64,000 nucleotides of DNA from Aquitalea aquatilis. Lineage in GTDB: Bacteria > Pseudomonadota > Gammaproteobacteria > Burkholderiales > Chromobacteriaceae. Made by a program: the position numbers and the translations under genes. Shown here piece by piece: positions 1 to 64,000 of this stretch (position 1 is the stretch's first letter; every line of letters starts with the position of its first letter). Under the pieces are notes generated by a model, which saw only the letters and a program-made list of their open reading frames with translations, was not told the origin of the DNA and did not search any database. Location: positions 3,100,001-3,164,000 of the forward strand of contig NZ_CP039731.1 in the NCBI RefSeq assembly GCF_005155025.1, written 5' to 3'.

Positions 1-623
1 ATGCCTTCGTCCACGCCGGTGGGCGCTTTGTGCAGGACGAGGTGCTGCGCACCCTGGGTGACACGCACGGTGTGCACGGTGTGGAGACTGCCGGTAATGG
101 CCAGTTGTCTGCGGCGGTTGTGGTGATTGCCTGCGGCGTGTGGAGCGACCGTTTTACCCGTCAGCACCAATACCGCGTGCCGCTGGAAAGCGAGCGCGGC
201 TATCACGTCAATCTGCCGCATGCCGGGGTGAAACTGCATCACTTCATCCAGTGTGCCAGCGAGAGCTTTGTCATCCTGCCCATGGCTGATGGCGGCCTGC
301 GGCTGGCGGGCACGGTGGAGCTGGCGCACCGCGATGCCCCGGCGGACTGGCGGCGCGCGCACATCCTATTGGACAAGGCCCGGCGCATTGTCGGCGACTT
401 TTCTACCGAAGGCATGACGGTGTGGATGGGCAATCGCCCCTCGCTGCCGGATACCCTGCCCATCATCGGCCCGGCACCCGCTCAGGCCGGGCTGTGGTTT
501 GCCACTGGTCATGGCCATCTGGGCCTCACTCTGGCGGCCACTACCGCCGTGCTGTTATGCGACATGTTGCAAGGGCACAGCCCGGCACTGGATATGCAGC
601 CCTACCGGATGTCTCGTTTTTGA
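1..623 (+). CDS. FAD-dependent amino-acid oxidoreductase, C-terminal part (DadA/DAO family)
   Basis: The gene is cut by the window start; the first whole codon is at position 3 and about 206 residues remain, ending in TGA at 621-623. The visible part is the substrate-binding half and the C-terminal FAD-contacting segment. 'GHGHLGLTLA' near the end is the typical closing motif of DAO-fold enzymes such as D-amino acid dehydrogenase small subunit (DadA), where the glycine-rich loop contacts the cofactor. 'ERGYHV' is also typical of DadA-like proteins. Such enzymes deaminate D-amino acids oxidatively at the inner membrane. The Rossmann dinucleotide-binding N-terminus lies outside the window, so the substrate cannot be assigned. 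The next gene encodes an amino-acid binding protein, consistent with an amino-acid uptake and catabolism context, but 196 bp separate them. Confidence 0.8.
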   Translation, partial: AFVHAGGRFVQDEVLRTLGDTHGVHGVETAGNGQLSAAVVVIACGVWSDRFTRQHQYRVPLESERGYHVNLPHAGVKLHHFIQCASESFVILPMADGGLRLAGTVELAHRDAPADWRRAHILLDKARRIVGDFSTEGMTVWMGNRPSLPDTLPIIGPAPAQAGLWFATGHGHLGLTLAATTAVLLCDMLQGHSPALDMQPYRMSRF

Positions 624-819
624 TCCTGTCACGCACCGGCGCAGACCGGTCATGACGGGGGAGCAGTAGAGGGGAGGGCCGGCTGGCTTTCCTTGACAAG
701 AGCAACCGGCAAAACCGCCGCCTCCTGTCTTGCATCGCCAGTGCTGTTGGCTGGGGTGATGCAACGGGTGTGTCGGCTTGTGCTGGTCAATCAAAAAGCA
801 GCATCAAAGGAGAAGTGAC

Positions 820-1968
820 ATGGTTCGGAACAAACTGTTTGCAGAAATGAACTGGGTGGTGGCGCTGGGCGGCATGATGGTGCCCTTTGTCATGGCTGCC
901 GCCCATGCTGACACGGTGGTGAAAATCGGCTTTTCTTCGCCGCTGTCCGGTCCGCAGGCCCATTACGGCAAGGACAATGAAAATGCCACCAAAATGGCGA
1001 TTGACGACATCAACGCCAAAGCTCTGCTGGTGGGCGGGCAGAAAATCAAGTTCGAGCTGGTGTCCGAAGACGACCAGGCCGACCCGCGTGTCGGCACCCA
1101 GGCCGCGCAGCGGCTGGTTGATGCCGGGGTCAAAGCCGTGATCGGCCACTTCAACTCCGGGGTGTCGATTCCGGCTTCGCGCATTTATTCGGAGGCGGGC
1201 ATTCCGCAGCTGTCGGTGTCCACCAACCCGGCCTATACCCAGCAAGGCTACAAGACCACCTTCCGCCTGGTGGGCAGCGACAGCCAGATTGGCGGCTCGC
1301 TGGGCCAGTTCGCCGTCAAAACGCTGAAGGCCAAGAGCATTGTGGCGATTGACGACCGCACGGCCTACGGCCAGGGCATTGCCGATGAGTTCGTCAAGGC
1401 GGTGACCGCCAATGGCGGCAAAGTGCTGCGCCGCGAATTCACCTCGGACAAGGCTACCGATTTTACCTCCATCCTCACTGCGGTGAAGGCGGTCAATCCG
1501 GAAGTCATCTTCTATGGCGGGGCCGATGCCCAGGCCGCGCCGATGGCCAAGCAGCTCAAGCGCCTGGGGCTGAAAGCCAAGCTGATGGGGGGTGACATGA
1601 TGAACACGCCCACCTTTATCCAGCTGGCAGGTGCGGACGCTGTCGGGCATTACTCGGCCGTGGCGGGTGGCATTCTGTCCGCCCGTCCGGCTGGCAAGGA
1701 GTTTGAACGCCGCTACAAGGAGCGTTTCCATCAGGACGTGGTCTTGCTGGGGCCGCAGTTTTACGACGGTGTGATGCTGGTGGCCGAGGCCATGAAGCAG
1801 GCTGGCTCGGTGGAACCGGCCAAATACCTGCCCAAGCTGGCAGCCATTCGCTACAGCGGCGTGACGGCAGATTTTGCCTTTGCCCCCAATGGCAATCTGC
1901 TCAAGGCACCGGTCACCCTGTCGGTGGTCAAGAACAATGCCTGGGCAGTGCAGGCCGTGGTGCGCTAG
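820..1968 (+). CDS. Branched-chain amino-acid type ABC transporter periplasmic binding protein (LivJ/LivK-like)
   Basis: The 382-residue product has a signal peptide (positive N-terminus, hydrophobic core, cleavage near 'AAAHA-DTV') and then the Leu/Ile/Val-binding fold: 'IGFSSPLSGPQAHYGKD' opens the mature protein, and 'SIVAIDDRTAYGQGIADEF' is the classic hinge-region motif. ATG 820 is chosen because a strong ribosome site (AAAGGAG, 806-812) precedes it; an upstream in-frame start at 778 adds residues before the signal peptide and has no such site. It would capture an amino acid or related ligand in the periplasm for an ABC importer. No permease or ATPase genes adjoin it, so it is an orphan that may feed a transporter encoded elsewhere. 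Ligand unknown. Confidence 0.88.
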   Translation: MVRNKLFAEMNWVVALGGMMVPFVMAAAHADTVVKIGFSSPLSGPQAHYGKDNENATKMAIDDINAKALLVGGQKIKFELVSEDDQADPRVGTQAAQRLVDAGVKAVIGHFNSGVSIPASRIYSEAGIPQLSVSTNPAYTQQGYKTTFRLVGSDSQIGGSLGQFAVKTLKAKSIVAIDDRTAYGQGIADEFVKAVTANGGKVLRREFTSDKATDFTSILTAVKAVNPEVIFYGGADAQAAPMAKQLKRLGLKAKLMGGDMMNTPTFIQLAGADAVGHYSAVAGGILSARPAGKEFERRYKERFHQDVVLLGPQFYDGVMLVAEAMKQAGSVEPAKYLPKLAAIRYSGVTADFAFAPNGNLLKAPVTLSVVKNNAWAVQAVVR

Positions 1969-2018
1969 GCGTCGCAGCTTCTTCTGTTTTCCCCGCAGTT
2001 CTCATCAGTCTCATGCTT

Positions 2019-2053
2019 GGGCTGGCTGCCATCTGGCAGGCCAGCCGTTTTTT
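2019..2053 (+). terminator. Rho-independent terminator after the amino-acid binding protein gene
   Basis: A GC-rich stem (GGCTGGC-TGCC, loop ATCT, GGCA-g-GCCAGCC, one bulged base) is followed by six T residues at 2048-2053. It lies 50 bp past the stop codon at 1968. Confidence 0.8.
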
Positions 2054-2070
2054 ATGGACAGAGAGGCAGC

Positions 2071-2097
2071 AAAAAGGCCATCCCGTGGGATGGCCTT
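2071..2097 (-). terminator. Rho-independent terminator of rlmJ
   Basis: A perfect 11-bp inverted repeat (AAGGCCATCCC/GGGATGGCCTT, 2074-2097) is followed on the minus strand by a T run (the complement of AAAAA at 2071-2075). It lies just downstream of the rlmJ stop codon, so this gap holds two back-to-back terminators for convergent genes. Confidence 0.85.
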
Positions 2098-2115
2098 ACC
2101 GAGGCTGGTGCTGGT

Positions 2116-2964
2116 TTACAGATCGCCGCCGGTTTCCAGAATGAAGCTGGCCTTGGCGTCCTGGCCCAGTTGCTGCACCAGATAAGGCAGCACTTCTTTC
2201 AAGGTTTCCGGCAGGGTCCACGGCGGATTCAGCAGGAACATGCCGCTACCGTACATGCCAAAGCCGTCGGCAGATGGCGCTTGTACGTGCAGCTCGGCGC
2301 GCAGCCAGCTCTTGGCCGGCAGCTTTTTCAGCTCTTTGGGCAGTTCTTTCATCTCGGCGCGCTGCAGGCAGGGGTACCACACGGCGTAGATGCCGGTGGC
2401 AAAACGCTTCAGGCCTTCCTTGAGCGCCGTCACCACGTGCTGGTAGTCACGCTTGTCTTCGTAGGGCGGGTCAATCAGCACCAGGCCCCGGCGCGGTGGC
2501 GGCGGCAGGATGGCCTTGATGCCTTCAAAGCCATTGGCCTGTTGCAGCTGGGTACGGCGCGGATGGCCGCCGAAGTTCTGTTCCAGCAACTGGAAATCCG
2601 TAGGGTGCAGCTCGAATAGGCGCAGCTTGTCGCTTTGCGGCATCACCGCAGCGGCACACCAGGGGGAGCCGGGGTAGAAACGCAGTTCGCCATCCGGGTT
2701 CATCTCGCGTACCACGTCCACATAGGCGGCTACGGCGGGCGGCAGGTCGCTACGGTCCCACAGGCGGGCAATGCCGCTCAGGTATTCGGCATTCTTGGCG
2801 GCATAGCCTTCGTGCAGGGCATAGCCACCGGCTCCGGCGTGGGTATCGATATACCAGTAGGGCTTGTCTTTCTGGCCCAGGTAATCCAGGACGGCAATTT
2901 CAATCAGGTGCTTGAGCACGTCGGCGTGGTTGCCGGCGTGAAAGGCGTGGCGATAACTCAGCAT
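2116..2964 (-). CDS. rlmJ: 23S rRNA (adenine(2030)-N6)-methyltransferase RlmJ
   Basis: The 282-residue protein begins 'MLSYRHAFHAGNHADVLKH', the signature N-terminus of RlmJ (formerly YhiR/ComJ). It carries the catalytic N6-adenine motif IV as 'IDPPYE' near residue 166 and 'YIDTHAGAGGY' for S-adenosylmethionine binding. The length matches the family (about 280). RlmJ methylates A2030 of 23S rRNA before ribosome assembly and is not essential in E. coli. The gene is monocistronic with its own terminator. No anomalies were seen. Confidence 0.95.
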   Translation of the reverse strand: MLSYRHAFHAGNHADVLKHLIEIAVLDYLGQKDKPYWYIDTHAGAGGYALHEGYAAKNAEYLSGIARLWDRSDLPPAVAAYVDVVREMNPDGELRFYPGSPWCAAAVMPQSDKLRLFELHPTDFQLLEQNFGGHPRRTQLQQANGFEGIKAILPPPPRRGLVLIDPPYEDKRDYQHVVTALKEGLKRFATGIYAVWYPCLQRAEMKELPKELKKLPAKSWLRAELHVQAPSADGFGMYGSGMFLLNPPWTLPETLKEVLPYLVQQLGQDAKASFILETGGDL

Positions 2965-3014
2965 GCATCAGCTTTCTAAGACAATGGCGGCATTGTAGCG
3001 GATTTGGGATCGCT

Positions 3015-3761
3015 TCAGACGGCGGGCAGCCAGTTGGCGGGGATGGCCTGCTCCCAGCCCAGCGCGCGCACCACGCTGGCAAAATCATCAGCCAGAGGGC
3101 AGGTCAACTGGATGGCTGCACCAGTCGCCGGGTGGGTGATCTGCATCTCCATGCAGGCCAGCAGCATGCGCTGGCTGCCAAAGTGCTCGGCAAACATGCG
3201 GTTGTGCACGCCTTTGCCATGGGTAGCGTCACCAATGATGGGGTGGGCGATATGCTTCATGTGGCGGCGCAACTGGTGGCGGCGGCCGGTGAGTGGCGAC
3301 AGCTCCACCAGGGCGTAACGGCTGCTGGGGTAGCGGTCCACGGCAATCGGCAGCTCCACCGTGGCTATGCGGCGGTAGTCGGTTTGTGCTTCTTGCGGGC
3401 CTTGTTCCACCTTTTCGCCCAGCCAGGCCAGGTCATCCACCCGCCGGCTGAGGGCATGGTCGATATGGCCGGCCTCGGCCGGATGGCCACGCACCACGGC
3501 CAGGTAGCGCTTGCTCACTTCCTGGCGTTCGAATTGCCAGCTCATTTCACGGCTGCTGTCTTTGTCCAGGGCAAACAGCAGTACGCCGGAGGTGCCCTTG
3601 TCCAGCCGGTGTACCGGGTAGACGCGCTGGCCAATCTGGTCACGCAATAGCTGGATGGCAAAGCGGGTTTCGTGACGATCCAGCTCGGAGCGGTGCACCA
3701 GCAGGTTGGACGGCTTGTGGATGGCGATCAGCTGCTGGTCGCGGTAGAGAATGGGTAGCAT
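3015..3761 (-). CDS. truC: tRNA pseudouridine(65) synthase TruC (RluA family)
   Basis: The 248-residue RluA-family protein shows 'HRLDKGTSGVLLFALD', the RluA motif II containing the catalytic aspartate, then 'SKRYLAVVRG' and 'PLTGRRHQLRRHMKHIAHPIIGD'-type motif III (split here by description only). The start 'MLPILYRDQQLIAIHKPS' and the 'LVHRSELDR' segment resemble E. coli TruC, which makes pseudouridine 65 in tRNA(Ile1) and tRNA(Asp). ATG 3761 is chosen because it aligns with the TruC N-terminus; the open frame continues to 4010 but those 83 residues look unrelated. The ribosome site is weak. Confidence 0.88.
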   Translation of the reverse strand: MLPILYRDQQLIAIHKPSNLLVHRSELDRHETRFAIQLLRDQIGQRVYPVHRLDKGTSGVLLFALDKDSSREMSWQFERQEVSKRYLAVVRGHPAEAGHIDHALSRRVDDLAWLGEKVEQGPQEAQTDYRRIATVELPIAVDRYPSSRYALVELSPLTGRRHQLRRHMKHIAHPIIGDATHGKGVHNRMFAEHFGSQRMLLACMEMQITHPATGAAIQLTCPLADDFASVVRALGWEQAIPANWLPAV

Positions 3762-4262
3762 GGCGGTGTTGATGAGGCGAAGGCCGCGATTGTAGGACTT
3801 TGCCGTCGGCTTGGATATGTGCAAGGCGCTGCCGTGGCCGAATTGCGACAGCTGGGCGGGTAGATTTTTCCTGCATTTGCCATTGACAGCGACTTCTTGC
3901 GCTTGCTGCAGGAAAACGTCATATTTTGTGATCCGGTCATGCATGTAGGCATAAATTTGCTGCGTGCTGCGGTTTTTTAGCGCCGGATCATTGCGATTGC
4001 TGCCCCCCAATTACCAGCTTTGCGACAAGGTATTTCAAAGTGGAGAGGAAATTGTTTACAGTCAATTTCCCGGTCATTACAATTCGCCGCGCCCACCATG
4101 ATGAAACTCTGCGTTGCAGCCTGGCGCACTGACATTCGGTGGCGCACCTGCAGGCCCGTGGCCTGACAGAGAGCCAATCCGGAAGTAGGGGCTTCCCGAT
4201 GTTGCATGAACAGGCTAGCGTCCGCTCGTGCATGTTGACCAACAAAACCAAGAGTTCCAGAT
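3762..4262. other. Non-coding stretch between divergent truC and the BMP transporter operon
   Basis: About 500 bp with no convincing gene. 3762-4010 stays open on the minus strand as an in-frame extension of truC but lacks family similarity. 4011-4090 is relatively AT-rich and carries a good sigma-70 promoter. 4090-4262 would be an untranslated leader of about 170 nt for the binding-protein gene, with several short self-complementary segments but no riboswitch class that I can name. Confidence 0.5.
4055..4083 (+). promoter_or_regulatory. Predicted sigma-70 promoter of the BMP nucleoside importer operon
   Basis: TTTACA (4055-4060), a 17-bp spacer and TACAAT (4078-4083) each match five of six consensus bases. 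It is oriented toward the gene at 4263 and predicts transcription from about 4090. Confidence 0.65.
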
Positions 4263-5267
4263 ATGACCATCCAACTGAAACGAGCAAGCGTTGCCGTAGC
4301 CCTGTCCATGCTGGCCGGCGTCACCTTTGCCAAAGACTTCACCCCGGCTGTGATCTACGATCAGGCCGGCAAGTTTGACAAGAGCTTCAACGAAGCGGCG
4401 TTCAATGGCGCAGAGCGTTTCAAGAAGGAATTCAAGATCAGCTATCGTGAGGGCACCATTGCCTCCGAAGCACAAAAGGAACAGCTGCTGCGCAATCTGG
4501 CGCGCAAGGATGCCGACCTGATCGTTTCCGTCGGCTTCTCCTTTACCCAGGCGGTGGAAACCGTGGCCAAGGAATTTCCCAAGGTGAAATTCACCATCAT
4601 CGATTCCGTGGCCAAGGGTCCGAACGTACAGAGCATCGTGTTCAAGGAACAGGAAGGCTCCTTCCTGGTGGGCATGGCCGCTGCCATGGCATCCAAGTCC
4701 GGCAAGGTAGGTTATATCGGTGGCATGGATGTGCCGCTGATCCGCGCCTTTGGCTGTGGCTATGTACAGGGTGCCAAGTATGCCAACAAGAAGGCTGAAG
4801 TCATCCAGAACATGACCGGCACCACGCCGCAGGCCTTCAACGACCCGGCACGCGGTACCGAGCTGGCCAAGAGCCAGTTTGATCGCGGCGTCGACGTGGT
4901 ATTCGCTGCTGCCGGTGGCACCGGCCTGGGCGTGCTGCAGGCCGCCAAGACCGCCAATAAACTGTCCATCGGCGTCGACAGCAACCAGAACCACCTCTAC
5001 CCCGGCTATGTGCTGACCTCCATGGTCAAGCGCGTGGACAATGCCGTGTACGATACTTTCAAGTCCGCCCGCGACGGCAGCTGGAAGCCGGAAGTCAAAG
5101 TCATGGGCCTCAAGGAAGGCGGCGTGGACTGGGCGCTGGACAGCAATAACCGCAAGCTGATTTCCGCCGACATGGAAAAGAAAATCGGCGCCGCCAAGAA
5201 GGACATCATCAGTGGCAAGCTCAGCGTGGTCGACTACCGCGCCAGCAACAGCTGCCCGGTGAAGTAA
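4263..5267 (+). CDS. BMP-family (PnrA/TmpC-like) nucleoside ABC transporter substrate-binding protein
   Basis: The 334-residue protein starts with a Sec signal peptide (cleavage near 'GVTFA-KDF') and has no lipobox cysteine, so it is probably soluble in the periplasm. Family marks include 'YDQAGKFDKSFNEAAFNGA', 'IGGMDVPLIRAFGCGY' and 'GVDSNQNHLYPG', characteristic of the BMP/PnrA family that binds purine nucleosides. It is followed by one sugar-type ATPase and two permeases, the standard BMP transporter layout. A hairpin separates it from the ATPase gene, which would let the binding protein be made in excess. Exact ligand (guanosine, inosine, adenosine or other) is not determinable. Confidence 0.9.
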   Translation: MTIQLKRASVAVALSMLAGVTFAKDFTPAVIYDQAGKFDKSFNEAAFNGAERFKKEFKISYREGTIASEAQKEQLLRNLARKDADLIVSVGFSFTQAVETVAKEFPKVKFTIIDSVAKGPNVQSIVFKEQEGSFLVGMAAAMASKSGKVGYIGGMDVPLIRAFGCGYVQGAKYANKKAEVIQNMTGTTPQAFNDPARGTELAKSQFDRGVDVVFAAAGGTGLGVLQAAKTANKLSIGVDSNQNHLYPGYVLTSMVKRVDNAVYDTFKSARDGSWKPEVKVMGLKEGGVDWALDSNNRKLISADMEKKIGAAKKDIISGKLSVVDYRASNSCPVK

Positions 5268-5309
5268 GTCTTTAGATCATCTTTTCCCGGCTGCGGCCCG
5301 GGAGGACTG

Positions 5310-5342
5310 CAGGCACGATGGCTCTGGCTATCGTGCCTGTTT
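5310..5342 (+). terminator. Intra-operon hairpin (attenuating terminator) after the BMP binding-protein gene
   Basis: A perfect 10-bp stem CAGGCACGAT/ATCGTGCCTG (5310-5319, 5330-5339) with a 10-nt loop is followed by only TTT. It sits between the binding-protein gene and the ATPase gene and probably lowers or stabilises transcripts rather than stopping them fully. Confidence 0.6.
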
Positions 5343-5394
5343 GATTCTGGCGAGGCCGCCGACCGGATTTATGGAAAATCGGGAAAATACCGGC

Positions 5395-6921
5395 ATGACT
5401 GATTTCGCCATCGAGCTGAACGGCATCTGCAAGCGCTTCGGCACAGTGCAGGCCAATCGCGATGTATCAATGAACATCGCCAAGGGCTCCATACACGGCA
5501 TCATCGGCGAGAACGGCGCGGGTAAATCCACCCTGATGAGCATTCTGTACGGCTATTACCAGGCCGACAGCGGCAGCATCGCGGTGGATGGCAAGACCGT
5601 GCGCATCCGCAACAGCCAGGAAGCCATCCGGCTGGGCATCGGTATGGTCCATCAGCATTTCATGCTGGTGGACAACTTCACCGTGCTGGAAAACATCGTG
5701 CTGGGTGCCGAAGGCGGCCTGCTGCTCAAAGAGGGCATGGCCAAGGCGCGCGAACACCTGCAGGCGCTGAACCGCGACTACTCGCTGGAGGTTGATCCGG
5801 ACGCCATCGTTGGCGAGCTGGGTGTTGGCCTGCAGCAACGGGTGGAAATTCTCAAGGCGCTGTACCGCGGGGCCGACGTACTGATTCTGGACGAGCCCAC
5901 GGCCGTGCTGACACCGCAGGAGGCCGATCACCTGTTCTGCATCCTGCGTGCGCTGCGCGAGCAGGGCAAGACGGTCATCCTGATCACCCACAAGCTGCGC
6001 GAGGTGATGGACATTACCGATGCCGTCAGCGTGATGCGTGCCGGTACGGTGGTGGGCAATGTGCGCACGGCGGATGTCGACAAGGAAAAACTGGCCGACC
6101 TGATGGTGGGGCGCAAAGTCACGCTGAAAGTGGACAAGGCCGAGCGCGAACCGGGGGCGGCCGTGCTGGACGTGCGCCAGCTGTGCCTGACCGATGAGCG
6201 TGGCGTCAAGCTACTGGATGGCTTGAATTTTCAGGTGCGCGCCGGCGAGATCGTCGGCATTGCCGGGGTGTCTGGCAATGGTCAGTCCGAGCTGCTGGAA
6301 GTGCTGGCGGGCATGCTGGAGCCGACTTCCGGTGAAATCCGCTATCAGGGTGCGGATCTGCTGCAGGAAAAATCCACACAGCCGCGGGCCGCTCTGTATC
6401 GCAAAAAGGGCATTGCCCATGTGCCGGAAGACCGTTCGCGTGAAGGCCTGGTGAAGTCCTTTGCCATGTTCGAGAACGCCATTCTCGGCTATCACGACGA
6501 CAAGCGCATCAGCAAGGGCGGGCTGTTTTCACGCCAGGCACTGCTGGCGCGCACGCGTGATTTCATCCGCCAGTTCGATATCCGTCCGGACAACGCCCAG
6601 CTGCGTGTGGGTTTGCTGTCGGGTGGCAATCAGCAAAAAGTGGTGCTGGCGCGCGAGATTCACGCCAACCCGGACTTGCTGTTGATCGGCCAGCCGACGC
6701 GTGGCGTGGACATCGGCGCCATCGAGTTCATTCACAAACGGTTGGTGGAGCTGCGCGATGCCGGCAAGGCCATCTTGCTGGTGTCGGTGGAGCTGGAGGA
6801 AATTCTGGCCTTGTCCGACCGCATTCTGGTGATGGCCGGCGGGCAGATTAGCGGCGAAGTGGCGGCCAGGGATGCCGACACCATTTCGCTGGGTTTGTTG
6901 ATGGGGGGGCACAAACATTGA
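5395..6921 (+). CDS. Nucleoside/sugar-type ABC transporter ATPase with two nucleotide-binding domains
   Basis: The 508-residue protein contains two tandem ABC domains, as in RbsA/MglA and BMP-system ATPases. Domain 1 has Walker A 'GENGAGKST' and Walker B 'VLILDEPTAVLTPQE'; its signature is degenerate ('LGVGLQQRVEI'). Domain 2 has 'GVSGNGQSELLE' instead of a canonical Walker A, a good signature 'LLSGGNQQKVVLAREI' and 'LLIGQPTRGVDIGA', the usual pattern in which the second site is altered. ATG 5395 follows GGGA at 5381-5384; ATG 5371 is an alternative. It powers import through the two permeases encoded next, with TTGA overlap to the first. Confidence 0.9.
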   Translation: MTDFAIELNGICKRFGTVQANRDVSMNIAKGSIHGIIGENGAGKSTLMSILYGYYQADSGSIAVDGKTVRIRNSQEAIRLGIGMVHQHFMLVDNFTVLENIVLGAEGGLLLKEGMAKAREHLQALNRDYSLEVDPDAIVGELGVGLQQRVEILKALYRGADVLILDEPTAVLTPQEADHLFCILRALREQGKTVILITHKLREVMDITDAVSVMRAGTVVGNVRTADVDKEKLADLMVGRKVTLKVDKAEREPGAAVLDVRQLCLTDERGVKLLDGLNFQVRAGEIVGIAGVSGNGQSELLEVLAGMLEPTSGEIRYQGADLLQEKSTQPRAALYRKKGIAHVPEDRSREGLVKSFAMFENAILGYHDDKRISKGGLFSRQALLARTRDFIRQFDIRPDNAQLRVGLLSGGNQQKVVLAREIHANPDLLLIGQPTRGVDIGAIEFIHKRLVELRDAGKAILLVSVELEEILALSDRILVMAGGQISGEVAARDADTISLGLLMGGHKH

Positions 6922-8024
6922 AATTCGGACAACCGTCCACATTGCCGCGCTGGGCTCAGCTGACTGTGCTGCCGGCATTGAATCTGCTGGCCGCCTTGCT
7001 GGTGACTGGCTTCGTGACCTGGATGATAGGCGAAGATCCGTGGGAATGCCTGCAATTGCTGGTAAGCGGTGCCTTCGGCAGTGGTGAAGGCATCGGCTAT
7101 ACGCTGTTCTACACCACCGGTTTCATTTTTACCGGGTTGGCGGTGGCCACTGCTTTTCATGCCGGGCTGTTCAATATCGGTGGCGAAGGGCAGGCCTATC
7201 TGGCTGGCCTGGGGGTGACGCTGGTGGTGCTGGCTTTTGATCACACCCTGCCGCCCTTGGTGCTGGTGCCGCTGTGCATCCTGGCCGCCATGGGCTTTGG
7301 TGCGGCCTGGGCCTTTATTCCAGGCTGGCTGCAGGCGCGGCGTGGCAGCCATATTGTGGTCACCACCATCATGTTCAACTTCATCGCCTATTCGCTGATG
7401 TTGTATCTGATCGGTCATCACCTGATCGAAGCCGGTTCGCAAAACCCTACCACCCGCGAGTTTGGCCAGGCCGCGTGGATTCCGGCCATTCATCAGGTGG
7501 CTGCCGGCATGGGCATCAGCCTGCCCAGCACGCCGCTGAACCTGACCTTTGTCATGGCGCTGCTGGCCTGCGGCCTGTTTTACCTGCTGGTGTGGCATAG
7601 CCGCTGGGGCTTCCAGTTGCGTACGGTGGGCGTGAACGAGAGTGCAGCACGCTATGCCGGCATCAGCGTCAGCAAGACCATCATTCTGGCCATGTGTGTG
7701 TCCGGCGCCTTGTCCGGCTTCGCCGCTGTCAACGAGCTGCTGGGTTCCACCCACCGCATGAATGTGTCCTTTACCAATGGTGTCGGCTTTGTCGGCATTG
7801 CCGTGGCGCTGATGGGGCGCAACCATCCGGTGGGCATCATCCTGTCGGCCCTGCTGTTTGGCGGCCTGACGCAGGGCGGGCTGGAGCTGTCGTTTGAAAA
7901 ACCGGTGATTACCCGCGAAATGATCATCTTCATCCAGGGCCTGATCATCCTGTTCTGCGGCGCGCTGGAAAACCTGTTCGAGCCGTTTATCGCAGGCCTG
8001 TTCAAGCGCAAGGAGGACAAATAA
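6918..8024 (+). CDS. Nucleoside ABC transporter permease 1
   Basis: The 368-residue inner-membrane protein has about ten hydrophobic segments. The family motif 'FNIGGEGQAYLAGLG' and the cytoplasmic-loop motif 'GVNESAARYAGISV' (EAA-like) mark the BPD_transp_2 family used by BMP nucleoside importers. It begins with TTG overlapping the TGA of the ATPase gene, and its TAA overlaps the next ATG (TAATG), so the three genes are translationally coupled. It forms a heterodimeric channel with the following permease. Confidence 0.9.
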   Translation: MKFGQPSTLPRWAQLTVLPALNLLAALLVTGFVTWMIGEDPWECLQLLVSGAFGSGEGIGYTLFYTTGFIFTGLAVATAFHAGLFNIGGEGQAYLAGLGVTLVVLAFDHTLPPLVLVPLCILAAMGFGAAWAFIPGWLQARRGSHIVVTTIMFNFIAYSLMLYLIGHHLIEAGSQNPTTREFGQAAWIPAIHQVAAGMGISLPSTPLNLTFVMALLACGLFYLLVWHSRWGFQLRTVGVNESAARYAGISVSKTIILAMCVSGALSGFAAVNELLGSTHRMNVSFTNGVGFVGIAVALMGRNHPVGIILSALLFGGLTQGGLELSFEKPVITREMIIFIQGLIILFCGALENLFEPFIAGLFKRKEDK

Positions 8025-8986
8025 TGGAACAGTTGTTCAGCTTGCTGGACTCAACCATCCGGGTGGCTACGCCGCTGGTACTGGCGGCGCTGGCCGGCAT
8101 GTTCTCCGAGCGCTCCGGCGTGGTGGATATCGGCCTGGAAGGCAAGATGCTGGTGGCGGCTTTCGCCGCTGCCGCCGCCGCCTTTGTTACCCATTCGCCC
8201 TGGCTGGGTCTGCTGGCCGGCATCATGGCTTCGGTCAGCCTGGCCATGGTGCATGCCTTTGTCTCGGTCACCTATAACGGTAATCAGCTGATCTCCGGCA
8301 TGGCCATCAACACCATTGCCTCTGGTATTACGCCGGTACTGGGGCTGGCCTGGTTTCAGCAGGGCGGCAATACCCCGCAGTTGGATGATGACTCACGCTT
8401 CCACGACATCAGCCTGCCGTTTGCCGATGCCCTGTCGAATGTGCCGGTCATCGGCCATCTCTATAGCAAGCTGCTGTCCGGGCACAGCATTCTGGTCTAT
8501 CTCACCGTACTGATCATCCCTGTGGTGAGCTGGGTGGTGTATCGCAGCCGCTTTGGCCTGCGTCTGCGTGCGGTTGGCGAGAACCCGCATGCGGCCGATA
8601 CCGCTGGGGTGTCGGTGGCTCGGGTGCGTTATATCGCCTTGTTCTGGGGTGGCGTGCTGTGTGGGGTAGCCGGTACTTTCCTGTCGGTATACCAGACCGG
8701 TAGCTTCATCAAGGAAATGACCGCCGGCAAGGGCTTTCTGGCACTGGCGGCACTGATTTTCGGCAAATGGCGTCCGCTGCCGGCAGTGTTGGGCTGTCTG
8801 TTGTTTGCCTTTGCCGATGCCCTGCAAATCCGGCTGGAAGGGGTGGATCTGCCCATTGTCGGCCAGATTCCCTCGCAGGCCATCCAGGTCATTCCTTATG
8901 TGCTGACGGTATTGCTGCTGGCTGGCTTTGTCGGTCGTGCCGTGGCACCGAAGGCCATTGGCGTGCCGTTTGTAAAGTCACGCTAG
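8024..8986 (+). CDS. Nucleoside ABC transporter permease 2
   Basis: The 320-residue polytopic membrane protein is the second BPD_transp_2 permease. 'PLVLAALAGMFSERSGVVDIGLEGKM' (described in parts: the SERSGVV and GLEGKM blocks) and 'LRAVGENPHAADTAGVSV' are typical of this partner. It starts inside the stop codon of permease 1 and is the last gene of the operon, followed by a terminator. Confidence 0.9.
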   Translation: MEQLFSLLDSTIRVATPLVLAALAGMFSERSGVVDIGLEGKMLVAAFAAAAAAFVTHSPWLGLLAGIMASVSLAMVHAFVSVTYNGNQLISGMAINTIASGITPVLGLAWFQQGGNTPQLDDDSRFHDISLPFADALSNVPVIGHLYSKLLSGHSILVYLTVLIIPVVSWVVYRSRFGLRLRAVGENPHAADTAGVSVARVRYIALFWGGVLCGVAGTFLSVYQTGSFIKEMTAGKGFLALAALIFGKWRPLPAVLGCLLFAFADALQIRLEGVDLPIVGQIPSQAIQVIPYVLTVLLLAGFVGRAVAPKAIGVPFVKSR

Positions 8987-9018
8987 GCAGTGAAATCGGC
9001 CCATCAAGTGGGCTGCAG

Positions 9019-9045
9019 AAAAAACCGGCTCTGGCCGGTTTTTTT
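9019..9045 (+). terminator. Terminator of the nucleoside importer operon
   Basis: AAAACCGGC (9021-9029), loop TCTG and GCCGGTTTT are followed by a run of T to 9045. The A tract upstream makes it potentially active in both directions. Confidence 0.85.
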
Positions 9046-9145
9046 ACGTCTCATGCTGTGGGGGTACTGTCGACGGGTCGAATTGTGTGCTGAATTGCAC
9101 TACAACAAGGGGTGTGCACCAGCCGGCCTGGGCGCTGATGGGCAA

Positions 9146-9895
9146 ATGACAATAAACAAGGCTGCAGCAGTCAGCCGAATCCGGGGGAATGGTATGTGGC
9201 TGGCCGTGCTGACACTGGTCCTGGTGGGATGTACTGTCGCCGCACTGGCCGGCCTGCTGGGTGGTGCGCTGCGCCAGCATGATCCCGATGCCTTGGTCGG
9301 GCAGGGCATGCCGCCGGGTGACAGTGTGCTCGGCAAGGTGGCCGCCACCCGCAAAGCGCGTGATGACTCCTGGAGCCGCCGCCCCTGGCCTTACATCCGT
9401 GACCGGCTGACCTTTCCACCGCTGGATATCCCGGCGGTCATCCTGCATAGCACCATCACCCCCGGCAAGTGCTACCGCGTCGATCCCGCCACGCTGACCT
9501 GTACTTGCAGCTATTTCCTGCTGCGTGGATCAAGCGCGGCCATCGGTAGCAAGGAAAGACTTTGTCGCCATCTGCGCAAGGTGTACGCCGAGCGCGGCAC
9601 ACTGCCGGCCGTGGTCAATATGGTGCTGCTGGATGATGTTCATTTTTGCGAGACCGACCAGTTATGGTCGGGCGAGGTGGAGGGGGTGCCGGTGGCCATC
9701 GCCTGGCGCGAAGGCGACCCGTGGGTCACCATCTACACCCGCAGTAATGCACTCAATCAGTCGCCGGAATTCCAGCGCTACAACTTTCACCTTGATCATG
9801 CCAGCTGGTCAGATAGCCGCGCCCCCAAGTACAACGCAACTGCTATCCGCCAGATGCTGGCCGACTGGTTTGGCGACCGCAAACTGATGGCCTGA
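9146..9895 (+). CDS. Membrane-anchored protein with a SWIM-type zinc finger, function unknown
   Basis: The 249-residue protein has one N-terminal membrane anchor (about residues 17-42, preceded by Lys/Arg) and a soluble domain. Residues 109-142 fit the SWIM zinc-finger pattern CxC-xn-CxH: 'YRVDPATLTCTCSYF' supplies C119 and C121, and 'RLCRHLRKVY' supplies C140 and H142, with 18 residues between the pairs; C109 is an extra nearby cysteine. SWIM domains normally bind DNA or proteins in soluble enzymes, so attachment to a membrane helix is unusual. The C-terminal part matches nothing I recognise. Start ATG 9146 is preferred because it keeps positive residues before the anchor; ATG 9194 has the stronger ribosome site (GGGGGA). 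It lies beside the type VI locus but with no shown link. Confidence 0.7.
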   Translation: MTINKAAAVSRIRGNGMWLAVLTLVLVGCTVAALAGLLGGALRQHDPDALVGQGMPPGDSVLGKVAATRKARDDSWSRRPWPYIRDRLTFPPLDIPAVILHSTITPGKCYRVDPATLTCTCSYFLLRGSSAAIGSKERLCRHLRKVYAERGTLPAVVNMVLLDDVHFCETDQLWSGEVEGVPVAIAWREGDPWVTIYTRSNALNQSPEFQRYNFHLDHASWSDSRAPKYNATAIRQMLADWFGDRKLMA

Positions 9896-9902
9896 GCTGT
9901 GC

Positions 9903-10472
9903 TCAGCGCTTTCTCAGTGCTACCCGCATCGCTGCCCGTCGATTGGCCGGTAATTTGTCGACGTAGTTGATGGCCGTTTGGTCGTATTTGTCGGTTTCAT
10001 CCAGCGATGCGCCATGCGCAACAAGAGAGGCGACGATGGCCGGTGAGGACTCAAGCACCGCAATCATCAGTACGGTGATCCCGCTTGTGCGTGTATATGC
10101 ATTGACGTCTGCACCCTTGGTGATCAGATCCTCGACGATGCCAATATCCTTGGACTGTACCGCGTAAAACAATGGTGTGCGGCCATCGTAGCCATCGACA
10201 TTGGCATCCGCACCGGCCTGCAGCAGCACTTGTACCGCAGCGCGATTATGGCCTTCTATCGCATAAACCAATGCCGGCCTGGAAATATCGTCCAGCGATT
10301 GGTCAAGCTCACAGTGATGGTTCTTGATGTAGCTAACCACAGCGGATGCGTCGGCATGGCGCAGCAGTTGTTGCCAGTCTTCTTTGTTGCACGCTGCAAT
10401 GGTTTGTTGTGTGAGCAGCAGCATGCCAATGCTAAGCAGGCATCTATTCGAATAGTTTTTTACGTACGGCAT
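9903..10472 (-). CDS. Secreted ankyrin-repeat protein, probable lipoprotein
   Basis: The 189-residue protein has an N-terminal export signal; 'QTIAAC' gives a plausible lipobox (I-A-A-C), so it may be lipidated and periplasmic. Three to four ankyrin repeats follow: 'RPALVYAIEGHNRAAVQVLL', 'GRTPLFYAVQSKDIGIVEDL' and 'GITVLMIAVLESSPAIVASL', each with the GADxN-type turn ('AGADANVD', 'KGADVNAY', 'HGASLDET'). Ankyrin repeats mediate protein binding. It sits downstream of tssE on the same strand (92-bp gap) and may be transcribed with the T6SS genes. A role as a periplasmic immunity or accessory factor is possible, but no effector gene is visible beside it. Confidence 0.75.
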   Translation of the reverse strand: MPYVKNYSNRCLLSIGMLLLTQQTIAACNKEDWQQLLRHADASAVVSYIKNHHCELDQSLDDISRPALVYAIEGHNRAAVQVLLQAGADANVDGYDGRTPLFYAVQSKDIGIVEDLITKGADVNAYTRTSGITVLMIAVLESSPAIVASLVAHGASLDETDKYDQTAINYVDKLPANRRAAMRVALRKR

Positions 10473-10564
10473 CTAAAGTGTCACCATCAAGTCCGCCAAG
10501 CGTAGTTCTGTTTCCTGGTCATTCAGTTTGTAAGTGAAATGTCAGTAGCTCAGTCCACGCCTGT

Positions 10565-11044
10565 TTACTGCACCTTGTACACATTGGATGACAGTTGCAG
10601 CGTGGCATCAAAAGTGACTGGGGGGCGGTGCGGGTGGACTTTCAATACGGCATCTACCCGAAAGCGCAGGTGCCTTTCCATTTCGCGTGGCGCATCCAGA
10701 TTGACGCGCACCCTTGAAAGCCGGGGCTCGTGCGTTTCAATGGCGCGTCGCAATTGCTCGCGCAGCAGCTCCCGGTCATCCGGGTTCAACAGGCTGATGC
10801 CGCTAAGATCCGGAATCCCAAAACGCAGCATGCTGTTGCTGGCCAGCGGGTAGGCGTCGAACAAGTCGTCCAGCGGCATGGTGCGGGTGTTGAGCAGGGC
10901 TTCAAGATCGCGCGCCAGTGAGCGCTTGAATTGGGCGAGCTCGTAGAGCATGGCTTCGGGCTGGCGCGATCTGTCCGGTTCGTCATCCAGCAGGCGGTCG
11001 AGTACGGACGGCTGGATCAGGGCGTGGCGACTAAGAGTGCTCAT
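10565..11044 (-). CDS. tssE: T6SS baseplate protein TssE (gp25-like)
   Basis: The 159-residue protein has the gp25/GPW lysozyme-like fold of phage T4 baseplate wedge proteins. 'SVLDRLLDDEP' near the N-terminus, the 'NSMLRFGIPDLSGI' block and the C-terminal beta region match TssE. It joins the baseplate at the base of the contractile sheath. ATG 11044 leaves 1 bp after the tssL stop; a TTG at 11056 is less likely. It is the fourth T6SS gene of the minus-strand operon tssJ-K-L-E. Confidence 0.92.
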   Translation of the reverse strand: MSTLSRHALIQPSVLDRLLDDEPDRSRQPEAMLYELAQFKRSLARDLEALLNTRTMPLDDLFDAYPLASNSMLRFGIPDLSGISLLNPDDRELLREQLRRAIETHEPRLSRVRVNLDAPREMERHLRFRVDAVLKVHPHRPPVTFDATLQLSSNVYKVQ

Positions 11045-11045
11045 G

Positions 11046-11750
11046 TCAGCTGGCAAACAGTTTGCCCAGCTGCTTGGCCAGCAACCAGCGATAGGTCATG
11101 AAGATGCCGCTGCCCGCAATCGCCAGCAAGGCGAAGTACAGCCACAAGGGGAGCTCGTGCCGGACAAAGGCCTGAAAACGCTGCGGCAGTTGGGCATTAG
11201 GAGAGAATTCTGCTTTCCCGCCACGTACTTGCTGAATTTCCTGCGCCAGTTTGTGGGTCAGGTAGCCCAGCTTTTCTTCGCCCTCCAGCAGATATTTGCC
11301 TTGAAAGCCCAGCAGCAGGCAGCTGTAGAACACTTCTAATGGCTCGATCTGCTGCGCCGGCTCCAGTCGTAATTGTTCCAGTCTGCTGAAAAAACCCTCA
11401 CCCGCCAGATGTTCGCCAAACAGACGCAACTGCAAGGGCATGCGTTCCCATTCGTCGCGCAAGGGAAAGTCCGATGACAGAATGATTTCATCCATCAGTG
11501 CGCAAAAAGCGTATTTGGAGTAGTTGACCGCATTCATATCCTTGTTGAAATTGCGCGCGGTTTTCTCGTATTGCGCCAGGAACTGGTCCACGCGGCGATT
11601 GAACTCCACTGCACTGCCGGGAGCATTGCCGTCTTTCAGCAAAAACAGCAGGTAAATGCCGTCTTCCAGCATCTCGCGCAGGCTGGGCGCCGCAGAGGGG
11701 GTAACGGCCAGTGGGCGTTCTTGGTTGGGGAGGGCGGTAGTTTGGTTCAT
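11046..11750 (-). CDS. tssL: T6SS inner-membrane complex protein TssL (DotU family)
   Basis: The 234-residue protein has a DotU cytoplasmic domain with 'YSKYAFCALMDEIILSS' and 'FGEHLAGEGFFSRLEQL', and a C-terminal membrane anchor near residues 202-222 ('LWLYFALLAIAGSGIFM'). TssL binds TssM and TssJ to form the trans-envelope complex. There is no peptidoglycan-binding extension, so anchoring to the cell wall must come from another protein. ATG 11750 has AAGG just upstream and a 7-bp gap from tssK. Confidence 0.93.
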   Translation of the reverse strand: MNQTTALPNQERPLAVTPSAAPSLREMLEDGIYLLFLLKDGNAPGSAVEFNRRVDQFLAQYEKTARNFNKDMNAVNYSKYAFCALMDEIILSSDFPLRDEWERMPLQLRLFGEHLAGEGFFSRLEQLRLEPAQQIEPLEVFYSCLLLGFQGKYLLEGEEKLGYLTHKLAQEIQQVRGGKAEFSPNAQLPQRFQAFVRHELPLWLYFALLAIAGSGIFMTYRWLLAKQLGKLFAS

Positions 11751-11757
11751 GGCCTTA

Positions 11758-13104
11758 TCAACGGAAAACGGCAATCAGCTCTAGTGACAGATTGGCGAGG
11801 GTTTGCGGGAGGTAGATGCAGATGCTGCGTGATTGCAGCATGCGGCCAAAAATATCCCCGTGCGGTTCGAGTGCGAAGTAATGGTTGCCAACACGCACCG
11901 GCACGGCAGAGGGCGTTTGCGCAGCATGGCTGAGTGCTACGCCACGCAGCGCCGAGTTAAGGATTTTTTCCACATCATCCGGGGCGCCAATCTTGAGTTT
12001 GAGCGGCACGCTGTCGATTACCTGGCTGGCTGGCATCTCGCTTTGTACTGACAGGTAGAAATCGACGTTATCCAGTAAGCGGTCGCTTTCCAGTCGGCCA
12101 ATAAAGAAGGATGGCTTGGGTGAATGCAAGGGAATGATGGTGTAGCGCGCCGAGATGACAGTTTCCAGTAGTTCGCGGATTTGCTGGTCCAGCACCGGCA
12201 GTACCAGATGCAGTTGGTCATGCCGGTAGGCGGGAATGTCCGACAAGGTATACAGGGTGGCGAAGGTCTGCAGCTCGCCGCAGAACTCCGCGAGTGCCAT
12301 ATAAAGCTCCTCCGGGTGTAACGGGCTGCTTTGTGACAGATGGCGCAGTCGGGCGAAGTTGCGATTTACCGTATGCAATAGCCAGAAAGAGCTGATGTCA
12401 GTTGAACCGTATTCAACAACACTCTTTGATCTTTCTCGGTGGCTATTGCTTAAGGACTGGTTCTTCACTAGCAAAATGTCCAATAGCCGGCGCAACAACT
12501 GCTGAATCTCGGTTGAACCTTCTGTAGTAAGAAGAGGAGGAATGAAGCCGGCGCAAATACGCCATTGCCCTGTTGCGTCCTTTTCCAGTTGGCAAAGCGG
12601 AACAGATTCGTAGCCGTCACGATTTTCTTCCTCGAACATCAGCTTTACGTCGAGTTCAAGTGTGCTGACATCGGCTTCCAGCGCCTGTGTATACAGATCG
12701 GCGATTTCACTGTTGTTGCTGACGAAGCGAGTCGGGCGGTTGAGCGCCTCGCCGTTGCGGGTGTTCCCGCCGTAAGGCTGCAACTGGGCAAGACAGGCGT
12801 AGAGGGTGGTCTTGATGCCAAGTTGGGGAATGGTGGCGCACTCTCTGGACAAGGGAAGTGCTGCATTACCTGGTGCCTGGTACAGGGTGCCGTCACGAAA
12901 CAGCAGCGTCAGGGCATCGATACGCACCATGCCGGCTTTGAGCGCAGTTTCATCAAGCAGCAGATGACTGACTCCCCAGCGATGACGGCCGGAATACTGT
13001 AGTAGCTGTGCGCTTTTTTGTTCTAGGAACAAGGACTGTTGCTGGAAATGCTGTGGCCGCAAAAACATGCCTTCGCCCCACAGAACTCTTTTTGCATATT
13101 GCAT
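11758..13104 (-). CDS. tssK: T6SS baseplate adaptor TssK
   Basis: The 448-residue protein starts 'MQYAKRVLWGEGMFLRPQHF', nearly the family consensus, and has the expected length (about 445). TssK forms trimers that join the baseplate wedge (TssEFG) to the TssJLM membrane complex and resembles phage receptor-binding proteins. ATG 13104 is chosen by that consensus although the open frame reaches 13149. A 204-bp AT-rich gap separates it from tssJ, so it may have its own promoter. Confidence 0.93.
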   Translation of the reverse strand: MQYAKRVLWGEGMFLRPQHFQQQSLFLEQKSAQLLQYSGRHRWGVSHLLLDETALKAGMVRIDALTLLFRDGTLYQAPGNAALPLSRECATIPQLGIKTTLYACLAQLQPYGGNTRNGEALNRPTRFVSNNSEIADLYTQALEADVSTLELDVKLMFEEENRDGYESVPLCQLEKDATGQWRICAGFIPPLLTTEGSTEIQQLLRRLLDILLVKNQSLSNSHRERSKSVVEYGSTDISSFWLLHTVNRNFARLRHLSQSSPLHPEELYMALAEFCGELQTFATLYTLSDIPAYRHDQLHLVLPVLDQQIRELLETVISARYTIIPLHSPKPSFFIGRLESDRLLDNVDFYLSVQSEMPASQVIDSVPLKLKIGAPDDVEKILNSALRGVALSHAAQTPSAVPVRVGNHYFALEPHGDIFGRMLQSRSICIYLPQTLANLSLELIAVFR

Positions 13105-13308
13105 CTTGTGATGACCTTGCATTTGCAACTGAAGATCAATGCGGCGCATTGATTTTTGCAGTGCTTTTAAGGGATTTTACTTAGTAAAAATATCATTTGT
13201 CATATTTATGGCAAATGGAATGCGCATAGTGATAATTAAATATTCAATTAATGGACTAATAACAATCGTTGTTAAATTGCAACAGAGCGCAATTATTTGC
13301 AGGGTAAA
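13105..13308. other. AT-rich spacer between tssJ and tssK
   Basis: This stretch (for example 13180-13300) is far richer in A/T than the surrounding genes, with many T/A runs. It could carry a secondary promoter for tssK-L-E or a binding site for an H-NS-like silencer. No exact promoter can be defined by eye. Confidence 0.4.
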
Positions 13309-13842
13309 TCAACGCCGCTTGCTGGTGCACTCGGCTGGAGGCTGTGATGATTGCCCCGGAATTGCGATGTTCTTGGCGGTCACTGGCAGCAGGTAGCAAT
13401 CGGCAGCCTTGAAGATTAGTCCACGGCTCTTGATGGCATCGGCGTCAAACAGCAGCCGCCAGTAAGCGGAGTCCGGTTGTCTGAAAAAGCCGACCACGCC
13501 GACGTAGCGGGTTTCTTCGCCGATGGTCTCACTGTCGGTCACTGACTTTCCCGGAATCATGGTCAGTTCTTTGCTGGAAATGAGGGTGTTTCCTAGCAGA
13601 TCCTGCTCTGTTTTCCCGGCCAGCAGGGCATCCATGGTCATCCTGTTGAATGCTTCGGCACTACGCAATTGGTAGATGTGCACTACCACCGATAGCGGTT
13701 TTCCTTGTGCATCGCGGTTGAGACCGACGGTGCTTTCCCCGTGGATGGCTATCATTTTTGGGCCGCTGCAGGCGCTCAGCATCAGCGGGATTGCGATGCC
13801 TGCCAGCAGGCTTTTGCGATGACTTTTCAAACTAAATGTCAT
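13309..13842 (-). CDS. tssJ: T6SS outer-membrane lipoprotein TssJ
   Basis: The 177-residue lipoprotein has a signal peptide ending in the lipobox 'MLSAC' (Cys25). The mature part is a transthyretin-like beta sandwich with 'VVVHIYQLRSAEAFNRM' and 'YVGVVGFFRQPDSAYWR', both typical of TssJ. It sits in the outer membrane facing the periplasm and recruits TssM. It is the first gene of the minus-strand T6SS operon, divergent from the peptidase gene at 14021. Confidence 0.93.
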   Translation of the reverse strand: MTFSLKSHRKSLLAGIAIPLMLSACSGPKMIAIHGESTVGLNRDAQGKPLSVVVHIYQLRSAEAFNRMTMDALLAGKTEQDLLGNTLISSKELTMIPGKSVTDSETIGEETRYVGVVGFFRQPDSAYWRLLFDADAIKSRGLIFKAADCYLLPVTAKNIAIPGQSSQPPAECTSKRR

Positions 13843-14020
13843 TGGACAATGCTCGTTCCTGATTGAAAAAACCGCATAGCATATTCTATCGGTACTTTTA
13901 CTAGTGCTTACAGTTATCTTTTCAGCAGAATAAATTACATTATAATATTCTTTTTGCGTATTGTTACATATTGTGATAATACTTTAAATGCAATTATGAT
14001 TCTCGGGTGTTGATTGTGTC
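13843..14020. promoter_or_regulatory. Divergent AT-rich control region of the type VI secretion locus
   Basis: The 178-bp gap separates tssJ (leftward) from the tagX-like gene (rightward). It is strongly AT-rich with several TATAAT-like boxes (for example TATAAT at 13941-13946). The contrast with the GC-rich coding DNA suits control by an H-NS/MvaT-type silencer. Which box is used in which direction cannot be told from sequence alone. Confidence 0.55.
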
Positions 14021-14893
14021 ATGCAGATGATTTTTGCCTTGCCGGTACTGGTGGCCTTGCTTGTACTGCTGTTGGCGTGGGTCGGCTGGCGTTACTTCTT
14101 GGGCGCGGGTGCGCAGGGGCAGGCTCATCAGCTTCAGGCCTCGCAGGCTGCTGAGGTGGTGCTGTCAAAACCCTTGTTGAGTATGGAGGAAGCGGTTGAC
14201 TTGAGAACGCTGCCTGCAGGGCCAGTTGCCAGTGCTCAGGTAAAAAGTCCGGTGGTCAATCACAGCTTTCGCTGGTTGCTGCTTCCCTTGTTGTCATTGC
14301 CGCTAGTGGGTTTGGGTGTGCTGCTGGTGTTGAATATGGGGCGCTACTATCAGCGGCCGGACTATGTGGCACAGGGCTATGCCCAGGCCGAGCGTATCAA
14401 GCAGACGCTGCGGGAAGAAAAACTGGTGCCACCGCCGGCTTTGCCGCCAGCTGCTTTTGTCGACGCCCAAGCAGAGAGGCCTAGTCTGGATATCAATCAT
14501 GCCAGCCGTGATTGGAGTCGCTTGAATCCGGCTTTCGTGCAAACGGTATTGCATGTGATGGCATCGATGAAAGAGCGTGGTTTTTCCATGGTTTTGCTGG
14601 AAGGCTATCGCAGTCCTGAGCGTCAGAATGCGCTGGCAGGACAAGGCAATCATGTGACCCAGGCCAAAGGCGGGGAGAGCAAGCATCAATACGGTTTGGC
14701 CGTCGATCTGGCCCCGATCCGTAATGGCAAAGTGGTGATATCCGAGCGTGATCCGTGGGCCATGCAAGCGTATCAAGCCTTGGGTGAGGAGTCGCAAGCA
14801 GCCGGCCTTACCTGGGGTGGTAATTGGAGTTTCAAGGATTTTGGCCATATCGAACAGACAGGCTCGATTCGAGCTTTGCTGGCTAAAAAATAG
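14021..14893 (+). CDS. TagX-like T6SS-associated peptidoglycan peptidase (M15/VanY family)
   Basis: The 290-residue protein has two membrane segments (about residues 3-24 and 87-107) and a periplasmic M15 peptidase domain. Zinc and catalytic motifs are visible: 'EGYRSPERQNALA', 'SKHQYGLAVDLAP' (HxxGxAxD) and 'FKDFGHIE' (final zinc histidine), with 'GLTWGGNW' between. In Acinetobacter, TagX is an L,D-endopeptidase of this family that opens the peptidoglycan for T6SS assembly. Location between the tss operons supports the same role here. It is 25 bp upstream of tssM and probably co-transcribed. Identity with TagX is by family and context. Confidence 0.82.
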   Translation: MQMIFALPVLVALLVLLLAWVGWRYFLGAGAQGQAHQLQASQAAEVVLSKPLLSMEEAVDLRTLPAGPVASAQVKSPVVNHSFRWLLLPLLSLPLVGLGVLLVLNMGRYYQRPDYVAQGYAQAERIKQTLREEKLVPPPALPPAAFVDAQAERPSLDINHASRDWSRLNPAFVQTVLHVMASMKERGFSMVLLEGYRSPERQNALAGQGNHVTQAKGGESKHQYGLAVDLAPIRNGKVVISERDPWAMQAYQALGEESQAAGLTWGGNWSFKDFGHIEQTGSIRALLAKK

Positions 14894-14918
14894 CCCTTCT
14901 TTTAATTTTTGCTAAGTG

Positions 14919-17900
14919 ATGGTTATGCAAGGTTGGCTTCGGCACGGAAAAGTGGCATCGGCAATCGGTTTTCTGATTCTGATTGCTCTGATTTGGTTTA
15001 TCGGTCCCTGGATGGGTCTGGCTTCCCAGGAAGCTCGCCTCGGCTGGATTCTCGGGGTAATGCTGCTATGGGTACTAAGCTTGCTGGTAGGGCAGGTGCT
15101 GACTCGCCGTGCGGGTGGCTTACTGGAAAAGATGCTGCGCAAGCAAGCCGATGACGCGGTAATCGGTGCCGATGCCGGCAAGCGGGCCGAGGTGACGATG
15201 CTGCGGCAGAAGCTGCTGGCGGCTGTGGATACCCTGAAAAAGTCCAAGCTTGGCAGCAGCAGTGGTAGTGCAGCGCTATACGAACTGCCTTGGTACATGA
15301 TTATCGGCCACCCTGCCGCGGGCAAGAGTTCGGCGATTCTGCAGTCTGGGCTCACTTTTCCGTTTAGCGATAAGAGTGGCATCCAGGGGGTGGGTGGAAC
15401 GCGCAATTGCGATTGGTTCTTCTCTACCGAAGGGGTGTTGCTGGATACCGCCGGCCGTTATGCGACGCATACCGAAGATCGTGTGGAGTGGCTGGAATTC
15501 CTCAAGTTATTGAAAAAGTACCGGGCTAAGGCACCGGTAAATGGCATCCTGATCGCCATCAGCCTGCCCGAGTTGGCTCAGCATAATAGTGAAGGCTTCG
15601 CTACCTACGCTCGGCAGATTCGCGAGCGTATTCATGAAATGTGCAATACCTTCGGTGCACAGGTGCCTGTGTATCTGATGTTTACCAAGCTGGATTTGCT
15701 GGGTGGTTTTGGCCAGTTCTTCCTGGATGCCGACGACGAAGCGCGTGCCCAGGTATGGGGTGCCACCTTGTCTGCAGAGCAGGGTAATGGTTTTGATGTT
15801 GGTACTGTTGTGGCGCAGCAGTTTGAATTGCTGTACCGCGGCCTGGTTCAGCTTGGAGAAGACAAGCTGGTGCAGTATCGCGGCAGCCAGGTGAAGCCTG
15901 CCCACTTTGCTTTTCCGATTGAATTTCATGGGCTTAAGCCGGCAGTTGTCAAATTCATCAAGCTGTTGCATGAAGAAGATCCCTATCACGCACGGCCCCT
16001 GTTGCGCGGCTTTTACTTCACCAGTGCACTGCAGGAAGGTGTGCCGCGCATCGTGGCCGCCAATCGCGTGCAGGGCCAGTTTGATCTCAGCCCTTTGAGC
16101 AAGGACGCCAAACAGCCGCCGTCTTCGTACAGTTTTTTCTTGCGCGACTTCTTTCGCGATGTCCTTTTCCCGGATCAGCATCTGATTTCACGGCAGACCG
16201 CACCCGGTGGCGGGCGTTTGCGCATGGCCATGATGGGTATTGGTGTATTGCTGTTGGCGGGACTGGCCGGGGTATGGTCGTGGACCTATATCGGCAACCA
16301 GCGGCTGATCGAACAAATCGCGGCTGAGCGTGTTGAAGCCGGCAAATTGGCGGCTAGTGGCCAGCTGTATAATAAATTGAAGTCTTTGCAGCTGCTGCAG
16401 CAACGTCTGGAAGAGTTGCAGGCTTATCGCAAGAATGGCGCGCCGTGGCAGCTTGCCTGGGGGCTGTACCAGGGCGATGCGCTGGAAGCCGGGCTGCGTG
16501 CTGAGTATTTTGCTGGTTTGAAGCAAGTGATGTTGCAACCGGTACAGCGCAATCTGGAAGCCACTCTGGTGGCCTACAAACCGCAAGCGGAAGCTGCGCC
16601 TGTTGTTGTTAAGCCCGTGCCAGTGGTCACCGATATGCCCAAGCCCGTGGCAAAACCGCCAGTCAAGCCCAAACCGCGTCCGCCGCGCCATGGCAACAGC
16701 CTGCCCAATATCAAGTTGAGCGCGCTGGACTGGTCACAGAAAGCGACTGCTGCCGAGAGTTCCAGCCCTACCGCAGAAGCTGTGCCGGCCACGACCACAA
16801 ACAATCAGTCGCGCCAGCTCGATGCCGGCTACAACGCACTGAAAACCTATCTGATGCTGCATGATCACAAGCGTATGGATGAGGCGCACCTGATTGACCA
16901 GATTCCGCGGTACTGGCGGCCCTACCTGGAAAGTCAGCATGGGCAGTATTCCGTGGACGAGGTCATGGGTGTTGCCGAGAAACTGGTGGCCTTTTATGTC
17001 AGCCAGATCCATGAACCAGACCTGCCGGTCATCGAAAACAACGCTCAGGTCGTCTCCGCTGCACGTGAAGTGCTACGGGGCTCTTACAAGCATCTTTCTG
17101 CCGAAGAGCGGGTGTACAACGAAATTCGCGCTCGCGCCAATACCCGCTTTGCCCCTTTGACGGTTGCCCGCATCCTTGATAATCGCGATCTGGACATCAT
17201 GGCCAGTAGCCAAATGGTTGAAGGTGCGTTTACCAGAGAAGCCTGGAATACCTACGTCAAAACTGCGATAGATGAGGCGAGCAAGGGTGAAATCCGTGGT
17301 GATGACTGGGTGCTGGCCTCCTCGATTCAGGACAATCTGGGGCGTGATGGCAATATCGAGAAAAACCGTGCAGCCTTGATGGCGCTTTATCGTGCTCAAT
17401 ATATCGCGGCCTGGAAAAAATTCTTGCCGGGTGTCACCACGCGCGACTTTACCAGCCCTGCGCAATCGGCATCGGCATTGACTCGCCTGGCAGACAAGCA
17501 AAACTCGCCGGTGAAGCTGATTCTGGCGCGTGCCGCAGTGGAGACGGCCTGGGATAACCCGTCAGAACTGAATCGCTCGCTGGAAAATGCCAAGCAATCG
17601 GTGCTGGAGAAAACGGCCGATTTCATCAAGGGTAATGACGGGCAGACACAGCCCAAAACCGATAAGCAATATGGCGAGGTAGGGCAGGTATTTGCCGGAG
17701 TAGCCTTGCTGGTCAAGGGGGATAATCCGCCCATCAATGGCTATCTTGATCAACTGGCCAAGCTCAAGGCCAAGCTGGCGGGAATTGCATCTACCGACGA
17801 ACCCGGTCCGCAGGCTCGCAATACCCTGCAAGCCACGCTGAATGGGTCTGGCTCGGAATTGGCCGATACAACGTCCTATGTCGACAACTCCCTGCTCAGT

Positions 17901-18695
17901 CAGGTGCCGGCTGACACTGCCGCAATGGTACGTCCGATGCTGATCCGGCCGTTGTCGCAGTCCTATTCGGCCATCCTCACTCCGGCACAGCAGGATATCA
18001 ACCAGGCCTGGGCGAATGAGGTATTGCCGCAATGGCGTCAGCTGGCCAGTAAGTATCCCTTCAGTGATTCCAGCACCACGGCTTCCGTTGCCGAGATCAA
18101 CCGCTTTGTCAAAGCCAATGATGGCGTGCTGGACAAGTTCATCAACAAGTATCTGAACGGTTTGGTGCAGCGCAAGGGTGACACTTTGGTGCCGCGTGCC
18201 TGGGGGAATCAGGGCATGCGCTTCAACCCGGAGTTCCTCACCAGCGTTGGTCGCCTCAGCTCATTGGCAAGTAACCAGTTGCAGGATGGTGAAAACAGCC
18301 GTTTCGAATTGCAGCCACAGCCAACGCCGGGACTGTCCGATATTTCCTTCGTGATAGACGGCCAGGAGCTGCGCTATCGCAACGGACCACAGACATGGCA
18401 ACCGTTTACCTGGCCTGGCAGCGATGCCGGCGGCGGTGCACGTATCCAGGTGGTGTCCTACAGCGGGGCGGTCAGTGTCATTGCCAATCAGTCTGGCCGC
18501 ATGGGTCTGATGCGTTTGTTGGCCAGTGCCAAAGTAACGCAGGACAACCCTGACATGGCCCAGTTGAGCTGGTCTGCCGGCAAGGCCGCCGATGGCCAGT
18601 CCGTTCATTTCAATTTCCGTATGGTCGGTGGAGTCAACCCTTTGCAATTGATCAAACTATACAAATTGACGCTGCCCGAGCGTGTGACCTTGTAA
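14919..18695 (+). CDS. tssM: T6SS inner-membrane protein TssM (IcmF family)
   Basis: The 1258-residue protein has two N-terminal membrane helices (about residues 14-62), a cytoplasmic domain with an intact Walker A 'GHPAAGKSS' (about 130-138), a third helix (about 434-455), and a large periplasmic domain that contacts TssJ. A Pro/Lys-rich linker (about 565-600, with 'KPVAKPPVKPKPRPP') follows a coiled region just after helix 3 and is a feature of only some TssM proteins. ATG 14919 is preferred; GTG 14916 and ATG 14925 are alternatives. TssM is the core of the trans-envelope channel. It is followed 15 bp later by tagF. Confidence 0.95.
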   Translation: MVMQGWLRHGKVASAIGFLILIALIWFIGPWMGLASQEARLGWILGVMLLWVLSLLVGQVLTRRAGGLLEKMLRKQADDAVIGADAGKRAEVTMLRQKLLAAVDTLKKSKLGSSSGSAALYELPWYMIIGHPAAGKSSAILQSGLTFPFSDKSGIQGVGGTRNCDWFFSTEGVLLDTAGRYATHTEDRVEWLEFLKLLKKYRAKAPVNGILIAISLPELAQHNSEGFATYARQIRERIHEMCNTFGAQVPVYLMFTKLDLLGGFGQFFLDADDEARAQVWGATLSAEQGNGFDVGTVVAQQFELLYRGLVQLGEDKLVQYRGSQVKPAHFAFPIEFHGLKPAVVKFIKLLHEEDPYHARPLLRGFYFTSALQEGVPRIVAANRVQGQFDLSPLSKDAKQPPSSYSFFLRDFFRDVLFPDQHLISRQTAPGGGRLRMAMMGIGVLLLAGLAGVWSWTYIGNQRLIEQIAAERVEAGKLAASGQLYNKLKSLQLLQQRLEELQAYRKNGAPWQLAWGLYQGDALEAGLRAEYFAGLKQVMLQPVQRNLEATLVAYKPQAEAAPVVVKPVPVVTDMPKPVAKPPVKPKPRPPRHGNSLPNIKLSALDWSQKATAAESSSPTAEAVPATTTNNQSRQLDAGYNALKTYLMLHDHKRMDEAHLIDQIPRYWRPYLESQHGQYSVDEVMGVAEKLVAFYVSQIHEPDLPVIENNAQVVSAAREVLRGSYKHLSAEERVYNEIRARANTRFAPLTVARILDNRDLDIMASSQMVEGAFTREAWNTYVKTAIDEASKGEIRGDDWVLASSIQDNLGRDGNIEKNRAALMALYRAQYIAAWKKFLPGVTTRDFTSPAQSASALTRLADKQNSPVKLILARAAVETAWDNPSELNRSLENAKQSVLEKTADFIKGNDGQTQPKTDKQYGEVGQVFAGVALLVKGDNPPINGYLDQLAKLKAKLAGIASTDEPGPQARNTLQATLNGSGSELADTTSYVDNSLLSQVPADTAAMVRPMLIRPLSQSYSAILTPAQQDINQAWANEVLPQWRQLASKYPFSDSSTTASVAEINRFVKANDGVLDKFINKYLNGLVQRKGDTLVPRAWGNQGMRFNPEFLTSVGRLSSLASNQLQDGENSRFELQPQPTPGLSDISFVIDGQELRYRNGPQTWQPFTWPGSDAGGGARIQVVSYSGAVSVIANQSGRMGLMRLLASAKVTQDNPDMAQLSWSAGKAADGQSVHFNFRMVGGVNPLQLIKLYKLTLPERVTL

Positions 18696-18710
18696 CAGGA
18701 AAACAGTCAC

Positions 18711-19727
18711 ATGGCCTTTAATTTCAAACGTGCTCAAGATGTGCCGGCGCAGTTTTGCATTTTTGGCAAACTGCCCCGCCGTGGCGACTTTGTCCGCATC
18801 AATGCGACACATCCGGCCGCTACTCAGCTGGATACGGTATTGGCAGAAAGTATCCGGCAACTCGACTCCGATGCCCGGATCGATGAATACCGCGCCATGC
18901 CACCCACTTCGTTTGTCATCCGCTCGCGTGATGGCGCCTGGCTTTCGCTGGGGGTGATACATCCCAGCCATGATGAAAGTGGTCGGAATTACCCGCTGGT
19001 GGCCGCGTCCTTGCTGCAGTCCGATGGCCCGCAGCCGCCGATCGCCGTGCTGATGCTGTCCAATGAGCTGTTTTTCAATGGCTTGCAAGAGCAGCTTGGC
19101 AACGCCATCGACAATGCGGTCGAAATGCTGGCCTGCAGACAATACCTGGAAGAGCAGTCGATCTTCGGTGCTAGCTCTGTGGCAGACCTGGAACTGGCAG
19201 AGCAATTGCTCAGCAGGCATCTGTCTTTGACCCACCCAGATTATCTGGCGGGGTTGCTGCGCCAGCATGGCGATACCGATCTCGAAGCCTTGTTGCTGTC
19301 ATTTGTGTTTCACAGCCAGTTGTTGCGCAAATTCAAGGACAGCTTGTCGGCGCAAACATATTTGCTGCCGCTGCCTGCCGGTGATGGCGAGGATATGCTG
19401 GCCGCCGTGACTTGGCTGTCACTGTTTTCTGCGGCCACTGCCGGTATGCGGGACATCCCGGTGCAGTGCCTGATTATCCGTCAACCACAGGCCAGCTATC
19501 TGGCCCTCGTGCCGGGTGCATTGAGTGAGCATCTGCTGGCACAGTGCTGGGGTGTACCCCTTGATGCCCGTTTCATCATTGATGTTGATGATGAGCAGGC
19601 GCCGTGGCGCAACCATCAGTCCTATGCGGAGGCCGCCTATATTCTCAGCCGGCGGCTGACTGATCCGCACTTTTCGGTAGCTCAGCTTTGCGATGTGATG
19701 GCCAGCCTTTCGCGCAGCCTTGTTTAA
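18711..19727 (+). CDS. tagF: T6SS-associated protein TagF
   Basis: The 338-residue protein opens with the TagF/ImpM domain: 'FCIFGKLPRRGDFVRIN' and 'SGRNYPLVAAS' match family positions. In Pseudomonas, TagF represses type VI assembly after translation, working against the TagQRST-PpkA-Fha pathway. Here it is a stand-alone TagF with an extra C-terminal region and no PppA phosphatase fusion. AGGA lies upstream of ATG 18711. No ppkA, pppA or fha gene is in the window. Confidence 0.88.
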   Translation: MAFNFKRAQDVPAQFCIFGKLPRRGDFVRINATHPAATQLDTVLAESIRQLDSDARIDEYRAMPPTSFVIRSRDGAWLSLGVIHPSHDESGRNYPLVAASLLQSDGPQPPIAVLMLSNELFFNGLQEQLGNAIDNAVEMLACRQYLEEQSIFGASSVADLELAEQLLSRHLSLTHPDYLAGLLRQHGDTDLEALLLSFVFHSQLLRKFKDSLSAQTYLLPLPAGDGEDMLAAVTWLSLFSAATAGMRDIPVQCLIIRQPQASYLALVPGALSEHLLAQCWGVPLDARFIIDVDDEQAPWRNHQSYAEAAYILSRRLTDPHFSVAQLCDVMASLSRSLV

Positions 19728-19761
19728 TATTTTTGGCGATTAGTTCAAACCTTGGGGAGTC

Positions 19762-20274
19762 ATGATGGCTAACGAAAGTACACAAAAGAAATTGTCGCGC
19801 GTACGTCCGCCGCGCGTGCAGATTACCTACGACGTTGAGATCGGCGATGCCATCGAAACCAAGGAGCTTCCCTTTGTCATGGGTGTGTTGGGTGATTACG
19901 CGGGCCACAGCAAAGAGCCGCTCCCCAAGCTGAAAGAGCGCAAGTTTGTACAAATTGACCGCGACAATTTTGATGAAGTGCTCAAGGGCATGGCACCTCG
20001 CTTGGCAATGAAGGTGGACAACAAGCTGGTTGATGACGAAAGCCAGCTGGGTATTGAGCTGAATTTCCAGAACCTGGCCGATTTTGAACCGCAAAACGTG
20101 GCCCGCCAGGTTGAGCCATTGAACAAACTGCTGGCAGCACGCCAGCGTCTGGCCGATCTGCGCAACAAGATGGCAGGCAATGACAAACTGGAAGAGTTGC
20201 TGGATGACGTAGTGCGCGATACCGAAAAGCTGCGGCAGATCAGCAAGGGCAAGAATGACAAGGTGGGTGAATAA
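19762..20274 (+). CDS. tssB: T6SS contractile sheath small subunit TssB (VipA)
   Basis: The 170-residue protein contains the family start 'RVRPPRVQITYDVEIGDA' and 'ELPFVMGVLGDYAGHS', highly conserved in TssB. It pairs with TssC to form the contractile sheath. A strong GGGGAG ribosome site precedes ATG 19762 (a second ATG follows directly). It lies 3 bp upstream of tssC. Confidence 0.96.
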   Translation: MMANESTQKKLSRVRPPRVQITYDVEIGDAIETKELPFVMGVLGDYAGHSKEPLPKLKERKFVQIDRDNFDEVLKGMAPRLAMKVDNKLVDDESQLGIELNFQNLADFEPQNVARQVEPLNKLLAARQRLADLRNKMAGNDKLEELLDDVVRDTEKLRQISKGKNDKVGE

Positions 20275-20277
20275 GCG

Positions 20278-21762
20278 ATGAATGCGGAACAACAGCTCAA
20301 TACGACCGAACAGGCTGCTGCAGCCAATACTTCCAGCTTGCTGGAAAGCATTATCGAGCAGAGTCATGTTGCCACCAATGACAGTGAAAAAGGCCATGCC
20401 CGGGATTTGATTTCGGAGTTGGCCGAGCAGGTGCTGGAAGGCAGCGTGACCATTTCGCGTGATCTGAGCGCCAGCCTGGATGCCCGTATCGCCGAAATCG
20501 ATGCGCTGATTTCCGATCAGCTCAATACCATCATGCACCAGCCTGATTTTCAGAAGCTGGAGGCCTCCTGGCGTGGCCTGAACTATCTGATCAAAGAGTC
20601 TGAAACCAGCACCATGCTGAAGATCAAGGTGCTCAATGTTTCCAAGAAAGACTTGGTCAAGGATTTCAAATCAGCGGCTGAGTTTGATCAAAGTGCACTG
20701 TTCAAGAAAATCTACGAAGAAGAGTACGGTACGTTCGGTGGTGCCCCTTATGCCGCATTGGTGGGGGATTACGAGTTTACCCGTCATCCGGAAGACTTTT
20801 ACCTGCTGGATGAGCTGTCACATGTGGCTGCCGCAGCCCATGCGCCGTTGATTTCCGCTGCGGCCCCCGGACTCTTCGGCCTGGAAACCTTTGCCGATAT
20901 TGGCAAGCCGCGTGATCTGGCCAAAATATTCGATACAGTTGAGTATGCGAAATGGAAGTCGTTCCGTGAGTCCGAGGATTCGCGTTATGTCGGCCTGGTA
21001 TTGCCGCATGTGCTGGGGCGTTTGCCGTATGGACGCGACAATGTCCCGGTGGAAGACTTTGATTTTGAAGAAAATGTCGATGGCAGCAACCATGACAAGT
21101 ATCTGTGGACCAATGCGTCCTATGCCTATGCTGCGCGCCTGACCGATGCTTTTGCCCAGTACGGCTGGCTGGCAGCCATTCGCGGGGTCGAGGGTGGTGG
21201 TTTGGTAGAGGGCTTGCCGGCACATACCTTTAAAACCGACAACGGCGAAGTGGCCTTGAAGTGCCCGACCGAGGTGGCGATTACCGATCGAACCGAGAAA
21301 TTGCTGTCGGATCTGGGATTGATTTCATTGGTTCATTGCAAGAACACGGATTATGCCGCCTTCTTTGCCGGCCAGTCGGTACAGAAAGCCAAGACATACA
21401 ACACCGATGCTGCCAACGCCAACGCCAGATTGTCGACCCAGTTGCCGTACATCTTTGCGGTATCGCGCATTGCGCATTACATGAAATCCATCATGCGCGA
21501 CAAGATCGGCAGTTTTGCTTCCCGCCAGAATGTGCAGGACTACCTTAATACCTGGCTGGCGCAGTACGTATTGCTGGATGACTCGGCCAGTCAGGAAGCC
21601 AAGGCGAAATATCCTTTGCGCGAGGCACGGGTGGATGTAGTTGAAGTACCGGGCAAGCCTGGTGTTTACCGTGCCGCTGCGTTTTTGCGTCCGCACTTCC
21701 AGCTTGATGAGTTGACCATTTCGTTGCGTCTGGTGGCAGAGTTGCCGCAGCCCGCAGCTTAA
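20278..21762 (+). CDS. tssC: T6SS contractile sheath large subunit TssC (VipB)
   Basis: The 494-residue protein shows the conserved blocks 'SWRGLNYLIKESETSTMLKI', 'GDYEFTRHPEDFYLL', 'WKSFRESEDSRYVGL' and 'LPYGRDN'. With TssB it forms the sheath that drives the Hcp tube through the envelope. Length and order are normal for the family, with no defects. Confidence 0.96.
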   Translation: MNAEQQLNTTEQAAAANTSSLLESIIEQSHVATNDSEKGHARDLISELAEQVLEGSVTISRDLSASLDARIAEIDALISDQLNTIMHQPDFQKLEASWRGLNYLIKESETSTMLKIKVLNVSKKDLVKDFKSAAEFDQSALFKKIYEEEYGTFGGAPYAALVGDYEFTRHPEDFYLLDELSHVAAAAHAPLISAAAPGLFGLETFADIGKPRDLAKIFDTVEYAKWKSFRESEDSRYVGLVLPHVLGRLPYGRDNVPVEDFDFEENVDGSNHDKYLWTNASYAYAARLTDAFAQYGWLAAIRGVEGGGLVEGLPAHTFKTDNGEVALKCPTEVAITDRTEKLLSDLGLISLVHCKNTDYAAFFAGQSVQKAKTYNTDAANANARLSTQLPYIFAVSRIAHYMKSIMRDKIGSFASRQNVQDYLNTWLAQYVLLDDSASQEAKAKYPLREARVDVVEVPGKPGVYRAAAFLRPHFQLDELTISLRLVAELPQPAA

Positions 21763-21817
21763 TTGGTGATTGTGGAGGGTGTCCTCCGTTTTGTTCCTGC
21801 TTTAAGGAGAAGTAATA

Positions 21818-22315
21818 ATGGCTTTTGATGCATTTCTGAAAATTGATGGTATTCCTGGTGAAAGTACTGACGACAAACACAAAGACTGGATCGAAATCCT
21901 GTCCTTCGCCCATGCTCTGGAACAGCCGGCACAGTCCACTGCCAGCTCGGCCGGTGGTGCTACTGCCGAGCGTGTAAACCATGCTCCTTATCAAATTACC
22001 CACTTCCTGGACAAAGCCAGCCCGAAGATTTACGAGGCTTGCTGCACCGGTAAGCACATCAAGGAAGTGGTGATTGAGCTGTGCCGTGCTGGTGGTGACA
22101 AGGTGAAGTACATGGAAATCAAGATGGAGCAAGTCCTGATTTCCAAGGTTGAGCCGACCGGTTCCGCGAATGATGCCGGCTTCCCCAGCGAGAAGGTCAG
22201 CTTCTCCTACGGCAAGATCAAGTGGACCTACACGCAGCAGAAGCGTGCTGACGGTACTGGCGGCGGCAATGTAAGCGCCGGCTGGGATCTGACCAGCAAC
22301 AAGACTATCGCCTAA
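21818..22315 (+). CDS. hcp: T6SS tube protein Hcp (TssD)
   Basis: The 165-residue protein begins 'AFDAFLKIDGIPGESTDDKH' and carries 'HAPYQITHFLDKASPKIYEA', characteristic of Hcp1-type hexameric ring proteins that form the inner tube and carry effectors. A strong ribosome site (AAGGAG, 21804-21809) suits the high expression usual for Hcp. A terminator follows it, closing the tssM-tagF-tssB-tssC-hcp unit. Confidence 0.96.
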   Translation: MAFDAFLKIDGIPGESTDDKHKDWIEILSFAHALEQPAQSTASSAGGATAERVNHAPYQITHFLDKASPKIYEACCTGKHIKEVVIELCRAGGDKVKYMEIKMEQVLISKVEPTGSANDAGFPSEKVSFSYGKIKWTYTQQKRADGTGGGNVSAGWDLTSNKTIA

Positions 22316-22334
22316 TTCCTGTGAATTGAGCATA

Positions 22335-22365
22335 GCGCCCGCTCCGTCCGGAGCGGGCTGTTTTT
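22335..22365 (+). terminator. Terminator after hcp
   Basis: CCCGCTCCG (22338-22346), loop TC and CGGAGCGGG (22349-22357) are followed by CTGTTTTT. This is a strong GC hairpin with a T tract, 20 bp after the hcp stop. Confidence 0.9.
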
Positions 22366-22386
22366 CGCTTTTCTCGGATGTTTGTC

Positions 22387-22821
22387 ATGAAGCAATTCTT
22401 GTTAGCTTGCCTGTTTTCGTCGCTGTTGGCTGGATGTGCCAACACGTCCCATCCGGTGGACCCTGCTGCAGTAGCCGCTGCACAGAAAATGGCTGCTGAA
22501 CGCGCTGCACTGGAAAAAAAGATTGATGCCAATATGGCGATTGATCCCAATTTCATCCCCTTTGACAAGATGAGCCCCAAGCTGGATCCGGTAGGGCAGG
22601 GGCAACTGCTGCGTTTGCTGCCGCAATTGAAAGCCAGCAAAGCCATTGCCATTCGCGGTCATTGTTATCGTGGTGATGTAGGGAATGCCAAAGCCGCCGC
22701 ACAGGCACGGGCTATTGAAGTTAAAGATTTTCTGGTTGGAACCGGCGTGCTGGAAAGCAGAATTTCCATCCGTTTCGATACCGAGCGCAAGGCTCACGGA
22801 ACGCAGCTGGTTTTCAAATAA
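22387..22821 (+). CDS. OmpA-like lipoprotein at the T6SS locus edge
   Basis: The 144-residue lipoprotein has a signal peptide with lipobox 'LLAGC' and a C-terminal domain resembling OmpA/MotB ('IAIRGHCYRGDVGNAKAAA', 'VLESRISIRF'). Such domains bind peptidoglycan. Because TssL here lacks its own peptidoglycan domain, this protein could anchor the apparatus as TagL-type proteins do, but it lacks a membrane-spanning TssL part and follows the hcp terminator, so the link is inferred. ATG 22387 is chosen over 22378 because it starts the signal peptide directly. Confidence 0.72.
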   Translation: MKQFLLACLFSSLLAGCANTSHPVDPAAVAAAQKMAAERAALEKKIDANMAIDPNFIPFDKMSPKLDPVGQGQLLRLLPQLKASKAIAIRGHCYRGDVGNAKAAAQARAIEVKDFLVGTGVLESRISIRFDTERKAHGTQLVFK

Positions 22822-22908
22822 TCTGCGTGCTCGCAGCCCTGCTGCCGTCTTGCTGGAGCGCGGCAGCGCTGCTTGTGCGCCATCTGCTTTTTGCCAGTCG
22901 GCCGGGGC

Positions 22909-25380
22909 CTAGATGGGTTTGGCTTTGTTCCGGGGGGCCGCTGGTGTTTGGTGGCAGGTTGGCGTGGAGGTTTCGGCGGCAAAGTACTGCTGCAGATAGT
23001 TTTCCAATGCAGCCGCATCCAGTGGCCGGGCATAGAAATAGCCCTGAAAGGTATCGCAGCCGTTTTCGCGAAGAAAGGCCACTTGTTCGATCAGCTCTAC
23101 GCCTTCGGCCGTGATGCCCAGCATCAGGCTTTTGGCCAGCATGATGATGGCCTTGCACACGGCGGAGTCCTGGCTGAGTGCCGGCGTGTTGCAGATAAAG
23201 GAGCGGTCTATTTTTAGCCGGTCTACTGCCAGATCTTTCAGTACCGCCATGGACGAGTAGCCAGTGCCGAAGTCGTCGATGGCGACGGATACGCCCACGG
23301 CTTTCAGTTCTTTCAGTATGCGTTTGCTGTCCTCCAGCGATTGCAGCACGCTTTCGGTGATTTCCAGTTCCAGCAGATGGGGTGGCAGGCCGGAGTGTTC
23401 CAGCACCGCGGCCACGCGCTGGCGAAAATCCGCTTCGACAAACTGCATGACCGACACATTGACCGCCACCTTGAGCGGGTAGTGAAAGGTGGTGTTCCAG
23501 CGTTGTGCTTCGATGCAGGCTTGTTCCAGCACCCACATGCCGATTTCCTGGATCAGGCCGCATTCCTCTGCCACCGGAATAAACAGGGCCGGCGGGATGT
23601 TCTGCTCGCCATCCTGCCAGCGCAGCAGGGCTTCGAAGCCAATCAGCACGCTGTCCTCTACCCGGATCAGCGGCTGGTAGTGCAACTGGAAGCGCTGTTC
23701 CTTGACGGCCTGGCGCAGCCGCTGTTCCAGCCGCAGCCGTTCGTGTACTTTTTCCGCCATTGATTCATCAAAGGTGCAATAGCGCCGCTTGCCGGATTCC
23801 TTCGCCTCGTACATGGCACTGTCGGCGGCGCTGAGTAGCTTTTCTGCGGTGCGGCCGTGCTGCGGGTACATGGCAATGCCGATGCTGCAGGTGACCACGA
23901 TGGTTTCATCACGGGTTTGCATCGGCTGTTCCAGCTTTTCCAGCAGACGCCCGGCAATCGCCGTGCAGTCTTCTTCGCTGCTGTGCGGGCAGATGATGAA
24001 AAACTCGTCGCCACCAAAGCGCACCGGGATGTCCGAGCGGCGCACGGTTTCACGAATGCGTTGTGCCACCACTTTCAGCAACTGGTCGCCGGTGGCGTGT
24101 CCCAGCCCGTCATTGATGAGTTTGAAACCATCCAGATCGATGAACAGCAGGCCCATGCGGCTGCCGTTCATTTCTGCGCGCTGCAGTTCAATGGCCAGTT
24201 GTTCGTTCAGCAGGTAGCGATTGCCCAGTTCGGTCAGCGCATCATGAAAGGCCATGCGGTTCAGTTCGATTTCGGCTTTCTTGATGGAGCTGACATCGGT
24301 GCAGCCGATGATGTAGTGCGAGGGGAATTCATTATCGTAAGACACCAGGCAGATGTGTTCCCAGGCGGGGAACTGCTCACCGTTCTTGCGCTGGCACATC
24401 ACTTCGCCATGCCATCCCACCTCTTTCATCTGGCTGATGCTGTCGTAAAAGTCTGGGGTGTGCTTTTTGACATGCAACAGTTCGTCGATGTCCTGCCCCA
24501 GTATTTCCAGCAGGGAAAAACCGGTCATGCGCAAGAAAGCCGGGTTGGCGGATTTCACCAGCCGCTCGGCATCGATCACCACAATCCCCTCGGCCGTGGA
24601 CTGAAACACCGCGCCGGCTTGCTGCAATAGCTGTTCGGATTTGATACGTTCGCTGATGTCGCGCAGCACGCCAATTTGCTTGGCGCTTTCCTGCCATTGC
24701 GGCTCGTACTCCTGTACCGACATCTCCACCCAGACTGATTCGCCATCGTCCGGGGTGATGGTGGTAATCATGTCGACGCGGCCGCGATCCTTCAGTAACT
24801 GGTTCAGCCGACTCTGGTCGGCGTGCTCCAGCAGACGCATGAACGGTGGTGCGGCTTCCTGACGTGGCTCCATGGCCAGGCCGGTGATCTTGCCGAAGTA
24901 GCCCTGGCCGGTAAACAGCGATTGTTGCTGATCCCATTCCCAGATGCCCAGCTGGGCGGTTTCCACGGCCAGCATCAGCAGTTTTTGCTGCTTGTGCACT
25001 TCGAGCTCGGCGGTGCGGCAGGCCAGCGCCATGCGGATGGTGGCGTTCAGTTCGCGCAGCTCGAAGGGTTTGAGCAGATAGCCGTATGGCGCACTTTTTT
25101 CGGCCTGTTGCAGGATGTTTTCTTCGGCAAAGGCAGTCAGGTACACCACGGGGATATCCAGTTGCTGGCGGATGATCAGCGCTGCGGCAGTGCCGGACAT
25201 GTCGCCTTCCAGATGAATGTCCATCAGGATGAGGTCGGGCCGCAGTGCGGTGGCGCTACGAATGGCCTCTTCGCCGGAGGCGCAGTTGGCGACAACCTCG
25301 AAGCCCAGGCTTTGCAAGGCAATTTTCAGATCCAGCGCCACGATGCGCTCGTCTTCTACGATCTGGATGCGGTGGGCCAT
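22909..25380 (-). CDS. Response regulator with REC-PAS-PAS-GGDEF-EAL domains
   Basis: The 823-residue cytoplasmic protein has, in order, a receiver domain (about 4-118; phosphoacceptor D54 in 'LILMDIHL', Lys in 'YLLKPFE'), two PAS domains (about 130-245 and 255-370), GGDEF (about 375-535; intact 'RFGGDEF') and EAL (about 550-790; 'GFEALLRW', 'AIDDFGTGYSS'). Both catalytic motifs look intact, so it could make or break cyclic di-GMP. It is the second gene of an operon, starting 2 bp after the histidine kinase stop (TAAGCATG), so the kinase is the probable phosphodonor. No signal peptide or membrane segment is seen. Confidence 0.92.
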   Translation of the reverse strand: MAHRIQIVEDERIVALDLKIALQSLGFEVVANCASGEEAIRSATALRPDLILMDIHLEGDMSGTAAALIIRQQLDIPVVYLTAFAEENILQQAEKSAPYGYLLKPFELRELNATIRMALACRTAELEVHKQQKLLMLAVETAQLGIWEWDQQQSLFTGQGYFGKITGLAMEPRQEAAPPFMRLLEHADQSRLNQLLKDRGRVDMITTITPDDGESVWVEMSVQEYEPQWQESAKQIGVLRDISERIKSEQLLQQAGAVFQSTAEGIVVIDAERLVKSANPAFLRMTGFSLLEILGQDIDELLHVKKHTPDFYDSISQMKEVGWHGEVMCQRKNGEQFPAWEHICLVSYDNEFPSHYIIGCTDVSSIKKAEIELNRMAFHDALTELGNRYLLNEQLAIELQRAEMNGSRMGLLFIDLDGFKLINDGLGHATGDQLLKVVAQRIRETVRRSDIPVRFGGDEFFIICPHSSEEDCTAIAGRLLEKLEQPMQTRDETIVVTCSIGIAMYPQHGRTAEKLLSAADSAMYEAKESGKRRYCTFDESMAEKVHERLRLEQRLRQAVKEQRFQLHYQPLIRVEDSVLIGFEALLRWQDGEQNIPPALFIPVAEECGLIQEIGMWVLEQACIEAQRWNTTFHYPLKVAVNVSVMQFVEADFRQRVAAVLEHSGLPPHLLELEITESVLQSLEDSKRILKELKAVGVSVAIDDFGTGYSSMAVLKDLAVDRLKIDRSFICNTPALSQDSAVCKAIIMLAKSLMLGITAEGVELIEQVAFLRENGCDTFQGYFYARPLDAAALENYLQQYFAAETSTPTCHQTPAAPRNKAKPI

Positions 25381-25382
25381 GC

Positions 25383-27164
25383 TTACTCCCGGATGAGGTC
25401 TGGAATGGTCAGGGTAAAGCAGCAGCCCTGGCCTGGTGCCGTATCTAGCGTGAGGGTGGCCTTCAATTGCTCGGTCAGCATGGGGAGCAATTGAAAACCC
25501 AGGGTGGTGGTGCTGCCCAGCCCTACGCCAGGCGGGCAGCCCTTGCCATTGTCGCGAATCTCCAGCTCGACGCTGGCGGCGCTGCGCATGCCAATTTCCA
25601 CCTTGCCGGGGCTGCCGGGCGTGAAGGCGTGCTTGCAGGCATTGACCACGATTTCGTTGAGGATCAGCCCGAAAGGAATGCTGTTTTGCAATTCCAGATA
25701 GGCCTCCTCGCCCTCGCGCTGAAAGCTGAAGGTGATATGGCTGCCATAACCGGTGCTGACATCGCGCAGCAGATGGGTCAGTCGTTCGATATACACCGAC
25801 ATCGGGATGCGGGAGAAGTCATTGCGCTCGTACAGCAACTGGTGGATCAGCGCCATCGAGCGCACATGGTTCTGGCTGTCCAGCAAGGCCTTGTTGACCT
25901 CGGCCGTAGCGTTGCGCGATTGCAGGCTGAGCAGGCTGGAAATCACCTGCAGATTGTTTTTTACCCGGTGGTGTACCTCGCCTAGCAGCACGGTTTTTTC
26001 CTGCAGGGCCTTTTCCAGCATGGTCTTGGCGTGGTGGCGCTCCGAGACGTCGGTCACGCAGGCCAGTGTCAGCAATTCGTCGCCCACCTGCATTGGGTTC
26101 AATCCGATTTCACAGGGAAACTGCGAGCCATCCTGACGGCAGGCAAACAGTGGTTTGCGATTGGCCATGCTGCGGGCCGAGGGCTGGCGGAAAAAGCTGC
26201 TGACATAGGCTGCATGCTGCGGGTGCTGGTCGGCAGGCAGCAATTTGTTCATGGACTCTCCCACCAGCTGGTGGCGGCTGTAGCCGAACAGCTCTTCCAT
26301 ACGGCTATTGATCAGCCGGATCACCCCGCGCTCGTCCACCATCATCAGCCCGTCCGGCGTGGACTCCACCACCTGGCGGAAATAGGTTTCGCTGATTTGC
26401 AAGGCCTGCTCGTTCTGCTTTCTGGCGGTGATGTCGATGCCAGAGGCGATCAGGTTGCAGATTTGCCCGGCATCGTCCCGCAGCGGGGTCAGCATGAAGT
26501 CGATGGTCATGCGGCTATCGTGCTTCATGCGTACCACCACGTCGTAGCGTATGGTTTCACCCTCGGCCGCGCGGCTGATGGCCTGGCGCAGCGCGGACTG
26601 GATGTCCGGGTCGTAATTCCACCAGTAGCAGTCCCAGAACGGTTTGCCTTGCACGGCGGGCAAGTCGAGGCCGGCCTGCTCCAGTGGTGCGCGGTTGGCT
26701 TCCAGCAGTACGCCTTCGATGCTGAGCACGCCGACAAAGGTGAACAGCGCATCCAGCACCTTGCGGATACGCTCGCTGCTGCTGCGTATCGCCATTTCCG
26801 CCTGTTTTTTCAACGAGACATCTTCCACCATGGCGATGATGCCGCAGGCCGTACCGTCCTTGTCGAAGCGAGGGTGGTAACTGGCATTCCAGTAGGTGAT
26901 GCGGCCGGAGCCGGGCGGTATTTCCTCGCTGGCCTCAAAGTCGCATTCGGCCACGCCGCTGCGCATCACCTTGTGCATGATGGCTTCCAGTGCCGGGCCG
27001 ATCAGCGGCAGGATGTCACTCGGCCGGCGGCCAAGGTGCTGGCTGGCGGGCAGGCCATTGGAATCGGCCAGCCGGCGGTTGATGTGCTGGTAGCACAGCT
27101 GACTATCCAGAATCGCAATGCCGATGGGAGAGGTCTCCAGCAAGTCCGCAACCAGTTTTTCCAT
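25383..27164 (-). CDS. PAS-domain sensor histidine kinase, HisKA_2 (LovK/EL-type) family
   Basis: The 593-residue protein has three PAS segments (about 5-120, 130-250 and 255-375) and a HisKA_2 dimerisation domain with 'EVHHRVKNNLQVISSLLSL' (phosphoacceptor likely H399), followed by a HATPase domain ('LILNEIVVNACKHAF', 'IRDNGKG'). No membrane segment is seen, so it senses a cytoplasmic cue. This kinase class often works with stand-alone response regulators; here the partner is the REC-GGDEF-EAL protein 2 bp downstream. Together they would couple an unknown signal to cyclic di-GMP. Confidence 0.9.
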   Translation of the reverse strand: MEKLVADLLETSPIGIAILDSQLCYQHINRRLADSNGLPASQHLGRRPSDILPLIGPALEAIMHKVMRSGVAECDFEASEEIPPGSGRITYWNASYHPRFDKDGTACGIIAMVEDVSLKKQAEMAIRSSSERIRKVLDALFTFVGVLSIEGVLLEANRAPLEQAGLDLPAVQGKPFWDCYWWNYDPDIQSALRQAISRAAEGETIRYDVVVRMKHDSRMTIDFMLTPLRDDAGQICNLIASGIDITARKQNEQALQISETYFRQVVESTPDGLMMVDERGVIRLINSRMEELFGYSRHQLVGESMNKLLPADQHPQHAAYVSSFFRQPSARSMANRKPLFACRQDGSQFPCEIGLNPMQVGDELLTLACVTDVSERHHAKTMLEKALQEKTVLLGEVHHRVKNNLQVISSLLSLQSRNATAEVNKALLDSQNHVRSMALIHQLLYERNDFSRIPMSVYIERLTHLLRDVSTGYGSHITFSFQREGEEAYLELQNSIPFGLILNEIVVNACKHAFTPGSPGKVEIGMRSAASVELEIRDNGKGCPPGVGLGSTTTLGFQLLPMLTEQLKATLTLDTAPGQGCCFTLTIPDLIRE

Positions 27165-27370
27165 GCCCTTGTCCCGCTATGCCGTGTATGGCGACTGAAT
27201 AGTCAGTATGGGTAACGGAAATGAGTATTGAAAGTATTGAATTGGGCATGTGGTGATCACTTAATGCCGCTGTTGCTGGCATGGTTTTGTAGAAATAGGC
27301 AAAAAACGAGGAGCCGCCCCCGCAGCTGGCCGCTGCATTCTGCCCGCGCTGGCACGGCGGTCGGCTGCTG

Positions 27371-27414
27371 GCTGGTGCGGGTGGCGCAGGCTGGTGCGGG
27401 TGGCGCAGGCTGGT
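27371..27414 (+). repeat. 19-bp tandem repeat, 2.3 copies
   Basis: GCTGGTGCGGGTGGCGCAG occurs at 27371-27389 and again at 27390-27408, with a partial third unit GCTGGT to 27414. The copies are identical. No function is suggested. Confidence 0.85.
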
Positions 27415-27531
27415 CTGGTGGCGGGCTGCTAGCTGGAGTGTTTTCCAGGCCGGCCAGAATATATTTGAATGAAATGATCGGGGTTATTTTAAATGCAGCA
27501 ATTATTTTATCCTGGTTTTAATATATTCATT

Positions 27532-27631
27532 CGGATGGCCGAATAAATAAACATATTGCCGTTCGGATTTTCGAATGAATATTTTTCCCATGTGAATATC
27601 CATAAAACCTACGTTGCGCCGGATATACGAA
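27532..27631. promoter_or_regulatory. Three operator-like copies of CGGATNNNCGAA
   Basis: CGGATGGCCGAA (27532-27543), CGGATTTTCGAA (27564-27575) and CGGATATACGAA (27620-27631) share nine fixed bases. The first lies inside the perfect palindrome ATTCGG-ATGG-CCGAAT. The first two start 32 bp apart (about three helical turns). An 11-bp inverted repeat (ATATTCATTCG at 27523-27533, CGAATGAATAT at 27572-27582) also spans the first two. The pattern fits a regulator acting on the permease, the kinase operon or both. Confidence 0.5.
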
Positions 27632-27723
27632 CTGGTTAGCATGCACCCGTTGTTAGATCAAAGATTATCAGTGTGCCGCTTGACAGGATATTGTCACGGC
27701 TTTGATAGTCACGAATAAGACCG

Positions 27724-27825
27724 GCTAATAAAACTCCCGCACCGGTGTTGCGCCTCCTTGCCGTACTGCTTGTACTGTCAGTGTTGGCGTGCCTTGGTCC
27801 GGGTTCTTTGCGAGGTTTTGTTAGC
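27724..27825 (+). repeat. Dispersed palindromic repeat, copy 1
   Basis: The 102-bp element is bounded by GCTAATAAAA and TTTTGTTAGC (9 of 10 bases inverted). Its inside shares GTTGCGCCTCCTTGCCGTA and CCTTGGTCCGGGTTCT with copy 2. This copy lies upstream of the permease gene rather than behind a stop codon. Confidence 0.75.
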
Positions 27826-27860
27826 AGCTCTAAATATGTGAAACCAACGGGAAAAACATC

Positions 27861-29258
27861 GTGTCAGAAAATCAAGGTGACAAAAAGCTGCAGCGCGGGC
27901 TTGAGGCACGGCATATCGAGCTGATCGCCCTGGGCGGTACGATCGGTGTCGGGCTATTCATGGGCTCGGCCAGTACGCTTAAATGGACGGGGCCTTCGGT
28001 ATTGCTGGCTTATGCCATTGCCGGCGTATTTATCTTCTTCATCATGCGTACCATGGGCGAGATGCTGCATACCGAACCGGTAGCCGGCTCCTTTGCCTAT
28101 TACGCCTATAAATATCTCAGTCCATACTGGGGTTATCTGACAGCCTGGGCTTACTGGCTGATGTGGATAGCGGTGGGTATTTCCGAGATTACCGCCGCCG
28201 GGGTCTATGTGCAGTACTGGTTCCCCTCCATGCCACAGTGGGTACCGGCGATTGCCTTTGTCGGCATTCTGGCCGCGTCCAATCTGCTGGCCGTGCGGCT
28301 GTATGGCGAATTTGAATTCTGGTTCGGCCTGATCAAGATTTCCACCATCGTGGTGATGATTCTGGTGGGGCTGAAGCTGATTCTGGTAGGCGGTGCTGAC
28401 ATGCCGGCCATCGGTTTTGCCAACCTTACCCAGCACAGCGGCTTTTTTGCCGGCGGCTGGCAGGGCTTCCTGTTTGCGCTGTGCCTGGTGGTGGCTGCGT
28501 ATCAGGGGGTGGAGCTGGTAGGCATTACTGCGGGTGAAGCCAAGAACCCGCAAGTCACGCTCAAGCGCGCCATCAACAACATCATCTGGCGCATCCTGAT
28601 TTTCTATGTTGGTGCCATCTTCGTGATCGTGGCCATTTATCCGTGGAACCAGATCGGCAGCAGTGGCAGCCCCTTTGTGCTGACTTTTGCCAAGGTGGGG
28701 ATTGCCGCCGCAGCGGGTGTCATCAACTTCGTGGTGCTGACTGCGGCGCTGTCTGGCTGCAATAGCGGCATCTATAGCTGTGGCCGCATGCTGTATACCC
28801 TGGCGCAGAACAAGCAGCTGCCGTCCTTCCTGGCCAAGGTGTCCAAGGGTGGCGTGCCGGTTAACGCGATCTGGGTGACCATTGCCTGCATCGGCCTGGG
28901 TTCGGCGCTCAACTACATCATTCCGAATCCGCAACGCGTGTTCGTGTATGTCTACAGCGCCAGCGTGTTGCCCGGTATGGTGCCTTGGTTTGTGGTGCTG
29001 GTATGCCAGGCGCGCTTCCGTCTGGAGCATAGCGACAAGATGGCCAGCCATCCCTTCAAGTCCATCCTGTTCCCCTTCACCAACTGGCTGACCATCGCCT
29101 TCCTGGTGTGCGTGCTGTTTGGCATGCTGGTGAACCCGGATACCCGCGTCTCGCTGTTTGTCGGCAGCGGCCTGCTGCTGGCGGTGTCGCTGGTGTACAA
29201 GATGTTCAATCTGGGGCGTCATCACCAGCCGGCCATGGTGGCCGCCGAGCGTGATTGA
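27861..29258 (+). CDS. Amino-acid permease of the APC superfamily (AAT family)
   Basis: The 465-residue inner-membrane protein has about 12 membrane helices. It carries the AAT-family start '[20 protein letters not shown]' and 'GVGLFMGSA', then '[18 protein letters not shown]' and '[20 protein letters not shown]', as in ProY, YifK, GabP and AnsP. Family members are proton-coupled amino-acid importers; the sequence by eye does not decide between proline, GABA, aromatic or other substrates. The start is GTG with GGGA upstream. The unusual length of the upstream region and its repeated motif suggest specific regulation. Confidence 0.88.
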
Positions 29259-29300
29259 GTAAGCGCTACGGCATACTGCGGTATGCCGGTGCCAGTAGAA

Positions 29301-29518
29301 GGGCGTGCTGAACGGCGCGCCCCCAGGCTGCTGACAAAGTAAACTGGTGCGATCTCACTGGACCCGGCAAAGCCGGGTCTCTCGACTAAGTGATTGATTC
29401 CGCAGCCTTCCAATTTACTCCCAATCCCCCCGCCCTTGCCCTGCAAGGGAGCCTCGCTTTCCTTTCGAAAAGCGAGAGGGGTTTGTCAATAATCTGGGGC
29501 GTGCCGAACGGCGCGCCC
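29301..29518. repeat. Duplicated 22-bp hairpin flanking a multi-hairpin insert
   Basis: GGGCGTGCTGAACGGCGCGCCC (29301-29322; the second copy at 29497-29518 differs by one base) frames about 174 bp. The insert begins near 'GCTGCTGACAAAG' and ends near 'GGGTTTGTCAATAATC', so TGACAAA/TTTGTCA are inverted ends. It holds three further hairpins: ACCCGGC-AAA-GCCGGGT, CCCTTGC-CCT-GCAAGGG and CTCGCTTT/AAAGCGAG. No gene is present in 29259-29535. Confidence 0.6.
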
Positions 29519-29524
29519 TTTTTT
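29497..29524 (+). terminator. Terminator-like hairpin downstream of the permease gene
   Basis: The second 22-bp hairpin copy (GGGCGTGC...GGCGCGCCC) is followed by TTTTTT at 29519-29524. It would end transcription from the permease side, although 240 bp lie between. Confidence 0.6.
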
Positions 29525-29535
29525 ATGGTGAAGTT

Positions 29536-30312
29536 TCAGTCGAATACGGTGGTGCTGCGTTGCAGGCGGGCACCCAGCCGGCTGATTTCGGTTACAAAAT
29601 CCTGTGCCTGCGCCTCAAAACCGGGCACCGGGCTGCTGCAGTCTTCCAGCAGGATGAGCTTGCGGGCGAAGTCTGGCCCCAGATGGCGCAGCAGGCTGCG
29701 CACCGAGCTGGCCACGCAGTGAGACAAGGCTTCGCCGCCAATCAGCACGCGGTCTGCGGCCAGTAGGGGGGGCAGTTGGCTGCGGTCGAAGCAGGTGGCG
29801 GGGTCGTCCGCGCGTGGCACATCGGCCTCGAAGGCGGAAAAGTGCTCGGTCAGCGGATTGAGCCCCTTGAACAGCAGTTGCATTACCCGTTGCCGCTGGC
29901 ATTCCCACTGCTGCAAAGCCTCATTCAGATTCTGCTGGATATTGTGTCCCCAACTGCCTACCAGGCAGTGCGGCGGCCACACATACAGGCTGCTCTGCTG
30001 CAGATAGGCGCGGACCTCGGCCAGCAACGACGGGTCGGCCGGCAGCCAGCGTCCGCTGTCGACATCTTCCAGGCTGATCGGGGTGTGCAGCGGCGACTCG
30101 CCATTTGGGCCGCGCCAGAAGGCGGGGTGGGCGATGTCGTAGCGATGGTGGCTGTCCAGCGTCACCGTGATGCCGTCCAGCTGCTCACCATGACGGCTGA
30201 TCAGCTGCGCCAGCCGCTGCAGGTCGGCATTGGCGCCGCTGACCGGCAATGCAGCTGGTGGCAGGTCACAGAAATCGTTCTGGGGGTCGATGATCAACAG
30301 GTGATGGCGCAT
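29536..30312 (-). CDS. Nicotinamidase-like cysteine hydrolase (isochorismatase superfamily)
   Basis: The 258-residue protein shows the cysteine-hydrolase triad D9 ('IIDPQNDFC'), K149 ('LLFKGLNPL') and C199 ('GGEALSHCVASS'). Metal-site residues D53, H55 and H62 lie in 'TLDSHHRYDIAHP', and 'VWPPHCLVGSWG' is typical of nicotinamidase (PncA), which deaminates nicotinamide to nicotinate for NAD salvage. It is longer than E. coli PncA (about 213 residues). ATG 30312 is chosen; the frame is open to 30477 but the extra residues look non-coding. It is monocistronic and convergent with the permease gene. Confidence 0.78.
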   Translation of the reverse strand: MRHHLLIIDPQNDFCDLPPAALPVSGANADLQRLAQLISRHGEQLDGITVTLDSHHRYDIAHPAFWRGPNGESPLHTPISLEDVDSGRWLPADPSLLAEVRAYLQQSSLYVWPPHCLVGSWGHNIQQNLNEALQQWECQRQRVMQLLFKGLNPLTEHFSAFEADVPRADDPATCFDRSQLPPLLAADRVLIGGEALSHCVASSVRSLLRHLGPDFARKLILLEDCSSPVPGFEAQAQDFVTEISRLGARLQRSTTVFD

Positions 30313-30514
30313 GGTGGGCTCGCAGCTTGGTGAGCCGGATATTGTGCGGCAAGCGCGGTTTTCTGGACAGGGTGGGGGCAGGGCCTTGCCTGTCGCAGTG
30401 GCCGGATTGGTCTCGCCGTTGCCGCCAGTTGCTTCCTTTGAACCGAGCAGGCTTGCCATGTCATCGACTTCTGGCATTATAAATTTTCATTTCAATGACT
30501 TTGAAGGAGTGGTT

Positions 30515-30721
30515 ATGGGACTGCTGGATACCCTGGGTGAAGTAGCTGGTGCCATTGCTGCCGTGGAGGCAGCCGAGAAGCTGGATCCGGATGCGGGCCT
30601 CCTGACCAAGGGCATTGCTGCCGTGGCCGGTTTCAAAGGCGCAGGCGCACTGGAAGACATGCTGGAGAAGAAGGACGAGAGCGCCAGCGATGCCGGGCAG
30701 GGCGACCAAGCCCAGGCCTGA
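30515..30721 (+). CDS. Small Ala/Gly-rich acidic protein, unknown
   Basis: The 68-residue protein starts at ATG 30515 with a strong ribosome site (AAGGAG, 30504-30509). It is rich in Ala, Gly, Asp and Glu ('LGEVAGAIAAVEAAEKLD', 'KGIAAVAGFKGAGALEDML') with a polar tail. A weakly amphipathic helix pair is plausible; there is no signal peptide or clear membrane anchor. A strong terminator follows 15 bp later, so it is its own transcription unit. I do not recognise the family. Confidence 0.65.
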   Translation: MGLLDTLGEVAGAIAAVEAAEKLDPDAGLLTKGIAAVAGFKGAGALEDMLEKKDESASDAGQGDQAQA

Positions 30722-30736
30722 AGCGCTTATCTGCCA

Positions 30737-30768
30737 GCCCGTGCCGACCTCCATCGGCACGGGCTTTT
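30737..30768 (+). terminator. Terminator of the small-protein gene
   Basis: A perfect 11-bp stem GCCCGTGCCGA/TCGGCACGGGC with a 6-nt loop is followed by TTTT. Confidence 0.9.
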
Positions 30769-30824
30769 GCATGGCTGGCGCTAAGCTAATCATATTGTTT
30801 CATTAGCTTTTATACTGCTAACAA

Positions 30825-30853
30825 GTTCATTTATTCTTGGTTATGGATATAAA
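30825..30853 (+). promoter_or_regulatory. Possible activator-dependent promoter of the ssu operon
   Basis: TATAAA at 30848-30853 is a fair -10 box, but the matching -35 (GTTCAT, 30825-30830) is poor. The 30780-30860 stretch is AT-rich. A weak -35 is what one expects at CysB/Cbl-activated sulfur-starvation promoters; no binding site could be assigned. Confidence 0.3.
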
Positions 30854-30907
30854 AGGGCTCTGCTAAGGTGCTGCTCATTGACATGACGCACTGCGGAAAA
30901 CCCACCC

Positions 30908-31498
30908 ATGACCGTTCTCGCCATTCTCGGCAGCCCCAGCAAGAATTCACGTACCGCCCGCCTGATTGAGCGCAGCCACGCCGCGCTGGCTGCGCTGGAT
31001 ATCGAGCTGCACACCCTGTCCATCCACGATTTTCCGGCTGAAGCGCTGCTGCACGGCCAGTTCTCCCACCCCGCCGTGCAGGATTTTCAGCGCCAGGTGC
31101 AGGAAGCACGCGGCCTGATCATTGCCACCCCGGTGTACAAGGCCGCCTATGCCGGTGCGCTCAAGGTGCTGCTGGACCTGATCCCCGAAGGTGGCCTCGC
31201 CGGCAAACCGGTATTGCCGCTGGTCAGTGGCGGCAGCCCCGGTCATTTGCTGGCGGTGGATTACTCCATCAAGCCGGTGCTGGCCGCACTCAAGGCCAGT
31301 GCCATCCATCAGGGCGTGTACGCGGTGGAGTCGCAGATTGGTGCTGATGCAGAGGGCCAGGCCGAACTGGCCGAGGAGCTGGAACAACGCCTGCAAACCG
31401 CCGTGCACGAGTTTGCCGCCTTGCTGGGAGTCAACGCCCCGGCCCCGCATGCGCCGCGCTATGCCAATGATTTCATTTCCCGGCTGATCAGCCTGTAA
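30908..31498 (+). CDS. ssuE: NADPH-dependent FMN reductase SsuE
   Basis: The 196-residue flavodoxin-fold protein has 'LAILGSPSKNSRTARLIE' (phosphate-binding loop for FMN) and 'GLIIATPVYKAAYAGALKVLLDL', both typical of SsuE/MsuE. It supplies reduced FMN to the monooxygenase SsuD. It is the first gene of ssuEADCB and is followed by ssuA after 11 bp. It is expressed in sulfate limitation in related bacteria. Confidence 0.94.
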   Translation: MTVLAILGSPSKNSRTARLIERSHAALAALDIELHTLSIHDFPAEALLHGQFSHPAVQDFQRQVQEARGLIIATPVYKAAYAGALKVLLDLIPEGGLAGKPVLPLVSGGSPGHLLAVDYSIKPVLAALKASAIHQGVYAVESQIGADAEGQAELAEELEQRLQTAVHEFAALLGVNAPAPHAPRYANDFISRLISL

Positions 31499-31509
31499 GG
31501 AGCGCCTGC

Positions 31510-32445
31510 ATGGCCATTTCCCTGTTGAAGAAAACACTGGGCCTCGCCTTGCTGGCTGCCGTTTCGCTATCGGCCCAGGCGCTGGAGCTGAATGTCGGTT
31601 ACCAGAAAAGTGCCATCAATCTGGTGTCGCTGAAGGCGCAAGGCACGCTGGAAAAGCAGCTGGCGCCGCTGGGCGTGACGGTGAAGTGGTATGAATTCCA
31701 GGCCGGGCCGCCGATTCTGGAAGCCATGAATGCCGGCAGCGTCAGCATCGGCATGACCGGTGATTCACCGCCGGTATTTGCCCAGGCTGCCGGGGCCAAT
31801 ATCGTCTACATCGGCCAGGAGCCGTCCAAGCCGGAATCGTCGGCCATTCTGGTGCCTGCCGGTTCTGCCATCAAGAAACTGGCCGATCTGAAGGGCAAGC
31901 GCGTGGCCTTTACCAAGGGCTCCAGCGCTCACTACCTGACGGTGGCTGCGCTGAAAAAGGCCGGCCTGCAGTACGGCGACATCCAGCCGGTTTATCTGAC
32001 ACCGTCCGAAGCACGGGCTGCTTTTGAGCGCGGCAGCGTGGATGCCTGGAGCATCTGGGACCCGTACTACGCCGCCGCCAGCCGTGCCGGAGGCGTGCGG
32101 GTGCTGTCCAGCGGCAAGGGCCTGAGTGCCAACAATACCTTCTATCTGGCTGCGCGCGATTTTGCCCAGGCCAATCCCAAGGTGATTGCCGCCGTGTTCA
32201 AGGCGCTGACCGACAACAACAAGCAGCTGCGCGGTGATGTGCAGCAGGTGGCGAAAACCCTGTCCGGCTACACCGGGCTGGAGGCAGAAACCTATGCCGC
32301 CATGCTGGCGCGCCACCCGGACTACAGCGTCAGCTATGTCAATGCCAAAACCATTCAGCAACAACAACAGGTGGCCGACACCTTCCACGCGCTGGGCCTG
32401 ATTCCCAAGGCCATCAAGGTACAAGACGCGGTGTGGAAGCCCTGA
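31510..32445 (+). CDS. ssuA: Aliphatic sulfonate ABC transporter binding protein SsuA
   Basis: The 311-residue periplasmic protein has a signal peptide (cleavage near 'LSAQA-LEL'). '[19 protein letters not shown]', '[20 protein letters not shown]' and '[14 protein letters not shown]' are standard SsuA blocks. It captures alkanesulfonates such as taurine-like and C2-C10 sulfonates for SsuBC. Ribosome site AAGGAG precedes ATG 31510. Confidence 0.94.
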
Positions 32446-32489
32446 GCCCCGCCCAAGAACAAGACAAAATCAAGACAGGAATAACAAGC

Positions 32490-33629
32490 ATGCAGATTTT
32501 CTGGTTTTTCCCCACTCATGGTGATGGTCGTTATCTGGGCAGCCCGGAAGGCGCGCGCACGGTAGACCTGGACTACCTCACCCAGATTGCCCGTGCCGCT
32601 GACAGCCTGGACTTTGATGGGGCACTGATTCCCACCGGTCGCTCTTGCGAAGACCCATGGGTCACCGCCGCTACGCTGATTCCGGCCACGCAGAAGCTGA
32701 AATTTCTGGTCGCGGTACGGCCCGGCATCATGTCGCCCACCGTGGCGGCGCGCATGGCTGCCAGCTTTGACCGCCTGTCGCAAGGCCGCTTGCTGGTAAA
32801 TGTGGTGGCCGGGGGGGACCCGGTGGAGCTGGCCGGTGATGGCAGCTGGCTCAGCCATGACGAACGCTACGAAGCCGCCAGCGAGTTCCTGCATGTCTGG
32901 AAGGGTGTGCTGGCTGGTGACAAGGTGAATCTGGACGGCAAGCACATCAAGGTGAGCGATGCCCAGCTGCTGTATCCGCCGGTGAGCAAGCCTTATCCGC
33001 CGCTGTATTTCGGTGGTTCTTCCGACGCCGCACATGATCTGGCCGCCGAGCATGTGGATGTTTACCTGAGCTGGGGCGAGCCGCCGGCCGAAGTGGCCAA
33101 GAAGATTGCCGATGTGCGCGCCCGTGCCGCCAAGCTGGGCCGCACGGTGCGTTTCGGCATCCGTCTGCACATCATCGTGCGTGAAACCAATGAAGAAGCC
33201 TGGGCCGCTGCCGAGCGCCTGATCAGCCGGCTGGACGATGCCACCATCGCCAATGCGCAGAAAACCCTGGCGCGGGCTGACTCCGAAGGCCAGCGCCGCA
33301 TGGCGGCCCTGCATGGCGGCAGCCGCGACCAGCTGGAAATCTCGCCCAATCTGTGGGCCGGCATCGGTCTGGTGCGTGGCGGGGCGGGCACGGCGCTGGT
33401 GGGCGATGGCCCAACCGTGGCGCGGCGCATGCAGGAATATGCCGAGCTGGGTATCGAAACCTTTGTCTTCTCCGGCTATCCGCACCTGGATGAAGCCTAC
33501 CGCGTGGCGGAGTTGCTGTTCCCGCATCTGCCGGATCGTCTCAAGGCCGGTATCAGCCAGCAGCCTGCTGGCGAGGTGATGGCCAACCAGCTGCTGCCCA
33601 ATGAGCAAAAGCTGTCTGCCGCTTCCTGA
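32490..33629 (+). CDS. ssuD: FMNH2-dependent alkanesulfonate monooxygenase SsuD
   Basis: The 379-residue luciferase-like TIM-barrel enzyme starts '[17 protein letters not shown]' and contains '[24 protein letters not shown]', quoted here only in part as the '[12 protein letters not shown]' motif, specific to SsuD. It oxidises sulfonates with FMNH2 and O2, releasing sulfite and an aldehyde. ATG 32490 (AGGA upstream) is used; the longer frame from 32433 is not needed. The length equals that of E. coli SsuD (381). Confidence 0.95.
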
Positions 33630-33640
33630 GGAGTCATTTC

Positions 33641-34444
33641 ATGTCATCTAGCCTGTTTTCTGCTGCTGGCCTGTTGCGACAGGCCGGGCAGCGCCTGCTG
33701 CCCTGGCTGGTGCCGCTGCTGCTGGTGATTGGCTGGCAGATTGCCTCGCTGGCCGGCTGGCTGAACCACCGGGTACTGCCGGCTCCCAGCGAAGTGCTGG
33801 TGGCCTTCTGGCAACTGCTGATCAGTGGCGACCTGTTCCGTCATCTGGCCGTCAGCTTTGCCCGGGTGGCTGCCGGCTTTGTCATCGGTGCTGGCCTTGG
33901 CCTGCTGTTTGGCCTGCTGACCGGCGTGTCGCGCCTGGGCGAGTCACTGTTTGATACCACCTTGCAGATGCTGCGCAATATCCCGCCTTTGGCCATTCTG
34001 CCGCTGGTGATCTTGTGGTTTGGTATCGATGAATCGGCCAAGGTATTTCTGGTGGCCTTTGCCGTGCTGTTTCCGGTGTATCTGAATACCTATCACGGCA
34101 TTCGTTCGCTGGACCCGCAGTTGCTGGAAATGGCGCGCAGCTATGGCTTGAGTGGCCGCGAGCTGTTCCGCCAGGTGGTGTTGCCGGGGGCCTTGCCGTC
34201 GATTCTGGTGGGCATCCGCTACGCGCTGGGCATTGCCTGGATCATCCTGATCGTGGCGGAAACCCTGTCGGCGACCAGTGGCATTGGCTATCTGGCCGCC
34301 AATGCCCGCGAATTCCTGCAGACCGACATCGTGGTGTTGTCCATCCTGCTGTATGCCGCACTGGGCAAGGCGGTGGATGTGGCCGCCCGCCTGCTGGAAA
34401 AACGCTGGCTGCGCTGGCATCCATCCTACTTTCAGGCTGCCTGA
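33641..34444 (+). CDS. ssuC: Aliphatic sulfonate ABC transporter permease SsuC
   Basis: The 267-residue membrane protein has about six helices. '[19 protein letters not shown]' and the EAA loop '[20 protein letters not shown]' mark the SsuC/TauC permease family. It forms the channel for SsuA-delivered sulfonates and works with SsuB, encoded 8 bp downstream. Confidence 0.94.
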
Positions 34445-34452
34445 GGAGAGTC

Positions 34453-35247
34453 ATGATGAAACTGGACGATCTCAAGACCGATCAGGCCATCCACCTGCAT
34501 GGCCTCAGCCGCCGCTTTGGCGAACGGCTGGTGCTGGACCAACTGCAACTGCAGATTCCCCGAGGCCAGTTCCTGGCCATTGTTGGCCGCTCCGGCTGCG
34601 GCAAGAGTACCTTGCTGCGGCTGCTGGGTGGGCTGGATCAGCCCGATGGCGGCCTGCTGCAGCAGCCGGCCGGGCAAAGTGTGCGGGTGATGTTTCAGGA
34701 AGCGCGGCTGCTGCCGTGGAAAACCGTGCTGGACAATGTGGCGCTGGGCTTGCCAGCCAGCCGCCGTGGCGAGGCCGAGCAGGCATTGGCAGAAGTAGGC
34801 CTGGCCGAGCGCGCCGGCGAGTGGCCGGCCCGGCTGTCTGGTGGCCAGCGCCAGCGTGTGGCACTGGCGCGGGCGCTGGTGCATCAACCGTCCTTGTTGT
34901 TGCTGGACGAGCCCTTGGGCGCGCTGGATGCACTGACCCGGCTGGAAATGCAGGGGCTGATCGAGAAACTGTGGCAGCAGCATGGCTGCACCACGGTACT
35001 GGTGACGCACGATGTCAGCGAGGCGGTGACGCTGGCCGACCGGGTGGTGCTGCTGGAGGAGGGCCGGGTGGCGCTGGACTTGCCGGTGGATCTGCCGCGC
35101 AGCCGCACCCATGCCGACCCGCGCTTTGTCGCACTGGAGCAGCACATCCTGCAGCGCGTGTTGCAGGGGCCGGCTTTTACCACCCCATTCACTGCTGTCG
35201 CACCGGCCGTACCGCTGCATTTTTCGCAGCTGAACTGGGCCTTGTAA
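34453..35247 (+). CDS. ssuB: Aliphatic sulfonate ABC transporter ATPase SsuB
   Basis: The 264-residue ABC ATPase has Walker A '[17 protein letters not shown]', Q-loop '[11 protein letters not shown]', signature '[15 protein letters not shown]' and Walker B '[19 protein letters not shown]'. The 'EARLLPWK' sequence is typical for the sulfonate/nitrate/taurine subfamily. It energises sulfonate import. Two adjacent ATGs (34453, 34456) are possible starts. Confidence 0.94.
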
Positions 35248-35279
35248 GCCCATCACCCAAACATCACCAGGAAAATATC

Positions 35280-35498
35280 ATGAGCATTCAATCCATCAAT
35301 GTGCGCAACCAGTTCAAGGGCGTGATCAAGGAAATCATCGAAGGGCCGGTGCTGTCGGAAGTGGATGTGGAAACCCCGTCCGGCATTGTTACCTCGGTCA
35401 TCACCACCCGCTCGGTGCGCGAGCTGCAACTGAAAGTGGGCTCGCCGGTGGTGGCCTTCGTCAAATCGACCGAAGTGTCCATCGCCACGCTGGCCTGA
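35280..35498 (+). CDS. ssuF: TOBE/Mop-domain protein at the end of the ssu operon (SsuF-like)
   Basis: The 72-residue protein is a single TOBE/Mop domain: 'INVRNQFKGVIKEIIEGPVL' and 'VVAFVKSTEVSIATLA' match molbindin-type proteins. Pseudomonas ssu operons carry ssuF of this kind, needed for normal sulfonate use; molbindins bind oxyanions such as molybdate. Position last in ssuEADCB, 32 bp after ssuB and followed by a hairpin, supports the SsuF call. Confidence 0.85.
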   Translation: MSIQSINVRNQFKGVIKEIIEGPVLSEVDVETPSGIVTSVITTRSVRELQLKVGSPVVAFVKSTEVSIATLA

Positions 35499-35503
35499 GG
35501 CTG

Positions 35504-35530
35504 CAAGGGCGGGTTAGTCGCCCGCCCTTG
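35504..35530 (+). terminator. Hairpin at the end of the ssu operon
   Basis: A perfect 10-bp stem CAAGGGCGGG/CCCGCCCTTG with a 7-nt loop starts 6 bp after the last stop codon. No T run follows, so it may protect the mRNA end or need Rho. Confidence 0.55.
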
Positions 35531-35718
35531 TGCGGTACGCGGCCAGGTGAGTGTGCAGGCTGTCTGCTGTATCCAATATTCTCTAAAACGATATACAACG
35601 AAATTTTTATTATTTTTGGTTTGGGCGTACTGCCGCTAGACTTGCCACTCCTGACGGGTCACCCCCGTCCTTCACCCGCTTTCTGCCCGACCAGGGCAGG
35701 GGATAGAACGCAGACGGT

Positions 35719-36732
35719 ATGATAGAAGTACGCAATCTCAGCAAGCATTTCACCCATGAAGGCCGCCGCATTGCTGCGCTGGACAATGTCAGCCTGCAAG
35801 TCTCCACCGGGGAAATCTACGGCATCATCGGCCGCTCCGGGGCCGGCAAAAGCACCCTGATCCGCTGCCTCAACCTGCTGGAACGGCCGGATAGCGGCAC
35901 GGTCACGCTGGGCGAGCAGGAGCTGACCGCCTTGCCGGAAGCTGCCCTGCAGCAGCGTCGCCAGCGCATCGGCATGGTGTTCCAGCATTTCAATCTGCTG
36001 CGTTCGCGCACCGTGGCCGGCAATGTCCGCTTTCCGCTGGAACTGGCCGCTACCCTGAGCCCGGCGCAAATGGATGCGCGGGTGGACGAGCTGCTGCAAC
36101 TGGTCGGCCTGTCCGATCACAAGGACAAGCGTCCGGCGCAATTGTCCGGCGGGCAGAAGCAGCGCGTGGGCATCGCCCGCGCCCTGGCCAATCACCCTGA
36201 TCTGCTGCTGTGCGATGAAGCGACCTCGGCACTGGACCCGGAAACCACCGATTCCATTCTGGCCCTGCTGGCCGATATCAACCGCCAGCTCAATCTCACC
36301 ATCGTGCTGATCACCCACGACATGCGGGTGATTCGCCAGCTGTGCGACCACGTGACCGTGATGGATCACGGCAAGGTGGTGGAGAGCGGCCAGGTGCTGG
36401 ATGTATTCCTGCAGCCACAGCATGCGGTTACCCGCAGCCTGCTGGCCGAAACCGGTTTTGGCCAGGGCGAGCGTGTCGAAGCCTGGCGCGCCCGCATCGG
36501 TGTGCCGCTGCTCAAGCTGACCTTTGTCGGCGAGCCTACGCTCAGCCCGGTGCTGGACAAGGTAGGCCGCGAAACCGGCCTGCGCGTCAACCTGCTGAGC
36601 GGCACCCTGAGCGAAATCCGTGACACCCCCTGCGGCCAGTTGCTGGTGGGGGTGGTGGAGTCTGATGTGGAACTGACGGCACTGCCGGAAATCTTTGCCC
36701 GCGAGGGTGTACGTTGCGAGGTGCTGGCATGA
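35719..36732 (+). CDS. metN: Methionine ABC transporter ATPase MetN
   Basis: The 337-residue ATPase has Walker A 'GRSGAGKSTLIRCLNLLERP', signature 'LSGGQKQRVGIARALA', Walker B 'LLLCDEATSALDPETT', and a C-terminal NIL domain (about 265-337, 'LLKLTFVGEPTLSPVLDKV') that binds methionine and inhibits transport when the cell is replete. It is followed by metI with ATGA overlap. The upstream 190 bp are AT-rich near 35575-35625, probably the promoter; no SAM riboswitch was recognised. Confidence 0.94.
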   Translation: MIEVRNLSKHFTHEGRRIAALDNVSLQVSTGEIYGIIGRSGAGKSTLIRCLNLLERPDSGTVTLGEQELTALPEAALQQRRQRIGMVFQHFNLLRSRTVAGNVRFPLELAATLSPAQMDARVDELLQLVGLSDHKDKRPAQLSGGQKQRVGIARALANHPDLLLCDEATSALDPETTDSILALLADINRQLNLTIVLITHDMRVIRQLCDHVTVMDHGKVVESGQVLDVFLQPQHAVTRSLLAETGFGQGERVEAWRARIGVPLLKLTFVGEPTLSPVLDKVGRETGLRVNLLSGTLSEIRDTPCGQLLVGVVESDVELTALPEIFAREGVRCEVLA

Positions 36733-37406
36733 GCGCATTTGACCCAAGCCTGTTGTTGACCGTGGACTGGCCGGAAATCGGCGCGGCCACGCTGGATACC
36801 CTGACCATGCTGGGCGTATCGCTGCTGTTTACCATCGTGTTCGGCCTGCCGCTGGGTGTGCTGCTGTACATCAGCGCCCCGGGCCAGCTGCGTGCCCGCC
36901 CGCGTCTGTACGCCGTGCTGTCTTTCCTGGTGAACGTGCTGCGCTCGCTGCCTTTTGTGATTTTGCTGATCGTGCTGATTCCGCTGACGCTGTTGCTGGT
37001 GGGCACCTCCATCGGTGTGGCCGGTGCCATTGTGCCGCTGGTGATGGGGGCGATTCCCTTCTTTGGCCGGCTGGTGGAAAACGTGCTGCGCGAAATCGAC
37101 CGTGGCGTGATCGAAGCCAGCCAGTCGATGGGCGCCAAGCTGCCGCAGATCGTGTTCAAGGTGCTGTTGCCTGAAGCCATGCCGGGCCTGATCGGCGCGG
37201 CCACGGTCACCGCCGTGGCGCTGGTGGGCTACACCGCCATGTCCGGTGTCATTGGCGGCGGCGGCCTGGGCGACCTGGCCATCCGCTATGGCTATCAGCG
37301 CTTCCAGACCGAGGTGATGATCGTCACCGTGGTGTTGTTGCTGGTGCTGGTGCAGGGCCTGCAAAGTGCGGGCGATGCGCTGGTGCGCCGCTGTCGCTTC
37401 GGCTGA
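36729..37406 (+). CDS. metI: Methionine ABC transporter permease MetI
   Basis: The 225-residue protein has about five membrane helices and the EAA-type loop 'EASQSMGAKLPQIVFKVLLP'. 'NVLRSLPFVILLIVLIP' is typical of MetI. It is the channel of the D/L-methionine importer. ATG 36729 overlaps the metN stop. Confidence 0.94.
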   Translation: MSAFDPSLLLTVDWPEIGAATLDTLTMLGVSLLFTIVFGLPLGVLLYISAPGQLRARPRLYAVLSFLVNVLRSLPFVILLIVLIPLTLLLVGTSIGVAGAIVPLVMGAIPFFGRLVENVLREIDRGVIEASQSMGAKLPQIVFKVLLPEAMPGLIGAATVTAVALVGYTAMSGVIGGGGLGDLAIRYGYQRFQTEVMIVTVVLLLVLVQGLQSAGDALVRRCRFG

Positions 37407-37512
37407 GCATTCTGCCAGCGCGCTACTGATTTCCCTTGTTGTGACTCTCCGTGCAGCCGGTATCCGCCGGCTGTCTGGACCCCCTTTGCCCATTGATCTG
37501 GAGAATAAAACG

Positions 37513-38301
37513 ATGAAACGCGTTTCCAAGCTGTTTGCCGCCCTGAGCCTGAGCGTAGCCGCCCTGGCCGTACACGCTGAAAATGTAAAGCTGGTGGTGG
37601 CTGCCTCGCCGGTGCCGCATGCTGAAATCCTTGAAGCGCTGAAGCCCACCCTGGCCAAGCAGGGCGTGGATCTGCAGGTGAAGGTGTTCAACGACTACGT
37701 GCTGCCCAACACCCAGGTAGAAGAAAAGCAGCTGGATGCCAACTTCTTCCAGCACATTCCGTATCTGGACAAGTTCAACAAGGACCGTGGCACCCATCTG
37801 GTAGTGGCCAGCAAGCCGGTGCACATCGAGCCGTTTGCCGTTTACTCCAGCAAGTTCAAGAAAGTGGCCGAGCTGCCGCAGGGCGCTACCGTAGCCATCC
37901 CGAATGACCCGACCAATGCCGGCCGTGCACTGCTGCTGCTGGACCAGGGTGGCGTGATCAAGCTGAAGGATCGCAAGAACATCTACCCGACCACCAAGGA
38001 CATCGTGTCCAACCCGAAGAACATCAAGATCAAGGAACTGGAAGCCGCTACCCTGCCGCGCGTGCTGAACCAGGTGGATGCCGCCCTGATCAACGCCAAC
38101 TACGCACTGGAAGCCAAGCTGAACCCGAAGCGTGACGCGCTGTTTACCGAAACCACTTCGCCGTATGCCAACCTGCTGGTAGCCCGTCCGGACAACAAGA
38201 ACAGCGCTGCCATCAAGAAGCTGGCTGCTGCGCTGAACAGCCCGGAAGCCAAGAAATTCATCGAAACCAAGTACCAGGGTGCGGTGATTCCGGCTTTCTG
38301 A
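37513..38301 (+). CDS. metQ: Methionine-binding protein MetQ (NlpA family)
   Basis: The 262-residue protein has a signal peptide ending 'LAVHA-ENV' and no lipobox, unlike E. coli MetQ, so it should be a free periplasmic protein. NlpA-family blocks include 'VVAASPVPHAEILEALKP', 'QLDANFFQHIPYLDKFN' and 'IPNDPTNAGRALLLLDQ'. It delivers methionine to MetNI. The 106-bp gap after metI and the following terminator leave it as the last gene of metNIQ. Confidence 0.93.
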   Translation: MKRVSKLFAALSLSVAALAVHAENVKLVVAASPVPHAEILEALKPTLAKQGVDLQVKVFNDYVLPNTQVEEKQLDANFFQHIPYLDKFNKDRGTHLVVASKPVHIEPFAVYSSKFKKVAELPQGATVAIPNDPTNAGRALLLLDQGGVIKLKDRKNIYPTTKDIVSNPKNIKIKELEAATLPRVLNQVDAALINANYALEAKLNPKRDALFTETTSPYANLLVARPDNKNSAAIKKLAAALNSPEAKKFIETKYQGAVIPAF

Positions 38302-38327
38302 TCCGGACAGACACGCTCTGCTGACTG

Positions 38328-38357
38328 AAAACGGGATGGCTACGGCCATCCCGTTTT
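38328..38357 (+). terminator. Terminator of metNIQ
   Basis: AAAACGGGATGGC, loop TACG and GCCATCCCGTTTT form a 13-bp stem with A and T tails. It is probably active for the plus strand. Confidence 0.9.
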
Positions 38358-38575
38358 GCATTTTCAATCCGTCCCTCACGCACTTTCCGCTGATTTTGTA
38401 AGCACTTGTCTGGGCTGAAAACGACGATTCGTTTCGTTATGCCAGAAAATGCCATAAGAACGGCATGGTTATCGATTTTCTTTATATTGACTGCAGATTT
38501 TCTTGCTTAGTCCGGGCCAGTGCGCCGCGTATATTGGTCTCCAACGCAACAGATGAGCAGCGCAAGGAGACAAGC

Positions 38576-39103
38576 ATGAGCCAACTGCATTCCACCATCA
38601 GTACCACCCAGGCAGGCCCTTCCGGCCATCAGTTACAGGCCACCGATGCCAGCACCGCCAGTGCCGAGCTGCTGGAAATCGCCCGTCTGCGCGCGGCGGA
38701 TAGTGGCCTCGCCTATACCGGTGCGCTCTATCCGCTGGAGGCCTGGTCGCTGGTGGAAGCCGGCGTGGCCACCCTGGTGGATGTGCGCACCGCCGAGGAG
38801 CGCAAATTTGTCGGTCAGGTGCCGGATTCGCTGCATGTGGCCTGGCAGACCGGCACCGCCCTGATCAAGAACCCGCGTTTCCTGCGCGAGCTGGAAAGCA
38901 AGGCCGGTGGCAAGGATAGTGTGGTGGTGTTGCTGTGCCGCAGCGGCAAACGCTCCGCTGCCGCCGCCGAGGCCGCCGCCAAGGCGGGTTTCACCCAGGT
39001 CTACAACGTGCTGGAAGGCTTTGAGGGCGATCTGGACAGCCAGAACCAGCGCGGCGATGTAGGCGGCTGGCGCTACTGGAATCTGCCCTGGCAGCAGGAC
39101 TGA
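38576..39103 (+). CDS. Rhodanese-like sulfurtransferase of the encapsulin locus
   Basis: The 175-residue single-domain rhodanese has the active-site loop 'LLCRSGKRSAAAAEAA' (persulfide-forming Cys) and 'TLVDVRTAEERKFVGQVPDS', the standard entry motif. It would carry sulfane sulfur as a cysteine persulfide. ATG 38576 has AAGGAGA at 38564-38570. It is the first gene of a four-gene run: rhodanese, serine acetyltransferase, encapsulin, cysteine desulfurase. Published family 2A encapsulin loci often contain this gene, which suggests it moves sulfur to or from the compartment. Confidence 0.9.
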   Translation: MSQLHSTISTTQAGPSGHQLQATDASTASAELLEIARLRAADSGLAYTGALYPLEAWSLVEAGVATLVDVRTAEERKFVGQVPDSLHVAWQTGTALIKNPRFLRELESKAGGKDSVVVLLCRSGKRSAAAAEAAAKAGFTQVYNVLEGFEGDLDSQNQRGDVGGWRYWNLPWQQD

Positions 39104-39144
39104 AGCCCGCCTCCGGCCCGTGTGACGATATAGTGAGTGAAGCC

Positions 39145-40089
39145 ATGAATGATCTGGTCCGTCCCTTCAGCCCCAGCCAGCCAGTGGTACATGACTGGCA
39201 TCTGGATAGCGTAGTCGCTGCCTTGCATGCCGCCCGTGCCGACTGGCGGCAAAGCCAGGGCCGGTTGCGGGATTTTTCTACCCGCGAGTTTCCCTCCCGC
39301 GCAGCATTGCGCGACATCGTGGCTGCACTGGCGGCAGCGCTGTTTCCCATGCGGCTGGGTCCGCCGGGGCTGCGCGACAGCAGCGAGGACTTTTTTGTTG
39401 GCCATAGCCTGGCGGTGGCGCTGGATGCACTGGCGGCGCAAGTCGTTCTTGAACTGCGCTACAGCGCGCGCTTGAACGGTTTGTCGGCAGATGACAGCGA
39501 GGCGCAGTCGGTGGCAATTGTTCAGCAGTTTGCCGCCGCCTTGCCCGATCAGCGCCGCCTGCTGGATGCCGACATCACCGCCGCCTGGCAGGGTGATCCG
39601 GCCGCCCGCAGCGTGGACGAAGTGCTGCTGTGCTATCCGGGTATCAATGCCATCCTGCATCACCGCCTGGCCCACCTGCTGTATCGCGCCGGTTTGCCGC
39701 TGGTGGCGCGCATCATCGCCGAAATCGCCCATGGCGAAACCGGTATCGACATTCATCCGGGGGCGCAGATCGGTGCCGGCTTTTTCATCGACCACGGCAC
39801 TGGCGTGGTGATAGGCGAAACCGCCGTCATCGGTGAGCGCGTGCGGCTGTATCAGGCGGTCACCTTGGGCGCCAAGCGCTTCGAGCAGGGCGAGGACGGC
39901 AGCCTGCTCAAGGGCCAGCCGCGCCATCCCATCGTGGAAGACGATGTGGTGATCTACGCCGGGGCCACCGTGCTGGGGCGCATCACCATCGGCCGTGCTT
40001 CCAGTATTGGCGGCAATGTCTGGCTCACCCGCAGCGTGCCGCCGGGCAGCCAGATCAGCCAGGCCAGCCTGCAGGCGGCCTCACCCTAA
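39145..40089 (+). CDS. epsC: Serine O-acetyltransferase, EpsC/CysE family
   Basis: The 314-residue enzyme has a long N-terminal helical part and a C-terminal left-handed beta-helix with hexapeptide repeats: 'DIHPGAQIGAGFFIDHGTGV', 'VIGETAVIGERVRLYQAV' and 'SSIGGNVWLTRSVPPGS'. It acetylates serine to O-acetylserine, the cysteine precursor. The length fits the EpsC subtype commonly next to family 2A encapsulins rather than E. coli CysE (273). ATG 39145 is used; GTG 39133 is possible. It would link carbon-skeleton supply to sulfur release from the compartment. Confidence 0.92.
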   Translation: MNDLVRPFSPSQPVVHDWHLDSVVAALHAARADWRQSQGRLRDFSTREFPSRAALRDIVAALAAALFPMRLGPPGLRDSSEDFFVGHSLAVALDALAAQVVLELRYSARLNGLSADDSEAQSVAIVQQFAAALPDQRRLLDADITAAWQGDPAARSVDEVLLCYPGINAILHHRLAHLLYRAGLPLVARIIAEIAHGETGIDIHPGAQIGAGFFIDHGTGVVIGETAVIGERVRLYQAVTLGAKRFEQGEDGSLLKGQPRHPIVEDDVVIYAGATVLGRITIGRASSIGGNVWLTRSVPPGSQISQASLQAASP

Positions 40090-40161
40090 ACCCTACCCGC
40101 TTTACCACATGAATCACCCCCTCGCCGCGCTGCATGGACAGCGGGCAGGGCGGAGCTTTGC

Positions 40162-40206
40162 CTGCAGGCCGCCGGCAAGGGGGTTGTGCGGCCTGCAGTT
40201 TTGTTT
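40162..40206 (+). terminator. Terminator-like hairpin 27 nt before the encapsulin start (possible attenuator)
   Basis: A perfect 11-bp stem CTGCAGGCCGC/GCGGCCTGCAG (40162-40172, 40188-40198) with a 15-nt loop is followed by TTTTGTTT. The encapsulin ATG is at 40233, and the gap leaves no room for a promoter after the hairpin. Transcription of the shell and cargo genes must pass through it. Confidence 0.7.
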
Positions 40207-40232
40207 CTTCCACCATCCCTTATGGAGCAGAC

Positions 40233-41165
40233 ATGTCTCAACATCAGGACGTCAAACAGGCACTGGGCGACAACGCCGCGCGCCAACTGGCCAATGCCAC
40301 CAAAACCGTACCGCAGTTGTCCACCATCAGCCCGCGCTGGCTGGTGCATCTGCTGCAATGGTCGCCGGTAGAAGCGGGCATTTTCCGTCTTAACCGTGTC
40401 AAGAACGCCGCCGGCGTGCAAGTGGCCTGCTCGCAGCGCGACGAGTCCGAACTGCCGCAAACCTTTGTCGATTACGAAGAGCAGCCGCGTGAGCTGTTCC
40501 TCAATGCGGTCACCACCGTGCTGGACGTGCACACCCGCGTGTCCGACTTGTACAGCAGCCCGCACGACCAGATCAAGGAACAGCTGCGCCTGACCATTGA
40601 AACCATCAAGGAGCGTCAGGAATCCGAGCTGATCAACAATCCGGAATACGGCTTGCTGGCCAATGTGGACGATACCCAGCGCATTTCCACCCTGACCGGC
40701 GCACCGACGCCGGACGATCTGGACGAGCTGCTGACCAAGGTATGGAAAGAGCCGGGTTTCTTCCTGGCCCACCCGCTGGCCATCGCCGCCTTCGGCCGTG
40801 AATGCACCCGTCGTGGCGTGCCGCCGCCGACCGTCAGCCTGTTCGGTTCGCAGTTCATCACCTGGCGCGGTGTGCCCATCATCCCGTCGGACAAGCTGCC
40901 TATCGATGAAGACGGCAAGACCAAGATCCTGCTGCTGCGCGTGGGTGAAAAGCGCCAGGGCGTGGTTGGCCTGTACCAGCCGGGCGTGGCTGGCGAACAG
41001 AGCCCGGGGCTGTCGGTGCGCTTCATGGGCATCAACCGCAACGCCATCGCGTCCTACCTGATTTCGCTGTATTGCTCGCTGGCCGTGCTGACCGAAGATG
41101 CGCTGGCCGTGCTCGAAGACGTGGAGATTGGCAAGTACCATGACTACCCAGATACCTACAAGTAA
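40233..41165 (+). CDS. Family 2A encapsulin shell protein (SrpI-like, HK97 fold)
   Basis: The 310-residue protein matches the SrpI-type encapsulins: N-terminal arm 'TISPRWLVHLLQWSPVEAGI', the 'EEQPRELFLNAVTTVLDVHTR' region (quoted in part: 'LFLNAVTTVLDVHTR'), 'VSLFGSQFITWRGVPIIPSD' and 'GINRNAIASYLISLYCSLAV'. Family 2A members form icosahedral HK97-like shells that enclose a cysteine desulfurase; in studied bacteria the shell stores elemental sulfur. There is no C-terminal cyclic-nucleotide domain, so it is 2A, not 2B. GGAG lies 5 nt before ATG 40233. Its end overlaps the cargo gene by 26 bp, which should fix their ratio. No phage genes are nearby, so this is a domesticated capsid. Confidence 0.9.
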   Translation: MSQHQDVKQALGDNAARQLANATKTVPQLSTISPRWLVHLLQWSPVEAGIFRLNRVKNAAGVQVACSQRDESELPQTFVDYEEQPRELFLNAVTTVLDVHTRVSDLYSSPHDQIKEQLRLTIETIKERQESELINNPEYGLLANVDDTQRISTLTGAPTPDDLDELLTKVWKEPGFFLAHPLAIAAFGRECTRRGVPPPTVSLFGSQFITWRGVPIIPSDKLPIDEDGKTKILLLRVGEKRQGVVGLYQPGVAGEQSPGLSVRFMGINRNAIASYLISLYCSLAVLTEDALAVLEDVEIGKYHDYPDTYK

Positions 41166-42948
41166 GCCTGAGGGTTTGCCGGACATCGCCCAGCTGGCGA
41201 ATCTGGCCAATGCCTTCTTCAGCGCCTTGCCGGGTCAGCTGCCGGGCAGCCCGCCGCCTGCCGCCAGCGGGCTGAATCTGGATGTGGCCGGCCCGCAGCT
41301 GTCGCCGCAACCGGCCGCTGCTGCCGCACGCAGTCCGGAACCCGCCGCGCTGGATGGCTTTGGTCGCAGCGGTCCGCATGCCTATGCCGTGCCGGAAGGC
41401 TATGGCGCGGCCATTCCGCAACTGGCGGCGGCCCAGCCTTCCGCCCCGTCCGCTGCCGGCGCAGCGCTGCCGTCCTCGCCGTATTACTTTATCGGCGAGT
41501 CTGCCGGCTATCCGGCTTCCACCAGCGATGTGGCGGTAGACGACCGGGTGACGGCGCAGTCCTTCGGCCTACCCGGTGCGGATGAATTGCGTGCACTGCT
41601 GGCCGGCGATAGCCGTCCGGCAGCTGCGGCCCCGGCCCCTCAGGGTAATAACCATGGTTATTACTTTGTCGAGGAATGGCCGCAGCATGGCAAGGCACCG
41701 GATTTCGACCGTAAGGTGGCCAGCCGTGGCCATGGTTTCGATGTGCAGGCGGTGCGGCGTGACTTTCCCATTCTGGCCGAACGGGTCAATGGCAAGCCCT
41801 TGATCTGGCTGGATAACGCCGCCACCACGCACAAGCCGCAAGCGGTGATCGACCGGCTGGCTTACTTCTACCAGCACGAAAACTCCAACATCCACCGTGC
41901 CGCGCATGAACTGGCGGCACGGGCGACGGATGCCTATGAAGCGGCCCGTAACAAGGTGGCCCGGTTCATTGGCTCTCCCAGCCCGGATCAGGTGATTTTC
42001 GTGCGCGGTGCCACCGAGGCCATCAACCTGGTGGCCAATACCTGGGGGCGGCAGAACATCGGCGCGGGCGATGAAATCGTGGTGTCGCAGCTGGAGCACC
42101 ACGCCAACATCGTGCCCTGGCAAATGCTGGCGGCGGCCAGCGGGGCCAGGATCCGGGTGATTCCGGTGGATGACAGCGGGCAGATCCTGCTGGATGAGTA
42201 CCGCAAGCTGCTGAACAGCCGCACCAAGCTGGTAGCCATCACCCAGGTATCCAATGCACTGGGTACGGTGACACCGGTGCAGGAAATCGTGGCACTGGCG
42301 CATGCCGCTGGAGCGCGGGTGCTGGTGGACGGGGCGCAGTCGGTATCGCACATGCGGGTGAACGTGCAGGCGCTGGATGCGGATTTCTTTGTGTTCTCCG
42401 GGCACAAGGTGTTTGCACCCACCGGCATCGGCGTGGTGTACGGCAAGAAGGAATTGCTGGACAGCATGCCGCCGTGGCAGGGGGGGGGCAACATGATTGC
42501 CGATGTCACCTTCGAGAAGACGCTATACCAGCCGGCACCCAACAAGTTCGAAGCCGGTACCGGCAATATCGCGGATGCGGTGGGCTTGGGCGCGGCCATC
42601 GACTATGTCGAGCGTATCGGGCTGGAAGCCATTGCCCATTACGAACACGACCTGCTGATATACGCCACCCACGGCCTGCAATCGGTACCGGGTTTGCGGC
42701 TGGTGGGCACGGCGGCCAACAAGGCCAGCGTGCTGTCCTTCGTGCTGCCGGGCTATCGCACCGAGGAGGTGGGCAAGGCGCTGAATCAGGAAGGCATTGC
42801 GGTGCGCTCCGGCCACCACTGCGCCCAGCCGATTCTGCGGCGCTTCGGGCTGGAAGCCACGGTGCGGCCTTCGCTGGCTTTCTATAACACCTGCGAAGAG
42901 GTCGATACCCTGGTAGCCGTGCTGCAGCGGCTGGCGCGGCGGCATTAA
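41140..42948 (+). CDS. Encapsulin cargo cysteine desulfurase with disordered N-terminal targeting domain
   Basis: The 602-residue protein has a C-terminal SufS-type (class II) cysteine desulfurase (from about residue 199): 'LIWLDNAATTHKPQAVIDRL', 'QLEHHANIVPW', PLP lysine K423 in 'FSGHKVFAPTG' and catalytic C561 in 'RSGHHCAQPILRRFG'. It takes sulfur from cysteine, leaving alanine. The first 198 residues are Pro/Ala-rich and probably disordered, with short motifs 'LPDIAQLANLANAFFSALPG', 'SPYYFIGES' and 'GYYFVEEW' likely to load it into the shell, as in characterised family 2A systems. ATG 41140 lies inside the encapsulin gene. The end is followed within 6 bp by a dispersed repeat. Confidence 0.92.
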   Translation: MTTQIPTSKPEGLPDIAQLANLANAFFSALPGQLPGSPPPAASGLNLDVAGPQLSPQPAAAAARSPEPAALDGFGRSGPHAYAVPEGYGAAIPQLAAAQPSAPSAAGAALPSSPYYFIGESAGYPASTSDVAVDDRVTAQSFGLPGADELRALLAGDSRPAAAAPAPQGNNHGYYFVEEWPQHGKAPDFDRKVASRGHGFDVQAVRRDFPILAERVNGKPLIWLDNAATTHKPQAVIDRLAYFYQHENSNIHRAAHELAARATDAYEAARNKVARFIGSPSPDQVIFVRGATEAINLVANTWGRQNIGAGDEIVVSQLEHHANIVPWQMLAAASGARIRVIPVDDSGQILLDEYRKLLNSRTKLVAITQVSNALGTVTPVQEIVALAHAAGARVLVDGAQSVSHMRVNVQALDADFFVFSGHKVFAPTGIGVVYGKKELLDSMPPWQGGGNMIADVTFEKTLYQPAPNKFEAGTGNIADAVGLGAAIDYVERIGLEAIAHYEHDLLIYATHGLQSVPGLRLVGTAANKASVLSFVLPGYRTEEVGKALNQEGIAVRSGHHCAQPILRRFGLEATVRPSLAFYNTCEEVDTLVAVLQRLARRH

Positions 42949-42953
42949 GACCC

Positions 42954-43056
42954 GCTAACAAATCCCCCCGCTCCTGCGTTGCGCCTCCTTGCCGTATTAT
43001 TGGTACTGTCTGCGGCGGCGCGCCTTGGTCCGGGTTCTCTACGAGGTTTTGTTAGC
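42954..43056 (+). repeat. Dispersed palindromic repeat, copy 2
   Basis: The 103-bp element has ends GCTAACAAAT and TTTTGTTAGC (9 of 10 inverted) and the shared core GTTGCGCCTCCTTGCCGTA. It starts 6 bp after the cysteine desulfurase stop codon. Confidence 0.8.
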
Positions 43057-43082
43057 AGCGCTAAGCTGCGCTGGAAATGAAG

Positions 43083-43113
43083 AAAGGGCCGATGCGTATG
43101 CATCGGCCCTTTT
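43083..43113 (-). terminator. Bidirectional terminator between the encapsulin locus and the K+ channel gene
   Basis: AAAGGGCCGATGC, loop GTAT and GCATCGGCCCTTT form a 13-bp stem. It is followed by T on the plus side and by TTCTTC on the minus side, and lies 16 bp after the channel stop codon. Confidence 0.8.
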
Positions 43114-43128
43114 CGTTTGGTGTGTTGC

Positions 43129-44133
43129 TCAGTTGCTGGCTTGCTGGTTGCGGATCAGCAGTAGCGATTCGCCACTGTGCATGATGACTTCCGGGTCTGG
43201 CGAAAACTCCACCTCGCCGGGGCTGCGCTCCAGCGCAATCACCATGGCCTTGCCATCGAAGCCATCCTTGAGAAAGCTGCCCAGCGGCTGGCCTTCCCAG
43301 CGCTCGTCCAGCACATGCACCTGGGCATGGAACTGGTTGGGATAGCGGTGGTGCAGGTGTTCGAAGAAGTGCAGGGTTTCCGGGTGGGCCACGATATTGG
43401 CCATATTCATGCCGCCCAGATGGGACGGGATCACCACATTGTCCGCGCCCACTGCCAATAGCTTCTTGCGCGAGCTTTCGTTTTCCGCCTTGGCCACGGC
43501 CAGTACCGTCGGGTTCAGGCTCTTGGCCGTTACCACCACAAAGGCGTTGTCGGCATCGGCACTCAGGCAGGAAATCAGGGCGCGGGCATGGGTAATGCCG
43601 GCGGCGCTGAGGTTTTCGTCTTCAGAAGCATCGCCGACGATGAAGGGCACATCACGCTCTTGCAGCAGGGCGATATTGGCTTCGTCCTTTTCGATGACGA
43701 CTACCTGATGGCGGGTACCCAGCAATTCTTCCAGCGCGTAGCGCCCGGTATGGCTCAGCCCGCAAATGATGGTGTGCTGGCGCATGCGCGCAATCAGTTT
43801 TTCCATTTTCTTTCGTCTCAGATAAAGCGGCAGGTCGCCCTGAAACAGCATCAGGGTGAGGGAGGAAATGCCATAACCGACCACGCCGGTGCCGAACACG
43901 ATCAGCGCAATGGTGAAATAGCGGCCTTCCAGCGACAGGTTGTGGGTTTCGCCATAGCCGATGGTGGCCAGCGTGATGACGGTCATGAACAGACTGTCGG
44001 AAAAGCTCCAGTCCTCGATCAACATGTAGCCGGAGGTGCCAAACAGCAGGGCGGCAAACACCAGGCTACTGAGGAACACGAGCTTACGCGGGAAACTGTG
44101 GCGCATGGGTGAGGAGGCTTGGAAAAGCGGCAT
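43129..44133 (-). CDS. Potassium channel with RCK (TrkA-N) domain
   Basis: The 334-residue protein has two membrane helices around a pore loop with selectivity filter 'TIGYGE' (near residue 58), then a cytoplasmic RCK domain starting 'HTIICGLSHTGRYALEELL' (Rossmann NAD-binding GxxxxG) with 'VIEKDEANIALL', and a C-terminal TrkA-C-like part. This is the MthK/Kch architecture; such channels let K+ pass under control of ligands bound to the RCK ring. ATG 44133 is used; ATG 44106 is equally open. It is monocistronic. Confidence 0.9.
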   Translation of the reverse strand: MPLFQASSPMRHSFPRKLVFLSSLVFAALLFGTSGYMLIEDWSFSDSLFMTVITLATIGYGETHNLSLEGRYFTIALIVFGTGVVGYGISSLTLMLFQGDLPLYLRRKKMEKLIARMRQHTIICGLSHTGRYALEELLGTRHQVVVIEKDEANIALLQERDVPFIVGDASEDENLSAAGITHARALISCLSADADNAFVVVTAKSLNPTVLAVAKAENESSRKKLLAVGADNVVIPSHLGGMNMANIVAHPETLHFFEHLHHRYPNQFHAQVHVLDERWEGQPLGSFLKDGFDGKAMVIALERSPGEVEFSPDPEVIMHSGESLLLIRNQQASN

Positions 44134-44425
44134 TATAGCTTGCTATCGCAGGATAAATGGATAGTTGTAGCGGAGTATTTTCACCGTGGTTTTCCCTTGG
44201 TTTACAGCAGGGCCGGATCCAGCGGCTCGCCGCCTAGTATTACCGGTAGGTGACATTACGCATTGCGTTCATTATGCAACACTCATAAACTGCTCGGTTT
44301 AAATTAAACGTAAATAGTGATTTCAGGAAAATTGATTTCCAGCGCGGGTGCTGCTGATCCGCACGCAGCTGCCATCAGGCTATGCCGGTTGCACTGGCGC
44401 AAAGATGAAGTCATGAACACACACT

Positions 44426-45397
44426 ATGAAACTGATTGCCACCGGAAAGGCGTTGCCAGAACAGTCGGTCAGCGCTGCCGATCTTGACCTGCGTCTGGGC
44501 TGTCGCCCGGGTGATTGCTTGCGCAAAAGCGGCGTGCATACCCGCTATTTTGCTGGCGAACAGGAGACACAGAGCGCACTGGCCGCGCGTGCCCTGCATG
44601 CGGCCCTGGACCATGCCGGGCTGGGCGTGGGGGATATCAATCTGTTGATTAGCGCATGTGGCATCCCCGAGCAGGCCCTGCCGGGGACAGCCTGTTTCAT
44701 CGCGCATGCCGCCGGCCTGCCCGCGGGAATGGCGGTGTTTGATGTCAATGCCAGCTGTCTGAGCTTTCTGAGTGCCTTGCAGGTGGCCGACAGCCTGCTG
44801 CAAAGCGGCGCCTACCGCCGCATTGCCATTGTTGCTGCCGATCTGGCCTCGCGTGGGCTGGACTGGAGCAATCCCGAAGCCTCGCTGATTTTCGGCGATG
44901 GTGCCGCCGCCGCCATCGTGGAGCGCGGAGAGCCGGGGCAGGGCCTGCGTGCTTTCCGGCTGGCCAGCTATCCGGAAGGGCGGCGCTATTGCGAAATCCG
45001 CGCCGGTGGCACCCAGTGCAATCCGCGCCGGGGGGCGGTGGCCAGCGATTTTCTGTTCAAGATGCAGGGCAAGGCCGTGTTCAAGCTGGCTTCGGAACGC
45101 ATGCCGGCCTTTATCGACGGCCTGCTGGCTGCCACGCCGGGTGGTCTGGACAGCATAGACTGGGTGTTGCCGCATCAGGCCAGCCATCTGGCCATGCAGC
45201 ATATGGCGAAAAAACTCGGCATCGGCCGTGAACGGGTTGTCGATATCTACGCCAGTCACGGTAATCAGGTGGCGGCGTCCTTGCCCACCGTACTGCATGA
45301 GGCCGTAGCCAGCGGGCGGGCCGTGCGCGGCCAGCGTCTGTTGATGCTGGGCACGGCGGCTGGGCTGAGCCTGGGCGGGCTGGTATGGGACTTATGA
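44426..45397 (+). CDS. 3-oxoacyl-ACP synthase III-like ketosynthase, first gene of a lipid pathway
   Basis: The 323-residue thiolase-fold enzyme has a complete KAS III triad: C111 in 'FDVNASCLSF', H250 in 'VLPHQAS' and N280 in 'YASHGNQVAAS'. 'GDGAAAAIVERG' is also a family mark. Such enzymes join an acyl starter to malonyl-ACP (FabH) or two acyl-CoAs (OleA). The extra histidine before Asn ('HGN' in place of the usual 'YGN') is unusual. It is not next to fabD, fabG or acpP, so a housekeeping role is unlikely. It overlaps the following reductase gene by ATGA. Confidence 0.85.
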   Translation: MKLIATGKALPEQSVSAADLDLRLGCRPGDCLRKSGVHTRYFAGEQETQSALAARALHAALDHAGLGVGDINLLISACGIPEQALPGTACFIAHAAGLPAGMAVFDVNASCLSFLSALQVADSLLQSGAYRRIAIVAADLASRGLDWSNPEASLIFGDGAAAAIVERGEPGQGLRAFRLASYPEGRRYCEIRAGGTQCNPRRGAVASDFLFKMQGKAVFKLASERMPAFIDGLLAATPGGLDSIDWVLPHQASHLAMQHMAKKLGIGRERVVDIYASHGNQVAASLPTVLHEAVASGRAVRGQRLLMLGTAAGLSLGGLVWDL

Positions 45398-46428
45398 AAC
45401 AGGTGCTGGTGACCGGTGCAACCGGAGGGCTGGGGCGCAATGCTGTGGCCATGCTACTGCAGCGTGGCTGTCGGGTCCGCGCCACCGGCCGCAAGCTGGA
45501 TATCGGCCGGCAACTGGTGGCGCAGGGGGCGGAGTTCCTGCAGCTGGATCTGGCGCTTGCCACCCGCGCGGAAATGGCCAGTCTGCTGCATGGCATCGAC
45601 ACGGTATGGCATTGTGCCGCCCTGTCTGCCCCCTGGGGAGCAGAGGCCGATTTCATCTCTGCCAATGTGCTGGCCACCGAGCGCCTGCTGCAGGCGGCTG
45701 GCGAGGCAGGCGTTAGCCATTTCGTGCATATTTCCACGCCAGCGCTGTATTTCGATTTTCAGCATCGCTGCCAGATTCCGGAAAGCTATCGCCCGCGGCA
45801 ATATGTCAACGCTTATGCCCGCAGCAAGGCACAGGCCGAGGACAAGGTGCAGCAGGCCGTGGCCCGTTATCCGGGTATGCGCTGCATCATCCTGCGGCCG
45901 CGTGCCATTTTCGGCGAATACGATCAGGTGCTGATCCCTCGCTTGGCGCGCTTGTTGCGCCGTCCGGGGGCGCGGCTGCCCTTGCCGCGAGGCGGCGCGG
46001 TGTTGTTGGACCTGACCTATGTCGGCAACGTCACCCATGCCATGTGGCTGGCCAGTTGTCAGCCCGGTCTGATCAGCGGCGAAGTGTTCAATATCACCAA
46101 TCAGCAGCCAGCCGTGCTCAAGCAAGTGCTGCAACAGCTGTTTGTCGAGGAGCTGGGCTGGCCGATGCGCATCGTCAGCCCGCCTTATCCTGTGCTGCAT
46201 TACGCCAGCCTGGCCTTGCAGTGGCTGTCACGGCTGAATGGGCGTGAGCCGGTTCTCACCCCTTACAGCCTGGGGGCTGTGCATTTCGACATGACGCTGG
46301 ACAACCGTCGCGCCTGCGAACGCCTGGCTTATGTTCCGCCCTACAGCATGCAAGAGGGCATACAGCGTACTGCGGACTGGCTGAGGGAGCAGGGGCTGAG
46401 GGAGCAGGCTGATGGCCAGATTGCATGA
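45394..46428 (+). CDS. NAD(P)-dependent extended SDR (3-beta-HSD / OleD-like) oxidoreductase
   Basis: The 344-residue Rossmann protein has 'VLVTGATGGLGRNAVAML' (TGxxGxxG), 'HISTPALYF' (catalytic Ser/Thr region) and 'YARSK' (YxxxK). 'WHCAALSAPWGAEADF' is typical of the 3-beta-hydroxysteroid-dehydrogenase/OleD group. OleD reduces the 2-alkyl-3-keto acid made by OleA, so it could reduce the product of the ketosynthase encoded just before. ATG 45394 overlaps the ketosynthase stop. It overlaps the next gene by 17 bp. Confidence 0.85.
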   Translation: MKQVLVTGATGGLGRNAVAMLLQRGCRVRATGRKLDIGRQLVAQGAEFLQLDLALATRAEMASLLHGIDTVWHCAALSAPWGAEADFISANVLATERLLQAAGEAGVSHFVHISTPALYFDFQHRCQIPESYRPRQYVNAYARSKAQAEDKVQQAVARYPGMRCIILRPRAIFGEYDQVLIPRLARLLRRPGARLPLPRGGAVLLDLTYVGNVTHAMWLASCQPGLISGEVFNITNQQPAVLKQVLQQLFVEELGWPMRIVSPPYPVLHYASLALQWLSRLNGREPVLTPYSLGAVHFDMTLDNRRACERLAYVPPYSMQEGIQRTADWLREQGLREQADGQIA

Positions 46429-47224
46429 GTTCAGCGTGGGTCATTGTACCCATCCGGCCTGCATGGCGCTCAAAGGGGCAGGGCTGGCCAGCCGCTGCTT
46501 TCCCTCGCGTGCTTATTTGATCGAAACCCGCGACCGCCTGCTGCTGTGGGACACCGGCTATGCCGAGCACTTTCATGCCGCCACGCGCCAGGGTGTCTAT
46601 CGCCTGTATCCGCTGGTGACCCCGGTGACTTTCAATGCGGCAGATGCCTTGTCAAGCCAGCTGCAGGCACGCGGTCTGGCCAGTCGCGATATCCATGCGC
46701 TGGTGTTGTCACACTTTCATGCCGACCATATCGCCGGCCTGCGCGACTTCCCTCAGGCCCAGTTATGGTGCTCGGCCACGGGCTGGCAGGCCGTGCGCGG
46801 TCTGTCTGGGCTTGCCGCATTGCGTCAGGCTTTTCTGCCTGCCTTGCTGCCCGCCGATATCGACAGCCGGCTGCACTTTGTCGAAGCGCTTGAGCTGCTT
46901 GAGCTGCCGGCGGAGCTGGCACCTTTCACCCACGCCCGCGATCTTTCCGGCAGTGGTGAGGTGCTGGTGGTGGACCTGCCCGGCCATGCGCCGGGGCATC
47001 TGGGCGCTTTTGTCCGCACCGAGCAGGGCTGGACCTTGCTGGCCTCGGATGCCGCCTGGGCCCGCGAAGGATTCCAGGACTTGCGCGGTCCTGCCGAGCT
47101 GACTTTCCTGATCCAGCATCAGCGTGCTGCCTACTACCAGACGCTGGGCCGGCTGCATGCCTTGTACCGCAATGGCTTGCATGATATTCGTCTGACACAC
47201 CAGCAAGAGGATGGCCCGGCATGA
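46412..47224 (+). CDS. Metallo-beta-lactamase-fold hydrolase (lactonase/thioesterase-like)
   Basis: The 270-residue protein carries the metal motif HxHxDH as 'LSHFHADHIAGLRD', an aspartate in 'LWDTGYAEHFH', and a later histidine in 'VDLPGHAPGHLGAF', a full two-metal set. The N-terminus 'FSVGHCTHPACMALKG' is not that of glyoxalase II or RNase Z; the closest resemblance is to AHL-lactonase-like hydrolases. In this operon it probably cleaves a thioester or lactone of the pathway intermediate. It overlaps the next gene by ATGA. Confidence 0.8.
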   Translation: MARLHEFSVGHCTHPACMALKGAGLASRCFPSRAYLIETRDRLLLWDTGYAEHFHAATRQGVYRLYPLVTPVTFNAADALSSQLQARGLASRDIHALVLSHFHADHIAGLRDFPQAQLWCSATGWQAVRGLSGLAALRQAFLPALLPADIDSRLHFVEALELLELPAELAPFTHARDLSGSGEVLVVDLPGHAPGHLGAFVRTEQGWTLLASDAAWAREGFQDLRGPAELTFLIQHQRAAYYQTLGRLHALYRNGLHDIRLTHQQEDGPA

Positions 47225-48510
47225 TGCGGCTACTGCGGGTGATGCTGGCCTACTGGCAGGCGCGGCGGCTGCAATTTCACGACCGGGCGGCGCTGGAACG
47301 CTATCAACAGCAGCAATTGGCGGTGTTTTGCCGTCGCCTGCAGCAGCGTAGCCCGTATTTTGCCGCGCTGGGCGACTTGCCGCTGGCGCAATGGCCGCGG
47401 ATGGACAAGGCGCTGATGCTGCAGCATTTCGACCAGATGAACAGCGCTGGCCTGCGGCTGGATGAGGTGATGCAGATCGCCCTGCGTGCTGAACACAGCC
47501 GGGATTTTGTTCCCACCATCGGCCCCTATACCGTGGGGCTGTCCTCCGGCACCACCGCACAGCGGGCGGCCTTTGTGGTGAGTCGGCGCGAGCAGGCGCA
47601 GTGGGCCGGCATCATGCTGGCGCGCGCCTTGCCGGATGGCCTGCTGGCGCGCGAGCGGGTGGCGCTGTTCCTGCGCGCCAACAGTAATCTCTACACCGCC
47701 GTGCGTAGCCGCTGGCTGACGTTTCGCTATTTCGACCTGTTCCGCCCGTTTGCCGAGCATCTGCCCTTGCTGGCCGATTATCAGCCCAGCATCTTGCTGG
47801 CACCGGCCCAGGTCTTGCGCGAACTGGCGCTGGCGCAGCTGCAAGGCCGCATCCGGCTACAGCCCAAGCGGGTGTACTCCATTGCCGAGGTGCTGGAAGC
47901 GCAGGACCGGCAGCTGATCGAACAGGCCTTCGGTGCCGTGCATGAAATCTATCAGGCGACCGAGGGTTTTCTCGCCAGCACCTGTGCCGCCGGGGTGTTG
48001 CATCTGAACGAGGAGTACCTGCATGTCGAACCGGAATGGCTGGATGACGCGCACCGCCGCTTCGTGCCGGTGATTACCGATTTCAGCCGCTATACCCAGC
48101 CCATCGTGCGCTACCGGCTGAACGACGTGCTGCTGGCGCGTGCCACGCCCTGCCCATGCGGGCGGGCCAGCATGGCGCTGGACGGAGTGGAGGGGCGCTG
48201 TGACGACATGCTGCTGCTGCCCGACCGCCACGGGCGGCCACAAACGGTGTTTGCCGACCTGCTTGGCCGTGCGCTGGCCCAGGTCTTGCCGTTTGATGCC
48301 GACTATCGTTTGCGCCAGACCGGTTCCTGCTCACTGACGCTGCATCTGGCGTTGCCGGAGCGGCAGCAGGTGGCCGTGCAGGCGCATCTGGAGCGCGTAC
48401 TGCAAGGCGCTGGCGTTGATGTGGCAGCGTTGCAGTGGCAGCACGAGCAGGCCTTGCCGCCGCTGGATACCAGCCGCAAGCGCCGGCGCATCATCCGGGA
48501 GCAGGCATGA
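47221..48510 (+). CDS. F390-synthetase-related adenylate-forming enzyme
   Basis: The 429-residue protein belongs to the ANL superfamily branch near coenzyme F390 synthetase and phenylacetate-CoA ligase. Motifs: 'VGLSSGTTAQRAAFVVS' (phosphate loop), 'IYQATEGFLAS' (adenine site), 'IVRYRLNDVL', and 'CPCGRASM', a zinc-knuckle-like pair seen in PaaK-type ligases. It should activate a carboxylic acid with ATP. F390 itself is archaeal, so the family name says nothing about substrate; an acyl chain is likely by context. It overlaps the PAP2 gene by ATGA. Confidence 0.82.
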   Translation: MMRLLRVMLAYWQARRLQFHDRAALERYQQQQLAVFCRRLQQRSPYFAALGDLPLAQWPRMDKALMLQHFDQMNSAGLRLDEVMQIALRAEHSRDFVPTIGPYTVGLSSGTTAQRAAFVVSRREQAQWAGIMLARALPDGLLARERVALFLRANSNLYTAVRSRWLTFRYFDLFRPFAEHLPLLADYQPSILLAPAQVLRELALAQLQGRIRLQPKRVYSIAEVLEAQDRQLIEQAFGAVHEIYQATEGFLASTCAAGVLHLNEEYLHVEPEWLDDAHRRFVPVITDFSRYTQPIVRYRLNDVLLARATPCPCGRASMALDGVEGRCDDMLLLPDRHGRPQTVFADLLGRALAQVLPFDADYRLRQTGSCSLTLHLALPERQQVAVQAHLERVLQGAGVDVAALQWQHEQALPPLDTSRKRRRIIREQA

Positions 48511-49127
48511 AGCGGCTGCTGCGCCAATTGCCGCCACGCTTGCGGCATCTGTTGCTGGGCTGGGGCTCGGTGGGCTGCGCTTATACCCTGGGCAGTCTGC
48601 GCAGCGGACCGGCCTGGGTGCTGCCAGAACTGGCCAGTGACCGCTTGCTGGCTTTCGATCCTGCGGCCATCTGGCTGTATCTGTCGTTTTTTCTGCTGGT
48701 TCCCGCTGCCTTTTGGCTGACGCCGCAGCAACGGCTGCGCTGGCTGCAACACGCCATGCAGTTGTCGGCATTGCTGGCCGGCCTGGTTTTCCTGTTGTGG
48801 CCTACCACGCTTGCCTATCCGCTAGTCGTGTCCGCGCCGTCGCACGGCTTGTTGCAGCTTTTGCTGCGCTTCGACACCCCGGGTAACTGTCTGCCGTCCT
48901 TGCATGGCGCACTGACCTGGCTGGCCTTGTGGGCGCTGTGGGATGACCGGCGGCCCTGGCGCAACATGCTGCTATTGCTGTGGGCGCTGGCCATCTTGCT
49001 GGCGGTCATCCAGCTGCGCCGCCATCTGACGCTGGACCTGGGCGCTGGCTTGTTGCTTGGTCTGTTGAGTGGCTGGCTGGCGGCCCGTCCTGTTCTGCAT
49101 TCTTTTTTTCGGTATCGTTGCGCATGA
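48507..49127 (+). CDS. PAP2-superfamily membrane phosphatase/transferase (AUR1-like)
   Basis: The 206-residue protein has about five to six membrane helices with PAP2 motifs 'NCLPSLHGALTW' (PSLH) and 'LRRHLTLDLGAG' (HxxxD). The pattern is nearer inositol-phosphotransferase/AUR1-type PAP2 proteins than the KxxxxxxRP-type lipid phosphatases; a clear first motif is not seen. It may remove phosphate from, or transfer a phospho-head group to, the lipid product. It overlaps both neighbours by ATGA. Confidence 0.72.
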   Translation: MKRLLRQLPPRLRHLLLGWGSVGCAYTLGSLRSGPAWVLPELASDRLLAFDPAAIWLYLSFFLLVPAAFWLTPQQRLRWLQHAMQLSALLAGLVFLLWPTTLAYPLVVSAPSHGLLQLLLRFDTPGNCLPSLHGALTWLALWALWDDRRPWRNMLLLLWALAILLAVIQLRRHLTLDLGAGLLLGLLSGWLAARPVLHSFFRYRCA

Positions 49128-50215
49128 ATGTATTTGCCCTGACTTTTGCCCTGATGCTGGCCATCGTGCTGCTGGAACTGCTGGCCTTGCGCTACTGGCG
49201 CAAGGAGGCCATTCCCTGGCATGAAATCGTGTTCAACCTGAATTCCGGCCATATCCTGATGTGGGCGCTGCGCGGCGTCGAGGTGGCGATGTTTGGCTGG
49301 CTGCTGACCCATGCCAACCTGCATCTGGTGGATCGCTTGCCGCTCTATGCCCAGTGGCTGGTGGCCATCGTCGGCTGGGATCTCAGCTTTTACTGCATGC
49401 ACCGCGCCCATCACCGCTGGCCGCTGCTGTGGGCAGTACATCGCGTGCATCATCAGGGTGAGCATTTCAGCCTGTCGCTGGGCATTCGCAATTCCTGGTA
49501 TTCCTCGCTCACTTCGCTGCTGTTCGTGGCACCGCTGGCGGTGCTGGGCCTGCCGCTGGAGCTGTTTGTCGCTGCTTCCTCGTTTCATTACGCGGTACAG
49601 TTGTACAACCATAATGCCTTTGTCGGCCGTTCCGGCTGGCTGGAGGGGCTGCTGGTGACCCCGGCCGCGCACCGGGTGCATCACGCCACCCATCCGCTTT
49701 ATCTGAACCGCAACTTTGGCGGCACCTTTCTGCTGTGGGACCGCTGCTTCGGCAGTTACCAGCCGCCGCGCGACTATGTGCCGCTGGTGTATGGCGTGCC
49801 GGGCAGTGCCGCGTCCTTCAACCCGCTACTGGCCAGCAATCCCTGGCTGGCGGCCTGGTCGGATCGCTGGTGGCCAGCAAGCAGGGCAGGTGAGGGCTGG
49901 CAGATCAGTGGCCCTTATATTGCCAGCGGTGCGGTGGTGCTGTTTGGCTGGGTGATTTACTACGTGCAGATGGCCGGCGGCTTCTCGCCCTGGCAGCAGT
50001 GGAGCCTGTTTGGCGGCTTGCTGGCCGGTACGCTGGCCCTGGGTGCGATGTCGGATCGGCAGCGGCGTGGCTGGCAGGCATGGCAGGCCCTGGCGCTGGG
50101 GCTGCCCTTGGTTTGTGTGCTACTGGGCCTGCGTGATGCCGCAGCGCTGATACTGTCAGCACTATTGCTGTTGCATGGCGTGTTGGGCTGGCGTCGCGCG
50201 GAGGGAGCGGCATGA
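49124..50215 (+). CDS. Sterol-desaturase-family (fatty-acid hydroxylase) di-iron membrane enzyme
   Basis: The 363-residue protein has several membrane helices and the His clusters of the family: 'CMHRAHHRWPLLWAVHRVHH' (two HxxHH boxes) and 'TPAAHRVHHATHPLY' (third). These bind two irons and hydroxylate or desaturate lipid chains. The C-terminal 100 residues add three further hydrophobic stretches, more than the simplest family members have. It is overlapped by both neighbours, supporting a shared membrane lipid substrate. Confidence 0.85.
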   Translation: MNVFALTFALMLAIVLLELLALRYWRKEAIPWHEIVFNLNSGHILMWALRGVEVAMFGWLLTHANLHLVDRLPLYAQWLVAIVGWDLSFYCMHRAHHRWPLLWAVHRVHHQGEHFSLSLGIRNSWYSSLTSLLFVAPLAVLGLPLELFVAASSFHYAVQLYNHNAFVGRSGWLEGLLVTPAAHRVHHATHPLYLNRNFGGTFLLWDRCFGSYQPPRDYVPLVYGVPGSAASFNPLLASNPWLAAWSDRWWPASRAGEGWQISGPYIASGAVVLFGWVIYYVQMAGGFSPWQQWSLFGGLLAGTLALGAMSDRQRRGWQAWQALALGLPLVCVLLGLRDAAALILSALLLLHGVLGWRRAEGAA

Positions 50216-51291
50216 GTCAGCTGCGTTTTCAGTCTTCCCGGCAACTGGCGTTCCGACTGGCGCTGCAGCAGGCGGCGCAGGACTATCTGGCCACCCAGGG
50301 TGGTCACCGCTACGCCGGACTTGGCATTGCCGGCAAGGCGGCAGTGCTGGGCGGCTTGAGCCTCTACTGTTATTGGCAGGCCTTGCATGCCACGCACGCG
50401 GGTAGCTTTGCCGCAGCCTACATCGCCGCATTTGTGCTGGCCATGCTGCTGGCGATGAACAGCCTGCATGATGCTGCGCATGGTGCGGTGTTCCGTTCTG
50501 CCGGCCTCAATCGCTTGCTGGCACGGCTGACCAGCCTGCCGATGGGGGTGGATGCCGACATCTGGACCCGTCGTCATGTTCATCTGCACCATACCTACCC
50601 CAATGTCGAAGAATACGATCTGGACATCGAGCCCAATCCCTTCTTGCGGCAGACGCCGTTCCAGGCCTGGGCCGTGCAGTATCGCTGGCAGCATCGCTAC
50701 TGGCCGCTGATTGCTGCCTTGTCCTTGCCTTATCTGTGCTGGTATGGCGACTGGCTCGACTGGTTGGGCAGGAGCAAGCTGCGGCTGCGTGATGCACGGC
50801 CTATCAATACGCCACATTTTCTGGCCAGCAAGGCCGCCCATGTGCTGCTGGCGCTGGGGCTGCCGTTGTGGCTGCTGCAGGGCAGCGCCATTGGCTGGGG
50901 CACGGTGCTGCTGTGTTATGTGGCCGGGCAGATGCTGGCTTCCTGTTTTCTGGTGGCCATGATTCTTGGCACGCACTGGGCTGATGTGGCGTTTTTCCAG
51001 CCGGATGCTGACGGCCGCTTGCCGCATACCTGGCATGAGCACCAGTTTCTCACCTGTTGCGACTGGCTGCCGGCACCTGCCTGGCTTGGCGGCTTGCTTG
51101 GCGGACTGCATCTGCACCTGACCCATCACCTGTTTCCGGCCTACAGCCATCGCCACTATCCGGCGCTGGCCCGCATCGTGCAGCAGCAGGCGGCGGCACA
51201 TGGCCTGCCTTATCGCTGCCTCAGTTATCCGCAGCTATGGCGGGCGCAGCAGCGCTTTCTGCGTGCGATGGGGGCGAAGCCGCACGCATGA
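50212..51291 (+). CDS. Fatty-acid desaturase, last gene of the lipid operon
   Basis: The 359-residue membrane protein has the three desaturase His boxes: 'LHDAAHGAVF' (HDxxH), 'RRHVHLHHTYPN' (HxxHH) and 'LHLTHHLFPAYSHRHY' (HxxHH). They place it in the acyl-lipid desaturase/ketolase group of membrane di-iron enzymes. It probably introduces a double bond in the operon product or its acyl chain. No terminator is obvious in the 140 bp that follow. Confidence 0.87.
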   Translation: MSQLRFQSSRQLAFRLALQQAAQDYLATQGGHRYAGLGIAGKAAVLGGLSLYCYWQALHATHAGSFAAAYIAAFVLAMLLAMNSLHDAAHGAVFRSAGLNRLLARLTSLPMGVDADIWTRRHVHLHHTYPNVEEYDLDIEPNPFLRQTPFQAWAVQYRWQHRYWPLIAALSLPYLCWYGDWLDWLGRSKLRLRDARPINTPHFLASKAAHVLLALGLPLWLLQGSAIGWGTVLLCYVAGQMLASCFLVAMILGTHWADVAFFQPDADGRLPHTWHEHQFLTCCDWLPAPAWLGGLLGGLHLHLTHHLFPAYSHRHYPALARIVQQQAAAHGLPYRCLSYPQLWRAQQRFLRAMGAKPHA

Positions 51292-51433
51292 GCGCATAGC
51301 GCAGCGGCCCGGCGGTTTTTGTGTGCAGATGTGTAGCAGGGTGGGGCGGGCAATAGTTCTTCACACTGTTTTACAAGCGGTTACCTGCCATTGATTAATC
51401 TGGACTGGTATCAACGCACTGGAGGTCCAGTCC

Positions 51434-51850
51434 ATGAAAACCCGAATCCTGATCCCCGCGCTGCTGGCGCTTTCCTTCACCGGCATGGCTTATGCCGATT
51501 CTTCTGCCATTCTGGGTGGTGCACTTGGCGGTGCGGTGGGTGCTGCCGTCGGCCAATCCATCGGCGGCCGTAACGGTGCCATCATCGGCGGCGCGGTGGG
51601 CGGCAGCGTTGGTACCGCGCTGGCCTACCAGCGTGATGACTACCGCGACTACCGGCCGGCGCCGGCCCCGGTGCCGGTTTACCAGCCGGTGACCTATGTT
51701 GCCCCCGTGCGCTATGTCGAGCCGCCGCGCTATCCGCACTGGCATGAGGACCGGCACGGGCAATACCGCGACTGGCATGATCGCGAATGGCATGACCGTG
51801 GCTGGCATGGCCGCGACGGGCGCGATGGCTATTATCGTCACGGCGATTGA
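51434..51850 (+). CDS. Exported glycine-zipper protein with Trp/His/Asp-rich tail
   Basis: The 138-residue protein has a signal peptide (cleavage near 'GMAYA-DSS'), a glycine-zipper membrane-like segment ('GGALGGAVGAAVGQSIGG', 'GAIIGGAVGGSVG'), a Pro/Tyr-rich linker, and a tail of repeated 'DWHDREWHDRGWHGRDG' units that could bind metal. Similar glycine-zipper 2TM proteins sit in the outer membrane or periplasm; function is unknown. TGGAGG at 51419-51424 precedes ATG 51434. A terminator follows. Confidence 0.8.
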   Translation: MKTRILIPALLALSFTGMAYADSSAILGGALGGAVGAAVGQSIGGRNGAIIGGAVGGSVGTALAYQRDDYRDYRPAPAPVPVYQPVTYVAPVRYVEPPRYPHWHEDRHGQYRDWHDREWHDRGWHGRDGRDGYYRHGD

Positions 51851-51871
51851 GTTGTTTTCACTGCAGACCGG

Positions 51872-51894
51872 GCCCTGAGCAATCAGGGCTTTTT
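51872..51894 (+). terminator. Terminator of the glycine-zipper gene
   Basis: GCCCTGA, loop GCAA and TCAGGGC are followed by TTTTT. Confidence 0.85.
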
Positions 51895-52072
51895 CATTTT
51901 GCGCGGCACATGTTTATCTCATCTATCGTGTACAGAGCGACACGATGTCTGCGTTTCCCCGCCCTGGCCTGTACATGCACTGATCTCTGGTCAGCCGATG
52001 GTGGCTGGCTCACACTCTCGCTCCGGTAAGTGATTGCCGACGGTTATCGCTAAGGCTGCCGCGATAAAGTAC

Positions 52073-52116
52073 TTGCCTGGCAGGCTTGCTGTTTTCTATA
52101 ATTGATTAGCAATCAA
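52073..52116 (+). promoter_or_regulatory. Promoter and palindromic MarR operator of the efflux operon
   Basis: TTGCCT (52073-52078), an 18-bp spacer and a perfect TATAAT (52097-52102) form the promoter. The perfect palindrome TTGATT-AGC-AATCAA (52102-52116) starts at the last base of the -10 box and covers the predicted transcription start. Its size and sequence fit a MarR/SlyA-family operator, so the regulator encoded 22 bp downstream probably represses its own operon. Confidence 0.8.
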
Positions 52117-52137
52117 ATCATTCACATGCGAAGCATT

Positions 52138-52623
52138 ATGAACAGTGTAGATTTACTACGGCTTGGCATCACCAGCGCCATCATGCATGCCGGGCGCAAA
52201 TGGCGGCAGATTTCCCAGGAAGTGGTACTTGACCACGGGCTGACCGCGCCGGGCGCTTCGGCGCTGATTTTCATTGGCCGGCTGGGGGAAGGCATCAACC
52301 AGGTGGCACTTGCCGAGGAAATTGGCATCGAGGGGCCATCGTTGGTGCGGGTCATCGACCAACTGGCTAGTGCTGGCCTGGTCCGCCGCGAAAAAGACAA
52401 GGTGGACCGCCGCTCCAATACCCTGTGGTTCACCGACGAAGGCCGCGCCTTGACCGACAAGATCGAAGCCGAGCTGGTCCATTTGCGCGCGCTGGTGTTC
52501 CGCGATGTGTCGCCGGCCGATCTGGAAGCCACTTTGCGGGTGTTTGCGGCGGTAGAGTCCGCCTATCAGCGGCCGGGGCTGGTGGCCGAACTGGCAGCCA
52601 TGGCTGGCCAGGCACGCGCATGA
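52138..52623 (+). CDS. MarR-family transcriptional regulator of the efflux operon
   Basis: The 161-residue winged-helix protein has 'VALAEEIGIEGPSLVRVIDQ' (recognition helix) and the wing 'DKVDRRSNTLWFTDEGR', as in MarR/SlyA. It most likely binds the palindrome at 52102-52116 and lets go when a toxic aromatic or lipophilic ligand binds. ATG 52138 is used; ATG 52126 is another option. It overlaps the FUSC gene by ATGA, so regulator and pump are made together. Confidence 0.9.
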   Translation: MNSVDLLRLGITSAIMHAGRKWRQISQEVVLDHGLTAPGASALIFIGRLGEGINQVALAEEIGIEGPSLVRVIDQLASAGLVRREKDKVDRRSNTLWFTDEGRALTDKIEAELVHLRALVFRDVSPADLEATLRVFAAVESAYQRPGLVAELAAMAGQARA

Positions 52624-54689
52624 CGCTGCCGGGCTGGCGTGACTGGCTGTTTTCGGCCAAGGCCTTTGTCGCTGCCATGCTGGCGCTGTATCTGGCCATG
52701 GCGCTGGAATTGCCACGACCTTACTGGGCGATGGCCACGGTGTATGTGGTGTCGCATCCGCTGACCGGGGCCACCCGTTCCAAGGCGGTATACCGCATTG
52801 GCGGCACCTTGCTGGGGGCGACGGCGGCGGTCATTTTCATGCCGCTGTTTGTCAATGCGCCCACCCTGCTCAGCCTGGTGGTGGCGCTGTGGACCGGCAC
52901 GCTGCTGAGCATCTCGCTGCTGGACCGTACCCCGCGCAGCTATCTGTTCATGCTGTCTGCCTATACGCTGCCGATGATTGCCTTGCCGGCGCTGAATAAT
53001 CCGGAAGGCATTTTCGATCTGGCACTGGCGCGCAGCGAGGAAATCCTGGTTGGCATCCTGTGTGCCAGCGTGGTGTCGGCGCTGGTGTGGCCGGGGAAAG
53101 TCGCCCCCATTTTCTCGGCCCGCATTGCCAGTTGGCTGGGCGATGCGCGCGACTGGGCTTGCGAGCTGCTGCAACAGAGCGATGCCGCCGGCCAGCCCTT
53201 GCATGCCAGCCGCCACAAGCTGGCGGCGGATATCCTGGCACTGGATCAGTTCATCTCCCACCTGTCTTACGACACCACCAGTTTCGCCGTGGTGAAAAAT
53301 GCCCGCGAGCTGCGCGGCCGCATGAGCATGTTGCTGCCCATTCTGTCGTCGCTGACCGAAACCAAGCAGGCGCTGCTCCGGCAGCAGGATGGCATGCCTG
53401 TCGGGCTGAGCGAGCTGATGCACGAAGTGGCGCACTGGATGGCCAGTCCCGATCTGGGCCATCTGCGGCGCGATGTGCCCTTGCTGCAGCGGCGGCTGGC
53501 CGCGCTGAAACAGCAGATTGCCAGCGGCGACAGCTGGCAGGCGCTGCTGATTGCCCACGGGCTGGCGCGTTTGCAATCGCTGATCAATCTGTGGCTGGAC
53601 TGCCGGCTATTGCAGCAACTGATTGCCGAAGAGCACCCCACCTTCCAATGGAAACCGGCTTATCGTCACTGGCCGGTGGGCGGCACGGCCCGGCATTACG
53701 ATTACGGCATGATGGCGTTTTCAGCCTTGCAGGCTTCGACCGCCATTTTCCTGGCCTGCCAGCTATGGATACAGCTGGGCTGGACCGATGGTTCCGGTGC
53801 CGTGATCATGGTGGCGATTGCTTCCTGCTTCTTTGCTGCGCTGGACGAGCCGGCACCGATGATGCGTACCTTCCTGATCTGGGCGCTGGTCAGCATCGCG
53901 CTGACGACCGTGCTGCTGTTCATGGTGATTCCGGCGGCCTATACCTTTGAAATGCTGGTGGCCATGCTGGCTGTCCCGTTCTTGCTGGTGGGCACGCTGT
54001 TTACCCGGCCGCAGTTCACCATGATTGCCATGATGCTGACGGTGAACACCGCCACCTTCCTCAGCCTGCAAGGCGCTTACGATACCGACTTCACTGCCTT
54101 CTTCAACGGCAATGTGGCTACCGTGGTGGGCGTGTCGTTTGCGCTGCTGTTCAGCCTGCTGGTGCGGCCATTTGGCATCGAGCTGGCCATCCGCCGGCTG
54201 CGTCGTGCCAGCTGGCATGATCTGGCCGAAACCTCGGCCGGTCGCCGGCTGGATGACTATGCCCAGCTCACCGCCCGCATGCTGGACCGGCTGGGCCTGC
54301 TGATTCCACGGCTGGCCGCCAGTGGCCATGACCAGCTGCCGCAGGTGTTCAACGAGTTGCGTGCCGGTTTTAGCGTGCTGCATCTGCAGCGTGATGAAAA
54401 TGCCCAGACCGGCCCCGCCGGCGTGGCGGTGCAGCAGGTGCTGGACGAGGTGGAGCGGCATTACCGCCAGGCGCTGGCGCAGCGGCATTACCGCCAGGCA
54501 GATGCACACCTGTTGCAGCGCATCGACGCGGCACTCAATCAGGTTCTGGCCGAATCGCGCCGCAGCGATCATCACGTCCAGACCGTACTGAATGCGCTGG
54601 TCGAATTGCGCATCACCCTGTTTCCGGTTGCCGGCAGCTATGCCCTGGCAGCCTGCCCACCCTTGCCTGCAGGAGGCATGACGTCGTGA
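52620..54689 (+). CDS. FUSC-family (AaeB-like) inner-membrane efflux transporter
   Basis: The 689-residue protein has two clusters of membrane helices (about 10-160 and 375-530), each followed by a soluble helical region: the FUSC architecture of AaeB. 'ELPRPYWAMATVYVVSHPLTG' (quoted in part: 'PRPYWAMATVYVVSHP') is the typical opening. AaeB exports aromatic carboxylic acids such as p-hydroxybenzoate. It works with the DUF1656, HlyD and outer-membrane factor genes that follow. Confidence 0.9.
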   Translation: MTLPGWRDWLFSAKAFVAAMLALYLAMALELPRPYWAMATVYVVSHPLTGATRSKAVYRIGGTLLGATAAVIFMPLFVNAPTLLSLVVALWTGTLLSISLLDRTPRSYLFMLSAYTLPMIALPALNNPEGIFDLALARSEEILVGILCASVVSALVWPGKVAPIFSARIASWLGDARDWACELLQQSDAAGQPLHASRHKLAADILALDQFISHLSYDTTSFAVVKNARELRGRMSMLLPILSSLTETKQALLRQQDGMPVGLSELMHEVAHWMASPDLGHLRRDVPLLQRRLAALKQQIASGDSWQALLIAHGLARLQSLINLWLDCRLLQQLIAEEHPTFQWKPAYRHWPVGGTARHYDYGMMAFSALQASTAIFLACQLWIQLGWTDGSGAVIMVAIASCFFAALDEPAPMMRTFLIWALVSIALTTVLLFMVIPAAYTFEMLVAMLAVPFLLVGTLFTRPQFTMIAMMLTVNTATFLSLQGAYDTDFTAFFNGNVATVVGVSFALLFSLLVRPFGIELAIRRLRRASWHDLAETSAGRRLDDYAQLTARMLDRLGLLIPRLAASGHDQLPQVFNELRAGFSVLHLQRDENAQTGPAGVAVQQVLDEVERHYRQALAQRHYRQADAHLLQRIDAALNQVLAESRRSDHHVQTVLNALVELRITLFPVAGSYALAACPPLPAGGMTS

Positions 54690-54889
54690 TTGGTGAAGTT
54701 GAAATCTACGGGGTGTATTTCCCCAGCCTGCTGATCCTGATGGTGCTGGCCTTTGGCGTCACCGCCGGCCTGCGCATCCTCCTGGGTCAGCTGGGCTTCT
54801 ACAAACTGGTATGGCACCGTTCTCTGATGAACTTTGCCTTGTATGTGATTGTGCTCGGCGGTTTCGTCGTGCTGACTCGCGGATGGTAA
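54686..54889 (+). CDS. DUF1656 small membrane protein (AaeX-like)
   Basis: The 67-residue protein has two predicted membrane helices ('PSLLILMVLAFGVTAGL' and 'FALYVIVLGGFVVLTRGW'). 'EVEIYGVYFPSLL' matches DUF1656, always found between FUSC and HlyD genes. Its start GTG overlaps the preceding TGA and its TAA overlaps the next ATG. Its role in the pump is unknown. Confidence 0.9.
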   Translation: MIGEVEIYGVYFPSLLILMVLAFGVTAGLRILLGQLGFYKLVWHRSLMNFALYVIVLGGFVVLTRGW

Positions 54890-55773
54890 TGATGAAAAAG
54901 CTGATAGGCAAAGCAGGGCCGGTAGTGCTGACCCTGATCGTGGTGGTGGCGGCCGTGCTGGTGGGGCGTTATCTGTGGGATTACTACACCAATGCGCCGT
55001 GGACGCGGGATGGCCATATCCGCGCCGACGTGGTGCAGATCGCCCCGGATGTGTCCGGGCTGATTACCGAGGTGAAAGTCACTGACAACCAGCTGGTGAA
55101 ACGCGGCCAGGTGTTGTTCGTCATCGACCGCGCCCGCTACGCGCTGGCACTCAAGCAGGCCGAAGCGGCATTGGCACAGCAGAGCGCCGGTTTGTCGCAG
55201 GCAAAACGCGAAGCGGCACGCAACCGTGGCCTGAGTGATCTGGTGGCCAGGGAAAACATCGAGCAGAGCGAAGCCCGTGTGCAACAGGACGAGGCCAGTG
55301 TCGCTGCCGCTACAACCGCGGTGGAAGTGGCCCGGCTCAATCTGCAGCGCACCGTGGTGAGCAGCCCGGTGGATGGTTATCTCAACGACCGCACCCCGCG
55401 CGTGGGCGATTACGTCAGCACCGGCAAGCCGGTGTTGTCGATGGTGGATGCCCATTCCTTCCATGTGGATGGCTATTTCGAAGAAACCAAGATGAACCGG
55501 GTGCAGGTCAACCAGCCGGTGGAAATCCAGATCATGGGCGAGGCGCACAAGCTGCGCGGCCATGTGCAGAGCATTGCCGCCGGCATCGAAGACCGTGACC
55601 GCAGCAATGGTGCCACCCTGCTGCCCAATGTGAATCCTACTTTCAACTGGGTGCGGCTGGCCCAGCGCATTCCGGTGCGCATTACCCTGGATGAAGTCCC
55701 GGCCGACTTCCGCATGATTGCCGGGCGCACCGCCACCGTGGCCGTGGTGGCCGTCAAGGGAGGCCAGCCGTGA
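54889..55773 (+). CDS. HlyD/EmrA-type membrane fusion protein (AaeA-like)
   Basis: The 294-residue protein has an N-terminal membrane helix (about 10-28), a biotinyl-lipoyl-like segment ('NAPWTRDGHIRADVVQIAPD' is the standard start of the periplasmic part), a coiled-coil hairpin (about 95-155) and a beta-barrel. It links the FUSC pump to the outer-membrane factor. ATG 54889 overlaps the DUF1656 stop (TAATG); ATG 54892 is one codon later. Confidence 0.9.
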   Translation: MMKKLIGKAGPVVLTLIVVVAAVLVGRYLWDYYTNAPWTRDGHIRADVVQIAPDVSGLITEVKVTDNQLVKRGQVLFVIDRARYALALKQAEAALAQQSAGLSQAKREAARNRGLSDLVARENIEQSEARVQQDEASVAAATTAVEVARLNLQRTVVSSPVDGYLNDRTPRVGDYVSTGKPVLSMVDAHSFHVDGYFEETKMNRVQVNQPVEIQIMGEAHKLRGHVQSIAAGIEDRDRSNGATLLPNVNPTFNWVRLAQRIPVRITLDEVPADFRMIAGRTATVAVVAVKGGQP

Positions 55774-57212
55774 GCCGTCTTTATCCTGCCGGGCTGCTAT
55801 TGGCGCTGACCACGCTTGCCGGCTGCACCACCGTTGGCCCGGATTACCAGCTGCCGGCCAATTCCGCCATGCAACGTCAGGCAGCACAAGGCCGTTTTGC
55901 CAATGCCGATGGCCGGCTGACCTCCAGCCAGCCGCTTGCCCCGCGCTGGTGGCAGCTCTACCACGATCCGGTGCTGAACCAGCTGGTGGAGCAGGCACAA
56001 CAGGCCAATACCGATTTGCGTGCCGCCACCGCCAATCTGCAAAAGGCCTTGGCGGTAGCCAGCCAGGTCAATGCCGAGGCTGGCCCGCATGCGGCGCTGT
56101 CGGCATCGGCCGAACGCGCACGCATCTCCGGCCAGAGCATGTTGCTGGATGTGCCGCTGCCGGTGAGCAATCTGGGTGACGAGGGCATACGCGTGGCCTA
56201 TCAGCTTGACCTGTTTGGCAAGCTCAGACGCGGCGACGAGGCCGCCGAAGCCAATAGCGAAGCCAGCGTGGCTGCCCGGGATCTCGCCCGCATCACCGTG
56301 ACCGCCGAAACCGTGCGCAGCTATCTGCAGATCTGCTCGGCCAATCATGGCTATCAGGTATTGCAGCAGCAGTCCGCCCTGCAGCAGAAACAGCTGGAAC
56401 TGACACGCCGCCTGGCCGGTGCCGGCCGGCTCACTGCTACGGATGTGCTGCGCGCCCAGGCCCAGGCCGACAGCGTCGCCGCTGGCCTGCCGGCCTATCA
56501 GGCCCAGCGCGATGCCGCCCGTTACCGCCTGGCCATGCTGCTGGGACAGACCCCGGCCGAGACCCTGCCAGCAGCGGCACTGTCCTGCGCGCAGGAGCCA
56601 CAACTGGCACAAGCCATTCCGGTGGGCGATGGCCGGGCCTTGCTGGCACGCCGGCCGGATGTGCAGCAGGCCGAGCGCAAGCTGGCACAGTCCAGCGCCA
56701 TGATAGGCGTGGCCACCGCCGAGCTTTACCCCAGCATCACGCTGGGGGCATCGGCTGGCTTTACCGGCTTGCTGGAAGATGTGGGTCAGCGTTCCACCCA
56801 GCGTTTCGGCTATGGCCCGCTGATCAGCTGGACCATTCCCGACAGCGGTGCCCGGGCGCGGGTGACGGCAGCCAAGGCCGATAATGCCGCCGCACTGGCC
56901 CACTTTGACGGCGTGGTGCTCAATGCCCTGCGCGAGGTGGAAACCAGCCTCAGTCTGTACGGCAAGGATTTGCAGCGGCTGACCTTGTTGCGCACGGCGC
57001 GCGACAGTGCCAAACAGGCCGCCGCGCAGAACCGCCGGCTGTATCAGGCGGGGCGTTCACCCTATTTGTCCAGCCTGGATGCCGACCGCACCCTGGTTGG
57101 CAACGAAAGCGCCGTGGCCAGCGCGGAAAGTCAGCTGGCGCAGGATCAGGTCAATCTGTTCCTGGCCTTGGGTGGCGGCTGGGAAGAGGGTAAAACGCAA
57201 ACCGGCCACTAG
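55770..57212 (+). CDS. NodT-family outer-membrane efflux lipoprotein
   Basis: The 480-residue protein has a lipoprotein signal ('TTLAGCTTVGPDY', Cys19) and two OEP repeats; 'WWQLYHDPVLNQLVEQA' and 'RRPDVQQAERKLAQSSAMIG' are NodT/OprM marks. It forms the trimeric outer-membrane channel of this four-part pump. GTG 55770 overlaps the HlyD stop (GTGA). A dispersed repeat starts 2 bp after its stop codon. Confidence 0.92.
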   Translation: MSRLYPAGLLLALTTLAGCTTVGPDYQLPANSAMQRQAAQGRFANADGRLTSSQPLAPRWWQLYHDPVLNQLVEQAQQANTDLRAATANLQKALAVASQVNAEAGPHAALSASAERARISGQSMLLDVPLPVSNLGDEGIRVAYQLDLFGKLRRGDEAAEANSEASVAARDLARITVTAETVRSYLQICSANHGYQVLQQQSALQQKQLELTRRLAGAGRLTATDVLRAQAQADSVAAGLPAYQAQRDAARYRLAMLLGQTPAETLPAAALSCAQEPQLAQAIPVGDGRALLARRPDVQQAERKLAQSSAMIGVATAELYPSITLGASAGFTGLLEDVGQRSTQRFGYGPLISWTIPDSGARARVTAAKADNAAALAHFDGVVLNALREVETSLSLYGKDLQRLTLLRTARDSAKQAAAQNRRLYQAGRSPYLSSLDADRTLVGNESAVASAESQLAQDQVNLFLALGGGWEEGKTQTGH

Positions 57213-57213
57213 G

Positions 57214-57319
57214 GCCGGCAAACCAAACCCCCGCTCCTGTGTTGCACGGACTTGTCGTACACCTGCTGCTGTCGGCGTCGGCACACCTGGGGGCGGGTCT
57301 TCTACGAGGTTTTGTCAGC
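57214..57319 (+). repeat. Dispersed palindromic repeat, copy 3 (diverged)
   Basis: The element keeps 'CCCCCGCTCCTG' and 'TCTACGAGGTTTTGTCAGC' in common with copy 2, but its middle is altered ('CACGGACTTGTCGTACACC') and its left end is degraded. It begins directly after the outer-membrane factor stop codon. Confidence 0.65.
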
Positions 57320-57464
57320 GCTGATAAGGTTCTGCCACCCCCCGCTCAGTGCAGGCGAATCCGAAATGGTGGCAATTCATGCCAGGCGGGTGTGATTTCT
57401 GTTGTGCCTGTCTGGTCGCGCGTATAGCATCTGCCATCGCCGTCTTCAGTCCGGAATTTCCGCC

Positions 57465-58643
57465 ATGTCCGCACCTGCCAGCGTTCCCGTGTTGTTGCCG
57501 GTTTTCCTGGTAACCGATATTTTGTGCGCCTGCATCCTGGTGCAGCTGCTGGCCTTGCGCAAAGCCGGGGTGGCGGGTACTCGCAGCTGGATCGCCGCCA
57601 ATATCGCCATGGTGGCCTATCTGCCGGCGCTGGGCCTGCGCACCGTGCTGCCGCTGGTGTTCAGCGTGGTGCTCAGCAATGGACTGGGGCTGCTTGCCGC
57701 CAGCCTGTTCTATATCGGTTGCGCCCGTTTTCTGGGTCGGCCCGCCTACAGCCGTTTCTGGTTGGCACTGATACTCTGCGCCCTTGCTGGCCTGTTGTGG
57801 TTCACCCTGGTGGTGGATGTGATCCGGCTGCGCGTCATCATTGCCTCGGGCGGTATCGCCGTGGTGTTTGTTGCCACCGCTTATCTGCTGTGCCGCCACC
57901 GTCCGGCCGGCCAGGGAGCGGCCGTCTACTGGCTGGGTGCCGCCTGCAGCATTGCCACCGCCTTGCTGCATACCGCGCGAGCCATCTATTACGGCGCTGG
58001 TTTGGGTAATTTGTCCGACCTGTTTGCCAGTACGCCGGCCAATGTGATGTCGATGAGTCTGACCGCCGCGTTGGTGCCCGGCCTGTCCATGCTGGCGGCG
58101 GCCATGGTGCAGCAGCAGTTGTTGAGTGATGCCACCTGGCGCGCCGAGCGCGATGGCATGACGGGCACACTGACGCGGCAAAGCTTCGAGACCCGTATTC
58201 TGGCCGATCTGCAACGGGCCAACCTCACCGGCGATGCCTTCTGTTTTGTGCTGGCCGATCTGGATTTTTTCAAGCAGATCAACGACAGCCATGGCCACCA
58301 GACCGGTGACCGCGTGCTGGTGGCTTTTACCGAGCTGATTCGCCGGCACGTGCGTGCCGCAGACTACATTGGCCGCATGGGGGGTGAAGAATTCGGCATC
58401 GCTCTGCCGGCCACGCCGCCAGCCGAAGCCATGCGTGTGGCCGAACGCCTGCGCCAGGCGGTGGCGGCGCAGCACATTGCCACCGACAGCGGCAGCCTGA
58501 GCTACCGCGTCAGCATGGGCCTGGCTGTGCGTGAGCCAGGCGAGACCTTTGCTGATCTGTACCGCCACGCCGACCAGGCCTTGTACGCAGCCAAGCAGGC
58601 CGGGCGCAACCGGGTGCAGGCCTATGCTCAGGATGCCGCCTGA
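57465..58643 (+). CDS. Membrane diguanylate cyclase (GGDEF)
   Basis: The 392-residue protein has six to seven membrane helices (about 8-200) and a C-terminal GGDEF domain with an intact active site 'RMGGEEFGI' and the inhibitory I-site RxxD ('RAAD') five residues before it. It should make cyclic di-GMP with product feedback. ATG 57465 is chosen (CGGA upstream), since the frame upstream lacks a hydrophobic start. Its 3' end overlaps convergent bluB by 16 bp. Confidence 0.9.
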   Translation: MSAPASVPVLLPVFLVTDILCACILVQLLALRKAGVAGTRSWIAANIAMVAYLPALGLRTVLPLVFSVVLSNGLGLLAASLFYIGCARFLGRPAYSRFWLALILCALAGLLWFTLVVDVIRLRVIIASGGIAVVFVATAYLLCRHRPAGQGAAVYWLGAACSIATALLHTARAIYYGAGLGNLSDLFASTPANVMSMSLTAALVPGLSMLAAAMVQQQLLSDATWRAERDGMTGTLTRQSFETRILADLQRANLTGDAFCFVLADLDFFKQINDSHGHQTGDRVLVAFTELIRRHVRAADYIGRMGGEEFGIALPATPPAEAMRVAERLRQAVAAQHIATDSGSLSYRVSMGLAVREPGETFADLYRHADQALYAAKQAGRNRVQAYAQDAA

Positions 58644-59290
58644 GCGGCACTGAGCGGACCCCAGTTGTTTTCAAATACCAGCTCGGCCAGATTCTGCCGG
58701 CTGGCCCAGTTTTCCTGTTCCAGCATGGGTTTGTCGTAGAAGGCCTCGACATGGCCGATGCACAGGATGGCTACCGCCTTGGCCTCGGCCGGCAGGCCCA
58801 GCAGCGTACCCAGCCGCTGCGGGTCGAACAGCGATACCCAGCCCAGGCCGATACCTTCGGCGCGGGCGGCCAGCCACATGTTCTGGATGGCGCAGGCAAT
58901 CGAGCAGATATCCATTTCCGGCAGGGTGCGGCGACCGAATACATGGCGCTCGCGTCCGTCCATCAGTGCCGCCACCAGTACCTCGCCACAGTCCAGAATG
59001 CCCTCAACCTTCAGCTTCATGAATTCGTCTTCGCGCTGGCCCAGTGCCTTGGCGGTGGCCACCCGCTCGATTTCCACTTCGGCATGCAGTTGGCGGCGCA
59101 GGGCGGTATCGCTGATGCGGATGAAGCGCCATGGCTGCATGAAGCCGACGCTGGGGGCCAGATGCGCGGCTTGCAGCAGGCGTTGCAGCAGGGCCGGATC
59201 GACCGGGTCCGGCTTGAAGTGGCGCATGTCGCGCCGCTCGCGGATGGCGCGGTAGACGGCGTCGATGTCGGCTTGGGGATAGGCATTCAT
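58628..59290 (-). CDS. bluB: 5,6-dimethylbenzimidazole synthase BluB
   Basis: The 220-residue nitroreductase-fold protein starts with 'YRAIRERRDMRHFKPDPVD' and has 'LAPSVGFMQPWRFI', typical of BluB. It splits FMNH2 with oxygen to form the lower ligand of vitamin B12. It is the last gene of the minus-strand cobalamin run, overlapping cobB by ATGA. Its presence points to an oxygen-dependent lower-ligand route. Confidence 0.92.
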   Translation of the reverse strand: MNAYPQADIDAVYRAIRERRDMRHFKPDPVDPALLQRLLQAAHLAPSVGFMQPWRFIRISDTALRRQLHAEVEIERVATAKALGQREDEFMKLKVEGILDCGEVLVAALMDGRERHVFGRRTLPEMDICSIACAIQNMWLAARAEGIGLGWVSLFDPQRLGTLLGLPAEAKAVAILCIGHVEAFYDKPMLEQENWASRQNLAELVFENNWGPLSAAQAAS

Positions 59291-60579
59291 GGTAGGAACA
59301 GTCTGGCGCAGGCTTCGGGGTTGGACGGGAAATACAGGTGCAGATAACTGGCCAGCAGGCTGCCGTGGCGGTATACCGGCTCGCCTTGTCCGCTACCGGT
59401 GGCGCGGCTGGCATGGGTGAGCGGGGTGATGGGTGTGTCCAGGCTGGAGTAGTGGAAGGTGTGGCCGCGCAGCACTTCACCATCCAGCTCCAGCTGTTGC
59501 AGGCCCAGCGCACTCAGGCGGCTACCCAGCCGGGCATGGCCGGGCAGCAGGCCCAGCATCTGTCCGCTTTGTCCCTGCTTGTCGGTCAGGCTGTCCAGCA
59601 AATACAGCATGCCGCCGCACTCGGCATAGAGCGGTTTGCCAGCAGCCACATGGGCGTGCAGGCCGGCACGGCTGCGCTGTGCGCCGGCCAGCGTGGCCAG
59701 ATGCAGTTCCGGGTAACCACCGGGCAGCCATACGGCGTCGCAGTCCGGCAGCGTGTCGTCGGCCAGTGGCGAGAAGTAATGTAGTTCGGCCCCCAATGCC
59801 TGTAGCGTCTGCACATTGGCCGGATAGATAAAGCTGAAGGCGGTATCGCGGGCGATGGCGATGCGCACGCCATCCAGCAAGCGTGGCAGGGCAGCTGGCT
59901 GGGCGGGCTGAAAGGAGACCGGCGGCGGCAGCTGCGCCAGCGCGGTATTGGCCAGCTGGGCGGCAGCGCGCTGCAGTCGTGCTTCCAGATCGGCCACCTC
60001 CTGCGCCTGCACCAGGCCCAGATGCCGCTCCGGCAGGCCCATGTCCTGCTGGCGCATCACCGCGCCCAGGTAATTCAGGCTGGTGGGCAGGGCGGCGGTC
60101 AGCATTTCCGCATGGCGGCTTGATGCCACCTGATTGGCCAGCACGCCATAAAACGGCAGGCCGGGGCGGAATGTCGCCAGGCCATGCGCCACGGCGGCAA
60201 AGGTTTGTGCCATGCCGGAGGCGTCGATGATGGCGGCCACCGGCACGTCAAATAACTGGGCCAGATCGGCACTGCTGGGGGTGCCATCGAACAGACCCAT
60301 GCTGCCTTCGATCAGGATCAGGTCTGCCTCGGCCGCCGCCGCATACAGGCGCTGGCGGCAGTCGTCTTCGCCATTCATCCACAAATCCAGTGCGTAGACG
60401 GTGTGGCCGCTGGCCTGTTCCAGCACATAGGGGTCGAGAAAATCCGGCCCGGTCTTGAACACGCGCACGCGCCGGCCCTGCTGGCGGTGGTAGCGGGCCA
60501 GCCCGGCGCTGAGGGTGGTTTTGCCCTGATGCGAGGCAGGGGCGCTGATGAACAGTGCCGGACAGTGGCGGATGGCCAT
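59287..60579 (-). CDS. cobB: Cobyrinate a,c-diamide synthase CobB/CbiA
   Basis: The 430-residue enzyme has an N-terminal P-loop ('SAPASHQGKTTLSAGLARY'), 'VFKTGPDFLDPYVLEQASGH' and a C-terminal class I glutaminase-like domain with the nucleophile in 'LYAECGGMLYLLD'. It amidates side chains a and c of (hydrogeno)byrinic acid using glutamine and ATP. It starts 1 bp after the cobO stop. Confidence 0.94.
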   Translation of the reverse strand: MAIRHCPALFISAPASHQGKTTLSAGLARYHRQQGRRVRVFKTGPDFLDPYVLEQASGHTVYALDLWMNGEDDCRQRLYAAAAEADLILIEGSMGLFDGTPSSADLAQLFDVPVAAIIDASGMAQTFAAVAHGLATFRPGLPFYGVLANQVASSRHAEMLTAALPTSLNYLGAVMRQQDMGLPERHLGLVQAQEVADLEARLQRAAAQLANTALAQLPPPVSFQPAQPAALPRLLDGVRIAIARDTAFSFIYPANVQTLQALGAELHYFSPLADDTLPDCDAVWLPGGYPELHLATLAGAQRSRAGLHAHVAAGKPLYAECGGMLYLLDSLTDKQGQSGQMLGLLPGHARLGSRLSALGLQQLELDGEVLRGHTFHYSSLDTPITPLTHASRATGSGQGEPVYRHGSLLASYLHLYFPSNPEACARLFLP

Positions 60580-60580
60580 G

Positions 60581-61183
60581 TCAGAACTCCACGCCTTGCT
60601 GGGCCTTGATGCCTTGCTCGCGGTAGGGGTGCTTGACCAGTTTCATCTCGGTCACCAGATCGGCGGCGTCGATCAGCGCCTGCGGCGCATGGCGGCCGGT
60701 AATCACCACATGCAGATTGGCCGGGCGGCTGGCCAGCGCGGCCAGTACCTCGTCCAGCGGCAGGTAGTCGTACTTCAGCACGATGTTCAGCTCGTCCAGG
60801 ATCAGCATGTCGTAATCGCCGCTATTGAGCATCTCCAGCGCGGCCTCCCAACCCTGGCGCGCGGTGGCGATGTCGGCCTCGCGGTTCTGGGTGTTCCAGG
60901 TATAGCCTTCGCCCATGGTGAGGAAGCGGCAGTTGTCGAAGCGGCTGAACAGGTCGCGCTCGGCGGTGTGCAGCGCGCCCTTGATGAACTGCACCACGCC
61001 CAGCTGCATGCCGTGGCCGACAATGCGCAGGCCCATGCCAAAGGCGGCGCTGCTCTTGCCCTTGCCGGTGCCAGTGTGGACGATGAGCAAGCCTTTTTCC
61101 TTGGTGGCGGCAGCCTTTTTCTTTTCAAAGCCGGCCTTGCGCTTTTCCACCATGCGCTGGTGGGCGGCGGCGTCGGTTTTCAT
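60581..61183 (-). CDS. cobO: Cob(I)yrinic acid a,c-diamide adenosyltransferase CobO/BtuR
   Basis: The 200-residue protein has the P-loop 'HTGTGKGKSSAAFGMGLR' and 'MLILDELNIVL', hallmarks of the CobO/BtuR/CobA family. It transfers the adenosyl group from ATP to cobalt. A good ribosome site (AAGGA) lies before ATG 61183. A dispersed repeat separates it from cobW upstream, so transcription may or may not continue from there. Confidence 0.95.
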   Translation of the reverse strand: MKTDAAAHQRMVEKRKAGFEKKKAAATKEKGLLIVHTGTGKGKSSAAFGMGLRIVGHGMQLGVVQFIKGALHTAERDLFSRFDNCRFLTMGEGYTWNTQNREADIATARQGWEAALEMLNSGDYDMLILDELNIVLKYDYLPLDEVLAALASRPANLHVVITGRHAPQALIDAADLVTEMKLVKHPYREQGIKAQQGVEF

Positions 61184-61248
61184 GGCGGTTTCCTTCTGAT
61201 TGCTGGTCTGATACAGCGGTCGGGTGATTGCTTATGGGTACATCCAGA

Positions 61249-61354
61249 GCGGCTGACAAGAGCGCAGCATCCCAGTGGCAAGGCGCGCCGACGCAGACAG
61301 TACAAGCAGTACGGCAAGGCGGCGCAACGCAGCTACAGGGTTTTTGTCAGCCGC
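61249..61354 (-). repeat. Dispersed palindromic repeat, copy 4 (reverse orientation)
   Basis: The 106-bp element has perfect 11-bp inverted ends GCGGCTGACAA/TTGTCAGCCGC (61249-61259, 61344-61354). On the minus strand its core reads like copies 1 and 2 (GCGTTGCGCC-CCTTGCCGTACTG). It starts 2 bp downstream of the cobW stop codon, in the same orientation relative to the preceding gene as copies 2 and 3. Confidence 0.85.
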
Positions 61355-61356
61355 TG

Positions 61357-62457
61357 TCACTGCCAGTGGGTGCCGGTGAGTGTGCGTAGCAGCTCCACAA
61401 TGCGCGGCCGGCTGGGGTGATAGCCGATGAATACCAGCTGCGCCTGCCGTGGCGCGGCGGTGTCCGGTTCCTGTTGCAGAACTACGCGCTGGCGTACCGC
61501 CTGCAGCGCCAGCCGGCCCTGGCCATCGGCACTGGCGGCATGGCCCTTGATGCGCAGCAGCGCTTCTTCGCGGGCAATGTTTTCCACCGCTGCCAGCAGG
61601 CGGGCCGGGTCTTGGGCGTCCTTGCTGCGAATCAGGAAGGACTGCCAGCCCGGGTCCTGTTCGTGAAAATGCTTGTGAGTGGCCAGGCCGTGGCTGTGGG
61701 CGGCCAGCCCGCCGTGGCTGTGGCCGTCCAGCAGGGTCTGGTTGGCCAGCGGGCGCAGATTCAGCGGCAGGCTGGACACCGGGCCGTAATGGCGGTGGCC
61801 GCTGCCGCTGACTTCGTGCAGGTGCAGGCCCAGCGTCAGCCGGGTGTCCAGTTTGGCCTGATAGGCCAGCTCGATGAAGCGGATGGACGGCGCCAGCTGG
61901 CGCACCGTGCTTTCCGCTTGCAGCATGGCGGCATCGTCCAACTGGTCGATCTTGTTGAGTACCACGATGTCGGCGTTTTCCAGCTGTTGGCGGAACAGGC
62001 TGGCCACCGCGTCATCCTGCTGGTCCTGGCCGGCATCAAAATCGCCCGCCAGCAGCAGCGGGGTGTCCACCACCGCCAGCGTGGCGTCCAGCACAAAGCG
62101 TTCTGCCAGCTCCGGGCCTTGCAGCTGCTCCATCACCGCGCTGGGCAGGGCCAGCCCCGAGGTTTCGATCAGCACATGGTCGATTTGCTGACGACGCTGC
62201 CACAAGGCCAGCATGGTGGGCAGGAAGTGTTCGTCGTCGTCGTAAGCCACCAGGCCGTTGGCCAGATCGTGAATCTCCACCCCGGCCTTGTCGTCCGTGC
62301 GCAGGATGGTGCCGTCGATGGACACCTCGCCAAACTCGTTCACCAGAATGGCCAGTCGGCGCTGCTTGCTGTCACGGATCAGATTGGCCAGCAGGGTAGT
62401 TTTGCCCGCGCCCAGAAAACCGGTGAGCACGGTGACCGGAATGCGCGGGCTGCTCAT
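61357..62457 (-). CDS. cobW: CobW-family GTPase (COG0523), lacking the usual CxCC motif
   Basis: The 366-residue G3E GTPase has Walker A 'GFLGAGKTTLLANL', 'LAILVNEFGEVSIDG' and 'VLNKIDQLDDA' (NKxD). COG0523 proteins normally show NGCxCC after 'ELA'; here the segment is 'DLANGLVAYDDDEHF' (residues 65-78) with no cysteine. A His-rich loop (about residues 244-268, with 'DGHSHGG', 'AHSHGL' and 'HKHFHEQ') could bind metal instead. CobW is thought to deliver cobalt to the cobaltochelatase. It overlaps the cobJ-cobK fusion gene by ATGA. Confidence 0.88.
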   Translation of the reverse strand: MSSPRIPVTVLTGFLGAGKTTLLANLIRDSKQRRLAILVNEFGEVSIDGTILRTDDKAGVEIHDLANGLVAYDDDEHFLPTMLALWQRRQQIDHVLIETSGLALPSAVMEQLQGPELAERFVLDATLAVVDTPLLLAGDFDAGQDQQDDAVASLFRQQLENADIVVLNKIDQLDDAAMLQAESTVRQLAPSIRFIELAYQAKLDTRLTLGLHLHEVSGSGHRHYGPVSSLPLNLRPLANQTLLDGHSHGGLAAHSHGLATHKHFHEQDPGWQSFLIRSKDAQDPARLLAAVENIAREEALLRIKGHAASADGQGRLALQAVRQRVVLQQEPDTAAPRQAQLVFIGYHPSRPRIVELLRTLTGTHWQ

Positions 62458-63992
62458 GCCAGTTGCTCCAGCGCGGCTTGCAGGCTGGCAAAGTCGGCAA
62501 AGCTGACCGGGTAGTCCAGTTGCGGACGGTCCACCACGATGAAGGGAATGTCCAGTGCGGCCGCAGCAGCGGCCTTGGCGCTGTAGCCACCGGCGTCACC
62601 CGATTGCTTGCTGATGACGCAGTCAATCTGCCAGTCGCGCCACAGGGTTTCATTGGCGGCCTGCGAAAACGGGCCTTGCATGGCGCACAGCCGCGCGCGC
62701 GGAATGCCCAGGTCGATGGCGCGTTGCAGGTGTTGCGGGTCCGGTGCCAGCCGCACAAACCATTGCTTGTCGGCCGCGCCCTCGGCCTGCACGAAGCTGG
62801 CCAGCTCCTTGCTGCCGGTGGCCAGGAAAATGCGCTGGCCGTGCTGCATCGCCAGTGCGGCGGCGTCCGCCATGCTGGCGCAGTGGATGGCCGGGTGCTG
62901 GTCCGGAGCGCTCGGGCGCTCGTAGCGCAGATAGGGCAGGGCCAGTTCCTGCGCCAGCGCCATCAGCTGTTGTGACATCTCGGTGGCGTAAGGATGAGTG
63001 GCATCGACGATGCAGCGTGCCTGGCTTTGTTGCAGCAGCTCACGGCGGCGCTCCACACCCAGCCGCCCGCTGATGCTGGTGAGGCCGGGGCTGCTGGCTT
63101 CCACCAGTTCCGCACCGTAGTCGCTGGCCGTGCTGACAATCACCGGCTGGCCGTTTGCCGCCAGCTGGCGGGCCAGCGCATTGCCGTCGCTGGTGCCGGC
63201 AAATACCCAGGCCGCTGCGCTGGGCAGCGTGTCGGCCTTGACGGTGTCGGCCGTGTTCTGCCAGTTGAAATAGCCGCGCGGGGTAAACATCCAGTTGCGT
63301 TTGCGCCGGGTGAAGCGATTGCCGATCACCAGCGAGGTCAGCATGTTGAACTGGCGGGTGCGCAGCTCGGCCAGGGTGACGATTTCCACCGTCTGGCCTT
63401 CGCGGTAGGCATTGTGCACGATGCCGCACAGCGTTTCCGGCCGCTTGTGTTCCAGCATGATGTCCAGAATGCGGTACACGCCTTCCTGACGCTGCTTGCT
63501 TTGCACGTTGTAAAACACCACGGCCAGATCGGCCTGGGCAATATGGCGGGCGCGGCTTTCGATCCACTCCCACGGGCACAACAGGTCGGACAGGCTGAGT
63601 GTGGCAAAGTCGTGCGACAGCGGCGCGCCCAGCAGCGAGGCGCAGGCATTGGCCGAGGTGATGCCGGGAATCAGCTGCACATCGAAGGTATCATCCTCGC
63701 GCATGTCTTCGTAGGCCAGCGTGGCCATGGCGTAGATGCCGATGTCGCCGCTGGAAATCAGCGCAACGGTTTTGCCGGCACGGGCTTCGGCCAGCGCCAG
63801 CTGGGCGCGGTCGCGCTCCTGGGTCAGCGGCAGGGTACGGATGTCCTTGCCGGCAATCCACGGCTGGATCCATGTAAGGTAGAGGTCGTAGGCGACGATG
63901 ACATCGCTGGCGGCCAGCGCCTGCTCCACCATTGGCGGGATCAGTTCGCGGCTGCCGGGGCCGACGGAGACAAGATAGAGTTTGCCGGTCAT
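62454..63992 (-). CDS. cobJ-cobK: CobJ-CobK fusion: precorrin-3B C17-methyltransferase / precorrin-6A reductase
   Basis: The 512-residue protein joins two corrin enzymes. Residues 1 to about 245 are CobJ, a SAM-dependent methyltransferase ('LYLVSVGPGSRELIPPMVEQ', 'PGITSANACASLLGAPLSHD', 'FYNVQSKQRQEGVYRILD'). Residues about 264-512 are CobK ('WVFAGTSDGNALARQLAANG', 'DATHPYATEMSQQLM', 'CVISKQSGDAGGYSAKAAAA'), which reduces precorrin-6A. The steps are not consecutive but belong to the same aerobic pathway. ATG 63992 is used; 8 bases remain to the window edge, where another gene probably ends or overlaps. Confidence 0.92.
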   Translation of the reverse strand: MTGKLYLVSVGPGSRELIPPMVEQALAASDVIVAYDLYLTWIQPWIAGKDIRTLPLTQERDRAQLALAEARAGKTVALISSGDIGIYAMATLAYEDMREDDTFDVQLIPGITSANACASLLGAPLSHDFATLSLSDLLCPWEWIESRARHIAQADLAVVFYNVQSKQRQEGVYRILDIMLEHKRPETLCGIVHNAYREGQTVEIVTLAELRTRQFNMLTSLVIGNRFTRRKRNWMFTPRGYFNWQNTADTVKADTLPSAAAWVFAGTSDGNALARQLAANGQPVIVSTASDYGAELVEASSPGLTSISGRLGVERRRELLQQSQARCIVDATHPYATEMSQQLMALAQELALPYLRYERPSAPDQHPAIHCASMADAAALAMQHGQRIFLATGSKELASFVQAEGAADKQWFVRLAPDPQHLQRAIDLGIPRARLCAMQGPFSQAANETLWRDWQIDCVISKQSGDAGGYSAKAAAAAALDIPFIVVDRPQLDYPVSFADFASLQAALEQLA

Positions 63993-64000
63993 TGCTTCAT

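Follow-up and report, generated by a model that had tools for sequence, protein, structure and literature searches.

A KAS III-type condensing enzyme, an OleD-like SDR and an AMP-forming enzyme are encoded together in the OleABCD clusters and in the lipstatin cluster (LstABCD), which also contains an NRPS. Sphingolipids are completed by finishing enzymes of other kinds, among them AUR1/IPC synthase and SMS/SMSr, which have a PAP2 fold, together with Sur2/Scs7 and ceramide glucosyltransferase, and OlsE takes part in the hydroxylation of ornithine lipids. The PQS operon (PqsA-E) brings together a KAS III enzyme, an MBL hydrolase that acts as a thioesterase and a ligase, and CorB and MxnB join two carrier-bound beta-keto chains in pyrone chemistry. 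Clusters that hold oleACD without oleB lead to beta-lactones, and for one of them, which has a glycosyltransferase, a glycosylated beta-lactone is predicted, according to the accessible part of one study (PMC7064751).

The window analysed here (the whole stretch of 64,000 nucleotides, from a host genome of 4.36 Mb in one contig) contains seven genes that can be compared with each of these systems (Table 1). As in OleABCD and lipstatin, a KAS III-type condensing enzyme, an OleD-like SDR and an AMP-forming enzyme are clustered, and some relatives of each gain glycosyltransferase or NRPS genes. Unlike in OleABCD, the condensing enzyme KS3 is closer by score to MxnB/CorB and FabH than to OleA, the ligase is of PaaK type, and the operon adds an MBL hydrolase and an AUR1-like PAP2; OleB is missing, as the first-pass annotation had noticed, since there is no alpha/beta hydrolase among the seven. 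The PAP2 fold and the FAH and FAD families are shared with the sphingolipid finishing enzymes, as is GT21 in enterobacterial and Fusobacterium relatives, but no serine palmitoyltransferase was found in the host, the scaffold would come from a KAS III core and the PAP2 transferase is putative. OlsE is the best NCBIfam match of FAH, as would suit ornithine lipid hydroxylation; however, the score of 64.5 bits is far from the cut-off of 475, so that FAH was rejected as OlsE, and no OlsA/OlsB-type acyltransferase is found among the seven. The combination of KAS III, MBL hydrolase and ligase recalls the PQS operon, and the nearest solved relatives of KS3 are 4v2p and CorB, but in contrast to the PQS and CorB/MxnB systems there is a single KAS III, no polyketide synthase, and membrane lipid enzymes instead. 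An operon of E. coli CFT073 agrees with that of the window in all seven genes and in their order, although that copy is flanked by narGHJI and a tRNA-Tyr pair. On balance we favour the view that this is an accessory membrane-lipid operon, in which a fixed soluble core (KS3, SDR, MBL and F390) would build and activate a hydroxylated long-chain scaffold and a swappable tail would finish the lipid.

Gene arrangement and accessory distribution

Between 44426 and 51291 the plus strand holds the seven genes as uninterrupted frames. With the SDR start placed at 45394, which we adopted in place of the ORF caller's start at 45385, 9 bp upstream, five junctions are ATGA overlaps and one (SDR/MBL) is an overlap of 17 bp. 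The first-pass annotation had described the genes in this way, as seven overlapping frames joined mostly by ATGA, and its enzyme labels agree with the family scans for all seven. The GC content of the operon is 64%, as compared to 60% for the window and 62–64% for the 10-kb flanks. A search of 44100-51500 for sigma-70-like promoters gave none, which says little.

Table 1. Positions in the window of the seven genes and of the accessory segment that contains them.
Feature	Coordinates	Strand	Basis
KS3, KAS III-type ketosynthase, 323 aa	44426..45397	+	PF08541/PF08545
SDR, extended (3-beta-HSD/OleD-like) reductase	45394..46428	+	PF01370/PF01073; best NCBIfam OleD
MBL, di-metal hydrolase, 270 aa	46412..47224	+	PF00753; 7 metal ligands
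F390, PaaK-type AMP-forming carboxylate ligase, 429 aa	47221..48510	+	TIGR02304; PaaK fold
PAP2, helical membrane protein, AUR1/SMS-like fold, 206 aa	48507..49127	+	PF14378; fold matches
FAH, sterol-desaturase-type di-iron fatty-acid hydroxylase, 363 aa	49124..50215	+	PF04116
FAD, di-iron fatty-acid desaturase, 359 aa	50212..51291	+	PF00487
Accessory segment	44140..51319 (end between 51319 and 51357)	.	Absent en bloc from six same-genus genomes

The operon is accessory and not essential. It is absent from eight of the ten same-genus genomes, and TIGR02304, the family of F390, exceeds its cut-off in 2 of these 10, in 4 of the 61 genomes searched as relatives (own genome included) and, with the own genome again counted, in 7 of the 398 searched from the phylum. 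Six of the eight operon-less genomes, one of them only 61% complete, were examined at the corresponding site, and in all six the site is clean: a potassium-channel gene adjoins a glycine-zipper gene, window positions 44140-51319 are missing, and homology to the window ends at 44139/44140 and restarts at 51319-51357. In the two operon-less genomes outside this set either the channel gene lies at a contig end (G002) or there is no channel match (G009). A scan of viral contigs found no relative, and among 240 genomes from the class of genome G115 the only match was G115 itself.

The four-gene core and its exchangeable tails

A scan with the F390 alignment, taking one genome per species, gave 553 relatives; because only the 80 best-scoring ones were retained, this sample is biased toward the window's kind. 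Within these best 80 of 553 the order KS3-SDR-MBL-F390 is kept in 75, PAP2 directly follows F390 in 72, mostly accompanied by FAH and one or two FAD genes, and all seven genes stand in the window's order in 61. The exceptions to the core order comprise two loci without KS3 in the available DNA (L066 and L073), one without KS3 and tail (L092), one cut by a contig end (L082) and one in which the MBL match is in two pieces (L090). With 13 further loci, from E. coli CFT073, ten plasmid records (L121-L130) and two genomes of another class (L036 and L037), the core order is found in 83 of 93; the near-duplicate E. coli copies of Nissle and KE48 were left out, and of nine additional loci only L036 and L037 were counted. 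Comparison of protein distances among 61 sequences less than 90% identical (37–59 shared per pair) gave correlations of 0.93–0.96 between core proteins and 0.71–0.91 between core and tail, with 0.42 as the best value in any pair upon shuffling of labels (200 shuffles per pair). Since the core order is kept and the proteins diverge in step, the operon is more than a chance assembly. The gene-neighbourhood check suggested by the first-pass annotation thus bears out a conserved order, though that annotation did not see that the first four genes are a fixed unit while the tail varies.

Intact catalytic residues had also been noticed in most of the proteins, and every residue that we checked is identical in all homologues counted, that is, in stop-free sequences of more than 75% of the window protein's length, window included, and with only the better-scoring copy taken where a locus has two desaturases. 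These residues, the catalytic roles of which we assume from their families, are Cys111, His250 and Asn280 in KS3 (89/89), S117, Y144 and K148 in SDR (90/90, numbering from the 45385 start), the seven metal ligands H101, H103, D105, H106, H192, D213 and H263 in MBL (91/91), Lys420 in F390 (94/94), His133, His173 and Asp177 in PAP2 (76/76) and the eight box histidines in both FAH (71/71) and FAD (71/71).

The tail differs between relatives. Leclercia, Citrobacter, Cedecea, Superficieibacter and an uncultured enterobacterium have SDR2-GT21-ELM1-like-GT1, the Klebsiella tail is SDR2-GT21-GT1, without the ELM1-like gene, and in Ewingella only SDR2-GT21 is present; ELM1-like is our presumptive label for a tail protein that no family scan named, and GT1 scores under its family cut-offs. 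The GT21 glycosyltransferase is found in 8 of the 93 loci, Fusobacterium included. A protein with adenylation and carrier domains (NRPS) is encoded in two of the 93 (L063 and L065, the carrier match of the latter being below cut-off), not counting a shorter partial homologue without domain matches in L067 and an upstream match in L066, which falls in an apparent acid-CoA ligase. ATP-grasp genes are found in 9/93 loci, six of these with GNAT and four with a Rieske protein, and a divergent sulfotransferase in 2/93. At the same site, Aquitalea aquatica has a divergent Rieske-GNAT-ATP-grasp trio in addition to all seven genes, and the window's genome has no match to the ATP-grasp family of that species. 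Since glycosyl, sulfo, aminoacyl and phospho modules all stand beside one core, the simplest reading is that they provide head groups on a common scaffold, which would carry a free hydroxyl or carboxyl and accept exchangeable head groups.

Enzyme families, competing readings and a proposed pathway

KS3 matches PF08541 with 87.9 bits (cut-off 26.6). Among solved structures its scores are 186 bits with 4v2p, which we take to be MxnB, 175 with CorB (4yuc) and 166 with FabH, as compared to 61–68 bits with the entries that we take to be OleA. A Q-A-x-P motif is common to KS3, 4v2p and CorB and is not found in the two FabH sequences displayed beside them. The PRK07204 score of 336.9 bits is below the cut-off of 402, which a Pontibacillus homologue passes (444.9). 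F390 is above the cut-off for TIGR02304 (F390 synthetase-related; 492.7 bits against 251.9) and has no Pfam match at E 0.001, thus no AMP-binding domain (PF00501). It has the PaaK fold by Foldseek, with BT_0428, NatL2, AjiA1 and PaaK1 as the nearest structures, and its solved relatives include the aryl-acid ligases NatL2, PaaK1 and ClxA and a 2-hydroxyisobutyryl-CoA ligase. Because of this fold F390 is likely to adenylate a carboxylate, the product of which may be a thioester, an ester, an amide or a lactone.

These relationships could also point to a diffusible signal or antibiotic-type metabolite, in which F390 would load an aryl or alkyl acid, KS3 would extend it and MBL would serve as a Pqs-like thioesterase, or KS3 would join two beta-keto chains as in CorB/MxnB to give a pyrone. 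The affinity of KS3 to 4v2p and CorB, including the common motif, and the aryl-acid ligases around F390 are consistent with such a product. However, three of the gene products are membrane lipid enzymes, one of AUR1/SMS-like fold over its full length and the other two di-iron chain oxidases, which speaks for a membrane lipid, and no polyketide synthase is encoded among the seven genes, so we regard this reading as unlikely.

The likeness to OleABCD pointed out by the first-pass annotation is only partly supported: SDR is OleD-like, but KS3 is nearer to MxnB/CorB/FabH and the ligase is of PaaK type. Even SDR, for which OleD is the best NCBIfam match, reaches 129.5 bits against a cut-off of 580, and was therefore rejected as OleD itself. 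F390 was likewise rejected as an OleC-type AMP-binding enzyme, given its PaaK-type fold and the missing PF00501 match; among the 50 Foldseek matches listed OleC does not appear by name, though the fold may still be shared. MBL (PF00753, 57.7 bits, cut-off 22.7) resembles AiiA-type lactonases, but the Tyr after the DAS motif, presumably catalytic in AiiA, is replaced by Trp216 in 90 of 91 homologues, and with 57.3 bits against a cut-off of 375 MBL was rejected as an AHL lactonase. A route as in OleABCD or lipstatin would have KS3 join two acyl chains, SDR reduce the product and F390 close a beta-lactone, which MBL would open or process in place of OleB. The same four reaction types would be at hand, and the beta-lactones of oleACD clusters without oleB, one of them predicted to be glycosylated, offer a precedent. 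Against it are the low scores of KS3 with the OleA entries, the distance of SDR from the OleD cut-off, the type of the ligase and a probable sequence difference in the condensing enzyme: Glu-Pro occupies position 117 of OleA proteins with two exceptions, according to the accessible part of the source (PMC7064751), whereas in KS3 the motif Q-x-L/I-P is invariant, with Leu or Ile and never Glu ahead of the conserved Pro (89/89), a site that we equate with position 117 from an alignment of KS3 homologues. We consider this route quite improbable.

In sequence searches against solved structures PAP2, FAH and FAD gave no matches. By family, FAH belongs to PF04116 (FA_hydroxylase; 86.4 bits, cut-off 31), FAD to PF00487 (FA_desaturase; 99.9 bits, cut-off 29.7) and PAP2 to PF14378 (PAP2_3; 29.6 bits, cut-off 27). 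The predicted model of PAP2 (pLDDT 92.4) finds IPC synthase, SMSr and Aur1-Kei1 as ranks 1–3 among solved structures (Foldseek E >0.001), all ceramide head-group transferases, in agreement with the earlier AUR1-like label. PgpB, LPP1 and other PAP2 phosphatases are matched as well, and LpxE trails the top match by no more than 1 Z unit, as would be expected if PAP2 were an ordinary lipid phosphatase and the operon remodelled or degraded existing phospholipid or hydroxy-fatty-acid pools. The phosphatases, however, align over 149–179 residues and the ceramide enzymes over 190–200, and KS3 is a condensing enzyme with its triad kept throughout, so this reading has a low probability in our view and, judging from the models, we favour a transferase over a phosphatase. 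True sphingolipid synthesis, to which the AUR1/SMS-like PAP2, the desaturase, the hydroxylase (from a family that we take to include Sur2/Scs7) and the GT21 of relatives might point, is very improbable, as no serine palmitoyltransferase was found in the host genome: the alpha-oxoamine synthases present there at full length are two, Kbl and BioF, each over its own cut-off and under all three cut-offs for serine palmitoyltransferase, and a third match is weak (18.8 bits), which makes ordinary sphingolipids unlikely.

A membrane lipid built by the core and finished by the tail could arise as follows. KS3 would join an acyl thioester to a malonyl-type unit and SDR would reduce the 3-oxo group to a hydroxyl, giving a 3-hydroxy long-chain thioester. 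MBL may free the acid (or open an ester or lactone), and F390 would re-activate the carboxylate as acyl-AMP. PAP2 would then move a phospho-head group onto the scaffold hydroxyl, most simply from phosphatidylethanolamine or phosphatidylglycerol, while FAH would hydroxylate and FAD desaturate the chain. Here we infer every substrate, the order of steps, the identity of the beta-hydroxy scaffold, the donor and the head group. A lipid pathway with an inferred product was also the proposal of the first-pass annotation, and the present analysis supports it.

Published record and copies in E. coli

Each enzyme belongs to a known family, and neither the combination nor the fixed core nor the swapping of tails was found described in open-licence papers; subscription papers were mostly uncovered, so that a description may exist elsewhere. 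The seven-gene set had been put forward as matching no described pathway, and to the extent of these papers this holds, but the set is widespread and found also in E. coli. In their accessible parts, three papers on coenzyme F390 synthetase (PMC9823363, PMC5467263 and PMC5501837) describe no such operon, and one of them tabulates, for Pseudomonas syringae pv. actinidiae, a transposon mutant in a coenzyme F390 synthetase gene (PMC9823363). For the product of the CFT073 operon, too, no description was found in open-licence papers. By its name and place, c1689 is probably the first gene of that operon, and it is listed in a table of candidate fitness genes from a transposon screen, in the accessible part of that report, where it is not followed up (PMC3855560). 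This entry is the one experimental trace of the operon in the papers covered.

More tentatively, the operon may represent a sphingolipid-like class made without serine palmitoyltransferase, in which the KAS III/OleD-like/MBL/PaaK core would produce a long-chain hydroxy backbone free of nitrogen, which different bacteria would complete with phospho, glycosyl, aminoacyl or sulfo head groups in exchange for one another; the genes are present in roughly one of every eight complete E. coli genomes, that of Nissle 1917 included. If this is so, well-studied bacteria, a probiotic and a reference test strain of E. coli among them, would contain a whole class of accessory membrane lipids that has escaped notice, PAP2 would be a bacterial cousin of AUR1/sphingomyelin synthase, and the swappable tails would offer enzymes for head-group engineering. 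The CFT073 operon extends from C_RS07890 to C_RS07920, and its proteins are 44–54% identical (tblastn) to those of the window. Nissle 1917 carries the same seven genes at the same place as CFT073. Of 5426 complete E. coli genomes, 671 have a match that spans 80% or more of the CFT073 operon, and in Nissle 1917 and ATCC 25922 the operon is covered to 100%.

A rearranged core in Fusobacterium vincentii

In Fusobacterium vincentii, an anaerobe, the order of the core genes is changed to SDR, MBL hydrolase, PaaK-type ligase (F390) and KAS III-type ketosynthase (KS3), and a relative of GT21 adjoins them, while PAP2, the fatty-acid hydroxylase and the desaturase were not matched within the 19 kb examined. 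Since the core here adjoins a GT21 relative without a match to these three tail genes in that stretch, the gene content points to a glycolipid as the product, which would then be made in an anaerobe.

Companion genes and departures from the core

In Aquitalea aquatica a Rieske oxygenase-GNAT-ATP-grasp trio adjoins the operon (see table). The trio is absent from the corresponding site in the window, and a search of the whole genome of the window found no match to its ATP-grasp family. Elsewhere, all or some of these three genes are found together with the core: in two genomes of another class (L036, L037) and in Shinella, Paraburkholderia, Uliginosibacterium and Bacilli. An ATP-grasp relative also lies close to F390 on the large plasmids pBASL58 (Pseudomonas, L127) and pMPPla107 (L123); on pBASL58, hypothetical genes are interspersed with dispersed KS3, SDR and MBL.

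In two Burkholderia-group loci (L066 and L073) a desaturase occupies the KS3 position, and KS3 was not found in the locus DNA examined. KS3 and the best PF08541 match are not the only KAS III-type genes in the window's genome, which carries a third one.

Coordinates of the trio and the third KAS III-type gene
Feature	Coordinates	Orientation	Location
Rieske oxygenase + GNAT + ATP-grasp	L038 3708-6990	divergent	beside operon, Aquitalea aquatica
Third KAS III-type gene (L003)	G000:C1:354305-354574		genome of the window

Two unusual Escherichia coli records

The operon copy of E. coli S7 (NZ_CP107128.1) looks interrupted, because the match covers only 70% in one place and a second place is found in the same record. 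The 385 kb record NZ_CP141085.1 of E. coli KE48, labelled 'plasmid', holds narGHJI, the operon and housekeeping genes, and therefore looks like a chromosomal segment deposited as a plasmid.
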